Both the position numbers and the translations under genes were made by a program. From assembly GCA_022447625.1 (NCBI GenBank), contig JAKVAX010000006.1, positions 62,001-126,000 on the forward strand: 64,000 nt of DNA, written 5' to 3'. Each line of letters begins with the position of its first letter. Positions within the stretch are counted from its first letter, which is position 1. The DNA is from Flavobacteriales bacterium. Its GTDB lineage: Bacteria > Bacteroidota > Bacteroidia > Flavobacteriales_D > Sanyastnellaceae. The notes beneath the pieces are model-generated. The model made no database searches, had not been told where the DNA came from, and saw nothing but the letters and a program-made list of their open reading frames with translations. Positions 1 through 64,000 of the stretch are shown one piece after another.

Positions 1-2254
1 TATTGATGGTCAATAGATTTGTGGATTGACCTTGGAAGGCTTGCACTGCCCTTCGCATATTCTGACCAATGGACCCTCCATAATTCTCTTGGAAGAGCTG
101 TCGGTAGAAGTTTTCGGTCCAGATATTCAAGTATCCCGGTGCGCCGAGATCACCTTTGGCAATGAATCCAATGACTCCAGCATTTGGCTCCAAAACGAAC
201 TCTTCGCTTGTGCGAAAATTTGTTGGCAAATGGATGTTTCCCGTGTAGCAACTATTACCAATCAAAAGCGGGTATTTGCCTTGATTATTATAGCTTCCAG
301 GAGAGTCAATGTTCACATCAAAACCAGTGCTTGATGCGTGTCCGAAAAAGGTCATCAGACTGACGCCCTCTTCAATCAATAGTGCAATGGAATCACTTAG
401 ATTGAGCTGAATGGGGTCTGTCGAAGTCTTGAAAAAACTATAGACGTCACCACCAAAGCAAGTGTCTTGCGCAATACCGCGGTAGGTGTTTAGGTAACCA
501 CTGAACAGCCCTTGCTCAAAACTGTTTCCACCACCACCGAAGTGAATGACCCGTTTCATCCAGTCAGAAGGCGGCTGCGCTTCGAGTTCAATGACTTTGT
601 TCAAGTAATCGAGAACGGTCTCAGAGTTCTCAGCAGCGAGTCGTCCGGTTGGAATAGCCATGTCGAGGTCAGAATCGTTGAGTCCTGAAGTAAAGGCGAT
701 ATCAGATGTTGGATAACCCCAACTCGGTACCAAGTTTCGTGCGTAGTTTGATGGGTTATTTCGCGCTCCTTGGGTGTTTGATATCTTCATTTCGAAGATC
801 GATTTTCCGATCAAGAAGAGGTGAGAAGGGTAGCTTTCCCAACTTTGAAGTAAGTGGTCACAGAATCGTCGAATCGCCAATGGGTGCTTCCAAACCCCAG
901 CGGCGTATTGCATGTACAACTCATCAACGCTGGCTACCAAGGCTTCCATGCCTTGAGTTTCGCGGTAGAAAGCGTAGTTGGTGGCCGCGTCTAACAATGA
1001 AGGATGGGCCACGATGACGAAGGCGCTATCTTGTTCCACAGCGGTATAATCTGTGAAGTACCCGCTTTGGTTGATGGGTTGAAGATTGGTGATTTCTTGC
1101 GCTAGCGCGGAATCGTACAGCAGTAATTCAGTGCCACTTGGATTATCTAGGAAGGGAACTAAACTGCGCCATTCAGCTTCAATGAGCGTGAGAGGAAGTG
1201 CTCGTTTTAGTCCGTTCGAAGTGATTTCATACAAGGCCGGGTTATCCCCATTGAAAACGATGTCGAGTCGACCTTCCGCGTTAGCGTCAAAATTCTTCAA
1301 CTGAAAACGGTGGAGCAAGGTCGCATTGAAGTTCGGCTGGCGTCCGTAACGCAATTCCATCCAACCTACCGAATGCCAGTCAGTAGCTACATCGAGGTCA
1401 TCGATGGAACGATGCGTGACTGTAGTAGCACCACCACCCAATTGATCAGCTGGGACGGTCCACTCAAAGCAATTGTGTTGATATCCCCAGTAGATGGTGT
1501 CAACGACTTGGTTGAAGTTATTTCCCCAACCAACCTGAAGGTGGTGGTTGTAGACACCCGAGGCAGACGATGCCGAGGCTGAAGTAGCCGTGAAGATAGC
1601 TTCAGGCGCCCCAGGTCCGTCATACATTTCAGGGTGTGGAATGGCATGTGAGCGTGTCGCACCTTGAGGGAATCGGGTGTCATACCATCCTTCTGCTTGC
1701 TCATAGAAAGGCAACGAAATACCGTTGTTGTCTTGCACGCCAAGCAAGTATTCCAAGTTAAAATCAAGCCTTGACCGCGAGGAAACCCAAGGTGCTTCGT
1801 TGTAATTGTCTAAAGTGCCTGATGGGATATAGTCTTGCGTTCTCAATGAAGGGCCAGGAGCCCAAGTCAGGAAATAATTGGCGGTGTCATTAAAGAGGCT
1901 GTAATTGGAATTGACCTGGTTTTGGGGCTGGTCGTAAGCCCATTGATCGAGCCACCCATCGTTCTTTTGAGCGTAAAACTGCAGGTAATCACCTGGTCCA
2001 AAACCATCATTGTTTTGGTCAATGACCTCCACAAATTGCTCTTGTCCTCTCCCGAAAAGCTTGATTTCATCAACGTTGATCCCATTGATTGGGAAGGCCG
2101 CTTGGGCCATTTCTTCGTAAGAAAGTTGGTACACGCCGTCTTCAACGACCTCAAATCGCCAATATTGACGGGAGTAGTCGATCCATTCATTTCCAAGCTG
2201 CCCAAAAGTGGGAAGTGAAAGAAGGCATAATATGATAGCAATAAAGCGCACCAC
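1..2254 (-). CDS. C25-family (gingipain-like) cysteine peptidase, PorU-type T9SS sortase homologue, partial
   Basis: The minus-strand reading frame stays open from about 2254 to the left edge, so the C-terminus is missing. A signal peptide (RFIAIILCLLSLPTFG, then Q) opens the protein. The N-terminal part contains the motif DGVYQLSY, typical of PorU-like proteins. The C25 catalytic pair is visible: His in MTFFGHASS (codon 340-338) and Cys in LLIGNSCYTG (codon 250-248). PorU in T9SS removes C-terminal sorting domains and attaches cargo to lipopolysaccharide at the cell surface. PorU2-like relatives of unknown role share this fold, so the exact subtype is uncertain. No ATG lies between the upstream in-frame TGA and the signal peptide; GTG at 2254 or 2251 is the likely start. 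A 13-mer repeat copy lies inside the gene at 1100-1112. Confidence 0.8.
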   Translation of the reverse strand, partial: MVRFIAIILCLLSLPTFGQLGNEWIDYSRQYWRFEVVEDGVYQLSYEEMAQAAFPINGINVDEIKLFGRGQEQFVEVIDQNNDGFGPGDYLQFYAQKNDGWLDQWAYDQPQNQVNSNYSLFNDTANYFLTWAPGPSLRTQDYIPSGTLDNYNEAPWVSSRSRLDFNLEYLLGVQDNNGISLPFYEQAEGWYDTRFPQGATRSHAIPHPEMYDGPGAPEAIFTATSASASSASGVYNHHLQVGWGNNFNQVVDTIYWGYQHNCFEWTVPADQLGGGATTVTHRSIDDLDVATDWHSVGWMELRYGRQPNFNATLLHRFQLKNFDANAEGRLDIVFNGDNPALYEITSNGLKRALPLTLIEAEWRSLVPFLDNPSGTELLLYDSALAQEITNLQPINQSGYFTDYTAVEQDSAFVIVAHPSLLDAATNYAFYRETQGMEALVASVDELYMQYAAGVWKHPLAIRRFCDHLLQSWESYPSHLFLIGKSIFEMKISNTQGARNNPSNYARNLVPSWGYPTSDIAFTSGLNDSDLDMAIPTGRLAAENSETVLDYLNKVIELEAQPPSDWMKRVIHFGGGGNSFEQGLFSGYLNTYRGIAQDTCFGGDVYSFFKTSTDPIQLNLSDSIALLIEEGVSLMTFFGHASSTGFDVNIDSPGSYNNQGKYPLLIGNSCYTGNIHLPTNFRTSEEFVLEPNAGVIGFIAKGDLGAPGYLNIWTENFYRQLFQENYGGSIGQNMRRAVQAFQGQSTNLLTIN
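1100..1112 (+). repeat. 13-mer repeat CGCTAGCGCGGAA, copy 1
   Basis: Exact copy inside the PorU-like gene, antisense to it; on the gene strand it encodes DSALAQ. Confidence 0.95.
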
Positions 2255-2584
<330 letters not shown>

Positions 2585-3319
2585 ATGATCATTGTCCTTC
2601 TTCGTTTGGTCTTGTTTCCTTTGACTACCCTGATGTGTTCTTTGTTGGGACTGATAGTTCGCGGATTGGGCTTTGGTCATTCAGCGGTGTATCGTGTGTT
2701 TTTGTTGTGGCGGTGGTTGCAACACAAAATCATGAATGTTGAAGTGATTTCTGAGGGAGAGATTCCGCAGCATGGAGCCATCATTATGGCGAATCACCGC
2801 TCTTATCTTGATATCATTATGATTCCATCGTTGACGCCTGTGGTGTACGTGGCGAAAGCGAGTGTGCGCAAGTGGCCAATTGTTGGTTGGGGAGGTGATG
2901 CTATGCGTACGATTTGGGTGGATCGAGGAAATAAAGAGAGTCGAAATGAGACGCGAAATGCCATTATGGACCGCTTGGAAGAAGACCTCAGTGTAATTGT
3001 TTATCCTGAAGGAACGACCTCCGTAGGTCCAGGTGTGTTGGATTTTAAGCCGGGTATGTTTCACGCTATCGCGGGAAGCGATTTGAGCATTATTCCGGTG
3101 GCGATTGAATATGAAAATCCGAAAATCGCTTGTGTGGATGATGACCTCTTTATTCCGCACTTTTTGCGGGAATTTAGGTCGTGCAAAACACGCGTTAAAG
3201 TAGCCTTCGGAGAACCGGTTTCAGGTGAAGACGGAGCGGAGATCCGCACCCAAGTCCAAGGGTGGATTGAGGAGCGAACGCGCACCTTTCGGAAGGAGTG
3301 GGATGAAGGACGTTCTTAA
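2585..3319 (+). CDS. plsC: 1-acyl-sn-glycerol-3-phosphate acyltransferase
   Basis: The 244-residue protein has the PlsC acyltransferase signature: the HX4D motif NHRSYLD (His71, Asp76) and the later substrate-binding motif YPEGTTS. A hydrophobic N-terminus of about 30 residues would anchor it in the inner membrane. PlsC adds the second acyl chain to lysophosphatidic acid, giving phosphatidic acid for phospholipid synthesis. Length fits the family. The ATG at 2585 follows the repeat-rich gap. aspS follows 55 bases later behind its own promoter box, so the two need not be co-transcribed. Ornithine-lipid or other lysolipid acyltransferases share the same fold, so the exact acceptor is inferred. 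Confidence 0.85.
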   Translation: MIIVLLRLVLFPLTTLMCSLLGLIVRGLGFGHSAVYRVFLLWRWLQHKIMNVEVISEGEIPQHGAIIMANHRSYLDIIMIPSLTPVVYVAKASVRKWPIVGWGGDAMRTIWVDRGNKESRNETRNAIMDRLEEDLSVIVYPEGTTSVGPGVLDFKPGMFHAIAGSDLSIIPVAIEYENPKIACVDDDLFIPHFLREFRSCKTRVKVAFGEPVSGEDGAEIRTQVQGWIEERTRTFRKEWDEGRS

Positions 3320-3346
3320 TCGCTTCCACATTCCTTGATAAAGCCG

Positions 3347-3354
3347 TAAATTTG
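3347..3354 (+). promoter_or_regulatory. TAnnTTTG -7 box of aspS
   Basis: TAAATTTG matches the Bacteroidota sigma-A -7 consensus TAnnTTTG and lies 20 bases before the aspS ATG, implying a short leader. TTGATAA at 3336-3342 may contribute an upstream element. Confidence 0.55.
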
Positions 3355-3374
3355 CCGCTCTAAAACAAGCTGCT

Positions 3375-5138
3375 ATGCATCGTTCGCATACCTGCGGAGA
3401 ACTCCGCATCGACCATGTTTCTCAGGAAGTAACCCTTAGTGGATGGGTTCAACGTTCACGTGACCTTGGAGGGATGACCTTCGTCGATCTTCGTGATCGC
3501 TACGGAATCACTCAGTTGGCATTCAATATGGATTCACGTGCTGAGCTCTGTGAACAAGCCCGCAAACTCGGACGAGAGTTCGTGATTAAGGCCACGGGGA
3601 CAGTGATCGAACGAAGCAGCAAGAATAAGAACATCCCAACAGGTGAGATTGAAATTGATGTGACTTCATTGGAAGTACTCAATGCTTCAAAGACACCTCC
3701 ATTCACCATCGAAGATGAAACAGATGGTGGGGATGACCTTCGTATGCAATACCGCTACCTTGATCTTCGTCGTGGTCCGGTCATGAGCAACTTGATGTTG
3801 CGTCACCGCATGTCGATCGAAAGTCGCAAGTACTTGGATTCAATCGGGTTTATGGAAGTAGAGACTCCATACTTGATCAAATCGACACCAGAAGGGGCGC
3901 GAGATTTTGTTGTTCCTAGTCGTATGAACCCAGGTCAGTTCTACGCATTGCCACAGTCTCCACAGACGTTTAAGCAGCTCTTGATGGTTTCAGGGTACGA
4001 TAAGTACTACCAAATCGTCAAGTGTTTCCGTGATGAAGACCTTCGTGCTGACCGTCAGCCGGAGTTCACACAGATTGACTGCGAGATGGCTTTCGTTGAG
4101 CAGGAAGATGTGCTCAACACTTTTGAAGGAATGGTTCGTCACCTATTCCAAGAAGTGAAAGGAATTGAAGTTCCTGAGTTCCCTCGCATGACATACGCTG
4201 AGGCCATGGAGCAATACGGTTCTGATAAGCCAGATATCCGCTTCGATATGAAGTTCGTGGATATGGCGCCTGTGACCAAAGACAAAGGATTCAATGTATT
4301 CGATAGTGCTGAGGCAGTGCTAGGAATCGTAGCTCCGGGATGTGCGGAATACTCACGCAAGCAGTTGGATGCCCTGACGAATTTCGTGAAGCGTCCACAG
4401 ATTGGTGCGAAAGGATTGGTGTATTGCAAGGTGAATGCTGACGGTACATTCAAATCAAGTGTCGACAAGTTCTACTCACAAGAAGATCAAAAAGCATGGA
4501 TGGAGCACACAGGTGCGAAAGAAGGTGACTTGATCTTGATCTTGAGTGGAGATCTAGAAAAAACACGTAAGCAACTGAACGAGCTTCGACTTCATATGGG
4601 TAGTGAGCTTGGATTACGTGATCCAGAGGTGTTCAAACCGTTGTGGGTTGTTGACTTCCCACTTCTTGAATGGGATGAAGATACAGAGCGTTACCACGCG
4701 ATGCACCACCCATTCACTTCACCAAAGCCTGAGCATATGGACATCTTGGAGTCAGATCCAGGAAAGGTAAATGCGAATGCGTATGATATGGTGATCAATG
4801 GTGTTGAAATTGGTGGTGGATCTATTCGTATTCACGATCGTGGAATTCAGTCAAGTATGTTCGACCTTCTTGGATTCACTAAGGAAGAAGCATTGGCTCA
4901 GTTTGGCTTCTTGATGAATGCCTTTGAATACGGAGCACCTCCACACGGTGGATTGGCGCTTGGGTTTGACCGCCTATGTTCACTCTTCGGTGGAAGTGAT
5001 TCCATCCGTGATTTCATCGCCTTCCCGAAAAACAACTCTGGACGTGACGTGATGATTGATGCTCCTGCACCGGTCGATCAAGCACAGCTAGATGAACTAT
5101 TCCTCGATTCAACTGCTCCGCAGGGGGAAGAGGCGTAA
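3375..5138 (+). CDS. aspS: aspartyl-tRNA synthetase
   Basis: The 587-residue class II aminoacyl-tRNA synthetase charges tRNA-Asp with aspartate. An N-terminal OB-fold anticodon-binding domain (to about residue 105, with [11 protein letters not shown]) leads into the catalytic core. Class II motif 2 appears as [14 protein letters not shown] and motif 3 as GLALGFDRL near the C-terminus. The GAD insertion domain of bacterial-type AspRS fills the middle (about 280-420). Length is as expected for a bacterial enzyme. The ATG at 3375 sits just downstream of a TAAATTTG box. The radical-SAM gene begins 16 bases after the stop and may be co-transcribed. Confidence 0.97.
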
Positions 5139-5154
5139 GTCCTAACTTTCGGAC

Positions 5155-7335
5155 ATGCTACTGCTCATTCCACCACTTACCCAGCTGAATACGCCCTATC
5201 CGGCAACAGCATACTTGAAAGGGTTTTTGTTTGAACAGGGCTATTCTGTACACCAAGGCGATTTAGGATTAGACTTGATTCTGGAACTTTTCACGAAAGA
5301 AGGGCTTTCAGAGATTTTCGATCAACTTGTTGAACTCCAGCAGACAGAAGGACTAGACATCGAAGTATCAGAGATGCTTCGCAAACGTCGGTTGTATGAG
5401 AATACGATCGAGACGGTTGTTGGCTTCCTTCAACACAAGCACGAGACTATTGCTTATCGCATTGCCCAGCGGAACTTCCTTCCAGAAGGGGCACGTTTTC
5501 AAGCGGTAACAGATCTGGAATGGTACTTTGGAACGAATAGCGTTCAAGACCAAGCTCGTTACCTCTGCAGTCTCTACTTAGAAGATCTTGTTGATATGAT
5601 AGGGGCCAGCGTTGGACCACATTTAGAGATCTCAAAATATGCAGAACGTATTGGTCGAACCGCTAGCAGTTTCGAGCCGATTAAGGAAGAGCTAGACTTT
5701 GAACCGAACCTTGTCGATCTCAAGTTGCAAGAGATGGTGGCGCGTTATTTTGAGAATGAAGCTCACAAAGTGGTTGGATTCACTGTCCCATTTGGTGGGA
5801 ACCTATACGGCGCCTTGAAGTGTGCGCAATGGATTCGTCAATACCACCCTGAAACTAAGATTATCCTAGGCGGCGGTTATGCCAACACAGAACTTCGTGA
5901 TTTGTCCGATCCTCAGGTATTCGACTACATCGACTATATCACTTTGGACGATGGTGAAGGTCCGATCTTGGCCTTGCTTAAGCATCTAGAAGACCCAGAA
6001 AAGCATCCTCATCTGAAACGTACTTTCCATCGCAAGGAAGGAGAGGTGGTGTTCCAAGATGACCTAGTAGGCGGTGACTTTGGGCATGCGACCTTACCAG
6101 CACCAGACTATTCTGGCCTGCGGATGGATGAATACCTCTCCATGTTCGATATGCCAAATCCAATGAACCGACTTTGGAATGACGGTCGCTGGAACAAAAT
6201 GACCATCGCACATGGATGCTACTGGAAACGATGCAGTTTTTGTGACGTTACTTTAGACTATATCGGTCGGTTCGATGAAGCTCCGGCTTCCAAGCTGGTT
6301 GATCGAATGGAGCAGGTGATGGCCCAAACCGGCGAATCTGGATTCCACTTTGTTGACGAGGCTGCGCCTCCGTTAGCCATGCGTGATTTGGCCATGGAAA
6401 TCTTGAAACGAGGTATTCAAGTGAGTTGGTGGACAAACATCCGGTTCGAGAAGACCTTTACTCCTGATTTATGTCGACTACTTGCAGCCAGCGGGTGCAT
6501 CGCTGTGACTGGCGGACTAGAAGTGGCTAGTGATCGATTGCTAGCACTGATGGAAAAGGGAGTGACAATTGACCAGGTCTCACGGGTGACTAAAGCCTTC
6601 AGTGATGCCGGAATCTTGGTGCACGCGTATTTGATGTATGGTTTCCCAACTGAAACTGAACAAGAGACCATAGATTCATTGGAAGTTGTTCGTCAGTTAT
6701 TCGAAGCAAAGGTTGTGCAATCGGCTTTCTGGCATCAATTCGCCATGACAGCCCATTCACCCGTGGGGAAGAATCCGGGTAAGTACCAAGTGATAAGAAC
6801 CGGTCCTGAATTCATGGGCTTCGCTAATAATGATCTTTACCATGAAGATCCAACAGGTGCTGATCATGAGGAATATGGTGAAGGTTTGCGCAAGGCACTC
6901 TACAACTACATGCATGATAACGGGCTAGACTTCCCTTTGCAAGAGTTCTTCGATTTCCCGATTCCTGCACCAACCGTTCCGCGTAAGCGAATTCAAAAAG
7001 CCCTCAAACAGCGCGAAGAGAGCATTCTGAAAATACCTGGATACCGATTCTTTCAGCATGGTGTCTTATTGACTGAGGTGGGACGAAAGAAAGGTCAGGT
7101 CAAAGTCGAAATGCAGGGCAATGGCCGATTTGAGGAGTTTAGCCTGCCTGAGGAAGTTGTCCTCGATTTGAACTCAAAATGGGCAGCCACAGCCATGTAT
7201 CTCGGGGAAGGTATAGAGGTGAAAGCGACTCTTGAAACATGGGCTGTGATGCTTGGAGTCTCTGCGGATAAGATTCTCGAAACCGAATGGTTCAAAGCCC
7301 TTAGCCGCAATGGTCTATGGACGATCCGTTGCTGA
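5155..7335 (+). CDS. B12-binding-domain radical SAM protein
   Basis: The 726-residue protein has an N-terminal cobalamin-binding-like region (about 1-300, with VGFTVPFGGNLYGAL and KIILGGGYANTEL) and a radical SAM core. The cluster cysteines read GCYWKRCSFC: Cys355, Cys360 and Cys363, a CX4CX2C spacing instead of the usual CX3CX2C. FVDEAAP, GGLEVASDRLL and YLMYGFPTET are typical core strands of BchE-like enzymes. A C-terminal region of about 150 residues is unassigned. Such enzymes usually do radical methylation or ring chemistry; the substrate cannot be told from sequence. The gene lies 16 bases after aspS. Its last 21 bases overlap the convergent downstream gene. Confidence 0.8.
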   Translation: MLLLIPPLTQLNTPYPATAYLKGFLFEQGYSVHQGDLGLDLILELFTKEGLSEIFDQLVELQQTEGLDIEVSEMLRKRRLYENTIETVVGFLQHKHETIAYRIAQRNFLPEGARFQAVTDLEWYFGTNSVQDQARYLCSLYLEDLVDMIGASVGPHLEISKYAERIGRTASSFEPIKEELDFEPNLVDLKLQEMVARYFENEAHKVVGFTVPFGGNLYGALKCAQWIRQYHPETKIILGGGYANTELRDLSDPQVFDYIDYITLDDGEGPILALLKHLEDPEKHPHLKRTFHRKEGEVVFQDDLVGGDFGHATLPAPDYSGLRMDEYLSMFDMPNPMNRLWNDGRWNKMTIAHGCYWKRCSFCDVTLDYIGRFDEAPASKLVDRMEQVMAQTGESGFHFVDEAAPPLAMRDLAMEILKRGIQVSWWTNIRFEKTFTPDLCRLLAASGCIAVTGGLEVASDRLLALMEKGVTIDQVSRVTKAFSDAGILVHAYLMYGFPTETEQETIDSLEVVRQLFEAKVVQSAFWHQFAMTAHSPVGKNPGKYQVIRTGPEFMGFANNDLYHEDPTGADHEEYGEGLRKALYNYMHDNGLDFPLQEFFDFPIPAPTVPRKRIQKALKQREESILKIPGYRFFQHGVLLTEVGRKKGQVKVEMQGNGRFEEFSLPEEVVLDLNSKWAATAMYLGEGIEVKATLETWAVMLGVSADKILETEWFKALSRNGLWTIRC

Positions 7336-7971
7336 TTGCTTCCGTTTCCAAGTCTCGTAAGTTTCAAGCCAAAACTCTGCTTGATCAAGTGCAGCTTCAC
7401 CATTGATATTGTCCCAGTAGCAATTCCAATTTCCCTGCAGCGACTCTTGTGTATAGAGCGAATCGGCCTGAAAATAGCCCCTAAGTTGCATGTGGATTGT
7501 ACCACACGATCCCATACGCGAGCTATTGGTATAGTCATGGCAGTAATAGATGAGTTCGTTGTCTTTGTAAACGAATTCTCTAGTGCCTTCTGAAATAGTA
7601 TAAGGAGCCGCTCCCAACAGATCTCCCAAACCAGGGTTGGTCACCACACCAACGAGTTCGCCGTCTTTTTCTCTAAAGAATACTGAGCTTGATTCGATGG
7701 GTAAATAGCCTTCTAGCGTGGACTTTGAAGTGACCTTTTTAAGCTGATCATACTCGAGAATGTGAATGGTGTCGAGTTGGTCAATGAACTTATGACTATT
7801 CGCATATTCGAGAACTGAAGTGACGTATTCCTCATTTGACAATGAGGTGACGTACTTGGGGCCAAAAAGCCAAGTGGGGTCATCACTCTTTAAAAAAACA
7901 ATTGAGTTCGATTGGCATATTCCAGTCGTTGCAAGACTTAGTAATCCTGCGAATAGAAGCACTTTTTTCAT
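7315..7971 (-). CDS. secreted hypothetical protein
   Basis: The 218-residue protein starts with a clear signal peptide (KKVLLFAGLLSLATTGICQ). I do not recognise a domain in the rest. It contains two Cys (CHDYTNSSRMGSCG) and a Trp-rich C-terminal region (GNWNCYWDNINGEA). It is probably periplasmic or surface-exposed. It lies 12 bases downstream of the solute-binding-like gene on the same strand and could be co-transcribed. Its 3' end overlaps the convergent radical-SAM gene by 21 bases. Confidence 0.7.
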   Translation of the reverse strand: MKKVLLFAGLLSLATTGICQSNSIVFLKSDDPTWLFGPKYVTSLSNEEYVTSVLEYANSHKFIDQLDTIHILEYDQLKKVTSKSTLEGYLPIESSSVFFREKDGELVGVVTNPGLGDLLGAAPYTISEGTREFVYKDNELIYYCHDYTNSSRMGSCGTIHMQLRGYFQADSLYTQESLQGNWNCYWDNINGEAALDQAEFWLETYETWKRKQSATDRP

Positions 7972-7983
7972 GAAATCAACAGA

Positions 7984-8853
7984 CTATTCAGCAACGATGT
8001 AACTGAGTTCTTTGTCTGTCGGTACACGCTCAAGAATAGAAAGTTCATGCAAAGTGGAGGTGACCTTTTTCAATACATCTAAGTCAACCTTACCGTTCAC
8101 ACTGAAACGCACATCATTCAACCAATTCGTGGCTGACTCAAGAGACATTTCATAGATATGGGCAATCAGTTCAGCTCCTTCTTCGCCGCTGTATTGAAGG
8201 TTGAAAGCATATTCGCGAACAATCTCCATGGCTTTGTTAATGGCATCTTTTTTCTCTTCTTTAATCTCATTACGAACCACTGCAACGAAACTTGGCCAAG
8301 GGCTAGCGATTTCATCTACTAGTTTGAACTCACCATTTCTTACGAAAGGAAGCGTGATGAACTTCTCCCAGAGGAAACGTTGATCAGGAGTAGCCTTCAG
8401 TGCTTCACGAGCGCCATCGATGCCTCCTACTGGGTTGAAGTCGTCTTGAGATACCTTTTTTTCGTGCTGATCAGCATAGACGAAGGCCATCAGGTGAGAT
8501 CCTGAATAGAATCTACTGATGGCGAAAGGTGAATCTTCCAATCCTTGAGCGTCTTTTTCAGAACCACTTCCTGCGAACACACCCCAAACCAAAGGGCTAT
8601 CTACATAGGTCGAGTGGATGGTGCATTCGTTTCCTGTGAGGATACTCGTCAGCGCGCCTTCAGTTAGAAGCAAGGCCATGTCTACATCTCCATGATACAA
8701 AGCAGAGCTCATCGCTCCTGTTCCACCTGGCTCATCAATCCATTCGAGATCGATTCCCGCACTAGCGAAAGCGCCATCTTCAATAGCTAAGATCCAAGGG
8801 AGATTGAAGTGCTCAGGCACTCCAGTGATCACGATTTTTGTGTGTTCTGCCAT
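7984..8853 (-). CDS. substrate-binding-protein-like protein without signal peptide
   Basis: The 289-residue protein resembles the NMT1/SsuA/ThiY-type periplasmic-binding fold: VITGVPEHFNLPWILAIEDGAFASAG matches the usual N-terminal strand and helix and is followed by DVDMALLLTEGA and SPWPSFVAVVRNE. No signal peptide or lipobox is present; the protein begins MAEHTKIVITG. No ABC permease or ATPase gene lies nearby. It may be a cytosolic ligand sensor or a binding protein reused for enzymatic or regulatory work; that is inference. The ligand cannot be predicted. Confidence 0.7.
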   Translation of the reverse strand: MAEHTKIVITGVPEHFNLPWILAIEDGAFASAGIDLEWIDEPGGTGAMSSALYHGDVDMALLLTEGALTSILTGNECTIHSTYVDSPLVWGVFAGSGSEKDAQGLEDSPFAISRFYSGSHLMAFVYADQHEKKVSQDDFNPVGGIDGAREALKATPDQRFLWEKFITLPFVRNGEFKLVDEIASPWPSFVAVVRNEIKEEKKDAINKAMEIVREYAFNLQYSGEEGAELIAHIYEMSLESATNWLNDVRFSVNGKVDLDVLKKVTSTLHELSILERVPTDKELSYIVAE

Positions 8854-9018
8854 GAAGTAAAATTACGACTGAAACATGAAAGAGCAGGTGCATCTTGGGG
8901 TGGAAATTCGACAGACTACTATGTCATAGTTACCAAGTGCTCATTCCATCTAAGAAATGGTGAATTCTCAACCTTCTTTTGTACCAAGAAACTGAATGCT
9001 AATAATTATACATCACTC

Positions 9019-9549
9019 ATGAAAAAGACTATTCTATCAGCTGCAATCGTGGCAATCTTTGCGCTGTTTTCAAGCAATCTGACCGCACAGATATCGGTTA
9101 CTGGAAACCTCGGAATGCAACAATTGGTAGGGGAGAATATCGATTCAGATCCACTGTTTGGATTTGGATTAGAGGGTAAATACGATATCGATGAAAGTCT
9201 GCGTGTTGGGCTTGGTTTTGGAAGCTACAGCACAAAGGATGAATTCCTGGGAATTGAATTCCGTTCGTTTGTTCGTCCGCTGTATGTTCTTGGCGAATAC
9301 ACCTTCATGGAAGGGCCATTCTCTCCATATGCAGGACTTAACCTCGGTTTATACACTTTTGGAGCGAAAGTAGAAGATGAAAGAAATTCTGATTCGTACT
9401 TCGGAGTGGCGCCATTGGTAGGTGCGAACTACTTTGTGACAGATAATATTGGTATCAATGCGAATGCTCGTTTCACAGTCGTTTTTGGTGAAGATGATAC
9501 AGCGAATTTGTTGGGAATCGGCATTGGCGCAACCTACTTGATAGACTAA
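9019..9549 (+). CDS. outer-membrane beta-barrel protein
   Basis: The 176-residue protein begins with a signal peptide (KKTILSAAIVAIFALFSSN) cleaved near LTAQ. The mature part alternates short strands rich in Gly and aromatic residues (GLGFGSYSTKD, YAGLNLGLYTFG, GIGIGATYLID), a pattern of small 8-stranded OMP_b-brl barrels. The ATG at 9019 is chosen because the signal peptide starts there; the open frame upstream has no coding character. A strong terminator follows. The next gene encodes a related but disrupted barrel. The specific role is unknown. Confidence 0.8.
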   Translation: MKKTILSAAIVAIFALFSSNLTAQISVTGNLGMQQLVGENIDSDPLFGFGLEGKYDIDESLRVGLGFGSYSTKDEFLGIEFRSFVRPLYVLGEYTFMEGPFSPYAGLNLGLYTFGAKVEDERNSDSYFGVAPLVGANYFVTDNIGINANARFTVVFGEDDTANLLGIGIGATYLID

Positions 9550-9571
9550 TTGGAATTGAGATAATCAATTG

Positions 9572-9598
9572 AAAAGCAACCATATGGGTGCTTTTTTT
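9572..9598 (+). terminator. rho-independent terminator after the barrel gene
   Basis: AAAAGCAACC, an ATAT loop and GGGTGCTTTT form a stem with one mismatch, ending in a run of T. It follows the stop codon at 9549 by about 20 bases. Confidence 0.8.
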
Positions 9599-9659
9599 GG
9601 CAGTTTATTTGAGTAATTGAGCATGGAGTTGCAGCCTAACAGCCACAAAAACAACATCT

Positions 9660-10180
9660 ATGAAAGCGCTCTTGTCTGGGGTAGCCCTGGTCTTTTGCTG
9701 CCTTTCGTGTACCGCTCAATATGAATTTAATGCCATTGGAGGTGGGTTGTCTTATATGAAATCTCTCTCCGAAAAGCGCAGTGGTTTTGGATACCAAGCG
9801 GGATTTGGAGGAGAAATTAAAGAGAATTGGTTTCTCAGTCTTGGCTATGGTAATTACAGCTCGATTGAGAGTGTTGATCCACGGGTTCCTGCGAATTACA
9901 ACGTAGAGAAGTACCGTTTAGGTGTTCTTTATTTGATACCCAAAGGGAAGGTCAAGCCGCGTTCTTCGGAATGAGTGTTGCATATGTAACAGAGGAAGTG
10001 AAATTATTGGATCGAAAACGAAATATGTTTTTGGTCGGGCCGCAGGTCGGGCTTTCGCTGACGACGGAAGGGCGATGGACTACTGGGGTGAGTTTAATTT
10101 ATTATAAGGTGTTGGGGGCGGAGTCTTCGGATTGGTTGTTCCCGCAGGTTGGACTGGCCTACAGAATCACTAAGAAGTAA
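9660..10180 (+). pseudogene. outer-membrane beta-barrel gene split by a frameshift
   Basis: A first frame (9660-9974, 104 aa) has a signal peptide (KALLSGVALVFCCLSCTAQ) and barrel strands such as FLSLGYGNYSS and YRLGVLYL. It ends at TGA in an ATGA overlap with a second frame (9971-10180, 69 aa), which continues with barrel strands (MFLVGPQVGLSLT, GLAYRITKK). Reading the second frame further upstream gives FDTQREGQAAFFGMSVAY, a plausible continuation, so one base has probably been lost around 9930-9965. Together the parts would make a barrel of about 173 residues, close to the upstream paralogue. Sequence error, real pseudogene or translational coupling are all possible. Confidence 0.6.
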
Positions 10181-10407
10181 TCCTTTTTTCCCTCTCGAGG
10201 CGGGCCCTCCCCCGCCGCCTCGCTTGCCGAGGGGTGAAGTTCGGGCCGGGAATTTAGATTGCCAAAAAAGTTGCCGCTTTCTTTATTTCTGTCGGACAAT
10301 CCTTTATTTCCGTCGAACTTTTACCCTCGAAAAGCAATACAAAGTACAATTTCAGACGACACGAAACCAGCAGATTAAGCACGACTTTGTAGTCGTTGGA
10401 CAATCTT
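10181..10407. other. intergenic region with a GC-rich inverted repeat
   Basis: CGAGGCGG and CCGCCTCG (about 10197-10223) form a GC-rich stem downstream of the disrupted barrel gene, but no T-run follows. Further on, CTTTATTTCTGTCG and CTTTATTTCCGTCG (near 10281 and 10302) are imperfect direct repeats. GGACAATC also recurs near 10294 and 10398. No gene is seen. Confidence 0.45.
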
Positions 10408-11103
10408 TTATGAACGCCATTCCTCGACGTGCGAGACGATACCGAGAGTGAGCAGGAGCTGGGCTGAACCGTAGGTGCTCATGATGTACAAATCACTGTA
10501 AGAAATAGGGCAGTGGAAGCGGTTAAACGCAATCAGTGTGTCTGACAACATGAAGATCGCTGCTCCCAACGCGACGAACCAGAAACTGTGACGACTGGTT
10601 TTTCGCCAACGCGCGATTCCTCCTAACAGCATCGTGGTGATGGCGAAGGTGTAGAAGAGCACCGGAATCATCATCTCCCCAACGTCATTTTTCAAGATGC
10701 TGAAGATGGTTCCTGAAAGGACCACCGGAACGATTAAAGTAAGCGGATATTTCCTCAATACGATCTGCTCAAAGTTGGTATCTATCGCCTTGAAGAAGGT
10801 CAATGCGTAGAGCAATTGTGCGATGAGAAAACTACCTAAGCCAGCAATGAAATAAAACTCATTCTCAGAACCAAGAAGAAGCAAGTCTCCAAACCAAGAG
10901 AAGAGTTGAGCTAGGATGAAGAAGGGAAACAGTTTCCCAAATGATTTCCGCGCTAGCGTAGAGATAATCATGAGGATTGGCATCAAACCACCCTTCATGA
11001 TTCCGTGTAGCACTGGATAGTCCCACTGGATTGTTTCAGTATACAATTCGGCGATTAGCCAGATCAGATAAATGACAACAAGAAGTCTAGTCTGTTTTTT
11101 CAT
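10408..11103 (-). CDS. lysoplasmalogenase-like membrane protein (YhhN family)
   Basis: The 231-residue protein is almost entirely hydrophobic helices (about eight) and carries the YhhN/TMEM86 signature: FFILAQLFSWFGDLLLL in the middle and AAIFMLSDTLIAFNRF near the C-terminus, with conserved acidic residues inside membrane segments. Family members include lysoplasmalogenases that cleave vinyl-ether lysolipids; activity of this one is inferred. Its start overlaps the end of the sterol-desaturase-family gene by 17 bases on the same strand, so the two lipid-related genes are probably one transcript. A copy of the 13-mer repeat lies inside at 10946-10958, read as LARK in frame. Confidence 0.8.
   Translation of the reverse strand: MKKQTRLLVVIYLIWLIAELYTETIQWDYPVLHGIMKGGLMPILMIISTLARKSFGKLFPFFILAQLFSWFGDLLLLGSENEFYFIAGLGSFLIAQLLYALTFFKAIDTNFEQIVLRKYPLTLIVPVVLSGTIFSILKNDVGEMMIPVLFYTFAITTMLLGGIARWRKTSRHSFWFVALGAAIFMLSDTLIAFNRFHCPISYSDLYIMSTYGSAQLLLTLGIVSHVEEWRS
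10946..10958 (-). repeat. 13-mer repeat CGCTAGCGCGGAA, copy 2
   Basis: Exact copy, sense within the YhhN-family gene, reading LARK in frame. Confidence 0.95.
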
Positions 11104-12334
11104 CGAACCTTCCTCGGGAGCGCAAGATAGCGAACCAGGCAGTAGAAACGAGTCCCGAAATAATCACGGCGGCAGCCACTGGAATCTGACCAATGACGAG
11201 CGCCAACCAGACACCAAAGCCCATCATCAATGCAAGACGGATAGCCTCAAGAAGAACACCACGTCTGCTTTGATCGAAAATGGAACCCAAGGCGAATACT
11301 TGATACAAGGTGAACACCAAGAAGAGCATTTTCTGATTCATCGTATAGTTCTCTAGTGTGAACAGAATGAAGGCTGAAGCACCAATGAGGATGGTGTACT
11401 CAACGAGTAGATAGATGTTTAAGCCGAGGGGAATCTTACGGTCATATTTCTGCTCTTCACCAGTGAGTTCTGGTGGGGCCTTGAAACCACCCATGCTTTC
11501 AGGATACCATCCCGGAGAAGCGAACAAGAAGCGAATTTTATCTCCTAAACTTGGTATGGAGCCAACGTCTGCCCAGAGTTCTTTGAAGGGCTGAACGTGC
11601 GCCATGACGGGATTGAAGGTGCTGAGTGGACGGGTAATACCGTAGGTCGGACGTTCTTCTTCTTGTTGGAAGGTGCCGAACATACGGTCCCAAATGATGA
11701 ATACTCCAGCATGGTTCTTATCGATATACTTTGGGTTTCTTCCGTGATGTACTCGATGATGCGATGGGGTGTTCAGGATGTATTCCAACGGCCCCATGCG
11801 GTCGATGAGCTCAGTGTGTATCCAAAACTGGTAGAGCAGGTTGAATCCCATGGAGATCAAGAACCATTCTGGAGGAAATCCAATGGCAGCCAGCGGGAGG
11901 TAAACCCAAAACATCAGCATCTTCTGGAAAGCACCTTGGCGCAGTGCAACGGAGAGATTATACTCTTCGCTTTGATGGTGGACAACATGTCCAGTCCAGA
12001 ATAAATTTACTTGATGACTAACGCGATGCGACCAGTAATAGGCGAGGTCAACTGCCACGAAGCAGAGGATGAAAGCTCCCCAGTGATCAACCATTTGCCA
12101 CGGCGTAATAGGCTCTAGGAGCTCGTAAACAACGGTATAAATACCGATGGTCAATACCTTGGCGAAGATGCCAGTGGTTTGGTCAATGACGCCGCAGCTG
12201 ATGTTGGCAATGGCATCATTCAGCCGGTAGTGACCTTTCTTTCCTTTACGTTGCTGGAATGCATCGAAGACGAGTTCGAGACCAATCAGGACGAAGAAGA
12301 TCGGGATACTGAGTATGACGGGATCGAAGTTCAG
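11087..12334 (-). CDS. sterol desaturase / fatty acid hydroxylase superfamily membrane protein
   Basis: The histidine clusters of this di-iron membrane family are present: WSHRVSHQ, GHVVHHQSEEYN and SHHRVHHGRN, followed by HAGVFIIWDRMFGTF. Four or more membrane helices and a C-terminal hydrophobic region complete about 416 residues. Homology-like sequence continues upstream of the first usual start (TTG at 12154): NFDPVILSIPIFFVLIG and then DAFQQRKGKKGHYR precede it in frame. No ATG, GTG or TTG exists between that N-terminus and the upstream TGA; CTG at 12334 or ATT at 12340 is the only option unless a base is wrong. Members hydroxylate or desaturate lipids; the substrate is unknown. Confidence 0.8.
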   Translation of the reverse strand: MNFDPVILSIPIFFVLIGLELVFDAFQQRKGKKGHYRLNDAIANISCGVIDQTTGIFAKVLTIGIYTVVYELLEPITPWQMVDHWGAFILCFVAVDLAYYWSHRVSHQVNLFWTGHVVHHQSEEYNLSVALRQGAFQKMLMFWVYLPLAAIGFPPEWFLISMGFNLLYQFWIHTELIDRMGPLEYILNTPSHHRVHHGRNPKYIDKNHAGVFIIWDRMFGTFQQEEERPTYGITRPLSTFNPVMAHVQPFKELWADVGSIPSLGDKIRFLFASPGWYPESMGGFKAPPELTGEEQKYDRKIPLGLNIYLLVEYTILIGASAFILFTLENYTMNQKMLFLVFTLYQVFALGSIFDQSRRGVLLEAIRLALMMGFGVWLALVIGQIPVAAAVIISGLVSTAWFAILRSRGRFDEKTD

Positions 12335-12413
12335 GGTAATCTCTTTTCAGTAAAGATATTCCACATCTTGGGTGAAATCAAGTACCTTATTGAGCAACGA
12401 ACAACAACTAAAT

Positions 12414-12593
12414 ATGAAGAAGCTAATTCTTCTAATGTGCTTGATCGCCTTTCCGAATATATCATTCGCGCAAAGCGAAAGAGATCTTGCTGGTGTTGGC
12501 TTAGGCACCACCATCGAAACTCAGTATTCATGCATGTGTTACCCAGCTGATTTCATTGTCAATCGAGTTCAATTAATTCGGCTTGCAATATGA
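12414..12593 (+). CDS. small secreted protein or truncated barrel remnant
   Basis: This 59-codon frame starts with a convincing signal peptide (KKLILLMCLIAFPNISFAQ) and then only about 40 residues. Its stop overlaps the next start in ATGA (12590-12593). The two following genes are signal-peptide-bearing barrel paralogues, so it may be the stump of a third copy. A genuine small secreted protein is also possible. It is divergent from the sterol-desaturase gene. Confidence 0.4.
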   Translation: MKKLILLMCLIAFPNISFAQSERDLAGVGLGTTIETQYSCMCYPADFIVNRVQLIRLAI

Positions 12594-13270
12594 GAAAGGG
12601 GTTTATACTGATATTCTTCGTCACCTTGACGCTATTTACCCATGGTCAGGAGAAGTACGAAACACCGCGCTTTGACTGTGGGTTCCAAGTGGGCTCCAAC
12701 TATTCACTCCTCCGTTCACTAGATGATTTTTCTGGCGACTGGATGCATGGATCTGGAGAACTCGACCTGGGTGTGTTCCTCAAATTTCGCGTGAAAGCAC
12801 CCCTAATGATTAGGGTAGAGGTTTTGAGCACACGAAGATCGTTCGCTGGCCCAAGACCATATGTGAAAAGGACAGCAGATGGAACGTCAGCTTTAGCTCT
12901 AATAGAGGCCAAAACACTTGAGTTTTATACGCTTTACAATGTAATTGGAGAATTTCATGCGACCTCTAAAGCATCTGCCTATGCCGGCGTGAGTTTTGGA
13001 ATTCGACGGGATGTAGATGTAATTATTGATCTTGAGGATTACCTAAAATGGCGAGAAGAAACTGAACTGGGTTCGATGGGATCGACACCCAATACTCGCA
13101 GAAAGCAAGACTTTGGACTCCTTATCGGCACTCAGTATCGACTGAACAAATGGCTGGATATAGGCCTACGATGCACGCAAATGCTTAGCCCTGGATATTC
13201 AAGGAATGATGTTGTCGATATCAGATTGAGTTCACTTCAACTGTACGCGACGATTGGTCTGCCTCGATAG
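12590..13270 (+). CDS. outer-membrane beta-barrel protein, tandem paralogue 1
   Basis: The 226-residue protein has a signal peptide (KGFILIFFVTLTLFTHGQ) and barrel-like amphipathic strands, ending in the strand LQLYATIGLPR. It aligns along its length with the next gene: GSNYSLLRSLDDF against GSHYSMMLSFNDL, and PLMIRVEVLSTRR against PLFIRVEMLRTER. Length and strand pattern fit PorT-like or OMP_b-brl_2 proteins. The function is unknown. It overlaps the preceding short frame by 4 bases. Confidence 0.75.
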   Translation: MRKGFILIFFVTLTLFTHGQEKYETPRFDCGFQVGSNYSLLRSLDDFSGDWMHGSGELDLGVFLKFRVKAPLMIRVEVLSTRRSFAGPRPYVKRTADGTSALALIEAKTLEFYTLYNVIGEFHATSKASAYAGVSFGIRRDVDVIIDLEDYLKWREETELGSMGSTPNTRRKQDFGLLIGTQYRLNKWLDIGLRCTQMLSPGYSRNDVVDIRLSSLQLYATIGLPR

Positions 13271-13307
13271 CAGAATAGGTTGAAACTCGATTCGTTATCA
13301 TTGTGCT

Positions 13308-13991
13308 ATGTCGATAAGAGTTCTTCTTTTTTCTTTTCTGACAGTAATGTCCGTCTATCTCAACGCACAGACGGAAGCTGGCGATTCAAATTTCCGGTTC
13401 GGCCTTACCGGTGGGTCGCATTATTCCATGATGTTATCCTTTAATGATTTGGATCTTGACGTTTTGCATGGACCTGGTTCTTATATGGCAGGTGTGTATG
13501 CAAAGGCTCGATTGAAAGGACCCTTGTTTATCCGCGTTGAAATGCTTCGCACAGAACGGAGAGTTCAAGGGCCTTATCCTTTCAAATACCTCGAGCCTGT
13601 CAGCAGCATTGCGGGAAAGGCATCAATTCAAGCACAAGTGACCGATGGATTCTGGGAGCTACCGGTGTTATTCGAGTATTTCGCAAGCGATAATATTTCA
13701 GCATATATGGGGGCTCATTTAGCACAGCGCGTTCAAACCTCTGTCACCTTGGATGAAGCAGAGTTGAGCGCCTTCAAAGAAGATGTTGGTGGTTGGGTGA
13801 CTGCCGTTATTCCTGAGGAGCGGAATTGGATTGAGCTCGGATATGTCCTAGGTGGTCAAGTGATGGTGAATGATTATCTCGCCTTCGGCGGAAGACTGAC
13901 TAGGATGTTTTCCCGTGCATTTGAGGGTTCAGAGGCACCAGCACTGAGGTATTCGTTCTTTCAGGTATATGCCAATATCGAACTCAATTGA
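13308..13991 (+). CDS. outer-membrane beta-barrel protein, tandem paralogue 2
   Basis: The 227-residue protein has a signal peptide (RVLLFSFLTVMSVYLNAQ) and is a diverged duplicate of the previous gene, sharing HYSMM/NYSLL, the LHGPGSY/MHGSGEL block and the IRVEM/IRVEV strand. The last residues (FFQVYANIELN) form a typical terminal beta strand with aromatic and hydrophobic alternation. It begins 37 bases after its paralogue. The function is unknown. Confidence 0.75.
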   Translation: MSIRVLLFSFLTVMSVYLNAQTEAGDSNFRFGLTGGSHYSMMLSFNDLDLDVLHGPGSYMAGVYAKARLKGPLFIRVEMLRTERRVQGPYPFKYLEPVSSIAGKASIQAQVTDGFWELPVLFEYFASDNISAYMGAHLAQRVQTSVTLDEAELSAFKEDVGGWVTAVIPEERNWIELGYVLGGQVMVNDYLAFGGRLTRMFSRAFEGSEAPALRYSFFQVYANIELN

Positions 13992-14006
13992 TCTCAGGAA
14001 GCGACG

Positions 14007-14014
14007 TACCTTTG
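14007..14014 (+). promoter_or_regulatory. TAnnTTTG box before the DUF4286-rsmA pair
   Basis: TACCTTTG matches the Bacteroidota -7 consensus and lies 5 bases before the ATG at 14019, which would give an almost leaderless transcript. Confidence 0.5.
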
Positions 14015-14018
14015 TACC

Positions 14019-14330
14019 ATGATCCTATACAACGTAACCGTTAGCATCGACGAAGATGTGCATGAAGAGTGGCTGAAATGGATGAAGGAAAAACACATTC
14101 CAGACGTCATGGCCACAGGCATGTTCAAAGAAAACCGCATCTGTAAAGTCGAAGGTGAAGAGGAGGGAGGTATGACCTACGCCATCCAATACGTAGCACC
14201 TGATCGTGAGCATTATGATCGCTATCAGAAAGAATTCGCCGCTGGGTTACAAGCAGATCATACGCAACGCTACCAAGGGAAATTCGCGGCTTTCCGCACC
14301 ATCCTTGAGATTTTGCACGAGACACGATGA
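14019..14330 (+). CDS. DUF4286 family protein
   Basis: The 103-residue protein matches the small DUF4286 family of Bacteroidota: it opens MILYNVTVSIDEDVHEEWLKWM, continues HIPDVMATGMF and ends with a conserved YDRYQKEFA...KFAAFRTILE stretch. The fold is probably a ferredoxin-like dimer; the function is unknown. Its stop overlaps the rsmA start by 4 bases (ATGA), which implies translational coupling with the rRNA methyltransferase. Confidence 0.85.
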   Translation: MILYNVTVSIDEDVHEEWLKWMKEKHIPDVMATGMFKENRICKVEGEEEGGMTYAIQYVAPDREHYDRYQKEFAAGLQADHTQRYQGKFAAFRTILEILHETR

Positions 14331-15109
14331 AGGTTCGCGCAAAGAAAGCCTTAGGACAACACTTCCTCAAGAACCGAGGGATTGCAATGGATATCGCCAA
14401 GGCAATGACCATGCACGGTGACTATACGAAGATGTTGGAAATTGGTCCGGGTACTGGAGCTCTGACAACATGTATTCTTGAGGCATTTCCGGAAATAGAA
14501 CTCTTTGTAATGGAGATCGACCAGGAGTCGATTGTGTATCTGGAACAAGAGAAGATTTTGCCTTCAGGACGAATCTTGCCAGTAGATTTCTTACGTGCTG
14601 ATTTGAACGAACTTCTTGGAGATAATTTCGGACTGATTGGAAACTTCCCCTACAACATCAGCTCACAGATTCTATTCCGCGTCTTCGACCACAGGGATGA
14701 CATTCCAGAAGTTGTGGGGATGTTCCAAAAAGAAGTCGCCGAACGCGTTGCAAGTGGACCGGGGAACAAGAACTACGGTATTCTATCTGTTCTTCTTCAA
14801 CTCTTTTATGATATCGAATACCTCTTCACTGTTGATGCTCAGGAGTTTGACCCTCCGCCGAAGGTGCAGTCAGGGGTTATTCGCTTGCGTCGAAATGCGC
14901 TAACTGAATTGGAATGCGATGTGAAGAAGCTGAAACGCGTGGTGAAAGCAGGATTTAACCAACGACGAAAAATGCTTCGAGGTTCGTTGAAGTCAATCCT
15001 TCCGAAAGGGACCACCCTACCTGATGAATACGAAAGTAAACGTCCGGAGCAGTTGTCTCCTCAAGACTTTATTCGATTGACCCTCGCCTTGGAGCAGCAC
15101 TTGACTTAA
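14327..15109 (+). CDS. rsmA: 16S rRNA (adenine1518-N6/adenine1519-N6)-dimethyltransferase
   Basis: The 260-residue protein is the KsgA/RsmA dimethylase that modifies two adenines near the 3' end of 16S rRNA during small-subunit assembly. It opens with [13 protein letters not shown], has the SAM-binding GPGTGALT at about residue 40, and the catalytic motif [10 protein letters not shown] at about 104. [14 protein letters not shown] is the standard family block and a C-terminal helical domain follows. Length is normal. It is translationally coupled to the DUF4286 gene. Confidence 0.96.
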
Positions 15110-15207
15110 GCGAGCATCGCTCAGAAGTATTCATACGTGTATAAAGCACACTTACTCAAAGCCCCGAAAATCAGATTCCACCTACCTTCTAGGCCCTCTC
15201 GTTTTTC

Positions 15208-15215
15208 TATCTTTG
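15208..15215 (+). promoter_or_regulatory. TAnnTTTG box of fbp
   Basis: TATCTTTG is an exact match to the -7 consensus and lies 15 bases before the ATG at 15231. This argues that the TTG at 15213, inside the box, is not the translation start. Confidence 0.55.
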
Positions 15216-15230
15216 GCCCAATTCCTCACG

Positions 15231-16250
15231 ATGCGAAAGATCATTACACTCAGCGAGTACATCATCGATCGCCAGGCCGACTTCCCGTACGCTTCTGGTG
15301 ACTTGTCAAGATTATTAAGTGACATTGGGATCGCGGCTAAGATCGTGAACAAGCAGGTGAACAAAGCCGGACTTGGAGATATCCTGGGTGCACATGGGAC
15401 AGAGAACATCCAAGGGGAAACTCAGCAAAAGCTAGATGTCATTGCAGATGAGGTATTTATCAATTCATTCAAGAATGGTGGACAAGTCTGCGGAATCGCA
15501 AGTGAGGAGAATGATGGCTATCTAGCCTTTGAAAAGGATTTGTGTAAGAAAGGGAAGTATGTCGTGCTATTTGATCCGCTTGATGGATCTTCCAATATCG
15601 ATGTAAACGTGTCTATTGGGACCATCTTTAGCATTTACCGTCGTACTTCATCTATTGGTGATTTGGCTAATGTGAATGACTTCCTCCAAGTAGGTTATGA
15701 GCAAGCAGCAGCTGGATACGTTGTGTACGGTTCTTCAACTATGTTGGTGTACAGCACCGGACATGGGGTGAACGGCTTTACGCTTGAACCTTCAATTGGT
15801 GAGTTCTGCTTGAGTCATCCGAACATGCAGATTCCGGAAGATGGAAACATCTATAGCATCAACGAAGGGAACCTTGCGATGTGCGAAGAAGGCGTAAAAT
15901 CATACATCGATTACTGCAAGAAAGTAGACAAGAAATCGAATCGTCCGTATTCGGCTCGTTACATTGGTTCTTTGGTAGCCGATTTCCACCGAAACTTGAT
16001 TAAAGGTGGAATCTATATCTATCCAGCAACATCAAGTGCACCGAATGGAAAGCTTCGTCTGTTGTACGAATGCAATCCGCTCGCCTTCCTTGCAGAACAA
16101 GCAGGTGGTGTGGCTACTGACGGTAAACAACGCATCCTTGATATCAAACCTACAGAGCTTCACCAACGTGTACCTTACTACGTTGGATCAAAGAACATGG
16201 TCGAGAAGGCCATGGAATATCTAGCCCAACAAGAGGCGGTGACGAAGTAG
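15231..16250 (+). CDS. fbp: fructose-1,6-bisphosphatase class I
   Basis: The 339-residue enzyme hydrolyses fructose-1,6-bisphosphate to fructose-6-phosphate in gluconeogenesis. The metal-binding signature [13 protein letters not shown] is present, preceded by IASEENDGY. The substrate block [16 protein letters not shown] and the GG of AGGVATDGK lie near the C-terminus. The ATG at 15231 ([12 protein letters not shown]) is preferred because it matches the usual N-terminus and because the promoter box overlaps the earlier TTG. Length is as expected. The convergent CotH gene ends 1 base after this stop. Confidence 0.96.
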
Positions 16251-16251
16251 T

Positions 16252-17868
16252 CTACTGAACGACCAGTAGCTCCACTCCCACGCTATTATACCCCTCTAAC
16301 CGTAAGATATAGGTGCCTGTAGCAAAAGCACCCACATCAATTAAGAATTGATTCTGGGGACGTAGAGATCGGTAAACGACTCTCCCCTGTGCGTCGATGA
16401 GATTGATTTGAACTGCTTCGTTGGTTCTGACATTCACGACATCACCCGCTGGGTTTGGATATACCGAAGCTTGAAGAATATCAGGCAATTCCACGCTAGT
16501 GATAACATCAAACTCACAGTTACCAGGCATGTTGGCATCAAGCCAAGCGATGCGCTGTGAAATCCAGTTTTGCATCACCTCAACCTCTTCTTGGTAAGTT
16601 TCTGGAAGCGGATCGGGCTCAATCCAGATGTATTCGCCAATCACATCATCCCAGCGCATGTAGTTGCGTGTAAGCGCTTGAGAGATCAGTGTTGTATCTT
16701 CAACGATCCAGTTATTGATGGCATCTAGTGAGAGGAAGTCTTGGCGGAATTGACTCCATCGACAAGCCAAGTGGTTGGTGAAGATGCTGTCTTGCATCAT
16801 CCGTTGCCACCACATAGGCATCGATTCCAAATCTTCACATCCGTCTTGTTCCTGGAGGTAAGTCCAACCCTCTGGGATATGAGTTGAACAGACTAATGAA
16901 CTGCCATAGCTCTGGTCAAAATCCCAGATCGGACCAGCAACCAACTTTCCACCGTTACTGTCTTTGTCTTTGTGGATGTATGAACTCAATTTATAGCCAT
17001 CAGAATTCTTCGATAGTTCATTGATCAACAAGAAATCGGTAAATGAACTTACGTTGATCAAATCGGTATATCGTTCGCCTTGATCGTTCATATAATCATT
17101 GCTGAAGGCCGCACTTTCAAAGCGATACATCCAATTCTCAATGTACTGTGCCTGTTCAGGTTGAATGGCCTCCTCACGCGGATAGTACCATTGATAGATC
17201 ATGTTATCTCCGCTTTGCGATTCAAACTGCGACTCGAAACCAGCGCCTTCGTAATCGTAGGTCCAATCGATACGTAAAATGTACCCACCAGTCACATCAT
17301 CACCGGTGATTTCATCTTCACTCAACTTGGCAATGTCTACTCGGTCATCATCCCGCTTGATACGCTCACAGAAGAGGTAAAGCCCGCGGTAATCTCCATT
17401 GATAACGAGTTCCACATATTGCCAATCAGAGGCATAATGTCCCATCTGTTGGAATACATAAAAGCTGAATGGAATGCGTATTTGCGTCTTGTCGATGACC
17501 ATCGCATGGAGGATCCAATCTTCCTCCTTCCCCATACCAAATAGGTTGATCGATGTATCTTGATTTGCCTCAGTTCGAAGCTCTAAGGCGTAGGTTTTCT
17601 TCTCAAAGCCTTGCGTCGAATTCCCGCGCGTTTCAATACCAATGTTTCCGAAGTGATAATTGAAAGGGTCAGATAGCGAATTGGTCATCCCATCACCATT
17701 GTTGATGATGCCCATTGTCCCATTTACCTTTGGTTCATCTGGAATATCCTCCTCATCTTCAGTGGTGATATACACAATGGGCAGGGCCGACTCGGTTAAA
17801 ATCTGTGCCCAAGTGACGTTCTGAACGAGGACGAGCATGAGCATAAGGATTGGAATTATCTTTCCCAT
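16252..17868 (-). CDS. CotH kinase family secreted protein with T9SS sorting domain
   Basis: The 538-residue protein has a signal peptide (IIPILMLMLVLVQNVTWAQ), a CotH-like body and a C-terminal type A sorting domain. CotH features include IGIETRGNST, FEKKTYALEL, WILHAMVIDKTQIR, YVELVINGDYRGLYLFCERI and GGYILRIDW. The sorting domain starts at VYPNPAGDVVNV and ends GTYILRLEGYNSVGVELLVVQ. CotH-type proteins are atypical kinases in spore formers; in secreted Bacteroidota proteins the substrate is unknown. The sorting domain predicts export by T9SS and surface attachment. Confidence 0.88.
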   Translation of the reverse strand: MGKIIPILMLMLVLVQNVTWAQILTESALPIVYITTEDEEDIPDEPKVNGTMGIINNGDGMTNSLSDPFNYHFGNIGIETRGNSTQGFEKKTYALELRTEANQDTSINLFGMGKEEDWILHAMVIDKTQIRIPFSFYVFQQMGHYASDWQYVELVINGDYRGLYLFCERIKRDDDRVDIAKLSEDEITGDDVTGGYILRIDWTYDYEGAGFESQFESQSGDNMIYQWYYPREEAIQPEQAQYIENWMYRFESAAFSNDYMNDQGERYTDLINVSSFTDFLLINELSKNSDGYKLSSYIHKDKDSNGGKLVAGPIWDFDQSYGSSLVCSTHIPEGWTYLQEQDGCEDLESMPMWWQRMMQDSIFTNHLACRWSQFRQDFLSLDAINNWIVEDTTLISQALTRNYMRWDDVIGEYIWIEPDPLPETYQEEVEVMQNWISQRIAWLDANMPGNCEFDVITSVELPDILQASVYPNPAGDVVNVRTNEAVQINLIDAQGRVVYRSLRPQNQFLIDVGAFATGTYILRLEGYNSVGVELLVVQ

Positions 17869-18194
17869 ATTTAGAATACATTATCTAGTACACGTTAATT
17901 CCCGGATACCCCGCCGGGAGCGTATCTTGTAGTTCAAAACAGCATTTTACTGTGTGGTTCAGAGAAAGATACGTAAAGAATGAAGGCTCATACTGTCTTG
18001 TGGAACCTAAGGTGTTGTCAGATTCACTGAAGCATGGTAAAATGGAGTGGCCTATGAATTTACCGATCGCTTGAATAAACATTTATTCATTAACCTTTTT
18101 GATCGTGCAATTAGATTTACCTTGCCCTTAAAGTTACACTAAGTAGGATATGAATTCATTGGATTCATTCCTGCTCGTGGATCTCGTATCAGCT
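17869..18194. other. intergenic region, no confident gene
   Basis: This 326-base gap lies between two minus-strand secreted-protein genes. A 65-codon minus-strand frame (17885-18082) is open but has no signal peptide, recognisable motif or promoter box, so I do not call it. Nothing else is seen. Confidence 0.5.
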
Positions 18195-19298
18195 TTAAAG
18201 AGCCAGCCTTTCGAGTAAGTAGAAGTAGGCTTCAAATTTATGATGTTGCCAGATTTCACCATCATTATTTGGGAATTCTTTAAAGTACTCCTCATCTGCA
18301 AATAGAACAATGGTTTGACCTACCCGAACATAATTGGAGCTTTCATTGAAGGTTAAAATTGAAGAATTGGGAAGGTATCTTTGCACCTGCTTGACCATGT
18401 GTTCCCCAAGGTGTTTATTGAATCGATCCCTGGCTTTCTTGGTAGGCTTATCTAGCTTGTTGTAAAAGTGTTTGAGCACAATATTTTTTGGAAATGAGAG
18501 ATTACTGATCGCCTCATCCGCATATTTGAATGGATTCAGAGTATTATAATCATCGGTTGTTTGTATTGAAAAGGGACCCTCGGGTACCCAGTCAGCAGAA
18601 TTCACAACATTAAAGGCCCATCCCGCTTGGGTTAACGCTTCAAATTCATAAGCATAATAAAGATTACCAGGTTTGGGTGCAGCACTTGCATAAGTTTTGA
18701 TAGCAATACTGTCGTATTTAGGTTGATCTTGTTTGAGATGATGAAGTAAGGAAGTCAAAAGGTAAGCGATTGCCCCACCTTGACTATGGCCTACAATGTA
18801 AAAGTCATGAATGCCTTCTGCCATACATGAGTCGATTCTTGGCAGTAAATCCTGAAATATTGAAACCGAACCTATGAGCCAACCAGCGTGAACAGAAGCA
18901 CGCTTATCATTGCTCAATTTGTAAGGGTAGATTGCCTCTTGACTCATGGTTAATGTGCCTTCGGCAGGTAACATAGCTGCGAAGAAATTCTCAACCCAAC
19001 TTTCCAGTTTCAATGTAGTTCCACGAATACTTATTGCGGCAATAGAATCCGAAGATACCCAAAGCTCCCACCTGTTATCTAAGCCTAGAGTAGATGACCT
19101 ATATTTTCGCTCGAAATATCGAGGAGCAGGGAGCAGGGGGTTGTACAGAGAGTCGCTTTGCCTAGTGGATACTCTTAAAAGCTCGGCGTATTCTTCCTTG
19201 GAGAATCCAGGGGTCATTTGGAAAGACTGACACATTCCTTGCAAAACCATTACGGTTAGGAAAAGTATGGATATTACGCTTTTGATAGAGTAGGTCAT
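18195..19298 (-). CDS. secreted lipase family protein (class 3-like alpha/beta hydrolase)
   Basis: The 367-residue protein has a signal peptide (SVISILFLTVMVLQGMCQ) and a lipase class 3-type core. IRGTTLKLESWVENF matches the oxyanion-strand region and VGHSQGGAIAYLL is the nucleophile elbow with Ser172. SADWVPEGPF probably carries the catalytic Asp and LKHFYNKL the His region, but I cannot assign them firmly. It is probably a periplasmic or secreted esterase. No T9SS sorting domain is evident. Flanking gaps suggest it is transcribed alone. Confidence 0.75.
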   Translation of the reverse strand: MTYSIKSVISILFLTVMVLQGMCQSFQMTPGFSKEEYAELLRVSTRQSDSLYNPLLPAPRYFERKYRSSTLGLDNRWELWVSSDSIAAISIRGTTLKLESWVENFFAAMLPAEGTLTMSQEAIYPYKLSNDKRASVHAGWLIGSVSIFQDLLPRIDSCMAEGIHDFYIVGHSQGGAIAYLLTSLLHHLKQDQPKYDSIAIKTYASAAPKPGNLYYAYEFEALTQAGWAFNVVNSADWVPEGPFSIQTTDDYNTLNPFKYADEAISNLSFPKNIVLKHFYNKLDKPTKKARDRFNKHLGEHMVKQVQRYLPNSSILTFNESSNYVRVGQTIVLFADEEYFKEFPNNDGEIWQHHKFEAYFYLLERLAL

Positions 19299-19584
19299 GA
19301 TGGGGTGTCTTGAGTCAATCGACGGTACATTCTATTCAGCACCTCAAAAGGTAATATCGGCTTTTTTAAAAAAATGAGAAGTCTTCCCCACTAAAGACTC
19401 AAGAATAGTTCCTGCTAATGAACCCATCATTTGATTACGTTGACATAGCGCACTTCTAACCTGTGTGAAAGGTGAATACTACTCCAAAAGGTAGTGCTCA
19501 AATTATGCAATGATGGAAGAAAGATATGATACAGACCAGCTAATTCGGTGAATAAAAAAGCTTAATTACATCTACGTTGAAGGC
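19299..19584. other. intergenic region, nothing identified
   Basis: The 286 bases between the lipase and zinc-peptidase genes are AT-rich, including GCTTTTTTAAAAAAATG near 19363. I see no gene or clear terminator. Confidence 0.4.
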
Positions 19585-20802
19585 TTAGTCTTTATTGTAT
19601 GAATTGACGACCGCACTCCATGCTTCTGTCACTTCCACGTGATTCATACCTAAAATAGTCGTTAGGGAGTTCATGAGAGAGGTATAGTCTGAAGTACAGG
19701 CGTTCATGAGCTTTTGCAGGCCCTGATCCCCCTTTAGCTGATATATTAATTCACAGATGGCTGCTCCTGAAGGATAAGCCGTGCGGTAGCCGTTGTATTG
19801 AGTGGTCTGTGAAATAAGGGTTTCAAAATTGAACCGAAGAGGATCTCTCACGAGATCAGTAGCGAGCATTCCCATCAGTTGTTCAAACTCGTTCATATCT
19901 TCTCTTGTGCCAAGGAATACGGCGAGGCCCTCTTCAATAAGGTAGCCACGATTTTTATTCATCGGCAGTAGTTGATGGACCAACTCATGAGGATAAAACT
20001 CGTTTCCTTTAGCTGTTAAGATCATACCTTCCCGTGCTTTCCCCCCTGTGACACCCACAAAATAGTAATCGAAGTTCTCTAGTAGCCCCATATCATCGAT
20101 GCTATTCGTTATGAAATAGTTGAACGGTTCAACTCCTTGTGGGTCGAAGCGTTCGATGAAATCCTCGCAGAAGGCGAGAGCTTGCTTTGCCTCTTGATGA
20201 TTAAATACATGGTTTTCTGGATGGAAATAGTGTATTAAACCATAAGATTGAGACGACCACTGCTTAGTTAATTCAACAATGAGATTCTCAAAGACCCATC
20301 GATTGTTCTCCTTGACCGCGTTGAGCTTGTGAATGCACCAGACTTTGGAACCGATATACTCCGGATCGGAGGTGTTTGATGAGTACAACACCCTAATCTG
20401 GTACTTCTCGCCGAGGGGTTCTACTGAGAGAACAAATGGAGAGAAATGCCGAAACAACAACTCAGCATTCATATCACCCTGGAATAAACTCGCTCTGCTG
20501 AAATCAAAGTCTTCATAAAGGTCGACTTCCAATGAGTTCCAGAAATATGAGTTCCCTGCGGCTTCAGGTGTGGAACGGAAATAACCTTCGTAGTTCTCAA
20601 TAATAGCTCGTACATCCATTGAAGATGTATCCACCCGAGAACTCAAAAGTAAATGAATAGCGCTGTCATCGGAGTCTTGACACTTCGCACTGAATGATGC
20701 CAAAGACAAGCCCCCGATAATCAATAGAACGTGTAATCCAATAATTTTCCTCGAGGTATGTATTTGAACCCAGATCTTCATTGATTCTCGTTTTTTACTC
20801 AT
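19585..20802 (-). CDS. secreted gluzincin-type zinc metallopeptidase-like protein
   Basis: The 405-residue protein begins with a long basic N-terminus and a hydrophobic segment (IIGLHVLLIIGGLSLASFSA). Around residue 270 it carries an HEXXH motif in FYPHELVHQLLP. About 15 residues later comes YLIEEGLAVFLG, whose Glu would be the third zinc ligand in gluzincins. A following helical region contains AYPSGAAICELIYQLKG, as in M1-like or peptidase MA-type proteins. It is therefore likely an exported metallopeptidase; the substrate is unknown. An internal ATG seven codons in is an alternative start. Confidence 0.7.
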   Translation of the reverse strand: MSKKRESMKIWVQIHTSRKIIGLHVLLIIGGLSLASFSAKCQDSDDSAIHLLLSSRVDTSSMDVRAIIENYEGYFRSTPEAAGNSYFWNSLEVDLYEDFDFSRASLFQGDMNAELLFRHFSPFVLSVEPLGEKYQIRVLYSSNTSDPEYIGSKVWCIHKLNAVKENNRWVFENLIVELTKQWSSQSYGLIHYFHPENHVFNHQEAKQALAFCEDFIERFDPQGVEPFNYFITNSIDDMGLLENFDYYFVGVTGGKAREGMILTAKGNEFYPHELVHQLLPMNKNRGYLIEEGLAVFLGTREDMNEFEQLMGMLATDLVRDPLRFNFETLISQTTQYNGYRTAYPSGAAICELIYQLKGDQGLQKLMNACTSDYTSLMNSLTTILGMNHVEVTEAWSAVVNSYNKD

Positions 20803-21448
20803 CCGTCATCGACCACCGATGACAATTCTTGGTTTCTAATTTCTTGTCGTTTGTCTATTGTCATTTATGTAACCCTTAATCTTTCACACCTAATCCAAGT
20901 TCATCCCTCGAATTTTGAGAGGTGCGAAAAGACATTCCCAGAGGTGTACATCTTCTCCCATAAACGCGCCGCTTCAGAACCAACATCAAAAATCGTAGCG
21001 CTCCCCTCATCAGAACATCCAAAGAACAGCGCAGAAGTTAAATTCAATAATGTGCCCAATTGAATGCCATTCTTCCTTAAAACCAAACGAGCCAACGGAA
21101 TCTCCATTCTGAACGGATAAATAACCGACCCGTGGTTGTTGATAGCCTATGCGCCGATAATCGTCTACATTCGCTTGAACGATAGTGCGTGATGACTTAT
21201 TCAGTAGTTGGATATCCTCAAGCTGGAAGCCAGTTTCTTCTACAATGCGAAGCTCGAGCAATCTCGGTTTTGACATTGATGACCGCAGGTTACAGATTTT
21301 TCATGGAAGACTGAATGGCGCGAAGAGAACGTTTAAGGACTTTTGGGGTTTAAACAGTCGGGATTACGGCACATAAACCGCAATCTGTAATTTGCAATCC
21401 GCGTTCCAAGCCCCAAGATACCGTAACTTTACACCCCGTAAGTCAGCC
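20803..21448. other. intergenic region holding a possible frameshifted small gene
   Basis: This 646-base stretch separates two divergent genes. Its main content is a pair of overlapping minus-strand frames (20901-21276). GCAATCCGCGTTCC at 21394-21407 repeats the motif seen upstream of plsC. A TAACTTTA stretch near 21423, a near match to the -7 box, precedes mfd. Confidence 0.4.
20901..21276 (-). pseudogene. possible small gene split by a frameshift
   Basis: One minus-strand frame (21276-21010, 88 aa) starts MSKPRLLELRIVEETGFQLE. A second frame (down to 20901) ends with the plausible protein segment GSATIFDVGSEAARLWEKMY. The two overlap around 21010-21060, so a single-base change there could join them into about 125 residues. 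I recognise no family. Either part could be chance, so confidence is low. Confidence 0.3.
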
Positions 21449-24400
21449 ATGACCCTTCAAGAGTTCCAACAGGTATATACTTCAGACCCCGTCAGTAAGC
21501 ATATTGGCGATCTTTTGTCACACCCTGAATCAAAGGTAATGATCAAAGGGGCTGTAGGCTCATCCCGAGCAATGATTGCAGCAGCTGTCATTGAGGATAT
21601 CAAGGGAGATCATCTGTTCATCTTGAACGATAAAGAGTCAGCGGCCTATTTCTTCAATGACCTTGAGCATCTACTCCCAGATCGCAAAATTTTATTCTAC
21701 CCGCGTTCAGCCCGTGTGCCCTATCAGTCTGAAAGTACAGAGAACGCTAACATCGCGATGCGAGCGGAGGTGCTAAATGAGATCCGCAAGTTCAAAGGGA
21801 GAACGATCACTGTTTCTTTCCCTGAAGCGTTGGCTGAGCAGGTGGTCACGAAGAAGAATCTTTCAGAACATACCTTCGATATTCATCTCGAAGAAAGCTA
21901 CTCAATGGAGTTCATTGATGAGGTGATGCAAGAGTATGCATTCGAGAAAGTTGATTACGTATACGAACCCGGACAGTACTCTATTCGCGGAGGAATCGTT
22001 GATATATTCTCTTACAGCTTTGATCAGCCATACCGTATTGAATTCTTCGGCGACGATGTGGATTCAATTCGAAAGTTCGATCCTACAACTCAGCTGAGTA
22101 CAGGGAAGATGACCAAGGCGACCATTGTCCCGAATGTAGGGAAGCAACTGCTGCATGAGTCACGAGAGTCCTTCTTCGAATTCTTCGGAAATGACGGCGT
22201 GGTATGGGCGGATAATTTCGCCAAGTGCGAAGATGAACTAAAAAAGACCCTCGAAAAGGCACACCACCATTACGAGAAATTGGAGTCGCTACTCAACCAC
22301 CTGAAACCTGAAGATCTATTCACTGATTCGTCGGTATTCAAAAAGCTGGTAAGTTCACTGAAAACAGCAGAATTCGGAGGAGCGAATTACTTCGCTCAAA
22401 GCGTGATGATTGAGTATGACATGACGCCTCAGCCGAGCTTCAATAAGAACTTTGAGCTGTTAGGGAAGAACCTGCGTCAGAACCATACCTCAGGGTACAT
22501 TAACGTGGTGACAGCGGGTCAGCCTAAACAGATTGAGCGTCTTTACGACATCTTTGAAGACCGTCAAGAAGAGGTGGAGTTCAAGCCCATTTCCATCGAA
22601 CTTAGTGAAGGCTTCATTGATAAAGGTCGTAAGATTCTATGTTACACGGATCATCAAATCTTTGAGCGATACCATCGTTTCAGATTGAAGGAAGGTTTTC
22701 GCAAGAACAAGGAAGCACTCACGCTGAAAGAACTTTCGAACCTAGAGCCAGGAGATTATGTGGTACATATAGATCACGGGGTAGGTGAGTTTAGCGGACT
22801 TCAGAAAGTAGACGTCAACGGGAAGGAGCAAGAGGCGATTCGTTTGACCTATAAGGGGGGAGATATTCTCTACGTTTCGATTCACTCACTTCACCGCATT
22901 TCCAAATATTCAGGGAAAGAAGGAACAGTGCCGAAGATTGATAAACTCGGCTCACCTGCTTGGCAGAATAAGAAGAACAAGACGAAGAAGCGCGTCAAGG
23001 AACTGGCCTTTGACCTGCTCAAATTATACGCGAAACGTAAGGCAAGTAAGGGCTTTGCGTATTCACCAGATGGCTATCTCCAGAACGAACTGGAGGCCTC
23101 TTTTATGTACGAAGACACACCTGATCAGCTCGCCGCAACGACCGCTGTGAAAGAAGATATGCAGGGTGAGTATCCAATGGATCGCCTCGTGTGTGGTGAT
23201 GTCGGCTTTGGTAAGACGGAAGTAGCTATTCGTGCCGCTTTTAAGGCAGCTTGTGATGGAAAACAAGTGGCTGTTTTGGTTCCTACGACCATCCTTTCTC
23301 TACAGCACTACAAGAGCTTTAAGGCGCGTCTGAAAGAGTTCCCAGTAACTGTTGATTACCTCAATCGATTCAAGACTGGGAAAAAGCTTCGTGAGACGCT
23401 CGATAATATTGAAAGCGGTAAAGTGGATATCGTCATAGGTACCCACAAGATCGTCGGGAAACAAGTGAACTTTAAAGATCTCGGACTTCTAGTTATTGAC
23501 GAGGAACAAAAGTTTGGGGTGTCTGTGAAAGACAAGCTGAAGACCATGCGTGCCAACGTAGACACCTTGACCTTGACTGCAACACCGATCCCCAGAACGC
23601 TTCAATTCTCTTTACTTGGGGCACGTGACTTATCCATCATCAATACACCGCCTCCAAACCGTTATCCGGTAGAAACGGTGTTGCATGGATTTAATGAAGA
23701 GATCATTCGAGATGCCATCAGCTATGAAATTCAACGTGGCGGACAGGCGTACTTTGTCCATAATCGTGTGAGCAACATCAAGGAAGTGGCGGGTATGATC
23801 CAGCGTCTGGTTCCTGACGCTCGTGTAGGCATCGGCCATGGTCAGATGAATGGTGATGAACTAGAAGAGGTCATGACCAACTTCATCGACGGTACTTTCG
23901 ATGTCTTGGTTGCTACCACTATCGTGGAATCGGGTATCGACATTTCGAACGCGAACACGATGATCATTAATGAAGCGCAGAACTTCGGATTAAGTGATCT
24001 TCACCAGCTTCGTGGACGTGTTGGGCGTTCAAATAAGAAGGCATTCTGTTACCTGCTGGCGCCTCCACTCCATGCTTTACCTGATGAATCACGCAAACGA
24101 TTGCAGGCGATTGAGCAGTTCTCTGATCTTGGGTCTGGAATGAACATCGCCATGCGAGATCTGGATATCCGTGGAGCAGGAAACATGCTTGGAGGAGAGC
24201 AGTCAGGATTTATCAGCGACATCGGTTTCGATATGTATCAGAAGATCCTGGATGAGGCAGTTCGTGAGCTGAAAGAAGAAGAGTTCAAGGATCTCTTCGA
24301 TGAAGAGCAGATGAAAACGCAAAAGTTCGTGGCCGAGACAGCCTTGGAGACAGACTTTGAACTTCTGATTCCAGATGATTACGTAACTGGAATTGCAGAG

Positions 24401-24796
24401 CGTATCCAGCTCTACCGTGAACTTGACGAGACACCGAACGGCGACGAGCTAGACCGTTTCAAGAAGGAATTGGTTGACCGCTTCGGTCCAATTCCACGAG
24501 AGACTGAAGATCTCTTAGAATCAATTAAGGTGCGTCGAATGGCCAATGACATTGGCTTTGAGAAATTGATCTTGAAATCAGGGAAAATGATCGGACATTT
24601 TGTCTCAAACCAAGAGTCTGCGTACTACCAGAGTAAAAAGTTCTCGAATGTGCTAGAGTTCCTGAAGGATCACCCAAATAGAGGGAAGATGTATGAGAAG
24701 AACGGTGTGCTTCGCATGAGCTTCACGAGCGTGGAACGAATTGATCAAGCAATGGAGATTCTTCGCCTGCTTGACGGACAGAAAGTGGGAGCTTAA
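21449..24796 (+). CDS. mfd: transcription-repair coupling factor
   Basis: The 1115-residue Mfd removes RNA polymerase stalled at DNA lesions and recruits UvrA. The N-terminal UvrB-like domain is seen in FYPRSARVPYQSE and YSIRGGIVDIFSY. The RNA polymerase-interacting domain has DYVVHIDHGVGEFSGLQ. The RecG-like translocase has Walker A in CGDVGFGKTEVA, Walker B as VIDEEQKFGV, motif III TLTATPIPRTL and the helicase C-terminal QLRGRVGRSNKKAFCYLL. The TRCF C-terminal domain follows. The ATG at 21449 (MTLQEFQQVY) is preferred; the upstream TTG adds 19 unlikely residues. Its stop overlaps the convergent lipoprotein gene by 4 bases. Confidence 0.96.
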   Translation: MTLQEFQQVYTSDPVSKHIGDLLSHPESKVMIKGAVGSSRAMIAAAVIEDIKGDHLFILNDKESAAYFFNDLEHLLPDRKILFYPRSARVPYQSESTENANIAMRAEVLNEIRKFKGRTITVSFPEALAEQVVTKKNLSEHTFDIHLEESYSMEFIDEVMQEYAFEKVDYVYEPGQYSIRGGIVDIFSYSFDQPYRIEFFGDDVDSIRKFDPTTQLSTGKMTKATIVPNVGKQLLHESRESFFEFFGNDGVVWADNFAKCEDELKKTLEKAHHHYEKLESLLNHLKPEDLFTDSSVFKKLVSSLKTAEFGGANYFAQSVMIEYDMTPQPSFNKNFELLGKNLRQNHTSGYINVVTAGQPKQIERLYDIFEDRQEEVEFKPISIELSEGFIDKGRKILCYTDHQIFERYHRFRLKEGFRKNKEALTLKELSNLEPGDYVVHIDHGVGEFSGLQKVDVNGKEQEAIRLTYKGGDILYVSIHSLHRISKYSGKEGTVPKIDKLGSPAWQNKKNKTKKRVKELAFDLLKLYAKRKASKGFAYSPDGYLQNELEASFMYEDTPDQLAATTAVKEDMQGEYPMDRLVCGDVGFGKTEVAIRAAFKAACDGKQVAVLVPTTILSLQHYKSFKARLKEFPVTVDYLNRFKTGKKLRETLDNIESGKVDIVIGTHKIVGKQVNFKDLGLLVIDEEQKFGVSVKDKLKTMRANVDTLTLTATPIPRTLQFSLLGARDLSIINTPPPNRYPVETVLHGFNEEIIRDAISYEIQRGGQAYFVHNRVSNIKEVAGMIQRLVPDARVGIGHGQMNGDELEEVMTNFIDGTFDVLVATTIVESGIDISNANTMIINEAQNFGLSDLHQLRGRVGRSNKKAFCYLLAPPLHALPDESRKRLQAIEQFSDLGSGMNIAMRDLDIRGAGNMLGGEQSGFISDIGFDMYQKILDEAVRELKEEEFKDLFDEEQMKTQKFVAETALETDFELLIPDDYVTGIAERIQLYRELDETPNGDELDRFKKELVDRFGPIPRETEDLLESIKVRRMANDIGFEKLILKSGKMIGHFVSNQESAYYQSKKFSNVLEFLKDHPNRGKMYEKNGVLRMSFTSVERIDQAMEILRLLDGQKVGA

Positions 24797-25290
24797 TTCT
24801 CTTCGAAAATCACATTGTACTTTACACCGAAAGTCGCCTGTTTCTTCGTGAAGCTGTCGTGCAGATATTCTACTCCGTTGATGATGTCATCCTCTACTTC
24901 AAAGGCGCGCAGCTGTTTGCTAGGTGTGAACATGCTGTCTGGTAGAGAAATCAAATCGATTAATTCGGCATAAGGGCCGTCGACAATCCCCTCGTATCCT
25001 TGAATTAATTCTCGAGTGGCGTTGTACAGTGATTCGTCTTTATTGAACGCACCAATGTCGTCTACTGCACGCAAACTCTCCACAATACGGCCTTGCAGAA
25101 TCAGGTAAGCCTCATCGATGTGCGTAGTGTCAATCTTATTCAAAGAGCTATCCAATTCGTTTAGCGCAGAGAGCACATAGGCTTGCTGTTCAATCAATGA
25201 ATCGTTGTAGGCAGCGGCTTTTTCTGAACGTGATTCACACGAAGTAAGAATAACCGCAAAGGCGCAGAAGAGTAGTGTTTTCTTGAGCAT
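24793..25290 (-). CDS. lipoprotein of unknown function
   Basis: The 165-residue protein has a lipoprotein signal peptide with lipobox LTSC (KKTLLFCAFAVILTSC), so it is acylated and exported. The mature part is predicted helical, with regular charged heptads (DSLIEQQAYVLSALNELDSSL), and resembles small helical surface lipoproteins. I do not recognise a defined family. It lies 9 bases after the kelch gene on the same strand and may be co-transcribed with it. Confidence 0.7.
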   Translation of the reverse strand: MLKKTLLFCAFAVILTSCESRSEKAAAYNDSLIEQQAYVLSALNELDSSLNKIDTTHIDEAYLILQGRIVESLRAVDDIGAFNKDESLYNATRELIQGYEGIVDGPYAELIDLISLPDSMFTPSKQLRAFEVEDDIINGVEYLHDSFTKKQATFGVKYNVIFEEN

Positions 25291-25299
25291 AGTAAGGTT

Positions 25300-26643
25300 C
25301 TAGTGAATCACTTGAACTGACAAACGGAATGGATTCTCATTGTCTGTCGATGTCAACTGGTAATTTCCAGCAGGCAAGGTAGTCACATCTACCACATTTC
25401 CTTGTCCTTCCAGTGCAATTCGACCATTCATATCGATCATTTGCCAGAAATAGTTTCCTTCCCCTGAGATGACAAATCGGTCAATACTCGGGTTTGGAAA
25501 CGCGATTACTGAAGGAGCAATGATGTCTTCTACAGCACTTGGTTCCATCCATAGTTCAGCGGTTCCGTTCCCTGCGTCGTCAGCTCCAGCTATGATCCAC
25601 ATGTCTGGTGAAAGTTGAGCAGAGGCACTTCTGAATCGCTGATCACCATCCTCAGCGGCATCAATCGTTTCCACGTTAGTGCTAATTCCTAGGCTGAAAG
25701 ACATAGAAGGAGCGTAAGTAGTAGTCACACCATCTCCTGTTTGATCCGTTCCTGAAACGGAATAAATCGCTCCGTTTCCAAATTGAAGCATGTGGTTGTA
25801 ACAGTGCTTTTGTGGCAGGCTAACAGTGATCCAAGTACCGGTGAATGGCTCATAGATTTCCGCGCTAGCGAGACCTTCGAAAAGATTCTCATTGCCATTG
25901 AAAACGCGACCACCCACAATAGCGCAGATGCCGCTTTCGTTCACAACACCTTCCATGTTATCACGACCTATGTTTAGGCTTCCAGTGACAGTCCATTCAT
26001 CTAGGAACGGATCATAAATCTCTGCTTCATCCATTTGGAAATCGAGGGAAGGATTGAATCCTCCAGCCACAAGAACTCTTCCGTCAGGAAGCAATACCGT
26101 AGCATGTGAATTACGCGCAAAGTTCATTGGAGCCGCTGCAGTAATCGTGTTGGCTACGGGGTCATAGATGTCACATGTGGCCATTGTGTTGTTCCCGTCG
26201 AAACCACCAGTAAATAGTATACGTCCGTCAAGGAGTTTTGTTGTTTCAACATACGAACGACCAACCGTCAAGTCTGGCCCAGTCATCCAAGTATCATTAT
26301 CGAAATCGTAGATCTCTGTTGAGGCTAAGCTCGCAGGATCTTCGCCATCCCATCCTCCTGCAGCAATGACATAGCCGTTGTTGAGGCCACACATGGCAAA
26401 GTTGGTGCGCGCTGTACCCATCGGTGCGATTTCCAACCACATTTCTGTTTCTACATCGTAGTATTCAGCAGAAGCGCTGATCTCTGATCCGTCCCATCCA
26501 CCAGCGGCAAGAGCCTTGGTGTCATCAATCTTTGCAAGCTGATGCGAGCTACGCGATACAAGCAGCGGTTCAATAGAAATGGCTTGCTGGGCTTGGATTG
26601 AGACAGTAGCCGCAAGGCAGAGAAAGAGTAGTATTGCTCGCAT
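25300..26643 (-). CDS. secreted kelch-repeat protein with T9SS sorting domain
   Basis: The 447-residue protein has a signal peptide (RAILLFLCLAATVSIQAQ), then about six kelch repeats forming a beta-propeller. Repeat signatures are AAGGWDGSEISASAEYYD, AAGGWDGEDPASLASTEIYD, FTGGFDGNNTMATCDIYD and VAGGFNPSLDFQMDEAEIYD. The C-terminus is a type A sorting domain (AFPNPSIDRFVISG ... AGNYQLTS). It should be exported by T9SS to the surface, where a propeller would bind protein or glycan; the ligand is unknown. One repeat (LASAEIYEP) is encoded by a 13-mer copy at 25858-25870. Confidence 0.88.
   Translation of the reverse strand: MRAILLFLCLAATVSIQAQQAISIEPLLVSRSSHQLAKIDDTKALAAGGWDGSEISASAEYYDVETEMWLEIAPMGTARTNFAMCGLNNGYVIAAGGWDGEDPASLASTEIYDFDNDTWMTGPDLTVGRSYVETTKLLDGRILFTGGFDGNNTMATCDIYDPVANTITAAAPMNFARNSHATVLLPDGRVLVAGGFNPSLDFQMDEAEIYDPFLDEWTVTGSLNIGRDNMEGVVNESGICAIVGGRVFNGNENLFEGLASAEIYEPFTGTWITVSLPQKHCYNHMLQFGNGAIYSVSGTDQTGDGVTTTYAPSMSFSLGISTNVETIDAAEDGDQRFRSASAQLSPDMWIIAGADDAGNGTAELWMEPSAVEDIIAPSVIAFPNPSIDRFVISGEGNYFWQMIDMNGRIALEGQGNVVDVTTLPAGNYQLTSTDNENPFRLSVQVIH
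25858..25870 (-). repeat. 13-mer repeat CGCTAGCGCGGAA, copy 3
   Basis: Exact copy, sense within the kelch gene, reading ASAE in a kelch repeat. Confidence 0.95.
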
Positions 26644-26711
26644 GGAAAGTTGTTTGAAGCCAATTTAAATGTTTTCGGTCATACCCGATTCATTCAGTAA
26701 TTTGCGCCTCT

Positions 26712-27458
26712 ATGATTCCGAAGCCCAATCATTTTACCCAAGCACAGGATTTTAAAGACGGTGTTTTGCTCCTCATCGATAAGCCACTTGACTGGACGTC
26801 TTTCGACGTGGTCAATAAGGTGCGCGGGATGATCCGAAGAAAGTTGGGAGTGAAGAAGATCAAGGTAGGTCATGCTGGAACCTTGGATCCAAAAGCCACT
26901 GGCCTGCTAGTGATTTGTACTGGAAAAATGACCAAACAAATTACCGCCATGATCGAGGAAGATAAAGGCTATACGGGTACCATGAAATTCGGTGCGATCA
27001 CGCCCACTTATGATTTGGAATCAGCAGAGACTGATACCTTTCCTATAGATGACTTAAGCCCTGACAATCTTGCAAAGGCAGCTCAAGAATTCGTCCCTGG
27101 CTATTCGCAACAAGCGCCCATCTTCTCTGCCAAGAAAATTGACGGGAAACCAGCCTATCTGCATGCGAGAAAGGGGCGCGAGGTTGAGATCCCAAAGCGT
27201 CACGTCATGATCCATGAATTCAATCTCACGCGCGTGGAATTGCCTGAGGTGGATTTCGATGTAAGCTGCAGCAAAGGAACCTACATTCGTTCGCTCGCTT
27301 ATGACTTAGGTCAGCAATTGAATAATGGAGCTTACTTGATCGCCCTTCGTCGATATAAAAGCGGAAAGTTCCATATAAACGACGCTATTACAGTGGGTAC
27401 ATTCTCAGAACGACTCGCCGCGATACCAGATCCCGCGCCAGATGCGACGAATGGCTAA
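26712..27458 (+). CDS. truB: tRNA pseudouridine(55) synthase
   Basis: The 248-residue enzyme makes pseudouridine 55 in the T-loop of tRNAs. LLLIDKPLDWTSFDVVNKV is the family start and GHAGTLDPKATGLLV holds catalytic Asp59. Later blocks YTGTMKFGAITPTYD, PIFSAKKIDGKPAY and SCSKGTYIRSLAYDLG are all standard. The C-terminal PUA-like domain is short or absent, as in many Bacteroidota. queA follows 59 bases later behind its own promoter. Confidence 0.96.
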   Translation: MIPKPNHFTQAQDFKDGVLLLIDKPLDWTSFDVVNKVRGMIRRKLGVKKIKVGHAGTLDPKATGLLVICTGKMTKQITAMIEEDKGYTGTMKFGAITPTYDLESAETDTFPIDDLSPDNLAKAAQEFVPGYSQQAPIFSAKKIDGKPAYLHARKGREVEIPKRHVMIHEFNLTRVELPEVDFDVSCSKGTYIRSLAYDLGQQLNNGAYLIALRRYKSGKFHINDAITVGTFSERLAAIPDPAPDATNG

Positions 27459-27464
27459 AGACAC

Positions 27465-27495
27465 TTGACAAACAGGGTGTTTTGTACTACTTTTG
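27465..27495 (+). promoter_or_regulatory. promoter of queA (TTGACA and TACTTTTG)
   Basis: TTGACA at 27465-27470 and TACTTTTG at 27488-27495 are separated by 17 bases. This fits a Bacteroidota promoter with TTG at -33 and TAnnTTTG at -7, followed by the ATG at 27518. Confidence 0.6.
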
Positions 27496-27517
27496 CACCC
27501 CTTTTTAAAGACGCGCT

Positions 27518-28576
27518 ATGAGACCAATGAAGCTTTCTCAGTTCAAGTTCGAACTTCCTGAAAAATTGATCGCACAACACCCAACAGACAACCGTGACGA
27601 ATCGCGGTTGATGGTGATCGATCGAGCATCTGGAACAATTGAGCACAAGATGTTCAAAGACGTACTTGATTACTTTGATGAAGGTGACGTAATGGTGTTG
27701 AACAATACGAAGGTTTTTCCAGCACGTCTATATGGAAACAAAGAGAAGACCGGAGCAACTATCGAGGTGTTTCTACTTCGTGAGTTGAACCGCGATAGCT
27801 TGCTATGGGATGTGTTGGTTGATCCAGCGCGTAAGATCCGTATCGGTAACAAGCTTTACTTCGGTGAAAACGATGAGTTGGTTGCAGAGGTAATCGATAA
27901 CACCACTTCTCGTGGACGTACACTTCGTTTCCTTTTCGATGGAACGCACGAAGAGTTCAAGCAGACTGTTTACAAATTAGGGCAGACGCCACTTCCGAAA
28001 TACATTCAGCGTGAAGTTGAGCCGGAAGATGCTGATCGTTTCCAAACCATTTACGCGAAGCACGAAGGAGCAGTAGCTGTTCCAACTGCAGGATTGCACT
28101 TCTCTCGTCAGCTATTGAAGCGTCTTGAGTTGAAAGGAATCGATTTTGCTGAAATCACACTCCACGTCGGACTCGGAACTTTCCGTCCGGTGGAAGTAGA
28201 GGATTTAACCAAGCACAAAGTAGATTCAGAGCAGGTTTACATCACTCAGGAATCAGCAAACTTGGTCAATGGTGCCAAAGACAAGAAAACGAAAGTATGT
28301 GCTGTAGGTACTACAGTAATGCGAGCGATTGAGTCTTCAGTAAGCACGTATCAGCGTCTGAATACCTTTGACGGATGGACGAATAAATTCATTTTTCCTC
28401 CATACGAGTTTAAGATTGCAGATCGCATGATTACGAACTTCCATACTCCTGAATCAACGCTGTTGATGATGGCTGCGGCGTTCGGAGGATACGATCTGAT
28501 CATGGAAGCGTACCAAACAGCAATCAAAGAAGAATACCGCTTCTACGCTTACGGTGACGCGATGTTGATCTTGTAA
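27518..28576 (+). CDS. queA: S-adenosylmethionine:tRNA ribosyltransferase-isomerase
   Basis: The 352-residue QueA transfers the ribosyl part of SAM to preQ1-modified tRNA in queuosine synthesis. Diagnostic blocks are [59 protein letters not shown] and [20 protein letters not shown]. Length is normal. The ATG at 27527 would give the most typical N-terminus (MKLSQF); 27518 adds three residues. No other queuosine genes are in the window. Confidence 0.96.
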
Positions 28577-28613
28577 ATTCAATCTTTGTCGACATCTTGC
28601 GTTATCGAAAGGT

Positions 28614-29042
28614 ATGCGCATGAAACAGGCATTGGCCTCATTCCTTTTTTTCTTTCTTGCTTTTAGCCTCACGGCTGGAACGCTTCGCTTTGAAGAGTCA
28701 CCTGCACTCGAAGGAATTCCAAAGGCGAAAGAACGTGTGCACCTTAGAAAGTTTATCAAAGAAGTTAGGGCGTTAAAGGATGCCACTGACGAAGAGCGCT
28801 TAGCTTTCTTTGAACGGCAAGAAAACCCACGTTTAATTGCCATTGCATTAACATTGCTCTTGGGTCCTTTCGGGGCACATCGAATTTATCTAGGTACCAG
28901 TGATAAGGTACCTGTTATTTACGCTCTTACGATTGGAGGAGGGCTAGGAGTGATACCGCTCATTGATCTCTTTCACTTAATCTTCGCAAAAGACATCGGT
29001 CGGTTTATCAATAATCCGAAGGTAATTATGTGGGGAGACTAA
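28614..29042 (+). CDS. TM2 domain-containing membrane protein
   Basis: The 142-residue protein has a signal peptide-like N-terminus (ASFLFFFLAFSLTAG), a charged middle segment and a C-terminal TM2 domain of two helices: IAIALTLLLGPFGAHRIYLG, then GGLGVIPLIDLFHLIF. The G-P-F-G-x-H-R-x-Y-L-G turn is the TM2 hallmark. The role in bacteria is unknown. Its stop overlaps the convergent TPR gene by 4 bases. Confidence 0.8.
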   Translation: MRMKQALASFLFFFLAFSLTAGTLRFEESPALEGIPKAKERVHLRKFIKEVRALKDATDEERLAFFERQENPRLIAIALTLLLGPFGAHRIYLGTSDKVPVIYALTIGGGLGVIPLIDLFHLIFAKDIGRFINNPKVIMWGD

Positions 29043-30859
29043 GAGGGGTCCCCTCTCAATGCACGGAAGCGTTTTCTTGCTTCAACCACGTACAAGCTGC
29101 CTGGGTAATCTACCAATAGACGCTGGTAAAGTTCCTGTGCTTTGGTTTCGTCGAAATAAATCAGCTCGTACATCTCAGCCAGGTTGTACAAAGCATCGTC
29201 TGCTAGAATATCTGCGAAGTGGTATTCAAGTACTTCGTTCAATTGTGCTTCTGCGGCCTCGTATTCACCTCGTGACATGTGCATCTTGTACTTCATCATC
29301 AAGATCTCATCCTTGAGGGTGTGCATAGGCCACTCGGCTAAGAGTGAATCTACTTTCACCATGGCTTCATCCCAACGGTTCTGGTAGCCCAGTAGGTCTG
29401 CCTGTGCGAACATGCGCATCGGAACCGTGGTGGTATCCATGTTGTAGTTATCTGTGATCAAAAGACTCAAGTCAATGGCGTCATTTGAAATCAACTTGGA
29501 AGTAGAAGCTTTCAATACATCCAGTTGCGCCTGAGCCCACTCGAAGTCTCCTGTGAAATAAGAGATACGGGCGTTTCTGAATTTGGCATCTGCACCAAGG
29601 ACGTCTTCTTTGAAGGCGAGTTCTACTTGAGAATAAAGCAATGACGCTTCCCAGATATCACCATCAAGGAGCAAGATATCAGCTAATTCTAGCTTACACA
29701 TCGCTTGTGCGCGATCATAAATTCCAGGTGTTTCAATGGCTTCTTCTAGGATGGTAATCGCGCTTTCACTGTTGTTCAAGTAGAAGGCATTGATGTGCGC
29801 GTAGTCGCGCATAATGTCAATGGTATTTACATCTCTTCCAATGCGGTCGAGGGTAGCGCTATATTCATCAGCGAGTGCCGCGTAGGATGTGCGGTCAGGT
29901 GTAGGTTGTGATTCTAGCTGAGCCAGCTTTGATTCAAGCATAGCGCCATGGGCAGGGACGAAGTAATCGAACTGTGCTCCTTTCTCAACCACATAGCTGA
30001 ATGCATTGGCGGCTGTGGCGTAGTCTTCATTTCTTCGCGCCATCTGGCCAATCTCCATGATTCGAATACCATTTTCACCCAAGCGTTTATCGATTGCTTT
30101 GGCTTGAATCAATGAAGCAGCGAATTCCTTCTTCTGATTAAAAAGCCAGATAAGCAGCTCAGAGTAGATCAATTCATCTGGGTAACGCTGCGTACGCTTG
30201 ATCAGCTTTGAACGCAGCATTTCAGCGTTCTTTTCGTTCTCAAGCACATTCAGATTACGATTGATGGAGTTCTGAACGGTCTGGATGTAATTAGGGCTTG
30301 TCAGAAGCAGATCCATAAACGACTCTACCATCTCTTCATGCTTGCCCATCATCCCATTGACATTAGCAATCTCATAGTGGAATGGATATCCATCTTTCGA
30401 GATGCGCTGGCCTTTTTCATAGGTACGCAACGCAAGGTCATGTCTGTTGAGCTTGATAAAGGAATTCGCCAATCGAATAGCCGGACTTCGCCCGGGTTCC
30501 AAACTCTTGAGGGCTTCTTCAAATTGTTGGTTGGCTTTGTCGTCTTGTCCGAATTGAAGGTACAGCGACCCCAAATCTACATAGGCAGTAGCATTGTTGT
30601 TTCGGCTCCTAATCTTCTTTTTGACAAGCTTCTCAGCATTCTCGAGATCTTCTAACGCAATCAGAGTGGCGAGGTAGTTCTCGTACACACGATTTGTCCG
30701 ATTCGTTTTCCAAATCTTCTCGTAGTAGAGCTTAGCTGAAGCATACTGTCCATTCTGGAAGTAGTATTCCGCCAACTCAATGTCGCTTTCTTGCGCAGAG
30801 ACAGCCAGGCTCATCAAGAGGCCTAAGACCATCATTACTATGTATCGTGCGCTTTTCAT
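29039..30859 (-). CDS. exported tetratricopeptide-repeat protein
   Basis: About 606 residues begin with a signal peptide (SARYIVMMVLGLLMSLAVSA) and continue with TPR-like helical repeats, for example AEYYFQNGQYASAKLYYEKI, AYVDLGSLYLQFGQDDKANQ and, at the C-terminus, LYNLAEMYELIYFDETKAQELYQRLL. It is probably a periplasmic scaffold. The ATG at 30859 is preferred since the signal peptide begins there; the frame extends to 30874. It overlaps the upstream lipoprotein gene by 4 to 19 bases on the same strand, so the two are probably translated together and may act together. Confidence 0.82.
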   Translation of the reverse strand: MKSARYIVMMVLGLLMSLAVSAQESDIELAEYYFQNGQYASAKLYYEKIWKTNRTNRVYENYLATLIALEDLENAEKLVKKKIRSRNNNATAYVDLGSLYLQFGQDDKANQQFEEALKSLEPGRSPAIRLANSFIKLNRHDLALRTYEKGQRISKDGYPFHYEIANVNGMMGKHEEMVESFMDLLLTSPNYIQTVQNSINRNLNVLENEKNAEMLRSKLIKRTQRYPDELIYSELLIWLFNQKKEFAASLIQAKAIDKRLGENGIRIMEIGQMARRNEDYATAANAFSYVVEKGAQFDYFVPAHGAMLESKLAQLESQPTPDRTSYAALADEYSATLDRIGRDVNTIDIMRDYAHINAFYLNNSESAITILEEAIETPGIYDRAQAMCKLELADILLLDGDIWEASLLYSQVELAFKEDVLGADAKFRNARISYFTGDFEWAQAQLDVLKASTSKLISNDAIDLSLLITDNYNMDTTTVPMRMFAQADLLGYQNRWDEAMVKVDSLLAEWPMHTLKDEILMMKYKMHMSRGEYEAAEAQLNEVLEYHFADILADDALYNLAEMYELIYFDETKAQELYQRLLVDYPGSLYVVEARKRFRALRGDPS

Positions 30860-31437
30860 TCTTTGTTCTTCCATTGTTCAAGCAAGGCGTCAACCTGCGG
30901 CTTCATTTCATTGTAGGTTGCTAACCCACGTGTGGCGAAGTCAATGGTGTTATTAGCCTCTTCGATCAACGAACTCGCTACGCGAGATTCTATATCATAG
31001 TTCTTCTTAACGTATTCTGGCGTGATCTTGTTTCCTTGGGCGTCTTGAGTTGCACCAATACGCAAGGCGTCAGAGAGTGCGGTCAGTTGTGAAAGCGTTC
31101 GTTCGCACTCTTCAGAAATTCGACGATGACGTTGAGGAAAGTCTTTGATGAGTCGCTTCGCTCGGTTGTATTCAGAGAATACTTCGGCCTCAGATTCGTT
31201 GATGGCTCCATGACTTAAAAGGTTCATAGAAGCCATATCGCTTTTCATGGTTTTTAGCGCTCCGCTGATGGCAGAAGCATCCAGTTCATCAAAACGTTCT
31301 TGTGCAATAACTACTTCCGACTTCAATGAGTCTAGCGAACTCAATTGAGACGAGAAGTCGTGCTTCGGGCCACCACAAGAGAAAATGAGGGCTGAAAGAG
31401 CCACTCCAAGAGTAAGAATGTACACGCGTTTAGACAT
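30856..31437 (-). CDS. lipoprotein of unknown function
   Basis: The 193-residue protein has a lipoprotein signal with Cys in IFSCGG. The mature protein is mostly helical and charged, with coiled-coil-like segments (LSSLDSLKSEVVIAQERFDEL and ECERTLSQLTALSDALRIG). I recognise no family. It lies between serS and the TPR gene on the minus strand and overlaps the TPR gene start, suggesting an envelope protein pair. Confidence 0.7.
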   Translation of the reverse strand: MSKRVYILTLGVALSALIFSCGGPKHDFSSQLSSLDSLKSEVVIAQERFDELDASAISGALKTMKSDMASMNLLSHGAINESEAEVFSEYNRAKRLIKDFPQRHRRISEECERTLSQLTALSDALRIGATQDAQGNKITPEYVKKNYDIESRVASSLIEEANNTIDFATRGLATYNEMKPQVDALLEQWKNKE

Positions 31438-31487
31438 GGCATGAAGTTACTCAATTGGCTTCAACGTTCATGCCAAAAAAGTTCAAC

Positions 31488-32758
31488 TTAATCGATGCGG
31501 TCAAAGCCTGTGTACTTATGGAGTACAGCAGGAATCTTGATTCCATTCTCGTCTTGGTTGTTTTCCAGAAGTGCAGCAACGATACGCGGCAATGCCAATG
31601 CACTACCATTCAAAGTATGTGCAAGATGGGTTTTACCATCACTGCCTTTGTAACGACACTTCAAGCGATTCGTCTGGAAAGTCTTAAAGTTTGAGATAGA
31701 ACTTACTTCTAACCAACGCTCTTGAGCAGCAGACCATACTTCCATGTCGTAAGTGATGGCAGAGGCAAAGCTCAAATCACCACCGCAAAGACGCAGCGTA
31801 CGGAAAGGAAGCTCTAGTTTCTTGAGCAGGCCAACCACGTGCGCAACCATTTCGTCGAGAATGGCCGCAGAGTTATCTGGGTGCACCACTTGAACGATCT
31901 CTACTTTTTCAAACTGGTGCAAACGGTTCAAACCGCGCACGTCTTTCCCGTATGATCCTGCTTCTCGACGGAAACAAGGGCTATATCCACATAGTTTTTG
32001 TGGGAGTTCTGCCTCTTTCAGGATCACATCACGGAAGATATTCGTCAACGGTACCTCCGCGGTTGGGATCAAGTAGAGGTCATCCGCTGTGGCGTGGTAC
32101 ATCTGTCCTTCTTTATCAGGAAGTTGTCCTGTACCAATGCCAGACGCTTCGTTGACTACGAATGGCGGGATGTATTCAGTATACCCAGCTTCATTGGCTT
32201 CATCCAAGAAGAATTGGATCAATGCGCGTTGAAGGCGGGCTCCCTTTCCTTTATAGAAAGGGAATCCAGCTCCAGAGACCTTAGACCCAAGATCGAAATC
32301 AATCAGGTCGTATTTATCTGCAAGATCCCAGTGAGGGGTAGCTTCTTCGTGAAGGTTGGGTTTCTCCCCCAGCTCATTGACAACTTCGTTATCATTTTCA
32401 GTCAACCCAGCAGGCACCAATTCATCCGGACTATTTGGAAGTTGGTAGAGCATTTGTGTCAATGCTTCCTCGATGCTTGCTTGTTGATCTTTCAACTCTT
32501 GCGAACGCTCCTTCAATTCACCAGTGCGTGACTTCATTACTTCGGCTTCATCTCGCTTCCCTTGCTTGTAGAGGTTGCCAATCTCTTTGGATAGGCTGTT
32601 GCTCTCAGCTAGGGTGTTGTCAAGTTCAGCTTGCGTGGCACGACGTTTCTCATCCTCTGCCAAGATTTGGTCAAGGGTGTCACCGGCTTCTAGTCCTCGT
32701 TTGGTGAGGGCCTTTTCAATCTCATCGCGGTTCGCGCGATGTCAGTTAGTGTTAACAT
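31488..32758 (-). pseudogene. serS: seryl-tRNA synthetase with a one-base frameshift at codon 8
   Basis: SerRS charges tRNA-Ser (and tRNA-Sec). The catalytic core is intact: class II motif 2 in FRREAGSYGKDVRGLNRLHQF and motif 3 in NGSALALPRIVAALLE, after an N-terminal coiled-coil arm. The ATG at 32758 gives the usual MLTLTDI, but the frame then fails: a C appears to be missing near 32737, since ATCCGCGCGAAC would read I-R-A-N and continue RDEIEKALTKRGLEAGD in frame. Without it, the first usual start is TTG at 32663, losing 31 residues of the arm. SerRS is essential, so either sequence error or initiation at the TTG is likely. Confidence 0.85.
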
Positions 32759-32779
32759 GATGTGTTGTTTGAGCAGGGG

Positions 32780-32819
32780 CAAAAATAACAAACTCCCAAC
32801 CGAAAGGAAGGGAGTTTGT
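32780..32819 (-). terminator. terminator of rplU-rpmA overlapping the serS promoter box
   Basis: On the minus strand a perfect 10-base stem (ACAAACTCCC / GGGAGTTTGT, arms 32810-32819 and 32788-32797) is followed by TATTTTTG (32787-32780). The T-rich tail completes a terminator for the ribosomal genes and also matches TAnnTTTG, placed 22 bases before the serS ATG. Confidence 0.8.
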
Positions 32820-32842
32820 AAGCTTATTAAGATGCGTTAGAA

Positions 32843-33103
32843 TCAGGCTTCGAAAGGTCGAACTGATACGTAGCTTCTGTTGTTTCTTTTCTTACGGAAT
32901 TCAACCACTCCGTCTTCCAATGCGTAGATTGTGTGGTCTTTACCCATTCCTACGTTCTCACCTGGGTGGTGTTGTGTACCACGTTGGCGAACGATAATAT
33001 TACCAGCAAGACATGCTTGCCCACCGAAGATCTTAACCCCGAGTCGTTTCGACTCCGATTCACGACCGTTTTTAGAACTACCGACTCCTTTTTTGTGTGC
33101 CAT
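32843..33103 (-). CDS. rpmA: 50S ribosomal protein L27
   Basis: The 86-residue protein starts [17 protein letters not shown], then [25 protein letters not shown], the invariant L27 sequence near the peptidyl-transferase centre. No N-terminal extension of the Firmicutes type is present. It is co-transcribed 12 bases behind rplU, the usual bacterial order, and is followed by a strong terminator. Confidence 0.98.
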
Positions 33104-33115
33104 GGTTTCTAAGGT

Positions 33116-33778
33116 TTAGTTAGCCCGTCCTCCGTCGAGATTGTCCTGAAGTTCTTTCAGTTCATCCCATTTACCGTCAGCGGCTAGTGCAGCTTGCTGT
33201 GGCCAAGTGGTTGGGTCAAATGCTTTATAACGATTTCCTGCTTCCGCTAGGATCTCTTTCAATTTTTCTACGTCAGCAGCAGCAAGATCAGCGAAAGTTG
33301 CCACACCTGCGTTAGTGAGGATCTCAGAAATTTTAGGTCCGATCCCTTCAATCTTCGTGAGTTTGTCTCCACCTTCTGCCTTCTTAGGTGCTGACTCTTT
33401 TTTAGGAGCTTCTTTTTTAGGAGCCTCTTCCTTCTTAGGAGCAGCTGCCTTAGCTGGTTTTGCACCAGAAGCAACAATGCTTTCAATACGAAGCTCAGTC
33501 AAGTACGCACGGAATCCGTTCTTCTTACGGTAACCCTTACGGCGCTTCTTCTTGAATACAATGACTTTATCTCCTTTCAGGTGCTTTTCTACTTTTGCGG
33601 TCACCTGAGCTCCGCCGATAGCTGGGGCGCCAACTGAAACGTTTCCGTTGTCGTCAAGTAGAAGAACGCGGTCAAATGACACTTTTGCGCCTTCGTCTTC
33701 CTTCAAACGGTTAACGTAGATCAATTGATCTTTCTCAACTTTGTATTGATGCCCTGCTATTTCTACGATAGCGTACAT
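33116..33778 (-). CDS. rplU: 50S ribosomal protein L21 with C-terminal helix-hairpin-helix extension
   Basis: Residues 1 to about 103 are canonical L21 ([33 protein letters not shown]). A Lys/Ala/Glu/Pro-rich linker (about 104-138, [14 protein letters not shown]) joins it to a domain beginning [16 protein letters not shown], a helix-hairpin-helix motif, and ending with [18 protein letters not shown]. Total length is 220 residues, about twice ordinary L21. L21 binds 23S rRNA in the large subunit; the tail could contact nucleic acid. A TATCTTTG box lies 22 bases upstream. Confidence 0.95.
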
Positions 33779-33799
33779 ATCTTTAATTTATTGGGGCGG

Positions 33800-33807
33800 C
33801 AAAGATA
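33800..33807 (-). promoter_or_regulatory. TAnnTTTG box of rplU-rpmA
   Basis: On the minus strand TATCTTTG lies 21 bases before the rplU ATG and exactly matches the -7 consensus. Confidence 0.55.
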
Positions 33808-33849
33808 CGAAAGTTTTCAACTGAATCACAAGATGTTCGACAATAAAGT

Positions 33850-34773
33850 CTAGGATGCTTTCGAGCGTGAAACTGGCTTGCTGCGATTCACCAAATATAC
33901 ACCGATCAAAATGACCATGGCGAATGCTAAGTGCATGAGTGTCAAATGCTCCTCATCTAAGTATCCCCACAACGCAGCAACGATTGGAATCAAATAGGTA
34001 ACAGAACTCGCGAACAGTGCCGATGTATCTTTAATAAGTCCATTAAAAAGCACAAGAGCCATCGCGGTTCCGACCGCTGCTAGTACGGAGGTGGCAAGGA
34101 ACCCATTCACTCCTTCAGGGTGTTGCGTAATCACCGTTCCCACGTTAGTGGTGGATAACCAAATAAGGTTAGGAATAGCCATGCTGACCAAGGCTACAGC
34201 TGCGATCAGCATTGATGATACCCCAGCCAACTTATTTCGAATGATGTTTACCGAGAATGCATAACAAAGGGTAGCGATCACAATCAATCCCATTGACAGA
34301 AGGTGCGTTTCTCCGTTGCTGTCTTTCAAAGTGATCATACCCACAGCCCCAGCAAATCCGAGGAGTAGGCCTATAATTTGTCGACGAGTAAAGCGATTGC
34401 CAAAAACAATCATCGCTACAACCAAGGTGAAGAGCGGAGTCAATGAATTCAGAATGCCGGCGATACTGCTGGCAAGCTTCAGTTGAGCAGCTGTAAAGAG
34501 AAATGCCGGGATAGTATTTCCGATCATTCCGACTGCCATCATCCACAATAGATCTTTGCGCTGAATCTGCTTCCACTTTCGAATGATGATGGGCGATAGA
34601 ACTATACCTGCAATGCCGATCCGCATGGCTGCGATCTGATAGCTCGAAAACACCTCCCCATCGCGATCGAGTCCGAACAATCCGATTTTCATCAAAATGA
34701 AGGAGCTTCCCCAGATCAAGGCCAAAAAGCCAAGCAGTAAAAAGTGTTCTATGGACGGTTTTTGATCAGTCAT
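33850..34773 (-). CDS. EamA (DMT) family transporter
   Basis: The 307-residue protein has about ten hydrophobic helices arranged as two EamA repeats. The first opens LLLGFLALIWGSSFILMKIGL, the family hallmark, and the second ends YLIPIVAALWGYLDEEHLT. EamA proteins export amino acids or other metabolites across the inner membrane; the substrate cannot be predicted. Length is typical. Confidence 0.88.
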   Translation of the reverse strand: MTDQKPSIEHFLLLGFLALIWGSSFILMKIGLFGLDRDGEVFSSYQIAAMRIGIAGIVLSPIIIRKWKQIQRKDLLWMMAVGMIGNTIPAFLFTAAQLKLASSIAGILNSLTPLFTLVVAMIVFGNRFTRRQIIGLLLGFAGAVGMITLKDSNGETHLLSMGLIVIATLCYAFSVNIIRNKLAGVSSMLIAAVALVSMAIPNLIWLSTTNVGTVITQHPEGVNGFLATSVLAAVGTAMALVLFNGLIKDTSALFASSVTYLIPIVAALWGYLDEEHLTLMHLAFAMVILIGVYLVNRSKPVSRSKAS

Positions 34774-34871
34774 GCCAACGAGGCGGCTAAATTAACATTC
34801 CTTGATTCGGGAATTGATCACGAGTAATTAACTTTGACCCTACGGTTAGTATTTGCAGTAAAGAAATCAGT

Positions 34872-35351
34872 ATGCGTAAGTATTTGTTCATCTTATTGTC
34901 TGCCTTTGTGCTCATCTACGCATGTAGCGCGGAGCCACCGATTGATGTCGTGTACACGGAAAGTGTTGCTGACGTTGAGAAAACGGTTGCTACGATTGGA
35001 GTAGAAGGGATGATGTGTGAAATCGCTTGTGGTGGAAAGATCCGCAAAGAACTTTCTGAAATTCATGGAGTGGCGAACGCTTCTATCGAATACAACGAAG
35101 GAGAAAACGTAAACTACGCTGTGGTTGAATATAACCCAGCAAAAGTGAACGAAACAGAACTTATCCGTTGTATCAATACCATCAGTGATGGAAAGCTGTA
35201 CGCTGTGAAAGACATGGAAGTAACACGCTACGCTCCTGCGGCAAGCTCGTCAGCAGGGCAAGATGACGAAGTGAGCATGGATGCTTCAGGTTTCAAAACC
35301 CCAGGTATCTCAGATTTGGTGTCGGGTATCTTAAGAATGATTACAGGGTAA
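34872..35351 (+). CDS. heavy-metal-associated (HMA)-like lipoprotein with a CX3C site
   Basis: The 159-residue protein has a lipobox (LIYAC, Cys18) and then one HMA-like domain: ATIGVEGMMCEIACGGKIRKEL. The metal-site cysteines are Cys49 and Cys53, a CX3C spacing, where copper chaperones have CX2C. The fold continues with HGVANASIEYN and VVEYNPAKVNETELI. The C-terminal 45 residues are low complexity with no recognised motif. It is probably an envelope-anchored metal-binding protein; the metal is unknown. A strong terminator follows. Confidence 0.75.
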   Translation: MRKYLFILLSAFVLIYACSAEPPIDVVYTESVADVEKTVATIGVEGMMCEIACGGKIRKELSEIHGVANASIEYNEGENVNYAVVEYNPAKVNETELIRCINTISDGKLYAVKDMEVTRYAPAASSSAGQDDEVSMDASGFKTPGISDLVSGILRMITG

Positions 35352-35372
35352 AACCTGTACATATATAACAAG

Positions 35373-35399
35373 AAAGGAGGCCTCGAGCCTCCTTTTTTT
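35373..35399 (+). terminator. rho-independent terminator
   Basis: AAAGGAGG, CCTCGAG and CCTCCTTT form a perfect stem ending in seven T, just after the HMA-like lipoprotein gene. Confidence 0.9.
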
Positions 35400-35461
35400 G
35401 TTTCTGATGACGATCAGTCACCTTTTTCGATGGTTTGAGAACCTTTCACGTATCTGAAGAT

Positions 35462-35469
35462 TACTTTTG
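35462..35469 (+). promoter_or_regulatory. TAnnTTTG box of ctaA
   Basis: TACTTTTG lies 6 bases before the ATG at 35475 and overlaps the alternative GTG start at 35469, which supports the ATG. Confidence 0.5.
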
Positions 35470-35474
35470 TGCGT

Positions 35475-36536
35475 ATGAACCGTCTAGAGTCTTTGATCCG
35501 TCGTTTGGCTTGGGTGAGCCTCATCTTTGTTTACCTCGTTATCGTTGCTGGGTCTGTTGTTCGTATGACAGGGTCCGGAATGGGATGTCCTGATTGGCCT
35601 AAGTGCTTTGGCTACGCCATTCCACCCACGAGTGTCGATGATGTGACCTGGGAAAGTGGACGTCAATACAACAAAGGCCAAATGATCGTTCATGAATTCT
35701 TCAACGGGGAGATCTATGAAGATCGAATGCTCACTGCCAAAGAAGACTTCACTGCAGGTGCAGATTACAACTCGGCGAACTGGGAGCTCTACGACAAGCA
35801 TGATTACGCCATCTTCAACCCAATCCATACTTGGATTGAGTTCATCAACCGATTAATCGGGGCATTAACTGGAATTCCGGTGCTGGCGCTCTTTGCGGCA
35901 AGTTTATTGTTCGCCATTCGCCATAAGAAATGGGCTTACTTCTTCTTAGCGGGAGGGGTGTTGTTTATGCTCGGTTTCGAGGCGTGGCTTGGGAAACTAG
36001 TGGTTGATGGTAACCTCATTCCAGGCTCTATTACCATACATATGCTGGGCTCCATTGTGCTCTTTGTATTACTACTCTTTATCATTCGAAGAGGTCAAGT
36101 GCGTCGTTTTACGCTAGCGCGGAATGTCTCACTCCTCTTGGTTGCAGGAATGATCATTACACTAGCACAAATCCTGCTTGGAACGCAAGTTCGTGAAGAG
36201 GTCGACCACCTCGTGCACGCTGGTGTTATGGACCGTTCGTTATGGATTGAAAATTTAGAAAACCCCACGACGTATCTCATCCACCGTAGTTTCTCTTGGG
36301 TGGTGTTGATTGTGATTGGGGCGTGGTACTACCTCCAGCAAAAAGCAACACAAGTGGTGCCAGAAATGCATCTTGCGTTGGGCTTGCTATTGCTTCAATT
36401 GATCGTAGGTATTACACTCGCCTACGGCGGAATGCCAGCGTCATTACAGCCCGTTCATCTGGTGGCGGGAATGATCATGCTAGGAGCACTGTGGAGTGCA
36501 CTCTTAAGAGGGATGGGGAAGGCTACTTCTGCTTAA
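35475..36536 (+). CDS. ctaA: heme A synthase (COX15/CtaA)
   Basis: The 353-residue membrane protein oxidises heme O to heme A for cytochrome oxidase. It opens RRLAWVSLIFVYLVIVAGSVVRMTGSG, followed by GMGCPDWPKCFG, the CtaA signature with its cysteine pair. His residues in HTWIEFINRLIG and HRSFSWVVL are the heme ligands expected of the family. About eight helices are seen. A 13-mer copy lies at 36112-36124 in frame as LARN. It overlaps the convergent PorV/PorQ gene by 14 bases. Confidence 0.95.
   Translation: MNRLESLIRRLAWVSLIFVYLVIVAGSVVRMTGSGMGCPDWPKCFGYAIPPTSVDDVTWESGRQYNKGQMIVHEFFNGEIYEDRMLTAKEDFTAGADYNSANWELYDKHDYAIFNPIHTWIEFINRLIGALTGIPVLALFAASLLFAIRHKKWAYFFLAGGVLFMLGFEAWLGKLVVDGNLIPGSITIHMLGSIVLFVLLLFIIRRGQVRRFTLARNVSLLLVAGMIITLAQILLGTQVREEVDHLVHAGVMDRSLWIENLENPTTYLIHRSFSWVVLIVIGAWYYLQQKATQVVPEMHLALGLLLLQLIVGITLAYGGMPASLQPVHLVAGMIMLGALWSALLRGMGKATSA
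36112..36124 (+). repeat. 13-mer repeat CGCTAGCGCGGAA, copy 4
   Basis: Exact copy, sense within ctaA, reading LARN. Confidence 0.95.
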
Positions 36537-37632
36537 CCAAATCTAGTCTCAGAGAGAAGATGTTCGAGTACAAGTTTGTACTCTGGTCACCAATGTCTGT
36601 CAAGGCGTAGTCAATATATACGCGCTTGATGCGAAGACCAATACCAATATTCGGTTGGAAGGTCAATAATCGCTCATCAGTAATATCAGTGATGTATTGA
36701 AGACTACCTAAACCTGCTCGGAAGAACAGCGTTTGCTCGTAATCGAATTCTAGTCCTACCGCTGGGTCTACACTTATAGGGTTGCTACTGATAATGGTAT
36801 TTCGCTTACCATCAGTCGTCACGGTTAAATCCAAGGCGGCTAACATTCCGAATTTCTGAGAGAAACGGAAGTCACGAGCGGCACCCAAAATCACACGAGG
36901 AAGTGTCAATTCCAGCGAGTTTTCTGGAATTTCATTCCCTGTAAGTGTGAAAGTCTCAATGGTAGACTCGTCAAGGGTGAAGTTCCACGCATTGAAGGTA
37001 CTGGTGATGTCTCGTCCAACAGCTGCGAAGCGCCATTTACCTGTGCGGTAGCTTACACTAGCGTCCAAGCCAAAGCCCCAGCTGCTCGCGAAGTCTCCTA
37101 CCTTACGATAAATGATTTTGGCATTTCCTCCAATGATGAGCCCGGGAGTTTTCATCTTGCGCGCATAGCTGAAGATGAAAGCGTAGTCTGCCACAGAGAA
37201 ACTGGTGATGCGATCGTAGTTGATGTTCCCACCAGCATCGATCAATTCCGTAGTGTTTGGGATATTGTCTACACCGAAACGAATCACAGAGAATCCGACA
37301 GCCGAAAGGCTATCAAGACGTTTTCCTACTCCGGCGTAATCGTACTGCGCGATGTTCGCGAAGTAGTTCGCGTGCATCGCTGAGATCTGGAGGTCACTTT
37401 CAATGCCCATTAATCCGGTTGGGTTCCAATAGCCTGCAGTTACGTCGTTCACTACAGCTACCTGAGCGTTCGACATACCTAAGGCTCGTGCTCCAACTCC
37501 AATAGAGAGGAACTCGTTACTATACTTTGGAGCTACCGTTGATTCTACCGGGTCACTTGTACCCGTTGATTGACCTGCGGCCCAGAGTGCCGGCAAGACA
37601 AATACAAAACAGATCAGGATCTTTCTCAACAT
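36523..37632 (-). CDS. PorV/PorQ family outer-membrane barrel (T9SS-associated)
   Basis: The 369-residue protein has a signal peptide (KILICFVFVLPALWAAGQ) and the family N-terminal block FLSIGVGARALGMSNAQVA, then VTAGYWNPTGL, typical of PorV/PorQ (FadL-like) barrels. The C-terminal strands end FSLRLDLVKQK. PorV shuttles cargo between the T9SS translocon and the PorU sortase; PorQ acts in attachment. Sequence alone does not separate them. A PorU-like gene is at the window's left end but is not linked. Confidence 0.85.
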   Translation of the reverse strand: MLRKILICFVFVLPALWAAGQSTGTSDPVESTVAPKYSNEFLSIGVGARALGMSNAQVAVVNDVTAGYWNPTGLMGIESDLQISAMHANYFANIAQYDYAGVGKRLDSLSAVGFSVIRFGVDNIPNTTELIDAGGNINYDRITSFSVADYAFIFSYARKMKTPGLIIGGNAKIIYRKVGDFASSWGFGLDASVSYRTGKWRFAAVGRDITSTFNAWNFTLDESTIETFTLTGNEIPENSLELTLPRVILGAARDFRFSQKFGMLAALDLTVTTDGKRNTIISSNPISVDPAVGLEFDYEQTLFFRAGLGSLQYITDITDERLLTFQPNIGIGLRIKRVYIDYALTDIGDQSTNLYSNIFSLRLDLVKQK

Positions 37633-37702
37633 ACAGTTTCGGTCGCTTTGGTCTTCGAAGATCGTGTTTTATTCAAAGATTGAACATCAACCCTCGGAAT
37701 TC

Positions 37703-38359
37703 CTAACTGTGAAGCACGGAAAAAATTGTACTCCAGCTTCCTGAGGCCGAATAATTCAGGGCCACGATTGCATTCTTAGTGTGCTCATTCAGGGCCCGCA
37801 GCGTACTTTTTCCTTTCGCAATTACCTTCGCTCCTTCGGGGAGTTGCTGCTGCGAAACGAATGACTCCACGTTACTCGGACTCGTAAAGAAATACGCATC
37901 ACACTCCGGAATGTTCACCGGATGCAGGGAAGTAGTGTAAATCGTTTGTTCTAGTGCTTGACCTTCAGCCAGTTGTTCTTGGACCGTTCGAATCGATCGA
38001 TCGCTTGTTGGGAAAAGTACCTTACTTTCACCAATCAGCGATTTGAACTGTTGCGCCACCTGCTGGGTGTCTCCCTGGCCTATGAAGTCAATTGGAATGT
38101 GAGGAGGTGCAGCTTCCGCGCTAGCGTTGCCTATGACTCCTATCTTCAAATCAGTTGTGGGATGTTGTTCGAAGAAGTATCGCGTTGCCCGAGGTGAAGA
38201 AAGAAACACCCACTTCGCATCATCTGGAATGGTGATGGACGTTGGTTCACTCGAAATCAGCGATTGTTGAATCAGCTCAATTCCCCAGGCATTTGCGTGC
38301 CTGGTTAAGGTTTGGTTTTCGTCAGAACTGATAAAGACGGTCTGGCCTAGGCTTTTTTT
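37703..38359 (-). CDS. hemD: uroporphyrinogen-III synthase lacking a usual start codon
   Basis: HemD cyclises hydroxymethylbilane to uroporphyrinogen III. Recognisable HemD features are VFISSDENQTLTRHANAWGI, PDDAKWVFLSSPRATRYF, KIGVIGNASAEA and VNIPECDAYFFTSPSNVESFV. The frame is open from just after an in-frame TAA (38362-38360), but contains no ATG, GTG or TTG before GTG at 38209, which would drop the first 50 residues. The frame is continuous with hemC if ribosomes slip -1 on the nine A at 38361-38353, giving a HemC-HemD fusion. A 13-mer copy lies inside (38114-38126), read as ASAE. Confidence 0.85.
   Translation of the reverse strand, partial: KKSLGQTVFISSDENQTLTRHANAWGIELIQQSLISSEPTSITIPDDAKWVFLSSPRATRYFFEQHPTTDLKIGVIGNASAEAAPPHIPIDFIGQGDTQQVAQQFKSLIGESKVLFPTSDRSIRTVQEQLAEGQALEQTIYTTSLHPVNIPECDAYFFTSPSNVESFVSQQQLPEGAKVIAKGKSTLRALNEHTKNAIVALNYSASGSWSTIFSVLHS
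38114..38126 (-). repeat. 13-mer repeat CGCTAGCGCGGAA, copy 5
   Basis: Exact copy, sense within hemD, reading ASAE. Confidence 0.95.
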
Positions 38360-39240
38360 TTAAGCATCATTAACATGTCTTCCACAAGGGAAACGGGGTC
38401 TGTTCCTTGTAGCGAAGCATATCGTGATGGAGCCTCAGCCGATTCTGCGACAGCGCAGAACAAATGATACTGATCACCTTCTTTTGTGCAATGGGCACCA
38501 AAAGGAAGCTGGCAACCGCCGTCTAATTCGCGAAGAAGGGTGCGTTCAATACGAACATTGGCGGCGTCACTGGTATTCGTGAGCTGCTTCAATTGATCAA
38601 GTCTCGGATCATTGTCGCGCATTTGAAATGCCAAGGCACCTTGCGCCGGAGCAGGGATGAATTCGGTAGGATCCATGTCTACCACTTCGAATTCAGAAAG
38701 GTCAAGTTCAAGACGTTTGATACCTGCCTTTGCCAGTACGATCGCGTCGTATTGACCTTGACGAAGCTTATCGATGCGTGTTGGTACATTCCCACGAAGG
38801 TCATTCGTAATGCACTGCGGAAGGTGGAACTTAAGCTGCGACTTGCGACGAGCAGATGAAGTACCAATCACAGCGTCTTCGGCTACTTTGAATTTGACGT
38901 TCTGAACGGCTTTTTCCTTTCGAATTAGCAAGACATCTTCTACGAAGCTTCTGTCAGGCACAGCAGCAATGCAAAGACCTTCAGGCTGATGCGTTTCCAG
39001 ATCTTTATGCGAGTGAACGGCGAGATCTACGGCGCCAGATAGTAGCGCATCTTCAATCTCCTTGGTGAAGAATCCCTTGCCCTCCATCTTGTCAAAGCTG
39101 AGGTGTTGGATCTTATCTCCCTGAGTCTTGATGATCGTAATCTCACTTTCAATTCCGATCGAAGAAAGTAGTTCTTGGCTATGGTGAGCTTGCCAGAGAG
39201 CGAGATCGCTTCCTCTGGTACCAATGATGATCTTCGACAT
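38347..39240 (-). CDS. hemC: hydroxymethylbilane synthase (porphobilinogen deaminase)
   Basis: The 297-residue enzyme polymerises four porphobilinogens into hydroxymethylbilane. It starts KIIIGTRGSDLALWQA, has VAVHSHKDL-like AVHSHKD with GKGFFTKEIEDALL, the GTSSARRKSQL block and the cofactor-binding Cys243 in ELDGGCQLPFGAHC. Length is normal. It ends MLMMLKKKA-stop, whose codons sit on nine consecutive A. Its start codon overlaps the hemA stop, so hemA, hemC and hemD form one operon. Confidence 0.96.
   Translation of the reverse strand: MSKIIIGTRGSDLALWQAHHSQELLSSIGIESEITIIKTQGDKIQHLSFDKMEGKGFFTKEIEDALLSGAVDLAVHSHKDLETHQPEGLCIAAVPDRSFVEDVLLIRKEKAVQNVKFKVAEDAVIGTSSARRKSQLKFHLPQCITNDLRGNVPTRIDKLRQGQYDAIVLAKAGIKRLELDLSEFEVVDMDPTEFIPAPAQGALAFQMRDNDPRLDQLKQLTNTSDAANVRIERTLLRELDGGCQLPFGAHCTKEGDQYHLFCAVAESAEAPSRYASLQGTDPVSLVEDMLMMLKKKA
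38351..38361 (-). promoter_or_regulatory. A9 slippery run at the hemC-hemD junction
   Basis: On the minus strand CTT is followed by nine A and GCC TAG (hemC stop). In the hemC frame A-AAA-AAA satisfies the X-XXY-YYZ rule for -1 slippage. Moving back one base gives AAA AGC CTA GGC, which leads into the hemD frame. The run could also cause RNA polymerase slippage. Function is inferred. Confidence 0.45.
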
Positions 39241-40457
39241 TAGTTGCGGTTGGCATTTTCAAGCATCACTTCACGAGCGAGCTTCATCGGGACACTAATG
39301 TATTTCTTTTCCATGTAACCCAAGATCTTATGGAGGAGCTCGATGGATGCTTCATCCATCTGATTTAGTTCTTTAGAGAAGACTTCTCCAAGGGCAGTTT
39401 CCTTGATCTGTTTGATCAGGTCAGGAATCTCACGCATCGCAAGCTCAATCTCACGTTGACGAAGGATTACTCGGAAGTCTTCCATCGCTTCATCCAAGAT
39501 CTCCTTACAACGATCAAGCTCTCCTTTGCGGACTTCAATGTTGCGTTGTGCTTCGGCTTGCAATTCAGTCATGCCGAGGTAGCGCACACAATCATCTTCT
39601 TTCACATCGTCAGCAACATCAGCCGGAAGGGCCATATCGATGATAAAGAGTTGGTCAGACCAAAGTCCTGAAAGAAAATCAGTCGTGACAATTGGCTCTT
39701 CACTACCGGTGCATGTAACGACCGCGCGGTAATGCTTTTCGGTAGGGATGTGGTAGAGTTGCACTGCTTCCCAGTTGTTCGCTTTAGCAACAGTGATAGC
39801 GCGTTCGAGTGTGCGGTTGGCTACGGTCACATTGCGGTACCCCTCTTTCGAAAGGAAACGCGCGAAATTACCGTTGGTTTGTCCAGCCCCGATTAAGAGG
39901 ATGGCTTCGTCTTTGGCAATGTTCTGGGCTTTGAAGTTTTTCCACGCTAGTGAAACCACAGAGACAGGTTTCGTCGCGATAGCCGTATCAGTGTAGATGC
40001 GCTTTGATGTTTCGATGACTTTCTTCGAAACCAAACGCAATAAATCTCCTGAAATCATCCATTCGCGAGAGTCTTCGAATGACTTGCGCACCTGGGTGAT
40101 GATCTCGCGTTCACCAATGACCATTGAATCAAGCGAAGCACCCACTTCAAGTAAGTGGCGCATTGCTTCTTCTCCGCGGTAGCTTTGGAAGCTAGCTAGC
40201 ATTTGTCCTTTCTCTTTTCCTTCCACCCCAAAGAAATCAAGCAATTGGTTCTCTCGTCCTTTACAGAAGTAGCTGTTGCTAGAGAAAATAAACTCCACAC
40301 GATTGCATGTGCTTAAAAAGGCCAATTCCTGCACCTGAAGATGCTCCTTGAGGTCGTTGAGGAAGTGCGCACGCTTTTCTTCATCGATATGTAATTTACC
40401 GATGAGTTCAAGCGGGGCATGCTTGTGAGTTATGGCAATGATCTGAAGATTCTCCAC
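39240..40457 (-). CDS. hemA: glutamyl-tRNA reductase
   Basis: The 405-residue enzyme reduces glutamyl-tRNA to glutamate-1-semialdehyde, the first committed step of the C5 heme pathway. It opens ITHKHAPLELIGKLHI and has catalytic Cys51 in FLSTCNRVEF, then GEREIITQVRKSFEDS and the NADPH-binding ILLIGAGQTNG. The C-terminal dimerisation helices are present. It heads the hemA-hemC-hemD operon; hemL, encoding the next enzyme, is 16 kb away. Confidence 0.96.
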   Translation of the reverse strand: MENLQIIAITHKHAPLELIGKLHIDEEKRAHFLNDLKEHLQVQELAFLSTCNRVEFIFSSNSYFCKGRENQLLDFFGVEGKEKGQMLASFQSYRGEEAMRHLLEVGASLDSMVIGEREIITQVRKSFEDSREWMISGDLLRLVSKKVIETSKRIYTDTAIATKPVSVVSLAWKNFKAQNIAKDEAILLIGAGQTNGNFARFLSKEGYRNVTVANRTLERAITVAKANNWEAVQLYHIPTEKHYRAVVTCTGSEEPIVTTDFLSGLWSDQLFIIDMALPADVADDVKEDDCVRYLGMTELQAEAQRNIEVRKGELDRCKEILDEAMEDFRVILRQREIELAMREIPDLIKQIKETALGEVFSKELNQMDEASIELLHKILGYMEKKYISVPMKLAREVMLENANRN

Positions 40458-40547
40458 GTAGATCTTTATAACGTTACAAAGATCGGTAGAGAAGGGGTTT
40501 CAAACTGTCATGGTTTTGTCATCTGATCAAAACCTGAGGCAAATCAT

Positions 40548-41408
40548 TTAGTTAAGGCATGTAGTCCCAAACTCTCCCAGAAGTAGCAGTAAATCAGCAA
40601 CGGCGACAACATCATCACCCGAAACATCTAGATTACAGTCCGCTAGGCATCCAAACTCTCCAATAAGAAGCAGAAGGTCAGCAGTACCTACACCTCCTGA
40701 AGTGTTAAAGTCAGAGAGGCAAGAAGGTGACACGAAATACTCTTCGCATAAAGAAGTGAACTGGTATGTCTGGAACAACAATGGCCCTGGTCCGTCTGGA
40801 TCGAAAATGGTTCCATCTGGATTTAGCTGACGCACTTGAATGTTGAAACACGGTGCAATTAGTTCTCCTCCAATGGTGAACTGACCGAGAAGGATACGCC
40901 CATTTTCATCCGGAGAGTTTTGAGGTATTTGGAATGCCGTGGTAACGTAGATTCCGCCTCCAAGCGGTCCGTCTACAACCCAAGTGTCGCTGCCTGCTTC
41001 AAATGCATCGAAGATACTTTCGTTAGGTAATACGAATAATTGATTGCCATCGAATTCTTCGGCCCCAATAGTAAACCATGAGTCGTAGGCAAGTTCAGGG
41101 AAGGTTGGGATGATATCACTATCAACGGAAAGCGAAGTAGGTCCGCCTTGTGGGTGTTGATAGCAACCCCATTGTGTTACGAGAGACCAAAGGTCATCGC
41201 CTACCCCATAGATGTATTGCAGTTCGTAATTCTCTTCTAACTCAAGGTAAATGCGCACTGTGCGAGGTGCAAAACCAAAATCGTTTTCGATGTTCGTTCG
41301 CTCTGGTTCAGGAATATCAATCTCTTCAAAGTAGAGTCCGATCTGAGGTTCTTGAGCTTGAATAGAAAGCGCAAACGCGCAACACAATAGAAAGAGTAAG
41401 CTTCTCAT
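40548..41408 (-). CDS. secreted protein with a dockerin-like C-terminus
   Basis: About 286 residues begin with a signal peptide (RSLLFLLCCAFALSIQAQ). The main domain is unrecognised. The C-terminus has two EF-hand-like repeats: DFNTSGGVGTADLLLLIGEFGC, then LDVSGDDVVAVADLLLLLGEFG. Calcium-loop spacing with Asp/Asn/Ser at 1, 3, 5 and Asp at 12, followed by LLLLLG, resembles a type I dockerin. No T9SS sorting domain follows. Such tails occur in cell-surface proteins of this lineage, but a cohesin partner is not visible here. Confidence 0.7.
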   Translation of the reverse strand: MRSLLFLLCCAFALSIQAQEPQIGLYFEEIDIPEPERTNIENDFGFAPRTVRIYLELEENYELQYIYGVGDDLWSLVTQWGCYQHPQGGPTSLSVDSDIIPTFPELAYDSWFTIGAEEFDGNQLFVLPNESIFDAFEAGSDTWVVDGPLGGGIYVTTAFQIPQNSPDENGRILLGQFTIGGELIAPCFNIQVRQLNPDGTIFDPDGPGPLLFQTYQFTSLCEEYFVSPSCLSDFNTSGGVGTADLLLLIGEFGCLADCNLDVSGDDVVAVADLLLLLGEFGTTCLN

Positions 41409-41457
41409 GGTCATTGAGTTATCTAGTCTAAGGTAACAAAGTTCATCTGCATTCGTT

Positions 41458-41470
41458 CGCTAGCGCGGAA
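41458..41470 (+). repeat. 13-mer repeat CGCTAGCGCGGAA, copy 6
   Basis: Exact copy in the gap between the dockerin-like gene and the 3' end of nrdB. Confidence 0.95.
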
Positions 41471-41502
41471 TGAGTTGCACCTTGAGTAGAAATTTCGATC
41501 CC

Positions 41503-42390
41503 CTAGTTCATGAATTTGAACGGATTCGTAGTGTTGTATTTCTTGTCGTTCCCCAGTTCAACAAGCAAACGGTCAGCTACGAATTCTATGTAACTTGACA
41601 TGAGGTCGGCATTCATTCCAATCAACTGGACTGGGAGCGCTTCGAGAATGAATTCCTTTTCAATAGCCACTGCCTCCAAGATGATTTTCTCCACGCGTTC
41701 TTTCGGGAGCTTGTTCACTAAGTGACGCGTGTACAACAGGCAGGCGAAGTCACAGTGAATCCCTTCATCACGCGAGATGAGCGTATTGGAGAAACTGAGG
41801 CCCGGCATCAATCCACGAGTGCTCAGCCAAAATAGAGAGCAGAAGCTGCCTGAGAAGAAGATTCCTTCGACCGCGGCAAAACCGACAAGTCGTTCAGCAA
41901 ATGATCCGTTTTCAATCCAATCCAATGCCCATTGTGCCTTCTTTTTGACACAGTCAAGCGTCTCTATCGCATTGAAGAGACGGTTCTTTTCTTCTTCCTC
42001 TTTTATATAGGTGTCGATCAGCATGGAATAGGTCTGCGAATGGATGTTTTCCATCATGATCTGGTAGCCATAGAAGAACTTGGCTTCGGTGTATTGCACC
42101 TCGGCAACGAAATTTTCTGCCAAGTTTTCATTCACAATTCCATCGCTCGCAGCGAAGAAAGCAAGGATGTGTTTGATGAAATAACGTTCGTCGTCATTGA
42201 GCTTGCTGTTCCAATCCACAAGGTCTTGATCCATCTCGATAGCTTCCGCTGTCCAGAAACTAGCTTCTGACTTTTTGTAGAGCGTCCAAATATCCTCGTG
42301 TTCTATTGGGTAGAGAACGAATCGCTTGGGATTCTCTGTCAAAATTGGTTCTTGAAGAACCTTATTTTCTGTGGTTGTTTCGCTTTGCAT
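41503..42390 (-). CDS. nrdB: ribonucleotide reductase small subunit with a truncated C-terminus
   Basis: The 295-residue R2 protein has the di-iron and radical set: Asp83 in [13 protein letters not shown], Glu114 and His117 in [13 protein letters not shown], and radical Tyr121, with spacings matching eukaryote-like R2. [14 protein letters not shown] and [15 protein letters not shown] supply the later ligands. The protein ends NPFKFMN-stop. In homologues I recall, this point is followed by about 25-30 more residues that carry the relay tyrosine and the R1-docking peptide. The DNA after the stop does not encode such a tail in any frame. nrdA is not in the window. Confidence 0.9.
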
Positions 42391-42649
42391 AATGAGAACA
42401 AGTTGTGCGCAATTTGCCTTCTGAAAGACGAAGCAAAGTTCAACGTTTTGAGAGACAAATCAATGTCTCCAATTCAAAATGTGATGAAGATCAAATTTGA
42501 TTTCGAACGGAATGAAAAACCCGACAAGGTGTCAGCTTTTCGGGCTTGGCATTATTTTCGTCGAGGAAAAAACCGCAAGCCCAAGGCGAAGATTGTATTT
42601 TTGTCGCCTTGGTCAGCGATTGATTTGACCATTTGAAGCAATTGAAGCG
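42391..42649. other. nrdB-secA divergent intergenic region
   Basis: The gap holds an inverted repeat GGGCTTG (42542-42548) / CAAGCCC (42576-42582), a TATTTTTG box and a plus-strand open frame ending at 42636. That frame has Lys/Arg-rich content (FRRGKNRKPKAK) and could be chance or a leader peptide. Confidence 0.45.
42596..42603 (+). promoter_or_regulatory. TAnnTTTG box upstream of secA
   Basis: TATTTTTG matches the -7 consensus and lies 46 bases before the secA ATG, giving a leader of about 40 bases. Confidence 0.5.
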
Positions 42650-45600
42650 ATGTTAGGAACAGTAAATAAGATCCTGAAGAAGATTCTCGGAGACAAGGCC
42701 GAGAAAGATATACAGGAGGTAAGGCCGGTTGTAGAGGAGATCAATAAGATCTACGCAACCTTGAAAAATGAATCGGCCAATGACCTTCGCCGAAGAAGTG
42801 ATGATCTGAAGAAGAAGATTCAAGACAGCATCGCCGGACTCAACGAAGAGATTAATCAACTTAAAGTGCAAACCGAGACCAATGTCGATATGGATATCGA
42901 TGCGAAAGAAGCGGTGTACGAACAGATTGACAGACTCCAAAAAGAAACAGACACGAAGATCGAAGAAGTCTTGGAAGAGATCCTTCCTGAGGCATTCGCT
43001 ATCGTGAAAGATACCGCTCGCCGATTCACTGAGGAAGCTCCTGTGCGTGTTCGTGCGAATGATTTCGACAAGCAGCTCGCTACTGAGCGTAACTCAGTTG
43101 AAATTGACGGAGAGGACGCCCTATGGCATAACACCTGGTTAGCTGCGGGAGCAGAAATCAAGTGGGAGATGGTGCACTATGACGTACAGCTCGTTGGTGG
43201 TATCGCACTGCACCGTGGTAAAGTTGCAGAGATGCAGACAGGGGAAGGTAAGACCTTGGTAGCAACGCTTCCTGTCTTCCTGAATGCACTCGCCGGACGT
43301 GGAGTCCACCTTGTAACGGTAAATGATTACCTCGCTCGTCGTGACTCTGAATGGATGGGCCCATTGTTCGAGTTCCATGGAATGACCATCGATTGTATCG
43401 ATAAACACCAGCCGAACTCCGAAGCTCGTCGTAATGCTTACCGTGCGTCCATCACCTATGGAACGAACAACGAGTTTGGTTTTGACTACCTCCGTGATAA
43501 CATGGCTTCTGATCCAACTCACTTGGTTCAGCGCAAGCACCATTTCGCCATTGTTGATGAGGTCGATTCAGTATTGATTGACGAGGCGCGTACGCCATTG
43601 ATTATCTCTGGTCCAACTCCAAAAGGAGACCAACACGAGTTTGATGATTTGAAGCCTAAAGTGCAGCTCTTGGTAAACGCTCAAAAGAAAGTGATTACCG
43701 GGTTCATTGCTGAGGCGAAGACTTTACTTTCTAAAGATGATGCTAGCAAAGAAGAGTTGAACGACGGAGGTCTGGCGCTCTACCGCGCTTACCGAGGTCT
43801 TCCTAAGACGAAATCATTGATTAAGTTCCTTTCTGAGGAAGGAATGAAGCAAACACTTCTGAAAACTGAAGGCTACTATCTTCAGGATAATCAGCGTGAG
43901 ATGCATAAGGCTGACGCCGAATTGTTCTTCGTCATTGATGAAAAGAACAACCAGGTTGAGCTTACTGAAAAAGGAATTCAACTCGTCACCAAGAACATGG
44001 ATGACGATAACTTCTTCACGATGCCAGATGTAGCCACGGAGTTGGTGAACATTGATACCTCTTCGGCATCAGATGAAGAGAAGTTGGCAAACAAAGAACA
44101 GTTGATCAGCGACTTTGGAGTGAAGTCAGCTCGCATTCACACGATGAATCAGCTGTTGAAAGCATACGCTCTGTTCGAAAAAGACATCGATTACGTTGTC
44201 ATGGACAACAAGGTGAAGATTGTTGATGAACAGACAGGTCGTATCATGGATGGACGTCGTTACTCAGACGGACTGCACCAAGCGATCGAGGCGAAAGAAA
44301 ATGTGAAGATTGAAGCGGCTACGCAGACCTATGCGACCGTGACACTACAGAATTACTTCCGGATGTACCACAAGCTGGCTGGGATGACGGGTACAGCGGA
44401 GACGGAAGCAGGGGAGCTATGGGACATCTACGAGTTGGATGTGATGATCATCCCTACCAACCGACCTATTGCACGTGATGACCGTCAAGATCTCGTCTTC
44501 CGCACCAAGCGTGAGAAATACAACGCGGTCATTGATGAGGTAGTGAAGCTAAGTGAAGCTGGTCGTCCGGTACTAGTAGGTACAACAACAGTAGAAGTTT
44601 CTGAGCTGCTATCGAAGATGCTGAGCATCCGCAAGGTAGAGCACCAAGTGCTGAATGCGAAGATGCACCAACGTGAAGCTGAAGTTGTAGCACAAGCCGG
44701 TGGAGCTGGAGTTGTTACCATCGCAACCAATATGGCCGGTCGTGGTACCGATATTAAGCTTTCGAAAGAAGTGAAGGACGCCGGAGGTCTGGCCATCATT
44801 GGTACAGAACGCCACGATTCACGTCGTGTGGACCGCCAGCTCCGAGGACGTTCAGGACGTCAAGGAGATCCGGGTTCTAGCCAGTTCTACGTGTCATTGG
44901 AAGATGACCTCATGCGTCTATTCGGTTCTGACCGAATTGCGAAGATGATGGACCGTCTAGGAATCGAAGAAGGTGAAGTGATCCAGCACAACATGATCAC
45001 GAAGTCTATCGAACGCGCGCAAAAGAAGGTTGAGGAGAACAATTTCGGTATTCGTAAGCGTCTACTCGAGTATGATGACGTAATGAACTCACAGCGTGAG
45101 GTTATCTATAAGCGTCGTCGTCACGCACTTCACGGAGAGCGTTTGAAGCTGGATATCTCGAACATGTTCTACGAATTGGCAGAGAGCATTGTGCTTCTTT
45201 ACCATGCTGAGAAAGACTTCGGAAACTTCTCATTGGAAGTATTGAAGAATTTCGGAATGGAATCACCATTCACAGAAGAGCAATTCGCTACTGGAAATCC
45301 AGAAACGCTAGCCTACGATCTATACCGAGCGTCTGAAGATAATTACCGTCGCAAATTGGCGCGTCTTTCAGAAGAGGCACTGCCGGTAATCGAGCGTGTT
45401 TACCTCGATGAGAACAACAGCTACACCAATATGGCTGTTCCATTCTCAGACGGTACGCGAAATCTGAACATTGTTGCGAACATCGAACGTTGCTACGAGA
45501 CTCGTGGTAAGGAACTCATCACCGCACTTGAGAAGAGTGTAGTTCTCTCATTGCTCGATAATGCATGGAAAGAACACCTTCGCGGAATGGATGACCTTCG

Positions 45601-45985
45601 TAACAACGTGCAGCATGCCCGTTTTGAGCAAAAGGATCCACTCTTGATTTACAAGTTCGAATCATACGAGCTCTTCAAGGGAATGGTCAACCGCCTCAAC
45701 GGAGATGTTGCTGGATTCTTGATGAAAGCGCAATTACCGGCACGTCAGGAAAGCGTTCAAGAAGCACGCACTCCACGTCGTGATGAAATGAAGAACCTGC
45801 AGACGAATAAAGCAGGTGTTGAGAATACAGCTCAGCGAGCATCTACAATGCGCGCCCAACAAGCTGGAGCTCCTGCACAGCGTCAACAAACAGTTCAGCC
45901 AAGAAAGGCCGAAAAGCAAATCGGACGAAACGATCCTTGCCCTTGTGGATCAGGTAAGAAATACAAGCAGTGTCACGGGAAGTAA
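42650..45985 (+). CDS. secA: preprotein translocase ATPase SecA
   Basis: The 1111-residue motor drives Sec-dependent export through SecYEG. Walker A is MQTGEGKTLVA and the DEAD-like motif VDEVDSVLIDEARTPLI. The preprotein cross-linking domain contains long Bacteroidota insertions (residues about 340-420). The second ATPase domain has TNMAGRGTDIKL and DRQLRGRSGRQGDPG. The C-terminal zinc tail IGRNDPCPCGSGKKYKQC binds SecB or ribosomes. Length fits Bacteroidota SecA. A terminator follows. Confidence 0.97.
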   Translation: MLGTVNKILKKILGDKAEKDIQEVRPVVEEINKIYATLKNESANDLRRRSDDLKKKIQDSIAGLNEEINQLKVQTETNVDMDIDAKEAVYEQIDRLQKETDTKIEEVLEEILPEAFAIVKDTARRFTEEAPVRVRANDFDKQLATERNSVEIDGEDALWHNTWLAAGAEIKWEMVHYDVQLVGGIALHRGKVAEMQTGEGKTLVATLPVFLNALAGRGVHLVTVNDYLARRDSEWMGPLFEFHGMTIDCIDKHQPNSEARRNAYRASITYGTNNEFGFDYLRDNMASDPTHLVQRKHHFAIVDEVDSVLIDEARTPLIISGPTPKGDQHEFDDLKPKVQLLVNAQKKVITGFIAEAKTLLSKDDASKEELNDGGLALYRAYRGLPKTKSLIKFLSEEGMKQTLLKTEGYYLQDNQREMHKADAELFFVIDEKNNQVELTEKGIQLVTKNMDDDNFFTMPDVATELVNIDTSSASDEEKLANKEQLISDFGVKSARIHTMNQLLKAYALFEKDIDYVVMDNKVKIVDEQTGRIMDGRRYSDGLHQAIEAKENVKIEAATQTYATVTLQNYFRMYHKLAGMTGTAETEAGELWDIYELDVMIIPTNRPIARDDRQDLVFRTKREKYNAVIDEVVKLSEAGRPVLVGTTTVEVSELLSKMLSIRKVEHQVLNAKMHQREAEVVAQAGGAGVVTIATNMAGRGTDIKLSKEVKDAGGLAIIGTERHDSRRVDRQLRGRSGRQGDPGSSQFYVSLEDDLMRLFGSDRIAKMMDRLGIEEGEVIQHNMITKSIERAQKKVEENNFGIRKRLLEYDDVMNSQREVIYKRRRHALHGERLKLDISNMFYELAESIVLLYHAEKDFGNFSLEVLKNFGMESPFTEEQFATGNPETLAYDLYRASEDNYRRKLARLSEEALPVIERVYLDENNSYTNMAVPFSDGTRNLNIVANIERCYETRGKELITALEKSVVLSLLDNAWKEHLRGMDDLRNNVQHARFEQKDPLLIYKFESYELFKGMVNRLNGDVAGFLMKAQLPARQESVQEARTPRRDEMKNLQTNKAGVENTAQRASTMRAQQAGAPAQRQQTVQPRKAEKQIGRNDPCPCGSGKKYKQCHGK

Positions 45986-46001
45986 TCCCGCACTGAACGA
46001 G

Positions 46002-46898
46002 TTAAAAAAGAGTCGCGCCTTTGATGAGGTGCGGCTTTTTTATTTCCACCCCAAATCGTTCTTCGGCCCGCAGGGCAAAATCAATGCACGATTCAGGAGT
46101 CAGGATACTATCAGGTTGGTGCATTAAGAGATGTACCTCTCGAAGGCCCATGGCTTTCCATTGCTCGATGCGATCCATCCACTGATTGAAACGAAGCGCA
46201 TCGGTTGGGTGGCCTTCATAGCCTCCGAAACGCAAGAGCAGCCAAGGGGCAATGCTTCGCATGTGCATCGCGTCGCGTCGTCCGGCGGTGTCGCAGATTA
46301 CAGCGCCAATTCCATGTTCTTGCATAGCGGCCCAAACTTCTTCCGCCTGTTCTTCGTCTTCGAACCAACGAGGATGGCGAAACTCAATCGAAAGCAGCAA
46401 TTCTCTCGGCCACGTTTTGAAGAAGGTGATGAGCTTGTGTCCTTCATTGGGTGTGAAATTCGGCGGTAGCTGAATAAAGGAAGGTGAAAGCTTCTGCTCA
46501 AAGGCCAACAAAGATTGAATGAATTCATCTACCAGTCCTTCACAATTGTTGAAACGGCGGTAATGCGTAATCAACTGAGGGAACTTCGGACAAAACTTGA
46601 AGTCAGATGGAGATCCGTCGTGCCATTTGCGAATGGTAGTCGGAGGATGAATGCGGTAGTGCGTCGCATTCAATTCAATCGTTCCGAACTGTTCGCAGTA
46701 ACGTTCCATCATTTGATTCGCCGGAGTCTTCTCAGGATAAATCTTTCCTTTCCATTTCGGAATATTCCACATGGTTCCACCAACGAAGATGTCTAGCTTT
46801 TCGGCGGGTTTCCCTGGCATGGCCAAGGCTGTTTGGGGGTGATCAGGAGGCATGATGAACTCCACACCATCGATATTATCTAGCTTTCCGTATTTCAC
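46002..46898 (-). CDS. DUF72 domain-containing protein (YecE-like)
   Basis: The 298-residue protein matches DUF72: FVGGTMWNIPKWKGKIYP, then EQFGTIELNATHYRIHPPTTIRKWH, FKFCPKFPQLITHYRRF and LSIEFRHPRWF. The fold is a TIM barrel; its function is not established. The last codons overlap the secA terminator hairpin. Its start codon is 70 bases from the divergent membrane-protein gene. Confidence 0.88.
   Translation of the reverse strand: MKYGKLDNIDGVEFIMPPDHPQTALAMPGKPAEKLDIFVGGTMWNIPKWKGKIYPEKTPANQMMERYCEQFGTIELNATHYRIHPPTTIRKWHDGSPSDFKFCPKFPQLITHYRRFNNCEGLVDEFIQSLLAFEQKLSPSFIQLPPNFTPNEGHKLITFFKTWPRELLLSIEFRHPRWFEDEEQAEEVWAAMQEHGIGAVICDTAGRRDAMHMRSIAPWLLLRFGGYEGHPTDALRFNQWMDRIEQWKAMGLREVHLLMHQPDSILTPESCIDFALRAEERFGVEIKKPHLIKGATLF
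46004..46041 (+). terminator. bidirectional terminator after secA
   Basis: AGTCGCGCC (46011-46019) pairs with GGTGCGGCT (46028-46036), with A-run before and T-run after. On the minus strand it sits within the last codons of the DUF72 gene, which ends at 46002, so one hairpin serves both convergent genes. Confidence 0.8.
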
Positions 46899-46969
46899 GA
46901 GAGCAATTTCGTAGATTCAAACAACAGAATAGACAGTTGAACTGTTTAATAGTGAACAAACCCAAGGAA

Positions 46970-47353
46970 ATGGAGCAAGAGGAAGACGAAATTCTGGACA
47001 TGCCCGAAGCTCCTCGAGATAAATCGAAGGAGTATTTCAATCTGCGAATGATTAGCACGATTGCCATTGCAGTTGGCTTGGTGTTTCGTTTGCAGCATTG
47101 GCCATACTCGAGTACTATTCTGATTTTCGGTGCCGCAGGATGGACGATTTGGAATTTCCTAGATCTCTTCGCCCAAAAAAAACCAAAGCTCTGGCGATAT
47201 GCTTATTTCGTTGGTAGACTAGCGCTCGTGTCGTCAATTTTCTTGTTGTTCTTGACCAGACTGGAGTACATGAAGTACTTTCTAGCTGTAGCAGGTATCG
47301 CTTTCTTGGTTGGTTTCGCTACCGCTCCGAAGAGCGCACGACGCATGCCGTAA
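46970..47353 (+). CDS. small membrane protein, GldL-like helices
   Basis: About 127 residues have an acidic N-terminus (EQEEDEILDMPEAPRDK) and four hydrophobic helices. The helix turn FRLQHWPYSSTILIFGAAGW resembles the HWP turn of GldL N-terminal segments, though the large GldL cytoplasmic domain is absent. The ATG at 46970 is preferred over the in-frame one at 46937. It lies 62 bases before comF. The function is unknown. Confidence 0.6.
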   Translation: MEQEEDEILDMPEAPRDKSKEYFNLRMISTIAIAVGLVFRLQHWPYSSTILIFGAAGWTIWNFLDLFAQKKPKLWRYAYFVGRLALVSSIFLLFLTRLEYMKYFLAVAGIAFLVGFATAPKSARRMP

Positions 47354-47415
47354 AGAATAGGTCAACACCTATAAAGTTCTTGTTGGAATGGTCTTATTCT
47401 TTCTCATCTTAAGGC

Positions 47416-48096
47416 GTGTTTCAAGCGCTCTACGAACTGCTCTTTCCGCCAACATGTCCTGTTTGTCAGCAGGCCAAACCTGCCTTTCATGGTTTCTTGT
47501 GCTTGGGGTGTTTGGCTGATCTTTCTTTTTCGCTTCGTCCGAAAGGAATTCAGCCAGTAGAAAAGGCATTTTGGGGTCGAGTGCCCGTTCACAGCGCGTA
47601 CAGTTGGTTGCGTTTTAATCCACAGAACAGAACTCGAGACTTATTACATGCCATTAAGTACGATCAAGATGAGCGGCTCGGACAAGCGATGGGACGTCGA
47701 TTTGGACGTGACTTGTTATCGGTTATTCATGATCCTCCCGATTTAATTCTACCCGTTCCGCTTCATGCGAAAAAAATGAAACGAAGAGGCTTCAATCAAG
47801 CAGAAGCCATCGCCAAGGGAATGTCCGAGGTGTTAAAAATCCCGATAAATTCAACCTTGCTTTCGCGAACTGAACATCAAGCGTCACTCACTAAATTAAG
47901 TCGAATTGACCGCTGGGAGCGGATTAGAAGCGCTTATCAATGTCAGTCGGAATTGCTCACTGATGTGCATTACATGGTGGTTGATGATGTGATCACCACC
48001 GGAGCTACAATAGAGGCTTGCGTCAATGCGTTGCTAGAGGCGGGAGCGAAAAAGGTCTCAGTTGCATCGCTTGCATACGCTGAACGCCAGTTCTGA
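47416..48096 (+). CDS. comF: ComF family phosphoribosyltransferase-like protein
   Basis: The 226-residue protein has an N-terminal zinc motif (Cys14, Cys17, Cys29, Cys32 in TCPVCQ and FLCLGCL) and a C-terminal PRTase fold with the PRPP loop VVDDVITTGATIEACVNAL. LLHAIKYDQDERLG, LILPVPLHAKKMKRRGFNQAE and LLSRTEHQASLTKLSR are all ComF blocks. ComF takes part in DNA uptake during natural transformation in species studied. No other competence gene is in the window. Confidence 0.9.
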   Translation: MFQALYELLFPPTCPVCQQAKPAFHGFLCLGCLADLSFSLRPKGIQPVEKAFWGRVPVHSAYSWLRFNPQNRTRDLLHAIKYDQDERLGQAMGRRFGRDLLSVIHDPPDLILPVPLHAKKMKRRGFNQAEAIAKGMSEVLKIPINSTLLSRTEHQASLTKLSRIDRWERIRSAYQCQSELLTDVHYMVVDDVITTGATIEACVNALLEAGAKKVSVASLAYAERQF

Positions 48097-48108
48097 GCTC
48101 CGAAGCAT

Positions 48109-48116
48109 TATCTTTG
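48109..48116 (+). promoter_or_regulatory. TAnnTTTG box of the fRMsr gene
   Basis: TATCTTTG matches the -7 consensus and lies 4 bases before the ATG at 48121, suggesting an almost leaderless mRNA. Confidence 0.5.
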
Positions 48117-48120
48117 TCGC

Positions 48121-48606
48121 ATGGCTTCAACGTTGACCATTGATTCTGCCCTATCAAAGGCAGAAAAGTACACTACAATCTTGCCCCAAATGGCATCTTT
48201 AATCCAAGGTGAACCAAACGCTGTAGCGAATATGGCGAACTTCTCTGCAGTGATTAAGGAAGTTTGGGGGCATCACTGGGTTGGATTCTACACAGTAGAA
48301 GATGACCAATTGGTGCTTGGCCCTTTTCAAGGGCCTATTGCATGCACGCGTCTTTTTAAAGGAAAAGGGGTGTGCGCGGCTGCTTGGGAGAGCGAAGAGA
48401 CAGTAGTTGTTGAAGACGTTGACGCCTTTCCAGGTCACGTGGCTTGTAGTTCTTTGAGTCGTTCAGAGATTGTTATTCCGGTCAAGAATGCGAACAATGA
48501 AGTGGTCGCTGTGCTCGACATCGATAGCGATCAGCTAGCTGCTTTTGATCAAGAAGACAAAGCCGGTTTGGAAGCCTTGGTAGAATTGCTAAAACCGTGT
48601 ATGTGA
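48121..48606 (+). CDS. msrC: free methionine-(R)-sulfoxide reductase (GAF domain)
   Basis: The 161-residue GAF-domain protein has the three cysteines of fRMsr at 75, 85 and 109 (IACTRLFKGKGVC, HVACSSLSRSEI). Their spacing (10 and 24) equals that of the E. coli enzyme as I recall it (Cys84, Cys94, Cys118). The enzyme reduces free methionine-R-sulfoxide, protecting against oxidation. Its stop overlaps the start of the next gene, which implies coupling. Confidence 0.9.
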   Translation: MASTLTIDSALSKAEKYTTILPQMASLIQGEPNAVANMANFSAVIKEVWGHHWVGFYTVEDDQLVLGPFQGPIACTRLFKGKGVCAAAWESEETVVVEDVDAFPGHVACSSLSRSEIVIPVKNANNEVVAVLDIDSDQLAAFDQEDKAGLEALVELLKPCM

Positions 48607-50183
48607 TCAAGTATATACTGCTCGTAGTATTGGCCATTGCCTTGTTTTCTTGTGCGAAAATCGTCCCAATTGATGGTGGGGATAAAGACACGGAAGCTCC
48701 GCGTGATACCTTGATGGTTCCACGAAATTTGAGCACGAACTTCCAGGGCAGTCGTATCTACATTGAGTTCAATGAGTATGTGACCTTGAACGATATCTAC
48801 AATCAATTAGTAGTGTCTCCTCCGTTCGAGACTCAGCCTGAGATTCGAATTCGAAAGAAGGCGGTCATCATTGACCTGAAAGAAGACTTGTTGCCCAATG
48901 TGACTTACACCATGAACTTCGGTACCGGAGTTGTAGATGTCAATGAGGGCAATCCCGCAAAGAATCTGATGTATGTTTTCTCTACGGGCCCTGAACTAGA
49001 TAGTTTGACCTTGGCTGGAGAAGTGCGAGATGCGTTCACCGGTCAACCTGTGCAAGGGGCTAAAGTGATGCTCTATGAATCTCTTGAGGATAGCATGCCG
49101 AGGACGAGTCGTCCGTATTACTTCACCCGAACAGATGAAGAAGGGAAGTACCAGTTTAGCTATTTGAAAGAAGGTGAATTTCAACTTTTCGCTATCGCGG
49201 AAGAGGCTCAGAACTATATCTACGACCTTCCTGAAGAGCGCATTGCTTTCCTTGACTCCACGGTATTCCCAGGACGACCTTCAGAAGCGAAGACGCTTCC
49301 TACGCTGCGATTAAGCCAAGAGGTTGACACTACTCAATACGTGGAAAGCGCTGTTTCAGATAGCTCTGGTTTCTTGCGTGTGAAGATGTACAACCCGTTT
49401 GCCAACGGTGTGCCGGTATCGATAGCAACCGTACCACCACAAGCAATTAATATTTGGTACGAAGGCCGAGACTCGCTCTTTGCTTGGACCGACGCATCCT
49501 ATGTAGGTGAAAGAGACTGGGTAGTGAATGCCGGGGAGAGTTCAGATACCTTGCGCGAAGAAGGGCTCGAATACGTTGCTCGAAACCTTGCCTTGCGTTC
49601 TGGAATGCCCGGAACTGTGTCCGCAGATGACACACTGAGCTTGCGCTTTGATTTACCGATAGAAACGCTTTCGCCGTTCCGCGTTAGCGCAAAAAGAGAC
49701 TCTATTGATATATCGGTGGAGATGAGTGAGAGTGAAGATCCCTTCGCAGTGAATTTCGATCTCGACTTAGAACCTGGGAATTCTTATGAACTGTTGTTGC
49801 TGCCAGAAGCAGTCATTGGTTTTGATGGAGCGAAGACTGATACCTTGATTTGGGCATTTGATACCCATGACCAAGAGCACTACGGTTTGTTACGTTTAGA
49901 TTACGTTTCAGAAGATAATCGAGAAGGAATCATCGAACTTACTGACAAAGACGGAAGTGTGGTTCGCGTGGCAAAAGTTGTTGGAAGCCAACAGCTTGAG
50001 TTTGCTGGGTTATTGCCCGGTGTTTTTCGATTACGTATCTTCTTTGATGAAAATGGCAATGGCTTTTGGGATCCAGCGGATTACGCTTCGAAAACCCAGC
50101 CTGAAATAATGCTAAATATGCCTAGTGAAATTTCAGTTCGTTCTAATTGGGAAGTTGATCTGGAATGGATCACTGAAAATTAG
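48603..50183 (+). CDS. Ig-like (Big_5) domain lipoprotein
   Basis: About 526 residues have a lipoprotein signal with Cys in ALFSCAK (N-terminus IKYILLVVLAIALFSC). The N-terminal region RIYIEFNEYVTLNDI and LPNVTYTMNFGTGVVD is a Big_5 (SbsA-type Ig-like) domain. A carboxypeptidase-regulatory-like segment follows (TLAGEVRDAFTGQPVQGAKVMLYESL). The C-terminus ends with FRLRIFFDENGNGFWDPADY. The start is GTG at 48603 overlapping the previous TGA, with GTG at 48597 as an alternative. It probably acts as a surface lipoprotein; the ligand is unknown. Confidence 0.78.
   Translation: MIKYILLVVLAIALFSCAKIVPIDGGDKDTEAPRDTLMVPRNLSTNFQGSRIYIEFNEYVTLNDIYNQLVVSPPFETQPEIRIRKKAVIIDLKEDLLPNVTYTMNFGTGVVDVNEGNPAKNLMYVFSTGPELDSLTLAGEVRDAFTGQPVQGAKVMLYESLEDSMPRTSRPYYFTRTDEEGKYQFSYLKEGEFQLFAIAEEAQNYIYDLPEERIAFLDSTVFPGRPSEAKTLPTLRLSQEVDTTQYVESAVSDSSGFLRVKMYNPFANGVPVSIATVPPQAINIWYEGRDSLFAWTDASYVGERDWVVNAGESSDTLREEGLEYVARNLALRSGMPGTVSADDTLSLRFDLPIETLSPFRVSAKRDSIDISVEMSESEDPFAVNFDLDLEPGNSYELLLLPEAVIGFDGAKTDTLIWAFDTHDQEHYGLLRLDYVSEDNREGIIELTDKDGSVVRVAKVVGSQQLEFAGLLPGVFRLRIFFDENGNGFWDPADYASKTQPEIMLNMPSEISVRSNWEVDLEWITEN
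49677..49689 (-). repeat. 13-mer repeat, copy with one mismatch
   Basis: TTCCGCGTTAGCG differs at one base from the reverse complement of the 13-mer; it lies antisense within the Big_5 lipoprotein gene. Confidence 0.7.
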
Positions 50184-50256
50184 CAGAAACAAGCAACCAT
50201 CTAGGTTGTTATGAAGTCTTTTAGCTATGACTCTTGAATTACTGATGCTTAACAAG

Positions 50257-53200
50257 ATGTTTAAAATGCGTTTGCTTCTCACCCTACTATGCTCTCTCAT
50301 CATTGGTTCGGCGGTTGCTCAGGATGTTATCCCTACGAAGGGAAAAGAGTTCTGGGTGGGCTTCATGCAGAACTATGAAGTTGAAGAGTGGCAAGAGGAA
50401 TTGAATATTTTCATTACCTCCGATCAAAGTACAGTTGGTACTATTCAGATTCCAGGGCAAGGATTCTCTCAAGCCTTCAGCGTTACTGCGAATCAGACGA
50501 CCACAGTCACCCTGGATAACCCAATTGCAGAGCACTTTACCAATCAAGTGATAGAAAATAAAGGTATCTACATTGAAACAGTGGATACCGTTTCTGTTTT
50601 TGCGATCAACTTCAACGGATATACAGCCGATGGAACGAAGATTCTTCCAACACCATCGTTGGGAACAGAATACCGAATCAGTTCCTACCAAGGATTGTCG
50701 AGCTGGGGCTCTGAGTTCTTGATTGTAGCTACAGAAGACGATACAGAAATTGAAGTTATCCCGAGTGCATCAACCCTAGGTGGTGATCCCGCAGGTGTGC
50801 CTTTCATTGTTGAAATGGACGCCGGTGAAAGCTACCAAGTAAAGGTGGGTGACAGCTCCGAAGACTTTATGGGCACCGTCATACGAGGAACCGAGGCCAA
50901 CGGAGATTGTAGGCCTTTTGCCGTTTTCTCTGGTTCTGGTTGTACCAATATTTATACCGGTTGTGGTGCCTGTGACCACATTTATGAGCAGAACTTCCCA
51001 GTAGATACTTGGGGAACGGACTTCTATGTGGTTCCATTCAGTTTTGCAACATCGTACACATACCGTGTACTCGCTAACGAAGACAATACAAGCATCTCTG
51101 TGAACGGAGGAGCACCGTTTACCTTGAACGCAGGTGAATTCACAGAATACAATGATATTCCTGATGTACAATGTGTAAGCGCTGATAAGGGAATTAGTGT
51201 AACACAATACATGGAAGGGATTACTTGCGCTGGAGCAGGTGATCCGGCAATGTGCATCATGAACGATGAGTCTCAGAAGATTGATAATATCACCTTCGCA
51301 ACTGTCAACTCCACGGTGATTAATCAGCACGGTCTGAACGTCATCATGAATACAGCAGATGTGGGAACCTTGACACTGGATGGTGCCACGGTGCCTTCTG
51401 GAGATTTCACGCCTTTCCCGGATTGCCCGAGCCACTCTTATGCGCAAATCACCATTGCAGAAGGTAGCCACACACTTGACGCACCAAACGGTTTCACAGC
51501 GTATGTATACGGTACAGGTGATGCAGAGAGCTACGCCTACTCTGTAGGTTCCTTCACCCCAGCACCTCCACTCATTGTGGATGACGTGTTGTGTTCAAGT
51601 GATACGATCAACATTGCGGTTGAAACAGGGCTTTTGGACGTTTACTGGTATGCAGAAACAAACCCTGAGGACACGATTGCTGAAGGACCTCAGCTAACAT
51701 TGATTCCGCCAATCGTGAGTGATATCTACGTAGCCGTAGGTAACCAATTCCAAAGTGGATGTTTGGAAGAAGAATTCTTCTCAGTAGAGGTTCCTGACCC
51801 GCCAACCTTAGAGATGTTCCAAGCTGATGAAGAAGTTTGTGAATTCCAAAGCACGCAGCTCGGAGTCACCGTAACACCGAACTCGGGGGCGTACAATTAT
51901 ACTTGGACACCGGCCATCGGTCTGGATGATCCAAACAGTCCGAATCCGGTTGCCACGCCGTTAGAAACTACAACATATTCCGTCTTGGTGAGTACCGCCA
52001 CCGGCTGTGGTTCGAACATTGACTCCCTGACCATTGAGGTCATCGATGGTAACATTGCCAACTTTGAGGCCACATCAACTGACCTTGATTTCTGTACCGG
52101 AGAACAAGCCGAGTTCACCATTGACATTCAAGAAAGTGTCTTTGAAGACAACTTCGACCCAGGCATATCCTGGGGGCTATGGGATGACATCCAAAACGGA
52201 ACGGAAGATGTAGGATGTGGCAGTGCCACGGGTAACGCACTGTGGTTTAACGGAACCGGACAACGATCTGCCGAGTCTATCGATATCGATGTGGCGAATG
52301 GTGGTTCTGTGCAATTTAGTTTGCGCATTGGGTCTACGTCATTCCCATGTGATAACGTAGATGTCGGTGAAGACATCGTACTTGAGTACTCTACTGGTGG
52401 AGGCGGCGGTCCATGGACCGTCATGCAGACCTTCTTTGAATCAGGTTATGCCACATTCACAGACGTATCAGTAGAGATTCCAATGGGTGCGCAAACAGCG
52501 AGCACTCGTTTCCGCTGGCGTCAGCTTGCCAATAGCGGAGGAAATGAAGACAACTGGTCAATTGACAATATCTACATCGGAGCGACGAATACGGATGATT
52601 ACGTATTTGAGTGGGCGCCGGCATACGAATTGAGTGCTACGGATATCGCAAATCCTATTGCGACACCGTTGGTAGATACAACGTACTATGTTACCATGAC
52701 TGATCAGGTGACAGGGTGTGTCTACAGCGATTCATTGACTGTAGATATCGGTCAAGGATTCGTTCTTGAAATGACACCGGATACTGCACTTTGTGATGTT
52801 CAAGGTATTCCGATTAGTGCGACACCAGACATCGAAGGTGACTACAATTGGGATTGGGTTGGAGACGATTTGAATAACCCATGGATCGAATCACCAACAG
52901 CATCTCCAACTTCAACTACGACCTACAACGTGACAGTAACATCTGTTCAAGGTTGTGAAGCGACCGGAGAAGTGACGGTAACTGTGAACCAGTTGCTCGA
53001 TCTCACGGTGGCAACCACCGATGACGAGTTCTGTGCGGGTGAAAGTGTAGACTTGAGTGCCGACGTTGGAGGAGTCTCCGGGTTAGAATATGCTTGGAGT
53101 CCGGCTGAAGGTCTTGATGATGCGACGGCTCAAAACCCAGTGGCTAGTCCAACCGCAGACGTGATTTACGAGGTCATTGTAACCGATCCTCAATCAGGTT

Positions 53201-54837
53201 GTGTCTTGAATGATGAAATTGCATTGGAAGTATTCGATGCCTTCACCATTGACGCAGGTGAAGATCAAGAACTTTGCACGGTGGCTGGTTTCCAATTGAA
53301 TGCCACTGACAACACTAATGACCTATTGCAATGGGAGTGGGACAACAATGGGGTTCTTGATAATGCCAACGTACCTAACCCAACGATTTCCACAGATGGT
53401 ACTTACACTTTCACAGTAACCGCAGAAAGTCCAGCAGGATGTGCAAGCACTGACGAGGTTACCATCACTCTGCTTTTCGAATCATTTGATCTCGGGCCAA
53501 ACGTAGATATCTGTGCTGGCGATGTCGCTACACTTGATACGGGCTATGGTGCGGAATTCGACCACGATTGGAGTACGAATGAAACGACACCAACGGTTGA
53601 CGTTAATGCGACTGGAACGTACTCAGTAACAGTAACTAGTCCTGAAGGATGTGAAGAAACAGATAACATCGACGTAGTTGTGCACGATCTTCCTGTAGTA
53701 GATCTAGGCGTTGACCCCGGTCTGTGTGAAGGAGAAACATGGGATCTTGACGCTGGAAACGCTGGTGCTGATTTCGATTGGAGTACCAATCAATCAACGC
53801 AGGTTATTACAGTGAACGAGACAGACACGTACTCGGTGACAGTAACCGATGATTTCAACTGTGCGACCCAAGTATCAATTGACCTTGTATTCCACTTGAA
53901 CCCAGTTCTTGAGCTCCCAGATGAACACACCATGTGTGAAGATGAGATGCTCGTGTTAGATGCCGCCAACCCAGGTTCAACTTATGACTGGAGCACGGAT
54001 GAGGTGACCCAAACGATCTCGGTGAACCAAGAAGGACTATACACCGTGGTTGTAACGAATGAATTCAATTGTACTTCCCAAGATCAGACTTTCTTGTTTG
54101 TCGAGACCTATCCAGTAGTTGATTTAGGTGAAGACAGCCAACACTGTGTGGGTGAAGTCGTAACCATTGACGCTGGGAACCCTGGATTGAATTTCACGTG
54201 GTCTACGAATGAAACAACGCAGTCGATTGATGTGGAAAATACCGGAACCTACGTGGTGACAGTAGATAACGGATACTGTTTCACAACAGACGACGTTGAT
54301 CTGCTCTTCAACCCACTTCCGGTGAATAACCTATTCGAAGATTCGTTATTCTGTTTCAGTTTGCCACCATACCAGGTGCATTTGGATGCAGGTAACAATG
54401 GTTCTACTTACTTATGGAGCAACGGTAGTGATAACCAAAGCATCAACGTTGGATCTGAAGGGTTGTACACGGTTCAAGTGACTACTGAGTTCGGTTGTAG
54501 CTTGACCTTTGATACCTTCATTCACGAAGTGTGCTACGGTGAAAATCTTTACCTGCCTAACGCCTTTACTCCGAACAACGACGGTGTCAACGATATCTTC
54601 CAAGCTGTGGGAGATGCTGTGACAGAGTTCGAGCTAGAAGTATGGAACCGTTGGGGTGAGAAGATCTGGGAGACAGATGATATCACGCAATACTGGGTTG
54701 GTAATGTCAACGGAGGTGAGTACTACGCGGAAACAGATGTATATGTTTACGTTGTACGCTACAAGTACATCACAAACGTAGAAGGCGAAGAATCAGAATG
54801 GGTAGAGAAGACAGGACACGTCTCTCTTATCCGTTAA
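50257..54837 (+). CDS. giant adhesin with IgGFc-binding-like N-terminus, Ig/PKD repeats and T9SS type B C-terminus
   Basis: About 1526 residues begin with a signal peptide (RLLLTLLCSLIIGSAVAQ). The N-terminal 400 residues match the IgGFc-binding domain (GKEFWVGFMQNYEVEEWQEE). A reelin-subrepeat-like module sits near residues 630-790 (FEDNFDPG ... DNWSIDNIYIG). Seven or more Ig/PKD-like repeats follow, each with NETTPTVDVNATGTYSVTVT-type motifs. The C-terminus NAFTPNNDGVNDIFQAVG is the gliding-associated type B sorting signal. It should be a T9SS-exported surface adhesin. The outer in-frame start is 50227; 50257 is chosen next to the signal peptide. Its end overlaps the ktrA-like gene by 11 bases. 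Confidence 0.88.
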   Translation: MFKMRLLLTLLCSLIIGSAVAQDVIPTKGKEFWVGFMQNYEVEEWQEELNIFITSDQSTVGTIQIPGQGFSQAFSVTANQTTTVTLDNPIAEHFTNQVIENKGIYIETVDTVSVFAINFNGYTADGTKILPTPSLGTEYRISSYQGLSSWGSEFLIVATEDDTEIEVIPSASTLGGDPAGVPFIVEMDAGESYQVKVGDSSEDFMGTVIRGTEANGDCRPFAVFSGSGCTNIYTGCGACDHIYEQNFPVDTWGTDFYVVPFSFATSYTYRVLANEDNTSISVNGGAPFTLNAGEFTEYNDIPDVQCVSADKGISVTQYMEGITCAGAGDPAMCIMNDESQKIDNITFATVNSTVINQHGLNVIMNTADVGTLTLDGATVPSGDFTPFPDCPSHSYAQITIAEGSHTLDAPNGFTAYVYGTGDAESYAYSVGSFTPAPPLIVDDVLCSSDTINIAVETGLLDVYWYAETNPEDTIAEGPQLTLIPPIVSDIYVAVGNQFQSGCLEEEFFSVEVPDPPTLEMFQADEEVCEFQSTQLGVTVTPNSGAYNYTWTPAIGLDDPNSPNPVATPLETTTYSVLVSTATGCGSNIDSLTIEVIDGNIANFEATSTDLDFCTGEQAEFTIDIQESVFEDNFDPGISWGLWDDIQNGTEDVGCGSATGNALWFNGTGQRSAESIDIDVANGGSVQFSLRIGSTSFPCDNVDVGEDIVLEYSTGGGGGPWTVMQTFFESGYATFTDVSVEIPMGAQTASTRFRWRQLANSGGNEDNWSIDNIYIGATNTDDYVFEWAPAYELSATDIANPIATPLVDTTYYVTMTDQVTGCVYSDSLTVDIGQGFVLEMTPDTALCDVQGIPISATPDIEGDYNWDWVGDDLNNPWIESPTASPTSTTTYNVTVTSVQGCEATGEVTVTVNQLLDLTVATTDDEFCAGESVDLSADVGGVSGLEYAWSPAEGLDDATAQNPVASPTADVIYEVIVTDPQSGCVLNDEIALEVFDAFTIDAGEDQELCTVAGFQLNATDNTNDLLQWEWDNNGVLDNANVPNPTISTDGTYTFTVTAESPAGCASTDEVTITLLFESFDLGPNVDICAGDVATLDTGYGAEFDHDWSTNETTPTVDVNATGTYSVTVTSPEGCEETDNIDVVVHDLPVVDLGVDPGLCEGETWDLDAGNAGADFDWSTNQSTQVITVNETDTYSVTVTDDFNCATQVSIDLVFHLNPVLELPDEHTMCEDEMLVLDAANPGSTYDWSTDEVTQTISVNQEGLYTVVVTNEFNCTSQDQTFLFVETYPVVDLGEDSQHCVGEVVTIDAGNPGLNFTWSTNETTQSIDVENTGTYVVTVDNGYCFTTDDVDLLFNPLPVNNLFEDSLFCFSLPPYQVHLDAGNNGSTYLWSNGSDNQSINVGSEGLYTVQVTTEFGCSLTFDTFIHEVCYGENLYLPNAFTPNNDGVNDIFQAVGDAVTEFELEVWNRWGEKIWETDDITQYWVGNVNGGEYYAETDVYVYVVRYKYITNVEGEESEWVEKTGHVSLIR

Positions 54838-55522
54838 TCTCGAGGAAGCGCTTCACATTATCAAGTGTGCCAAAGACGATCAGTGTGTCTGTTGTATAGA
54901 CCACTGTTTCGGCACGTGGTACACCTAGGATGTGTTCTTCACGTACCACTTCGCCATTCTTTTCCTCTTCGTAGCAACGCTTGATAGTAATCAAGGTTAG
55001 ATTGTACTTGTTGACAAGATCAATGTCTTCAAGGGAGCGATTAGCAATTCCTCGTGGTGCTTTGACTTCAGCCACCTCGTAATTATCTGGAAGCTGAAGG
55101 AAGGCAGTAATATTCGGGTTAATCAATTGCTCAGCAACCAAACTAGCGAACTCTTCTTCAGGTGCTAGAATCTCTTCGATTCCAAGACTCTTCAGGATAC
55201 GTTTCTGGTTTTCCCCACTGGCACGTACGATGACACGAGGCACCTTGAAATCAAGCAGGTTCATAACGGTCAAGATCGTCGCTTCGAAGTTCTCTCCAAT
55301 GGCTACTACTGCAGCGTCCATTTCATTGATCTTCTGGGAAAGCATGGCCTTTTGATCGGTAGTATCGAGCTGAACTGCGAGGGCCACATTGTCTCTGATA
55401 TTCTCAATGCGATCGAGGTTGTTGTCAAAAGCAAAAACCTCTGCTCCCTTAGCTGATAACTTATTGGCGATTTGGGTTCCATAGCGCCCCACACCAATCA
55501 CGGCGAATCGATTTCTTGACAT
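54827..55522 (-). CDS. TrkA/KtrA-type potassium uptake regulator
   Basis: The 231-residue cytosolic protein has an RCK-N Rossmann domain (FAVIGVGRYGTQIAN, residues 6-20, GxGxxG) and an RCK-C domain with the final LIVFGTLDNVKRFLEING. DAAVVAIGENFEATILTV is the family's second signature. It would gate a Ktr or Trk potassium channel in response to nucleotides. No KtrB or TrkH gene is adjacent in this window; kynU lies immediately upstream on the same strand, 6 bases away. Confidence 0.88.
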   Translation of the reverse strand: MSRNRFAVIGVGRYGTQIANKLSAKGAEVFAFDNNLDRIENIRDNVALAVQLDTTDQKAMLSQKINEMDAAVVAIGENFEATILTVMNLLDFKVPRVIVRASGENQKRILKSLGIEEILAPEEEFASLVAEQLINPNITAFLQLPDNYEVAEVKAPRGIANRSLEDIDLVNKYNLTLITIKRCYEEEKNGEVVREEHILGVPRAETVVYTTDTLIVFGTLDNVKRFLEING

Positions 55523-55528
55523 AGTTTC

Positions 55529-56803
55529 TTACTGAATGGCCTCGTTCAACAACTGACCGAAGCGGTAAATGTCTTCATATGAGTTGTACAAAGGTACGGG
55601 AGCCATTCGGATAACGTTTGGTTCTCGCCAATCTACAATCACTCCTGCTTCAGTGAGCTTATCAAATAGCGCCTTTCCTTGTCCGTGAGCCAGAATAGAA
55701 AGTTGACAGCCACGCTCATCATGAGAGCTTGGCGTAATAATCTCAAATTCGGCCTTGTCATTCGTGTTTGAAATATCCTTGATCACAAACTCCAGGAAAT
55801 CTGTCAGCTGACGACTCTTCGCTCGAAGATTAGCAAATCCAGCTGCCTTGAAGAGATCAAGGGAAGCACGGTGTGCCGCCATGTTAAAAACAGGTGCGTT
55901 ACTCAACTGCCATCCTTCAGCTCCTGGAATTGGTTTGAAACCTGCCTCCATCTGGAAACGAGATGACTTATCGTATCCCCACCATCCAGCGAAACGAGGG
56001 AGTTCTGGAGAGTTTGCATGACGTTCGTGTACGAAGATTCCAGAGACAGACCCCGGACCACTGTTCAAGTACTTATAAGTACACCAACAAGCGAAGTCTA
56101 CTCCCCAATCATGAAGGTGAAGGTCGACGTTACCAGCGCCGTGAGCTAAGTCGAAACCAACTGTGGCTCCAACGGCATGTCCGGCTTCAGTGATTTCACG
56201 CATACGGAATACTTGACCTGAATAGTAATTCACTCCACCGATCATTATCAATGCGATCTCGTCGCCATAATCATTGATTGCTTTAAGAATGTCTTCATGC
56301 TGAATCAGGTGTTCTCCATCACGTGGAGCGATCTCAATCAGGTGCTCTGAAGGATCTAAACCGTGAAAGCGCAACTGAGATTCAATCGCGTATTGATCGC
56401 TCGGAAAAGCTTTGGCTTCGCATAAAATCTTCGTCCGTTTCCCTTGTGGACGAAAAAAAGAAACCATCATCAAGTGAAGATTCACGGTCAAACCATTCAT
56501 CAACACCACTTCTTCAGGTTGAGCACCAACAATCATCGCCTCGTCCTCAGCGAAGATTTCGTGGTAAGCGTACCAAGGGTTTTTAGCATGAAAGTGTCCT
56601 TCCACACCCCAGGTTGCCCAGTCTTCGAGCTCTTGGTTGATGATGTCTTTCGCCTTCTTTGGCTGAAGGCCTAGCGAGTTGCCGGTGAAGTAAATAACCT
56701 CTTTCCCATTAATGACGGGAAAATGGAACTCATTCCTGAATCCAGACAGCTCGTCCTGCTGGTCAAGTGCTTTTGCGAAGTCAAGTGTATTATCAAAGTG
56801 CAT
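55529..56803 (-). CDS. kynU: kynureninase
   Basis: The 424-residue PLP enzyme hydrolyses kynurenine or 3-hydroxykynurenine to (3-hydroxy)anthranilate and alanine. [68 protein letters not shown] (PLP-Lys in TYKYLN) and [16 protein letters not shown] are all family blocks. The ATG at 56803 gives the usual start; 21 further codons upstream are out of place in the family. The ktrA-like gene follows 6 bases later, probably in one transcript. Function in NAD or tryptophan metabolism is established for the family. Confidence 0.94.
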
Positions 56804-56823
56804 GGGGGGGCGATTGAAAGTCC

Positions 56824-56831
56824 TACTTTTG
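56824..56831 (+). promoter_or_regulatory. TAnnTTTG box upstream of hemL
   Basis: TACTTTTG matches the -7 consensus and lies 52 bases before the hemL ATG, between the divergent kynU and hemL. Confidence 0.45.
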
Positions 56832-56883
56832 CACCCCAAAGAAGGCCGAATTATATCAATATTCAAAAGGCATACGCAATCAT

Positions 56884-58185
56884 ATGATCAGTCGAGATAA
56901 ATCAGCATCCCTTTTTGTGACCGCAAATCAGTACTTCCCAGGTGGAGTTAATAGTCCGGTACGTGCATTTCGTTCAGTTGGTGGAACACCTTTGTTTATC
57001 GAGAAAGGTGACGGTCCATACATCTGGGATGCCGATGGGAATAAGTTCATCGATTTCTGTTGTTCATGGGGTCCACTGATCCTAGGACACAACAATCCTA
57101 AGGTTCGCAAGAACATCATTGGAGCAGTTGAAAACGGAACTTCCTTTGGTGCGCCAACTGTTTGGGAGAATAAACTGGCTGAGACGATCATATCAAATCA
57201 CCGCTACCTCGAAAAGATTCGCTTCGTGAGCTCTGGAACGGAGGCGGCGATGAGCGCCATTCGCCTAGCGCGAGGGGTGACAGGAAGAAGCAAGATCATC
57301 AAGTTCGAAGGGTGTTACCACGGACACGTAGATGCACTTTTGGTCAAAGCAGGTAGCGGCTTGGCTACGCTAGGAACGAGCACAAGCGCTGGGGTTCCCG
57401 AGGCTTATGCTCGTGAAACCATCGTATTGCCATTGAATGATAGAGCGGCTGTTGAACAAGCGATCGAAGACTACAAAGACGATATTGCTTGTGTCGCGAT
57501 TGAGCCGATTCCTGCGAATAACGGTCTGTTGATTCAAGATATTGAATTCTTGCGTTTCCTTCGAGAGGTGACCAAGCGAGAAGGCATCATCCTATTGTTT
57601 GACGAGGTCATCTCTGGTTTCCGCGTTGGCTTTTAAGGAGCTGCTGGTCTGTATGATATACAACCGGATGTCTTAGCTTTCGGTAAAATCATAGGTGGTG
57701 GAATGCCTGTAGGTGCTTACGCTTCTAGCGCTGAAATTATGGCGCATGTTGCTCCTGAAGGCGACGTTTACCAAGCGGGTACCCTGTCAGGAAACCCAGT
57801 AGCGATGGCTGCAGGTACGGCGCAGTTAGAGGCATGTTTGGAAGAAGGCTTCTACGAAGAACTTGAGCGTAAGACGAAGTTGTTGATCGATACCATCTTG
57901 ACACACACGAAGGCCAAAGGCTACCAGTTTAACATGTTCCATCGTGGATCTGTATTCTGGTTAGCATTTAGCGATAAGATCGCCATTCGTAAGTCGTCAG
58001 AGATTGATCCTGATAGCATGAAGTACTTCACGGTGCTTCACAAAGAGCTACTCGATCGAGGTGTTTACATTGGCCCTAGTGGCTACGAAGTAGGTTTCGT
58101 TTCTGCGGCACATTCAGATGAAGATATTCTCGCTAGCGCGGAAGCGTTTAAGGCCGCTTTGGATGTGGCGTTCTCAGCTGAGTAA
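56884..58185 (+). pseudogene. hemL: glutamate-1-semialdehyde 2,1-aminomutase with an in-frame TAA
   Basis: HemL converts glutamate-1-semialdehyde to 5-aminolevulinate. The first part (codons 1-250) runs from YFPGGVNSPVRAFRSVGG through RFVSSGTEAAMSAIRLARG to IILLFDEVISGFRVGF. TAA at 57634-57636 then interrupts, and the same frame goes on with GAAGLYDIQPDVLAFGKIIGGGMPVGAY, including the PLP-Lys at codon 268 (57685-57687). Only a single substitution from CAA or GAA is needed to restore it. The protein would otherwise be normal length (433 codons). It has a 13-mer copy at 58131-58143. It is either a sequence error, a real nonsense mutation or readthrough. Confidence 0.9.
58131..58143 (+). repeat. 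13-mer repeat CGCTAGCGCGGAA, copy 7
   Basis: Exact copy, sense near the 3' end of hemL, reading ASAE. Confidence 0.95.
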
Positions 58186-59034
58186 GTAAAATGCCACAGC
58201 TTGGATGATGATGGTTCCATCCACCCATCCAGTGAAGTACATTTCATCACGTTCGGGGTTTGAAGCGCCGATAAGGACTGCTGAAAGAATCAGCGAGAAC
58301 CACAAGGCATACAACTCATATGAGGTGTAAATCCCATCGCTGAAGTTGAGTGTGATCATGGTTCCTGCGACCACAATCCAGAAAAGTCCGTAGAGTTTTG
58401 CACCGTTGATCCCAAACAACTGGGCAGGCGTCTTCATGTTCGGACGATCCAGGTTCATGTCTCGGATTTCAAAGGGAACGGTGATGGCTACGATGAAGGC
58501 AAAACGTTCGACAATCAAAAACAAGCGATCAATTTGCCAGAGGTCATTATCCAGTTCGATGAAAGGTAAGATCACCGTGGCCATGGCCCAAACTAGGCCA
58601 ATTAGGTAGATCTTAATGAAGGGGAGATCTCGCAGTGCTTTCTTCGATTGTGAGCCACTGAATAGTCGCACTACATAAGCAAGCGATAGCATTCCGCCGA
58701 TGGCAAGCCAAATAAAAGTAAGCGGAGACAAAGTCCATACTAAGCCGAGCAAGATCAAAGCGCACAGTGCGGTAATCACGCGAAGCGTAACGCGGTTTCG
58801 GAATAGCCAGTTATTTCTTCCTGCCGTAATGTACTCTGGCCGGTCGTTCAGTTTGACCAGACGTTGAAAGTTGTAAGTGAAGAGGGTAGAGATACCAACG
58901 AACCAAGGTAGATAGGAATCTGAAAGGCCAATAATCGTGGTCGTCTGCCACGTGGCAAGACCAGCCCCTAATGCGATCCAAACATTACTGTAGACCGTGT
59001 TTCTCCAGTGTTTTTTAATCCAGAGAAACCGCAT
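58174..59034 (-). CDS. UbiA-like integral membrane protein
   Basis: The 286-residue protein has eight or nine hydrophobic helices and resembles UbiA prenyltransferases: the first helix-loop has TYNFQRLVKLND and a second acidic loop FEIRDMNLDRPNMKT, with DMNLD in place of DxxxD. The first aspartate-rich motif is degraded. It probably transfers a prenyl or similar lipid group in the inner membrane, or is an inactive relative. It ends 12 bases inside the convergent hemL 3' end. Confidence 0.6.
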   Translation of the reverse strand: MRFLWIKKHWRNTVYSNVWIALGAGLATWQTTTIIGLSDSYLPWFVGISTLFTYNFQRLVKLNDRPEYITAGRNNWLFRNRVTLRVITALCALILLGLVWTLSPLTFIWLAIGGMLSLAYVVRLFSGSQSKKALRDLPFIKIYLIGLVWAMATVILPFIELDNDLWQIDRLFLIVERFAFIVAITVPFEIRDMNLDRPNMKTPAQLFGINGAKLYGLFWIVVAGTMITLNFSDGIYTSYELYALWFSLILSAVLIGASNPERDEMYFTGWVDGTIIIQAVAFYLLS

Positions 59035-59036
59035 GT

Positions 59037-60065
59037 TTATCGGGTTAAGAAGTAGGCAGTCACTCCTAAGACACTCCCGAGAAAACTTCCTTTGAGTCCG
59101 GCAAGAAGCTTCTTTGGTCGCGCTACTCGCTCATATCCCATTGCATAGAGATCGTTGTACTTGTAATCAGGATTACTGATGCTGTTGCCTTGAATCTTAA
59201 TTACTGGAATGAGCTGAAGGATGGTGTATCCAACAGGTGGGAGGATAGTCAGAATCAATCCCCCGCCTGCAAAGAATGCCGTAGCACCCCCAGTCAATAC
59301 CCCAACGATAAAGGTTGGTCCGGTCTTGAACCCGGTTCGAGCATCTTGTTCTCCGGCGATGTAGATGCGCATTTCATCAACGGTAAGATCGTCGCCAATC
59401 AATTCATCAGGTGAGTAGAGTATCCACTCGCCATCGTCAAAACTGATGGAGAATATTTCTGATTTGTGGATGGACTGTGTTCTCTTCTTTCCGTTTCGTT
59501 TTTCGGTTTCGATAACGACATCAATGCCATCAACGGAGAGGATGGTACCTTCTACCACGTGACCTGACATGCGAAGCACGCTTCCTTTCGCTGGCATGCT
59601 TGGTACCTGGAAGAACGACAAGTTGAAGACATCAAGTGAGTCTTCTACATTCGGTAATTGATCTACTTCAGGAAGAAAGAATACCGCCGCCCAATCCGTT
59701 CCGTTCGTTGAATTGGCTGCGTCAAGTGATACTTTGACCGACGATTCCGCGCTAGCGAGATCACCAGATATCAGAATAGGCCCATCCTTGCAATCACGAA
59801 GAACTTCAACACCCGGTTGATCAATCAAAAGGTGGTGAACAAACCAGTCTTCAATACCTTTTTGAATGCTGTCAGGAACTTCAGCGCCTTGAAATTCGGA
59901 GACACAAACGCTGTCTGCGACTTGAAGTCGAAGTGTCTGAACAAGGTCATCGGTCGTGTTAGATAAGGTTCGATCCCACGGATGCTGGGCATGAAGCGTA
60001 CTAACGAGTGTAAGCCCCAGCAGCAAGAACAAAGTGCGCAATAGCATGGTTTGCATTTTGATCAA
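59037..60065 (-). CDS. exported membrane-associated hypothetical protein
   Basis: The 342-residue protein has a signal peptide (LLRTLFLLLGLTLVSTLHAQ). A beta-rich domain contains VLRMSGHVVEGTILSVDGIDVVIETE. The last 120 residues carry hydrophobic segments (GPTFIVGVLTGGATAFFAGGGL and KGSFLGSVLGVTAYFLTR), which look like membrane helices or a glycine-rich pore. I recognise no family. A 13-mer copy lies at 59745-59757 (ASAE in frame). It is 2 bases upstream of the UbiA-like gene on the same strand and may share its transcript. Confidence 0.65.
   Translation of the reverse strand: MIKMQTMLLRTLFLLLGLTLVSTLHAQHPWDRTLSNTTDDLVQTLRLQVADSVCVSEFQGAEVPDSIQKGIEDWFVHHLLIDQPGVEVLRDCKDGPILISGDLASAESSVKVSLDAANSTNGTDWAAVFFLPEVDQLPNVEDSLDVFNLSFFQVPSMPAKGSVLRMSGHVVEGTILSVDGIDVVIETEKRNGKKRTQSIHKSEIFSISFDDGEWILYSPDELIGDDLTVDEMRIYIAGEQDARTGFKTGPTFIVGVLTGGATAFFAGGGLILTILPPVGYTILQLIPVIKIQGNSISNPDYKYNDLYAMGYERVARPKKLLAGLKGSFLGSVLGVTAYFLTR
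59745..59757 (-). repeat. 13-mer repeat CGCTAGCGCGGAA, copy 8
   Basis: Exact copy, sense within the exported hypothetical gene, reading ASAE. Confidence 0.95.
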
Positions 60066-60192
60066 AGTTAGTCGTGGAAATCAAGCCACTCATCAAAGCG
60101 AACGGATTGTTCCCACAAGCCTGATGTTGATTGTTGGAAAGAAGTTGATGAATAGCAATCTGATACAGTGAGGAATCACATAGACGAAGCTG

Positions 60193-60200
60193 TATATTTG
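60193..60200 (+). promoter_or_regulatory. TAnnTTTG box of gcvP
   Basis: TATATTTG matches the -7 consensus and lies 28 bases before the gcvP ATG. Confidence 0.55.
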
Positions 60201-60228
60201 CACTCGCTAAGAACCTAGATTTGCGCCC

Positions 60229-63075
60229 ATGAAAACAGGCACCTTTGCATCGCGGCACATTGGCCCGCGTGAATCAGAAATCGAGCATATGCTCGAGGTA
60301 ACAGGACATGCTTCTGTTGATGAATTGGTTTCTAAGACAGTGCCGGAGAGAATCCGCCTGCAAAATGAACTTGACCTTCCAGCTCCAATGACGGAGCACG
60401 CTTATCTCAAGCACTTGAAAGGTCTGGCTTCTAAAAACAAGATTTACAATACCTACATTGGAATGGGATACTACCCAACGGTTGTTCCTTCAGTGATTCA
60501 GCGTAATGTATTGGAGAATCCCGGATGGTACACGGCTTACACGCCCTACCAAGCTGAGATTGCTCAAGGGCGCTTGGAAGCGCTGTTGAATTTCCAGACG
60601 ATGGTTAGTGATCTGACAGGTCTTCCGATTGCAAACGCGTCACTTCTTGACGAAGGTACCGCTGCTGCCGAGGCGATGTTGATGCTGCTTCACGCTCGTC
60701 CACGTCCTAAAGTCAAAGCAGGGGCTCTCCGCTTCTTGGTGGATGAACACATGTTCCCTCAGACATTGGATGTGTTGAAGATGCGTGCGAAGCACTTAAA
60801 CATTCAACTTGAAGTGAAGCCATGGCGTGAATTCGACCTCAATGAAGACGTTTTCGGATGCATGCTTCAATACCCGAACGGAATTGGAGGAGTAGAAGAC
60901 TACACTGCATTCACTGAGGCTGCACAAGAGAACGGTGTGCCGGTAGCTGTGGCTACAGACCTTGCGGCATTGGCATTGTTAAAACCCCCAGGAGAATGGG
61001 GGGCTGAAGTGGTGTTTGGTAACTCACAACGCTTCGGTGTGCCTATGGGTTACGGTGGACCACACGCAGCGTTCTTCGCAACAACAGAAAATTATAAGCG
61101 TCAAATTCCAGGACGAATCATCGGTGTTTCTACTGGTCGTCTTGGTGAGCAAGGACTTCGCATGGCACTTCAAACACGCGAACAACACATTCGTCGTGAT
61201 AAGGCTACGAGTAACATCTGTACCGCTCAGGCGCTCTTGGCCGTGATGGCATCGATGTACGCAGTTTACCATGGACAAGATGGTATCAAGCGTATCTCTC
61301 AAGAGATCCACCAGAAGGCTCGCTTGGTTGAAACAAGCATGAAGGCGAAAGGAATGGAGCAAGTGAATGCCCATTACTTTGACACGCTTTGTTTCAAAGT
61401 GCCTAGTGCAGATGCGATGACATCAAAAGCAGAGGCGGCAGGTGTGAATCTTCGCTTCATCAATGAAAACCACGTTGGAATTTCACTGTGTGAAGTAGAT
61501 GATCATGAAAGCATTGATCTTTTGCTTTCGATTTTTGACGCTAGCGCGGAAGGTGATATGAGTGCACAGCCAACGGCAGTTGGATTGATGAATCGCTCAA
61601 GCGAATACCTTTCGCACCCGGTGTTCAATAGCTACCATTCTGAAACAGACATGATGCGCTACTTGAAGCGCCTCGAGAATAAAGACCTTTCATTGACGCA
61701 CGCGATGATTCCTTTAGGATCATGTACAATGAAGTTGAATGCAGCGAGTGAATTGTTGCCATTGACTTGGCCAGAGTTCGCTCAACTTCACCCATTTGCA
61801 CCAGTGGATCAAGCAGTGGGTTACCACGAAATGATCGAAGAGCTTCGTGTCAACTTGAATGAGATCACTGGATTCGCAGATACAAGTCTGCAACCAAATT
61901 CAGGAGCTTCAGGAGAATACACAGGATTATTGGTGATCCGCGCTTACCACGAGTCGCGTGGTGAAGCACACCGTGATATCTGTTTGATTCCATCAAGTGC
62001 CCATGGAACGAACCCGGCTTCAGCGGTAATGGCTGGTATGAAGGTTGTCGTGACCAAGTGTGATGAAAACGGGAACGTTGATATCGAAGACTTGCGTGCA
62101 CGCGCTGAGGAGTATTCTGATCGCTTAGGTGCATTGATGATTACTTACCCATCAACGCACGGTGTATACGAAGAAGATGTGTTGGAGATCAATGCGTTGA
62201 TCCATGAGCACGGTGGTCAAGTATATATGGATGGAGCCAACATGAACGCTCAGGTAGGCTTGACCAACCCTGGGAATATCGGGGCAGATGTGTGCCACTT
62301 GAACTTACACAAAACCTTCGCGATTCCTCACGGAGGTGGAGGCCCTGGTATGGGACCTATCTGCGTGGCTTCGCACCTTGCACCATTCCTTCCTGGAAAC
62401 CCAGTGATTGAAACAGGAGGAGAGCATGCGATTAGCGCAGTAGCTTCGGCTCCGTACGGAAGTGCATTAATCTTGTTGATTTCCTACGGTTACATCAAGA
62501 TGCTCGGTTCAGACGGACTGCGTCAAAGCACAGAAATGGCGATCCTGAATGCGAACTACATCAAGGCGAAGATTCGCGCAGCGTACGATGTATTGTACCA
62601 AGGAAAGAACAATACAGTAGCGCACGAGATGATCATTGATTGTCGCGACTTTAAAAAGGTAGGCATCGAAGTAGCAGATATCGCAAAGCGATTGATCGAT
62701 TACGGATTCCACGCACCAACGGTTTCATTCCCTGTGGCCGGTACATTGATGATCGAGCCAACAGAGAGCGAAGGAGTAGAAGAACTAGATCGTTTTTGTG
62801 AAGCGATGTTGGCGATTCGCGAAGAGATCGCAGAGATCGAGCGAGGAGAGGTAGATCAAGATGACAACGTATTGAAGATGGCTCCTCACACAGCTACTGA
62901 GTTAATCAGCAGCGTATGGGCCCATTCATACTCTCGTGAAAAAGCGGCTTATCCAGTAGCATCATTGAAAGATGCAAAGTTCTGGGTGAGCATTAGTCGA
63001 GTAGATAATGCCAGTGGAGATCGCAACTTGATCTGTACTTGTCCACCACTTGAAAACTACATGGAAACGGTGTAA
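60229..63075 (+). CDS. gcvP: glycine dehydrogenase (aminomethyl-transferring), P-protein
   Basis: The 948-residue PLP enzyme decarboxylates glycine and loads the aminomethyl group on GcvH in the glycine cleavage system. [17 protein letters not shown] opens the protein. Both homologous halves are fused in one chain, as in Bacteroidota and E. coli. The PLP-Lys lies in [43 protein letters not shown] and [14 protein letters not shown] are standard. A 13-mer copy at 61539-61551 encodes ASAE between the halves. A perfect terminator follows. GcvT and GcvH are not in the window. Confidence 0.97.
61539..61551 (+). repeat. 13-mer repeat CGCTAGCGCGGAA, copy 9
   Basis: Exact copy, sense within gcvP, reading ASAE. 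Confidence 0.95.
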
Positions 63076-63096
63076 ATATTGTTTTGTGAAAGCAAT

Positions 63097-63137
63097 AAAA
63101 GCCCGGGTGTATATGACGTTTACACCCGGGTTTCTTT
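63097..63137 (+). terminator. rho-independent terminator after gcvP
   Basis: CCCGGGTGTA (63102-63111) and TACACCCGGG (63121-63130) form a perfect 10-base stem with A before and TTTCTTTTT after. The 13-mer repeat follows 7 bases beyond. Confidence 0.92.
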
Positions 63138-63143
63138 TTGTTT

Positions 63144-63156
63144 CGCTAGCGCGGAA
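63144..63156 (+). repeat. 13-mer repeat CGCTAGCGCGGAA, copy 10
   Basis: Exact copy 7 bases beyond the gcvP terminator, in non-coding DNA. Confidence 0.95.
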
Positions 63157-63292
63157 AGGGCTTGGGACATGGGGATTCTATGAATCCTGTACTTGGTTGA
63201 ATCCGGCCGGCATGCGTCATTTACAGAAGTGACCGTTGATCAGGTTCGCAAGCCTGCTTAAAATCTCTTAATAACTCAAGGTTAAAGATTTC

Positions 63293-63300
63293 TATATTTG
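63293..63300 (+). promoter_or_regulatory. TAnnTTTG box of the right-edge secreted gene
   Basis: TATATTTG matches the -7 consensus and lies 44 bases before the ATG at 63345. Confidence 0.5.
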
Positions 63301-63344
63301 CTGCGCTTGATTAGTTTACGAATCCTATTTAAATCTAAATGATT

Positions 63345-64000
63345 ATGAAGAAAGTTTACGCGATGTTGTTCGTGTCACTTTTTGCTATCGGTGCGAGTGC
63401 ACAGCACGTAATGTCACCTTACGCTAAAGGCAAGGACAAAGAAATGAAGCGTGCGAATAACAGCCAGACGCAAGTCAATACTGACCGTGAAGTGTTCTAC
63501 ACGAATGACTTCTCTGAGTGTTCTGACTTTGTTATCGACAACGCTTATGACAATGGTTTCACACAGTTCGTTTCAGATCTGAACTTCGAATGTGGTGATG
63601 TGCTACCTGAAGGACCGGCTGCAATTGATCCTGTAGCTTCTACAACCGCTGACAACGGTTTTATGATGATCGACTCTGATGAGTACGGTGGTGAAGAAGG
63701 TTTTGACGGAATTGAAAACAGCTGGTTCCAAACAGCGAACCCAATCAACTGTGCGGATCACCTGTTCGTATCTCTAAGCTTTGAGACGTTCTACCGCATG
63801 TGGGATAACGGCTCATCTGATGGAAATGAGTACTGTCTAGTAGAGATTTCTCGTGACGGTGAAACTTGGCCAGACGTTGAAACGTTTGAAGTAGAAGAAG
63901 GTATGGTTGACTTCGGTGACGGAGACGGCATGGTGCAGGCTCGTTGGGAGCTTTGGCCAGAAATGCAGACTCAAGACCCTGTAGACAACCCAACCTTATT
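63345..64000 (+). CDS. secreted protein, partial at the right edge
   Basis: The frame begins MKKVYAMLFVSLFAIGASAQ, a clear signal peptide, and stays open to the edge (about 218 residues). The mature part has acidic beta-rich sequence: EVFYTNDFSECSDFVI, NSWFQTANPINC and LFVSLSFETFYRMWDN, resembling the MAM/laminin-like or discoidin-type modules placed at the start of many T9SS cargo proteins. The C-terminus is not visible, so a sorting domain cannot be checked. Confidence 0.8.
   Translation, partial: MKKVYAMLFVSLFAIGASAQHVMSPYAKGKDKEMKRANNSQTQVNTDREVFYTNDFSECSDFVIDNAYDNGFTQFVSDLNFECGDVLPEGPAAIDPVASTTADNGFMMIDSDEYGGEEGFDGIENSWFQTANPINCADHLFVSLSFETFYRMWDNGSSDGNEYCLVEISRDGETWPDVETFEVEEGMVDFGDGDGMVQARWELWPEMQTQDPVDNPTL

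Follow-up and report, generated by a model that had tools for sequence, protein, structure and literature searches.

The −1 ribosomal frameshift of Escherichia coli dnaX occurs at the motif A AAA AAG. The hemC-hemD junction described here resembles it in having a poly-A heptamer and a shift in the −1 direction but differs in that its runs comprise 9 to 10 A and in that no conserved Shine-Dalgarno (SD) sequence or hairpin was found. In Thermus thermophilus dnaX, nine A in a cellular gene likewise lead to two products, according to background in the available text of PMC1088944. There, slippage is established and yields the shorter product, whereas at hemC-hemD, where slippage is deduced from sequence, ordinary decoding gives the shorter product and slippage would add a second enzyme. 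The same available text (PMC1088944) describes mxiE, in which one nucleotide added at a run likewise joins overlapping frames (mxiEa and mxiEb) and gives a longer product. The mxiE run consists of U's and connects two halves of one gene, while hemC and hemD encode two enzymes of one pathway and the junction between them recurs in 12 genera.

Natural HemC-HemD fusion proteins have the same domain order, length (a median of 515 aa), and linker position as the slippage product predicted here. However, they are encoded by one continuous frame, whereas the locus studied here needs a frame change. HemC fused to CobA-HemD is described for Euryarchaeota in the available text of PMC11237513. The GeneTack survey of frame transitions (PMC3711429) makes no mention of hemC, hemD, porphobilinogen, or uroporphyrinogen, and these terms are likewise absent from the available text of a recoding review (PMC5009743). 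The open-literature matches listed, a scope outside which most subscription papers fall, contain no report of hemC/hemD recoding. Within the literature searched, the kind of mechanism is known, while the gene, the breadth, and the way the junction recurs amid fused and split genes appear to be new.

We analyzed a 64,000-nucleotide stretch of DNA (the window) from a Flavobacteriales genome (G000; 3.9 Mb, 99.8% complete). The junction lies on the minus strand and comprises the following features:

39240..40457, minus strand: hemA-like reading frame directly upstream of hemC, named from reading the sequence.
38347..39240, minus strand: hemC, hydroxymethylbilane synthase, 297 aa as the unslipped product, ending LKKKA-stop.
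38353..38361, minus strand: A9 run, the candidate slippery site, read as hemC codons AAA AAA AAA and conserved in congeners G001 and G002.
38347..38349, minus strand: TAG stop of hemC, 3 nt past the A9 run.
38360..38362, minus strand: TAA in the hemD frame, closing hemD upstream of any start codon.
37703..38359, minus strand: hemD, encoding the uroporphyrinogen-III synthase domain in an open −1 frame whose 5′ end lacks ATG, GTG, and TTG.

The final base of the hemA-like frame is the first base of hemC, and the gene order is hemA-hemC-hemD. At its 3′ end, hemC reads CTT AAA AAA AAA GCC TAG. The hemD frame reads TAA AAA AAA AGC CTA GGC CAG ACC GTC TTT ATC AGT and remains open after the TAA up to the stop ending at 37703. 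Its first ATG, GTG, or TTG is a GTG at 38209, at column 47 of the HemD profile built here. A TAG stop and a frame change at the junction thus separate the two genes, and the window holds no continuous HemC-HemD reading frame. The anatomy given by an earlier sequence-only reading of this DNA, namely, the end of hemC, the A9 run, a −1 hemD frame behind a TAA, and no standard start before the conserved region, was confirmed in every part. We refer below to junctions with a start-less hemD in the −1 frame behind at least nine A as slip junctions or slip loci. The palindrome GCCTAGGC, also pointed out in that reading, does exist at the hemC stop but is not conserved: Of 18 slip junctions, just two share it, that of the window and that of the 97%-identical sister, and it was rejected as a functional element. 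No A9 or T9 other than the hemC run occurs in the window. Since dinucleotide shuffles of the window expect 1.48 such runs (one is observed), the presence of one A9 is unremarkable; what is remarkable is its place and its conservation.

The product of hemC matches the Pfam families PF01379 (E = 3.4e-70) and PF03900 and scores above the curated cutoff of the NCBIfam model TIGR00212 (E = 2.6e-82; 276.1 bits, with a cutoff of 164 bits). The −1 frame matches PF02602 (HEM4) with E = 6.5e-18 and 65.1 bits, the curated cutoff being 27.5 bits, and this cutoff was passed at all 18 slip junctions. Five NCBIfam HemD models match the window hemD, each below its own cutoff. A single-sequence search of the PDB with HemD returned nothing at E ≤ 1, and a profile made from the window HemD and 14 relatives matched solved uroporphyrinogen-III synthases, the best being 3p9z (4.4e-17).

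We propose that hemC and hemD would function as one recoded gene. Unslipped decoding would give HemC (297 aa, ending LKKKA). Were the A9 run read as one A longer, decoding would continue in the hemD frame, past the TAG of hemC, to yield a 512-aa fusion with the junction LKKKSLGQTVFISS; this fusion would be the sole route found here for making the window HemD. The likeliest actor would be an RNA polymerase adding an A while transcribing the run. Overall, we consider it probable that slippage at the A run yields a HemC-HemD fusion in addition to HemC, with RNA polymerase a likelier agent than the ribosome. The occurrence of slippage, its mainly transcriptional nature, and the use of both products are our inferences.

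One added A joins hemC to hemD at all 18 slip junctions, giving predicted products of 512 to 521 aa counted from the HemC match start; at L218, a case found later, the product is 520 aa. The predicted linkers at the 18 loci always contain KKK (for example, LKKKSLGQTVFISS, IKKKSLKPTRVFISR, and LKKKVEPKRVFISK), and the fusion peptide predicted for the window, SLGQTVFISSDENQTLTR, lies directly after KKK and 5′ of any standard HemD start. Unslipped HemC measures 295 to 304 aa in slip loci versus a median of 295 aa in start-codon loci, both counted from the match start.

The sequence-only reading had suggested comparing the junction in relatives. Both congeners examined have kept the A9 run, and one of the two assemblies is a single contig. 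In G002 (97% HemC identity, single contig), the junction reads CTT A9 GCC TAG, and in G001 (62% HemC identity, two contigs), it reads ATT A9 GCC TGA. In both, hemD occupies the −1 frame and the junction offers no standard start; the G001 hemD has a TTG within the domain, at profile column 11, and, as read by eye, a CTG at the junction. The run is therefore retained at 62% HemC identity while its flanks diverge. Lysine is encoded by AAG 468 times and by AAA 393 times (46% AAA) in the 45 open reading frames (ORFs) of the window, and A9 is kept in the genus nonetheless. Between G000 and G002, hemC has a dN of 0.015 and a dS of 0.373, and hemD has a dN of 0.043 and a dS of 0.254. The resulting hemD dN/dS of 0.17 shows that the −1 frame is under purifying selection.

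To place this junction among its relatives, HemC was searched in 60 relatives of the window (46 with a match), 305 genomes of its order (271 with a match), and 396 genomes of the class (246 with a match). Three families with an already known slip case were searched in greater depth for that reason (HemC in 29 of 35, 10 of 10, and 6 of 8 genomes); these sets overlap. A scan of named genomes contributed the best 80 loci of at least 536 candidates. Some named-genome records bear the titles of other groups (such as Candidatus Planktophila and Chryseobacterium gleum MAGs) and were kept. HemD was located with a profile seeded from 13 start-codon loci; a simple motif scan had missed many genes. A-runs were scored over the 60 nt preceding the hemC stop plus the stop, and a start codon was sought near the projected HemD start. 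Collapsing loci whose junction (or, for fusions, whose fused gene) was identical in sequence reduced 213 loci to 173 distinct ones and, by the same rule, 253 loci (the 213 plus 40 check regions) to 207. Four hemL loci were excluded from the counts. The regions were picked by hand, mainly from non-fused matches, rather than at random, so the proportions given below are not prevalences.

The first set of 173 loci contained 111 separate adjacent hemD genes, 49 in-frame fusions, and 13 loci without hemD. Every one of the 18 loci with a run of at least nine A had a start-less hemD in the −1 frame, while a start codon was present at all 93 loci with shorter runs. The 40 further regions, which served as a check, added one new case (L218, with A10, from a sixth family) and one exception (L219). 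After pooling, the 207 distinct loci comprised 143 with a separate adjacent hemD, 49 fused, and 15 in which no hemD was found, some of the latter at contig ends. Among the 143, hemD was start-less and in the −1 frame at 19 of 19 loci with at least nine A, leaving no long-run locus with a start, and a start codon was found at 123 of 124 loci with eight A or fewer, the remaining one being start-less (Fisher’s exact test, 9.5e-23, a value that ignores kinship). Runs were A9 in 15 and A10 in 4 of the slip loci; A8 was found twice among the surveyed loci, both times with a start codon. Counting that of the window, the 19 slip genomes belong to 12 genera and 6 families of Bacteroidia (f1, f4, f6, f7, f17, and f24), of which f17 and f24 lie outside the order of the window. 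Outside this order, most HemC among the matches listed sit in frames of ~500 to 600 aa.

The long runs are also concentrated where slippage would join the two genes. In 160 loci, 20 runs of at least nine A fall within 11.2 kb of junction windows versus 9 within 722 kb elsewhere; the 20 are the 18 slip cases, L044, and L107. The hemC stop lies no more than 4 nt from the run in 14 of 18 slip loci, compared with 13.9% of 588 positions in fused genes that served as controls (binomial, 1.8e-9, with related rows treated as independent). L044 is an in-frame natural fusion that carries A9 in its linker, LLKKKSSPKRIFISR. With one more A at this site, decoding would yield HemC alone (296 aa), the converse of the window case. 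The closeness of a stop after slippage in L044 was considered as a signal and found uninformative, as a stop is equally near in 17 of 49 fused controls. L107 was scored as a short-run locus because only the 60 nt before the hemC stop and the stop itself were scored; its hemD has a GTG start followed immediately by A9, beyond the hemC stop. Slippage at this A9 would break hemD rather than fuse it.

By profile, no hemD was found beside hemC in L042, L050 (Saprospira grandis), L062, or L095 (Phaeodactylibacter), and these genomes may rely on another HEM4.

A sequence or assembly error, with the true run one A longer and the gene a plain fusion, had been raised as an ordinary explanation in the sequence-only reading. 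Homopolymers are error-prone, and most slip genomes are drafts, many of them MAGs. Against this stand the 19 genomes that all show the −1 relation, two of them single-contig (G002 and G579), the four loci that read A10 and would need A11, and the natural fusion L044, which reads A9 in frame. Given A9 in the congeners and the recurrence of equivalent A9/A10 junctions in 19 genomes of 12 genera, an isolated error is very unlikely, and we give the error explanation hardly any credence. The same junctions lend support to the earlier suggestion of slippage on the A run, whether by ribosome or polymerase. That reading had also named relatives with an ATG-started hemD as evidence against slippage. 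Such relatives do exist in the same family (for example, L007, L009, and L010), but the longest A-run in their hemC tails is 3 or 4.

HemD might instead be a separate product that arises through termination-reinitiation on a non-standard junction codon (ATT, ATC, or CTG) or from an internal start. L219 (in G046) shows that a start-less hemD can occur without an A-run: It lies in the −1 frame, and the longest run in the hemC tail is A5. This locus may reflect an erroneous indel, initiation at a non-standard codon, or a different type of shift. Two loci were scored as start-less despite nearby candidates, L003, whose junction has a CTG and whose profile column 11 has a TTG, and L141, which has a GTG 109 nt upstream. 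However, 123 of the 124 short-run junctions have an ATG, GTG, or TTG, and the start-less state coincides with at least nine A in 19 of 20 cases. Moreover, the first internal starts lie at profile columns 11 to 90 in 17 of 18 slip loci. Separate synthesis of HemD is therefore improbable, and slippage at the run remains the preferred reading.

A heptamer of the A AAA AAG type needs a run shorter than nine. The run is never below nine among the 19 slip loci, which supports slippage in transcription, as does the codon phase of the run, which varies (0, 1, or 2) among 18 junctions. At least nine A/T lie at the frame transition, as for poly(A) slippage. According to the available text of PMC1088944, selection against A/T runs becomes apparent at a length of nine in a large share of bacterial genomes. 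In the window genes (45 ORFs, 54 kb), synonymous shuffles expect 0.83 runs of at least nine A, 3.2 of at least eight, and 8.5 of at least seven; 1, 1, and 3 were observed, respectively. Runs of 7 to 8 A thus look scarce in these genes, and no avoidance is seen for A9.

We regard programmed −1 ribosomal frameshifting at an A AAA AAA or A AAA AAG heptamer as a possible though rather doubtful source of the same product; the mRNA would then stay unedited, and the process would parallel that of E. coli dnaX. By inspection, each of the 18 runs holds one of these heptamers in the right phase. The shift is always −1, which counts against the polymerase because a ribosome must give −1 while a polymerase could also use deletions. 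In addition, Bacteroidia use frameshifting with rRNA-mRNA pairing in prfB (523 of 726 genomes; available text of PMC8710568). RNA folding over the 60 nt downstream is in slight excess at slip junctions (mean z of −1.00, n = 18) compared to start-codon (−0.37, n = 40) and fused loci (−0.05, n = 40). This weak tendency could hint at a ribosomal stimulator, but the folding z is inconsistent within the genus (+0.95, −1.05, and −0.80), upstream SD-like 4-mers occur at just 4 of 18 slip junctions, and no conserved stimulator was found. Neither A7 nor A8 occurs at any of the 19 slip loci, which also speaks against the ribosome. Polymerase slippage is reported on runs of eight or longer in the available text of PMC3711429. 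As A7-A8 runs also allow polymerase slippage in some reports, the lack of slip loci with A8 is not a clean discriminator between the two mechanisms. Slippage by RNA polymerase is the reading we lean toward.

We also considered whether hemD may be dying, with a second HEM4 gene supplying the activity and the frame break being neutral. A second HEM4 with an open frame of 250 to 274 aa is present in all 18 slip genomes tested, so the junction HemD may be non-essential. The second copy is, however, also present in all 24 fused or start-codon genomes chosen as controls; it therefore looks ancestral and is probably not a rescue acquired together with the slip state. In addition, the −1 frame lacks an internal stop at all 18 junctions, and the dN/dS between G000 and G002 is that of a constrained gene. 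Decay of hemD is thus an unlikely account of the junction. Altogether, the second HEM4 (PF02602; G000:C5:40319-40933 and equivalents) was found in 42 of 42 Bacteroidia genomes tested, mostly as open frames of ~246 to 280 aa. It is not adjacent to hemC and lies a few kilobases away in some genomes.

Elsewhere in the window, hemL (positions 56884..58185, plus strand; named from reading the sequence) has an in-frame TAA at 57634..57636. The hemL copies of G001, G002, and G003 are open frames of 455 to 484 aa, so the TAA in the window is either a recent nonsense change or an assembly error.

The evolution of the slip state was followed on trees built from the HemD profile match together with HemC through residue 262; in a few rows, the HemD match takes in residues that the run encodes. 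A careful tree of 58 hand-picked rows requires 9 changes of the slip state, of which well-supported branches force at least 6, and slip forms one clade in 0% of bootstrap trees. A quick tree of 160 rows needs 11 changes, at least 4 of them forced. Family f24 contains a genus in which all five loci are slip and, as its sister, a genus in which all five are fused, each clade having a support of 100; in f4, two slip genera lie outside a clade of three start-codon loci. A phylogenetic sign test of run length against start loss on the 58-row tree gave six agreeing pairs, none opposing, and one tie (P = 0.031). The same test on the 160-row tree (P = 0.5) has no power, since just two well-supported independent pairs are available there. 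The best reading of these results is that the junction is a labile state among true fusions and start-codon split genes that has been entered or left several times in Bacteroidia. Because the trees do not separate gain from loss, a bridge between fusion and split is a matter of interpretation. We give an even chance to the view that poly(A)-linker slippage is a recurrent, reversible bridge between the fused and split states, in which polymerase slippage would buffer frame-breaking indels and permit gene fission. In this view, the enzyme pair would have gone more than once in Bacteroidia through a recoded stage yielding HemC and the fusion from a single locus.

On our reading, the fusion-slip-split series would be a natural one for testing gene fission and indel tolerance by slippage, and hemC-hemD junctions would offer a clean comparison of polymerase and ribosome slippage. 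If our reading is correct, a gene finder would probably record such a hemD as missing or start-less, and a core enzyme pair of the heme pathway would depend on a decoding slip in many Bacteroidia.
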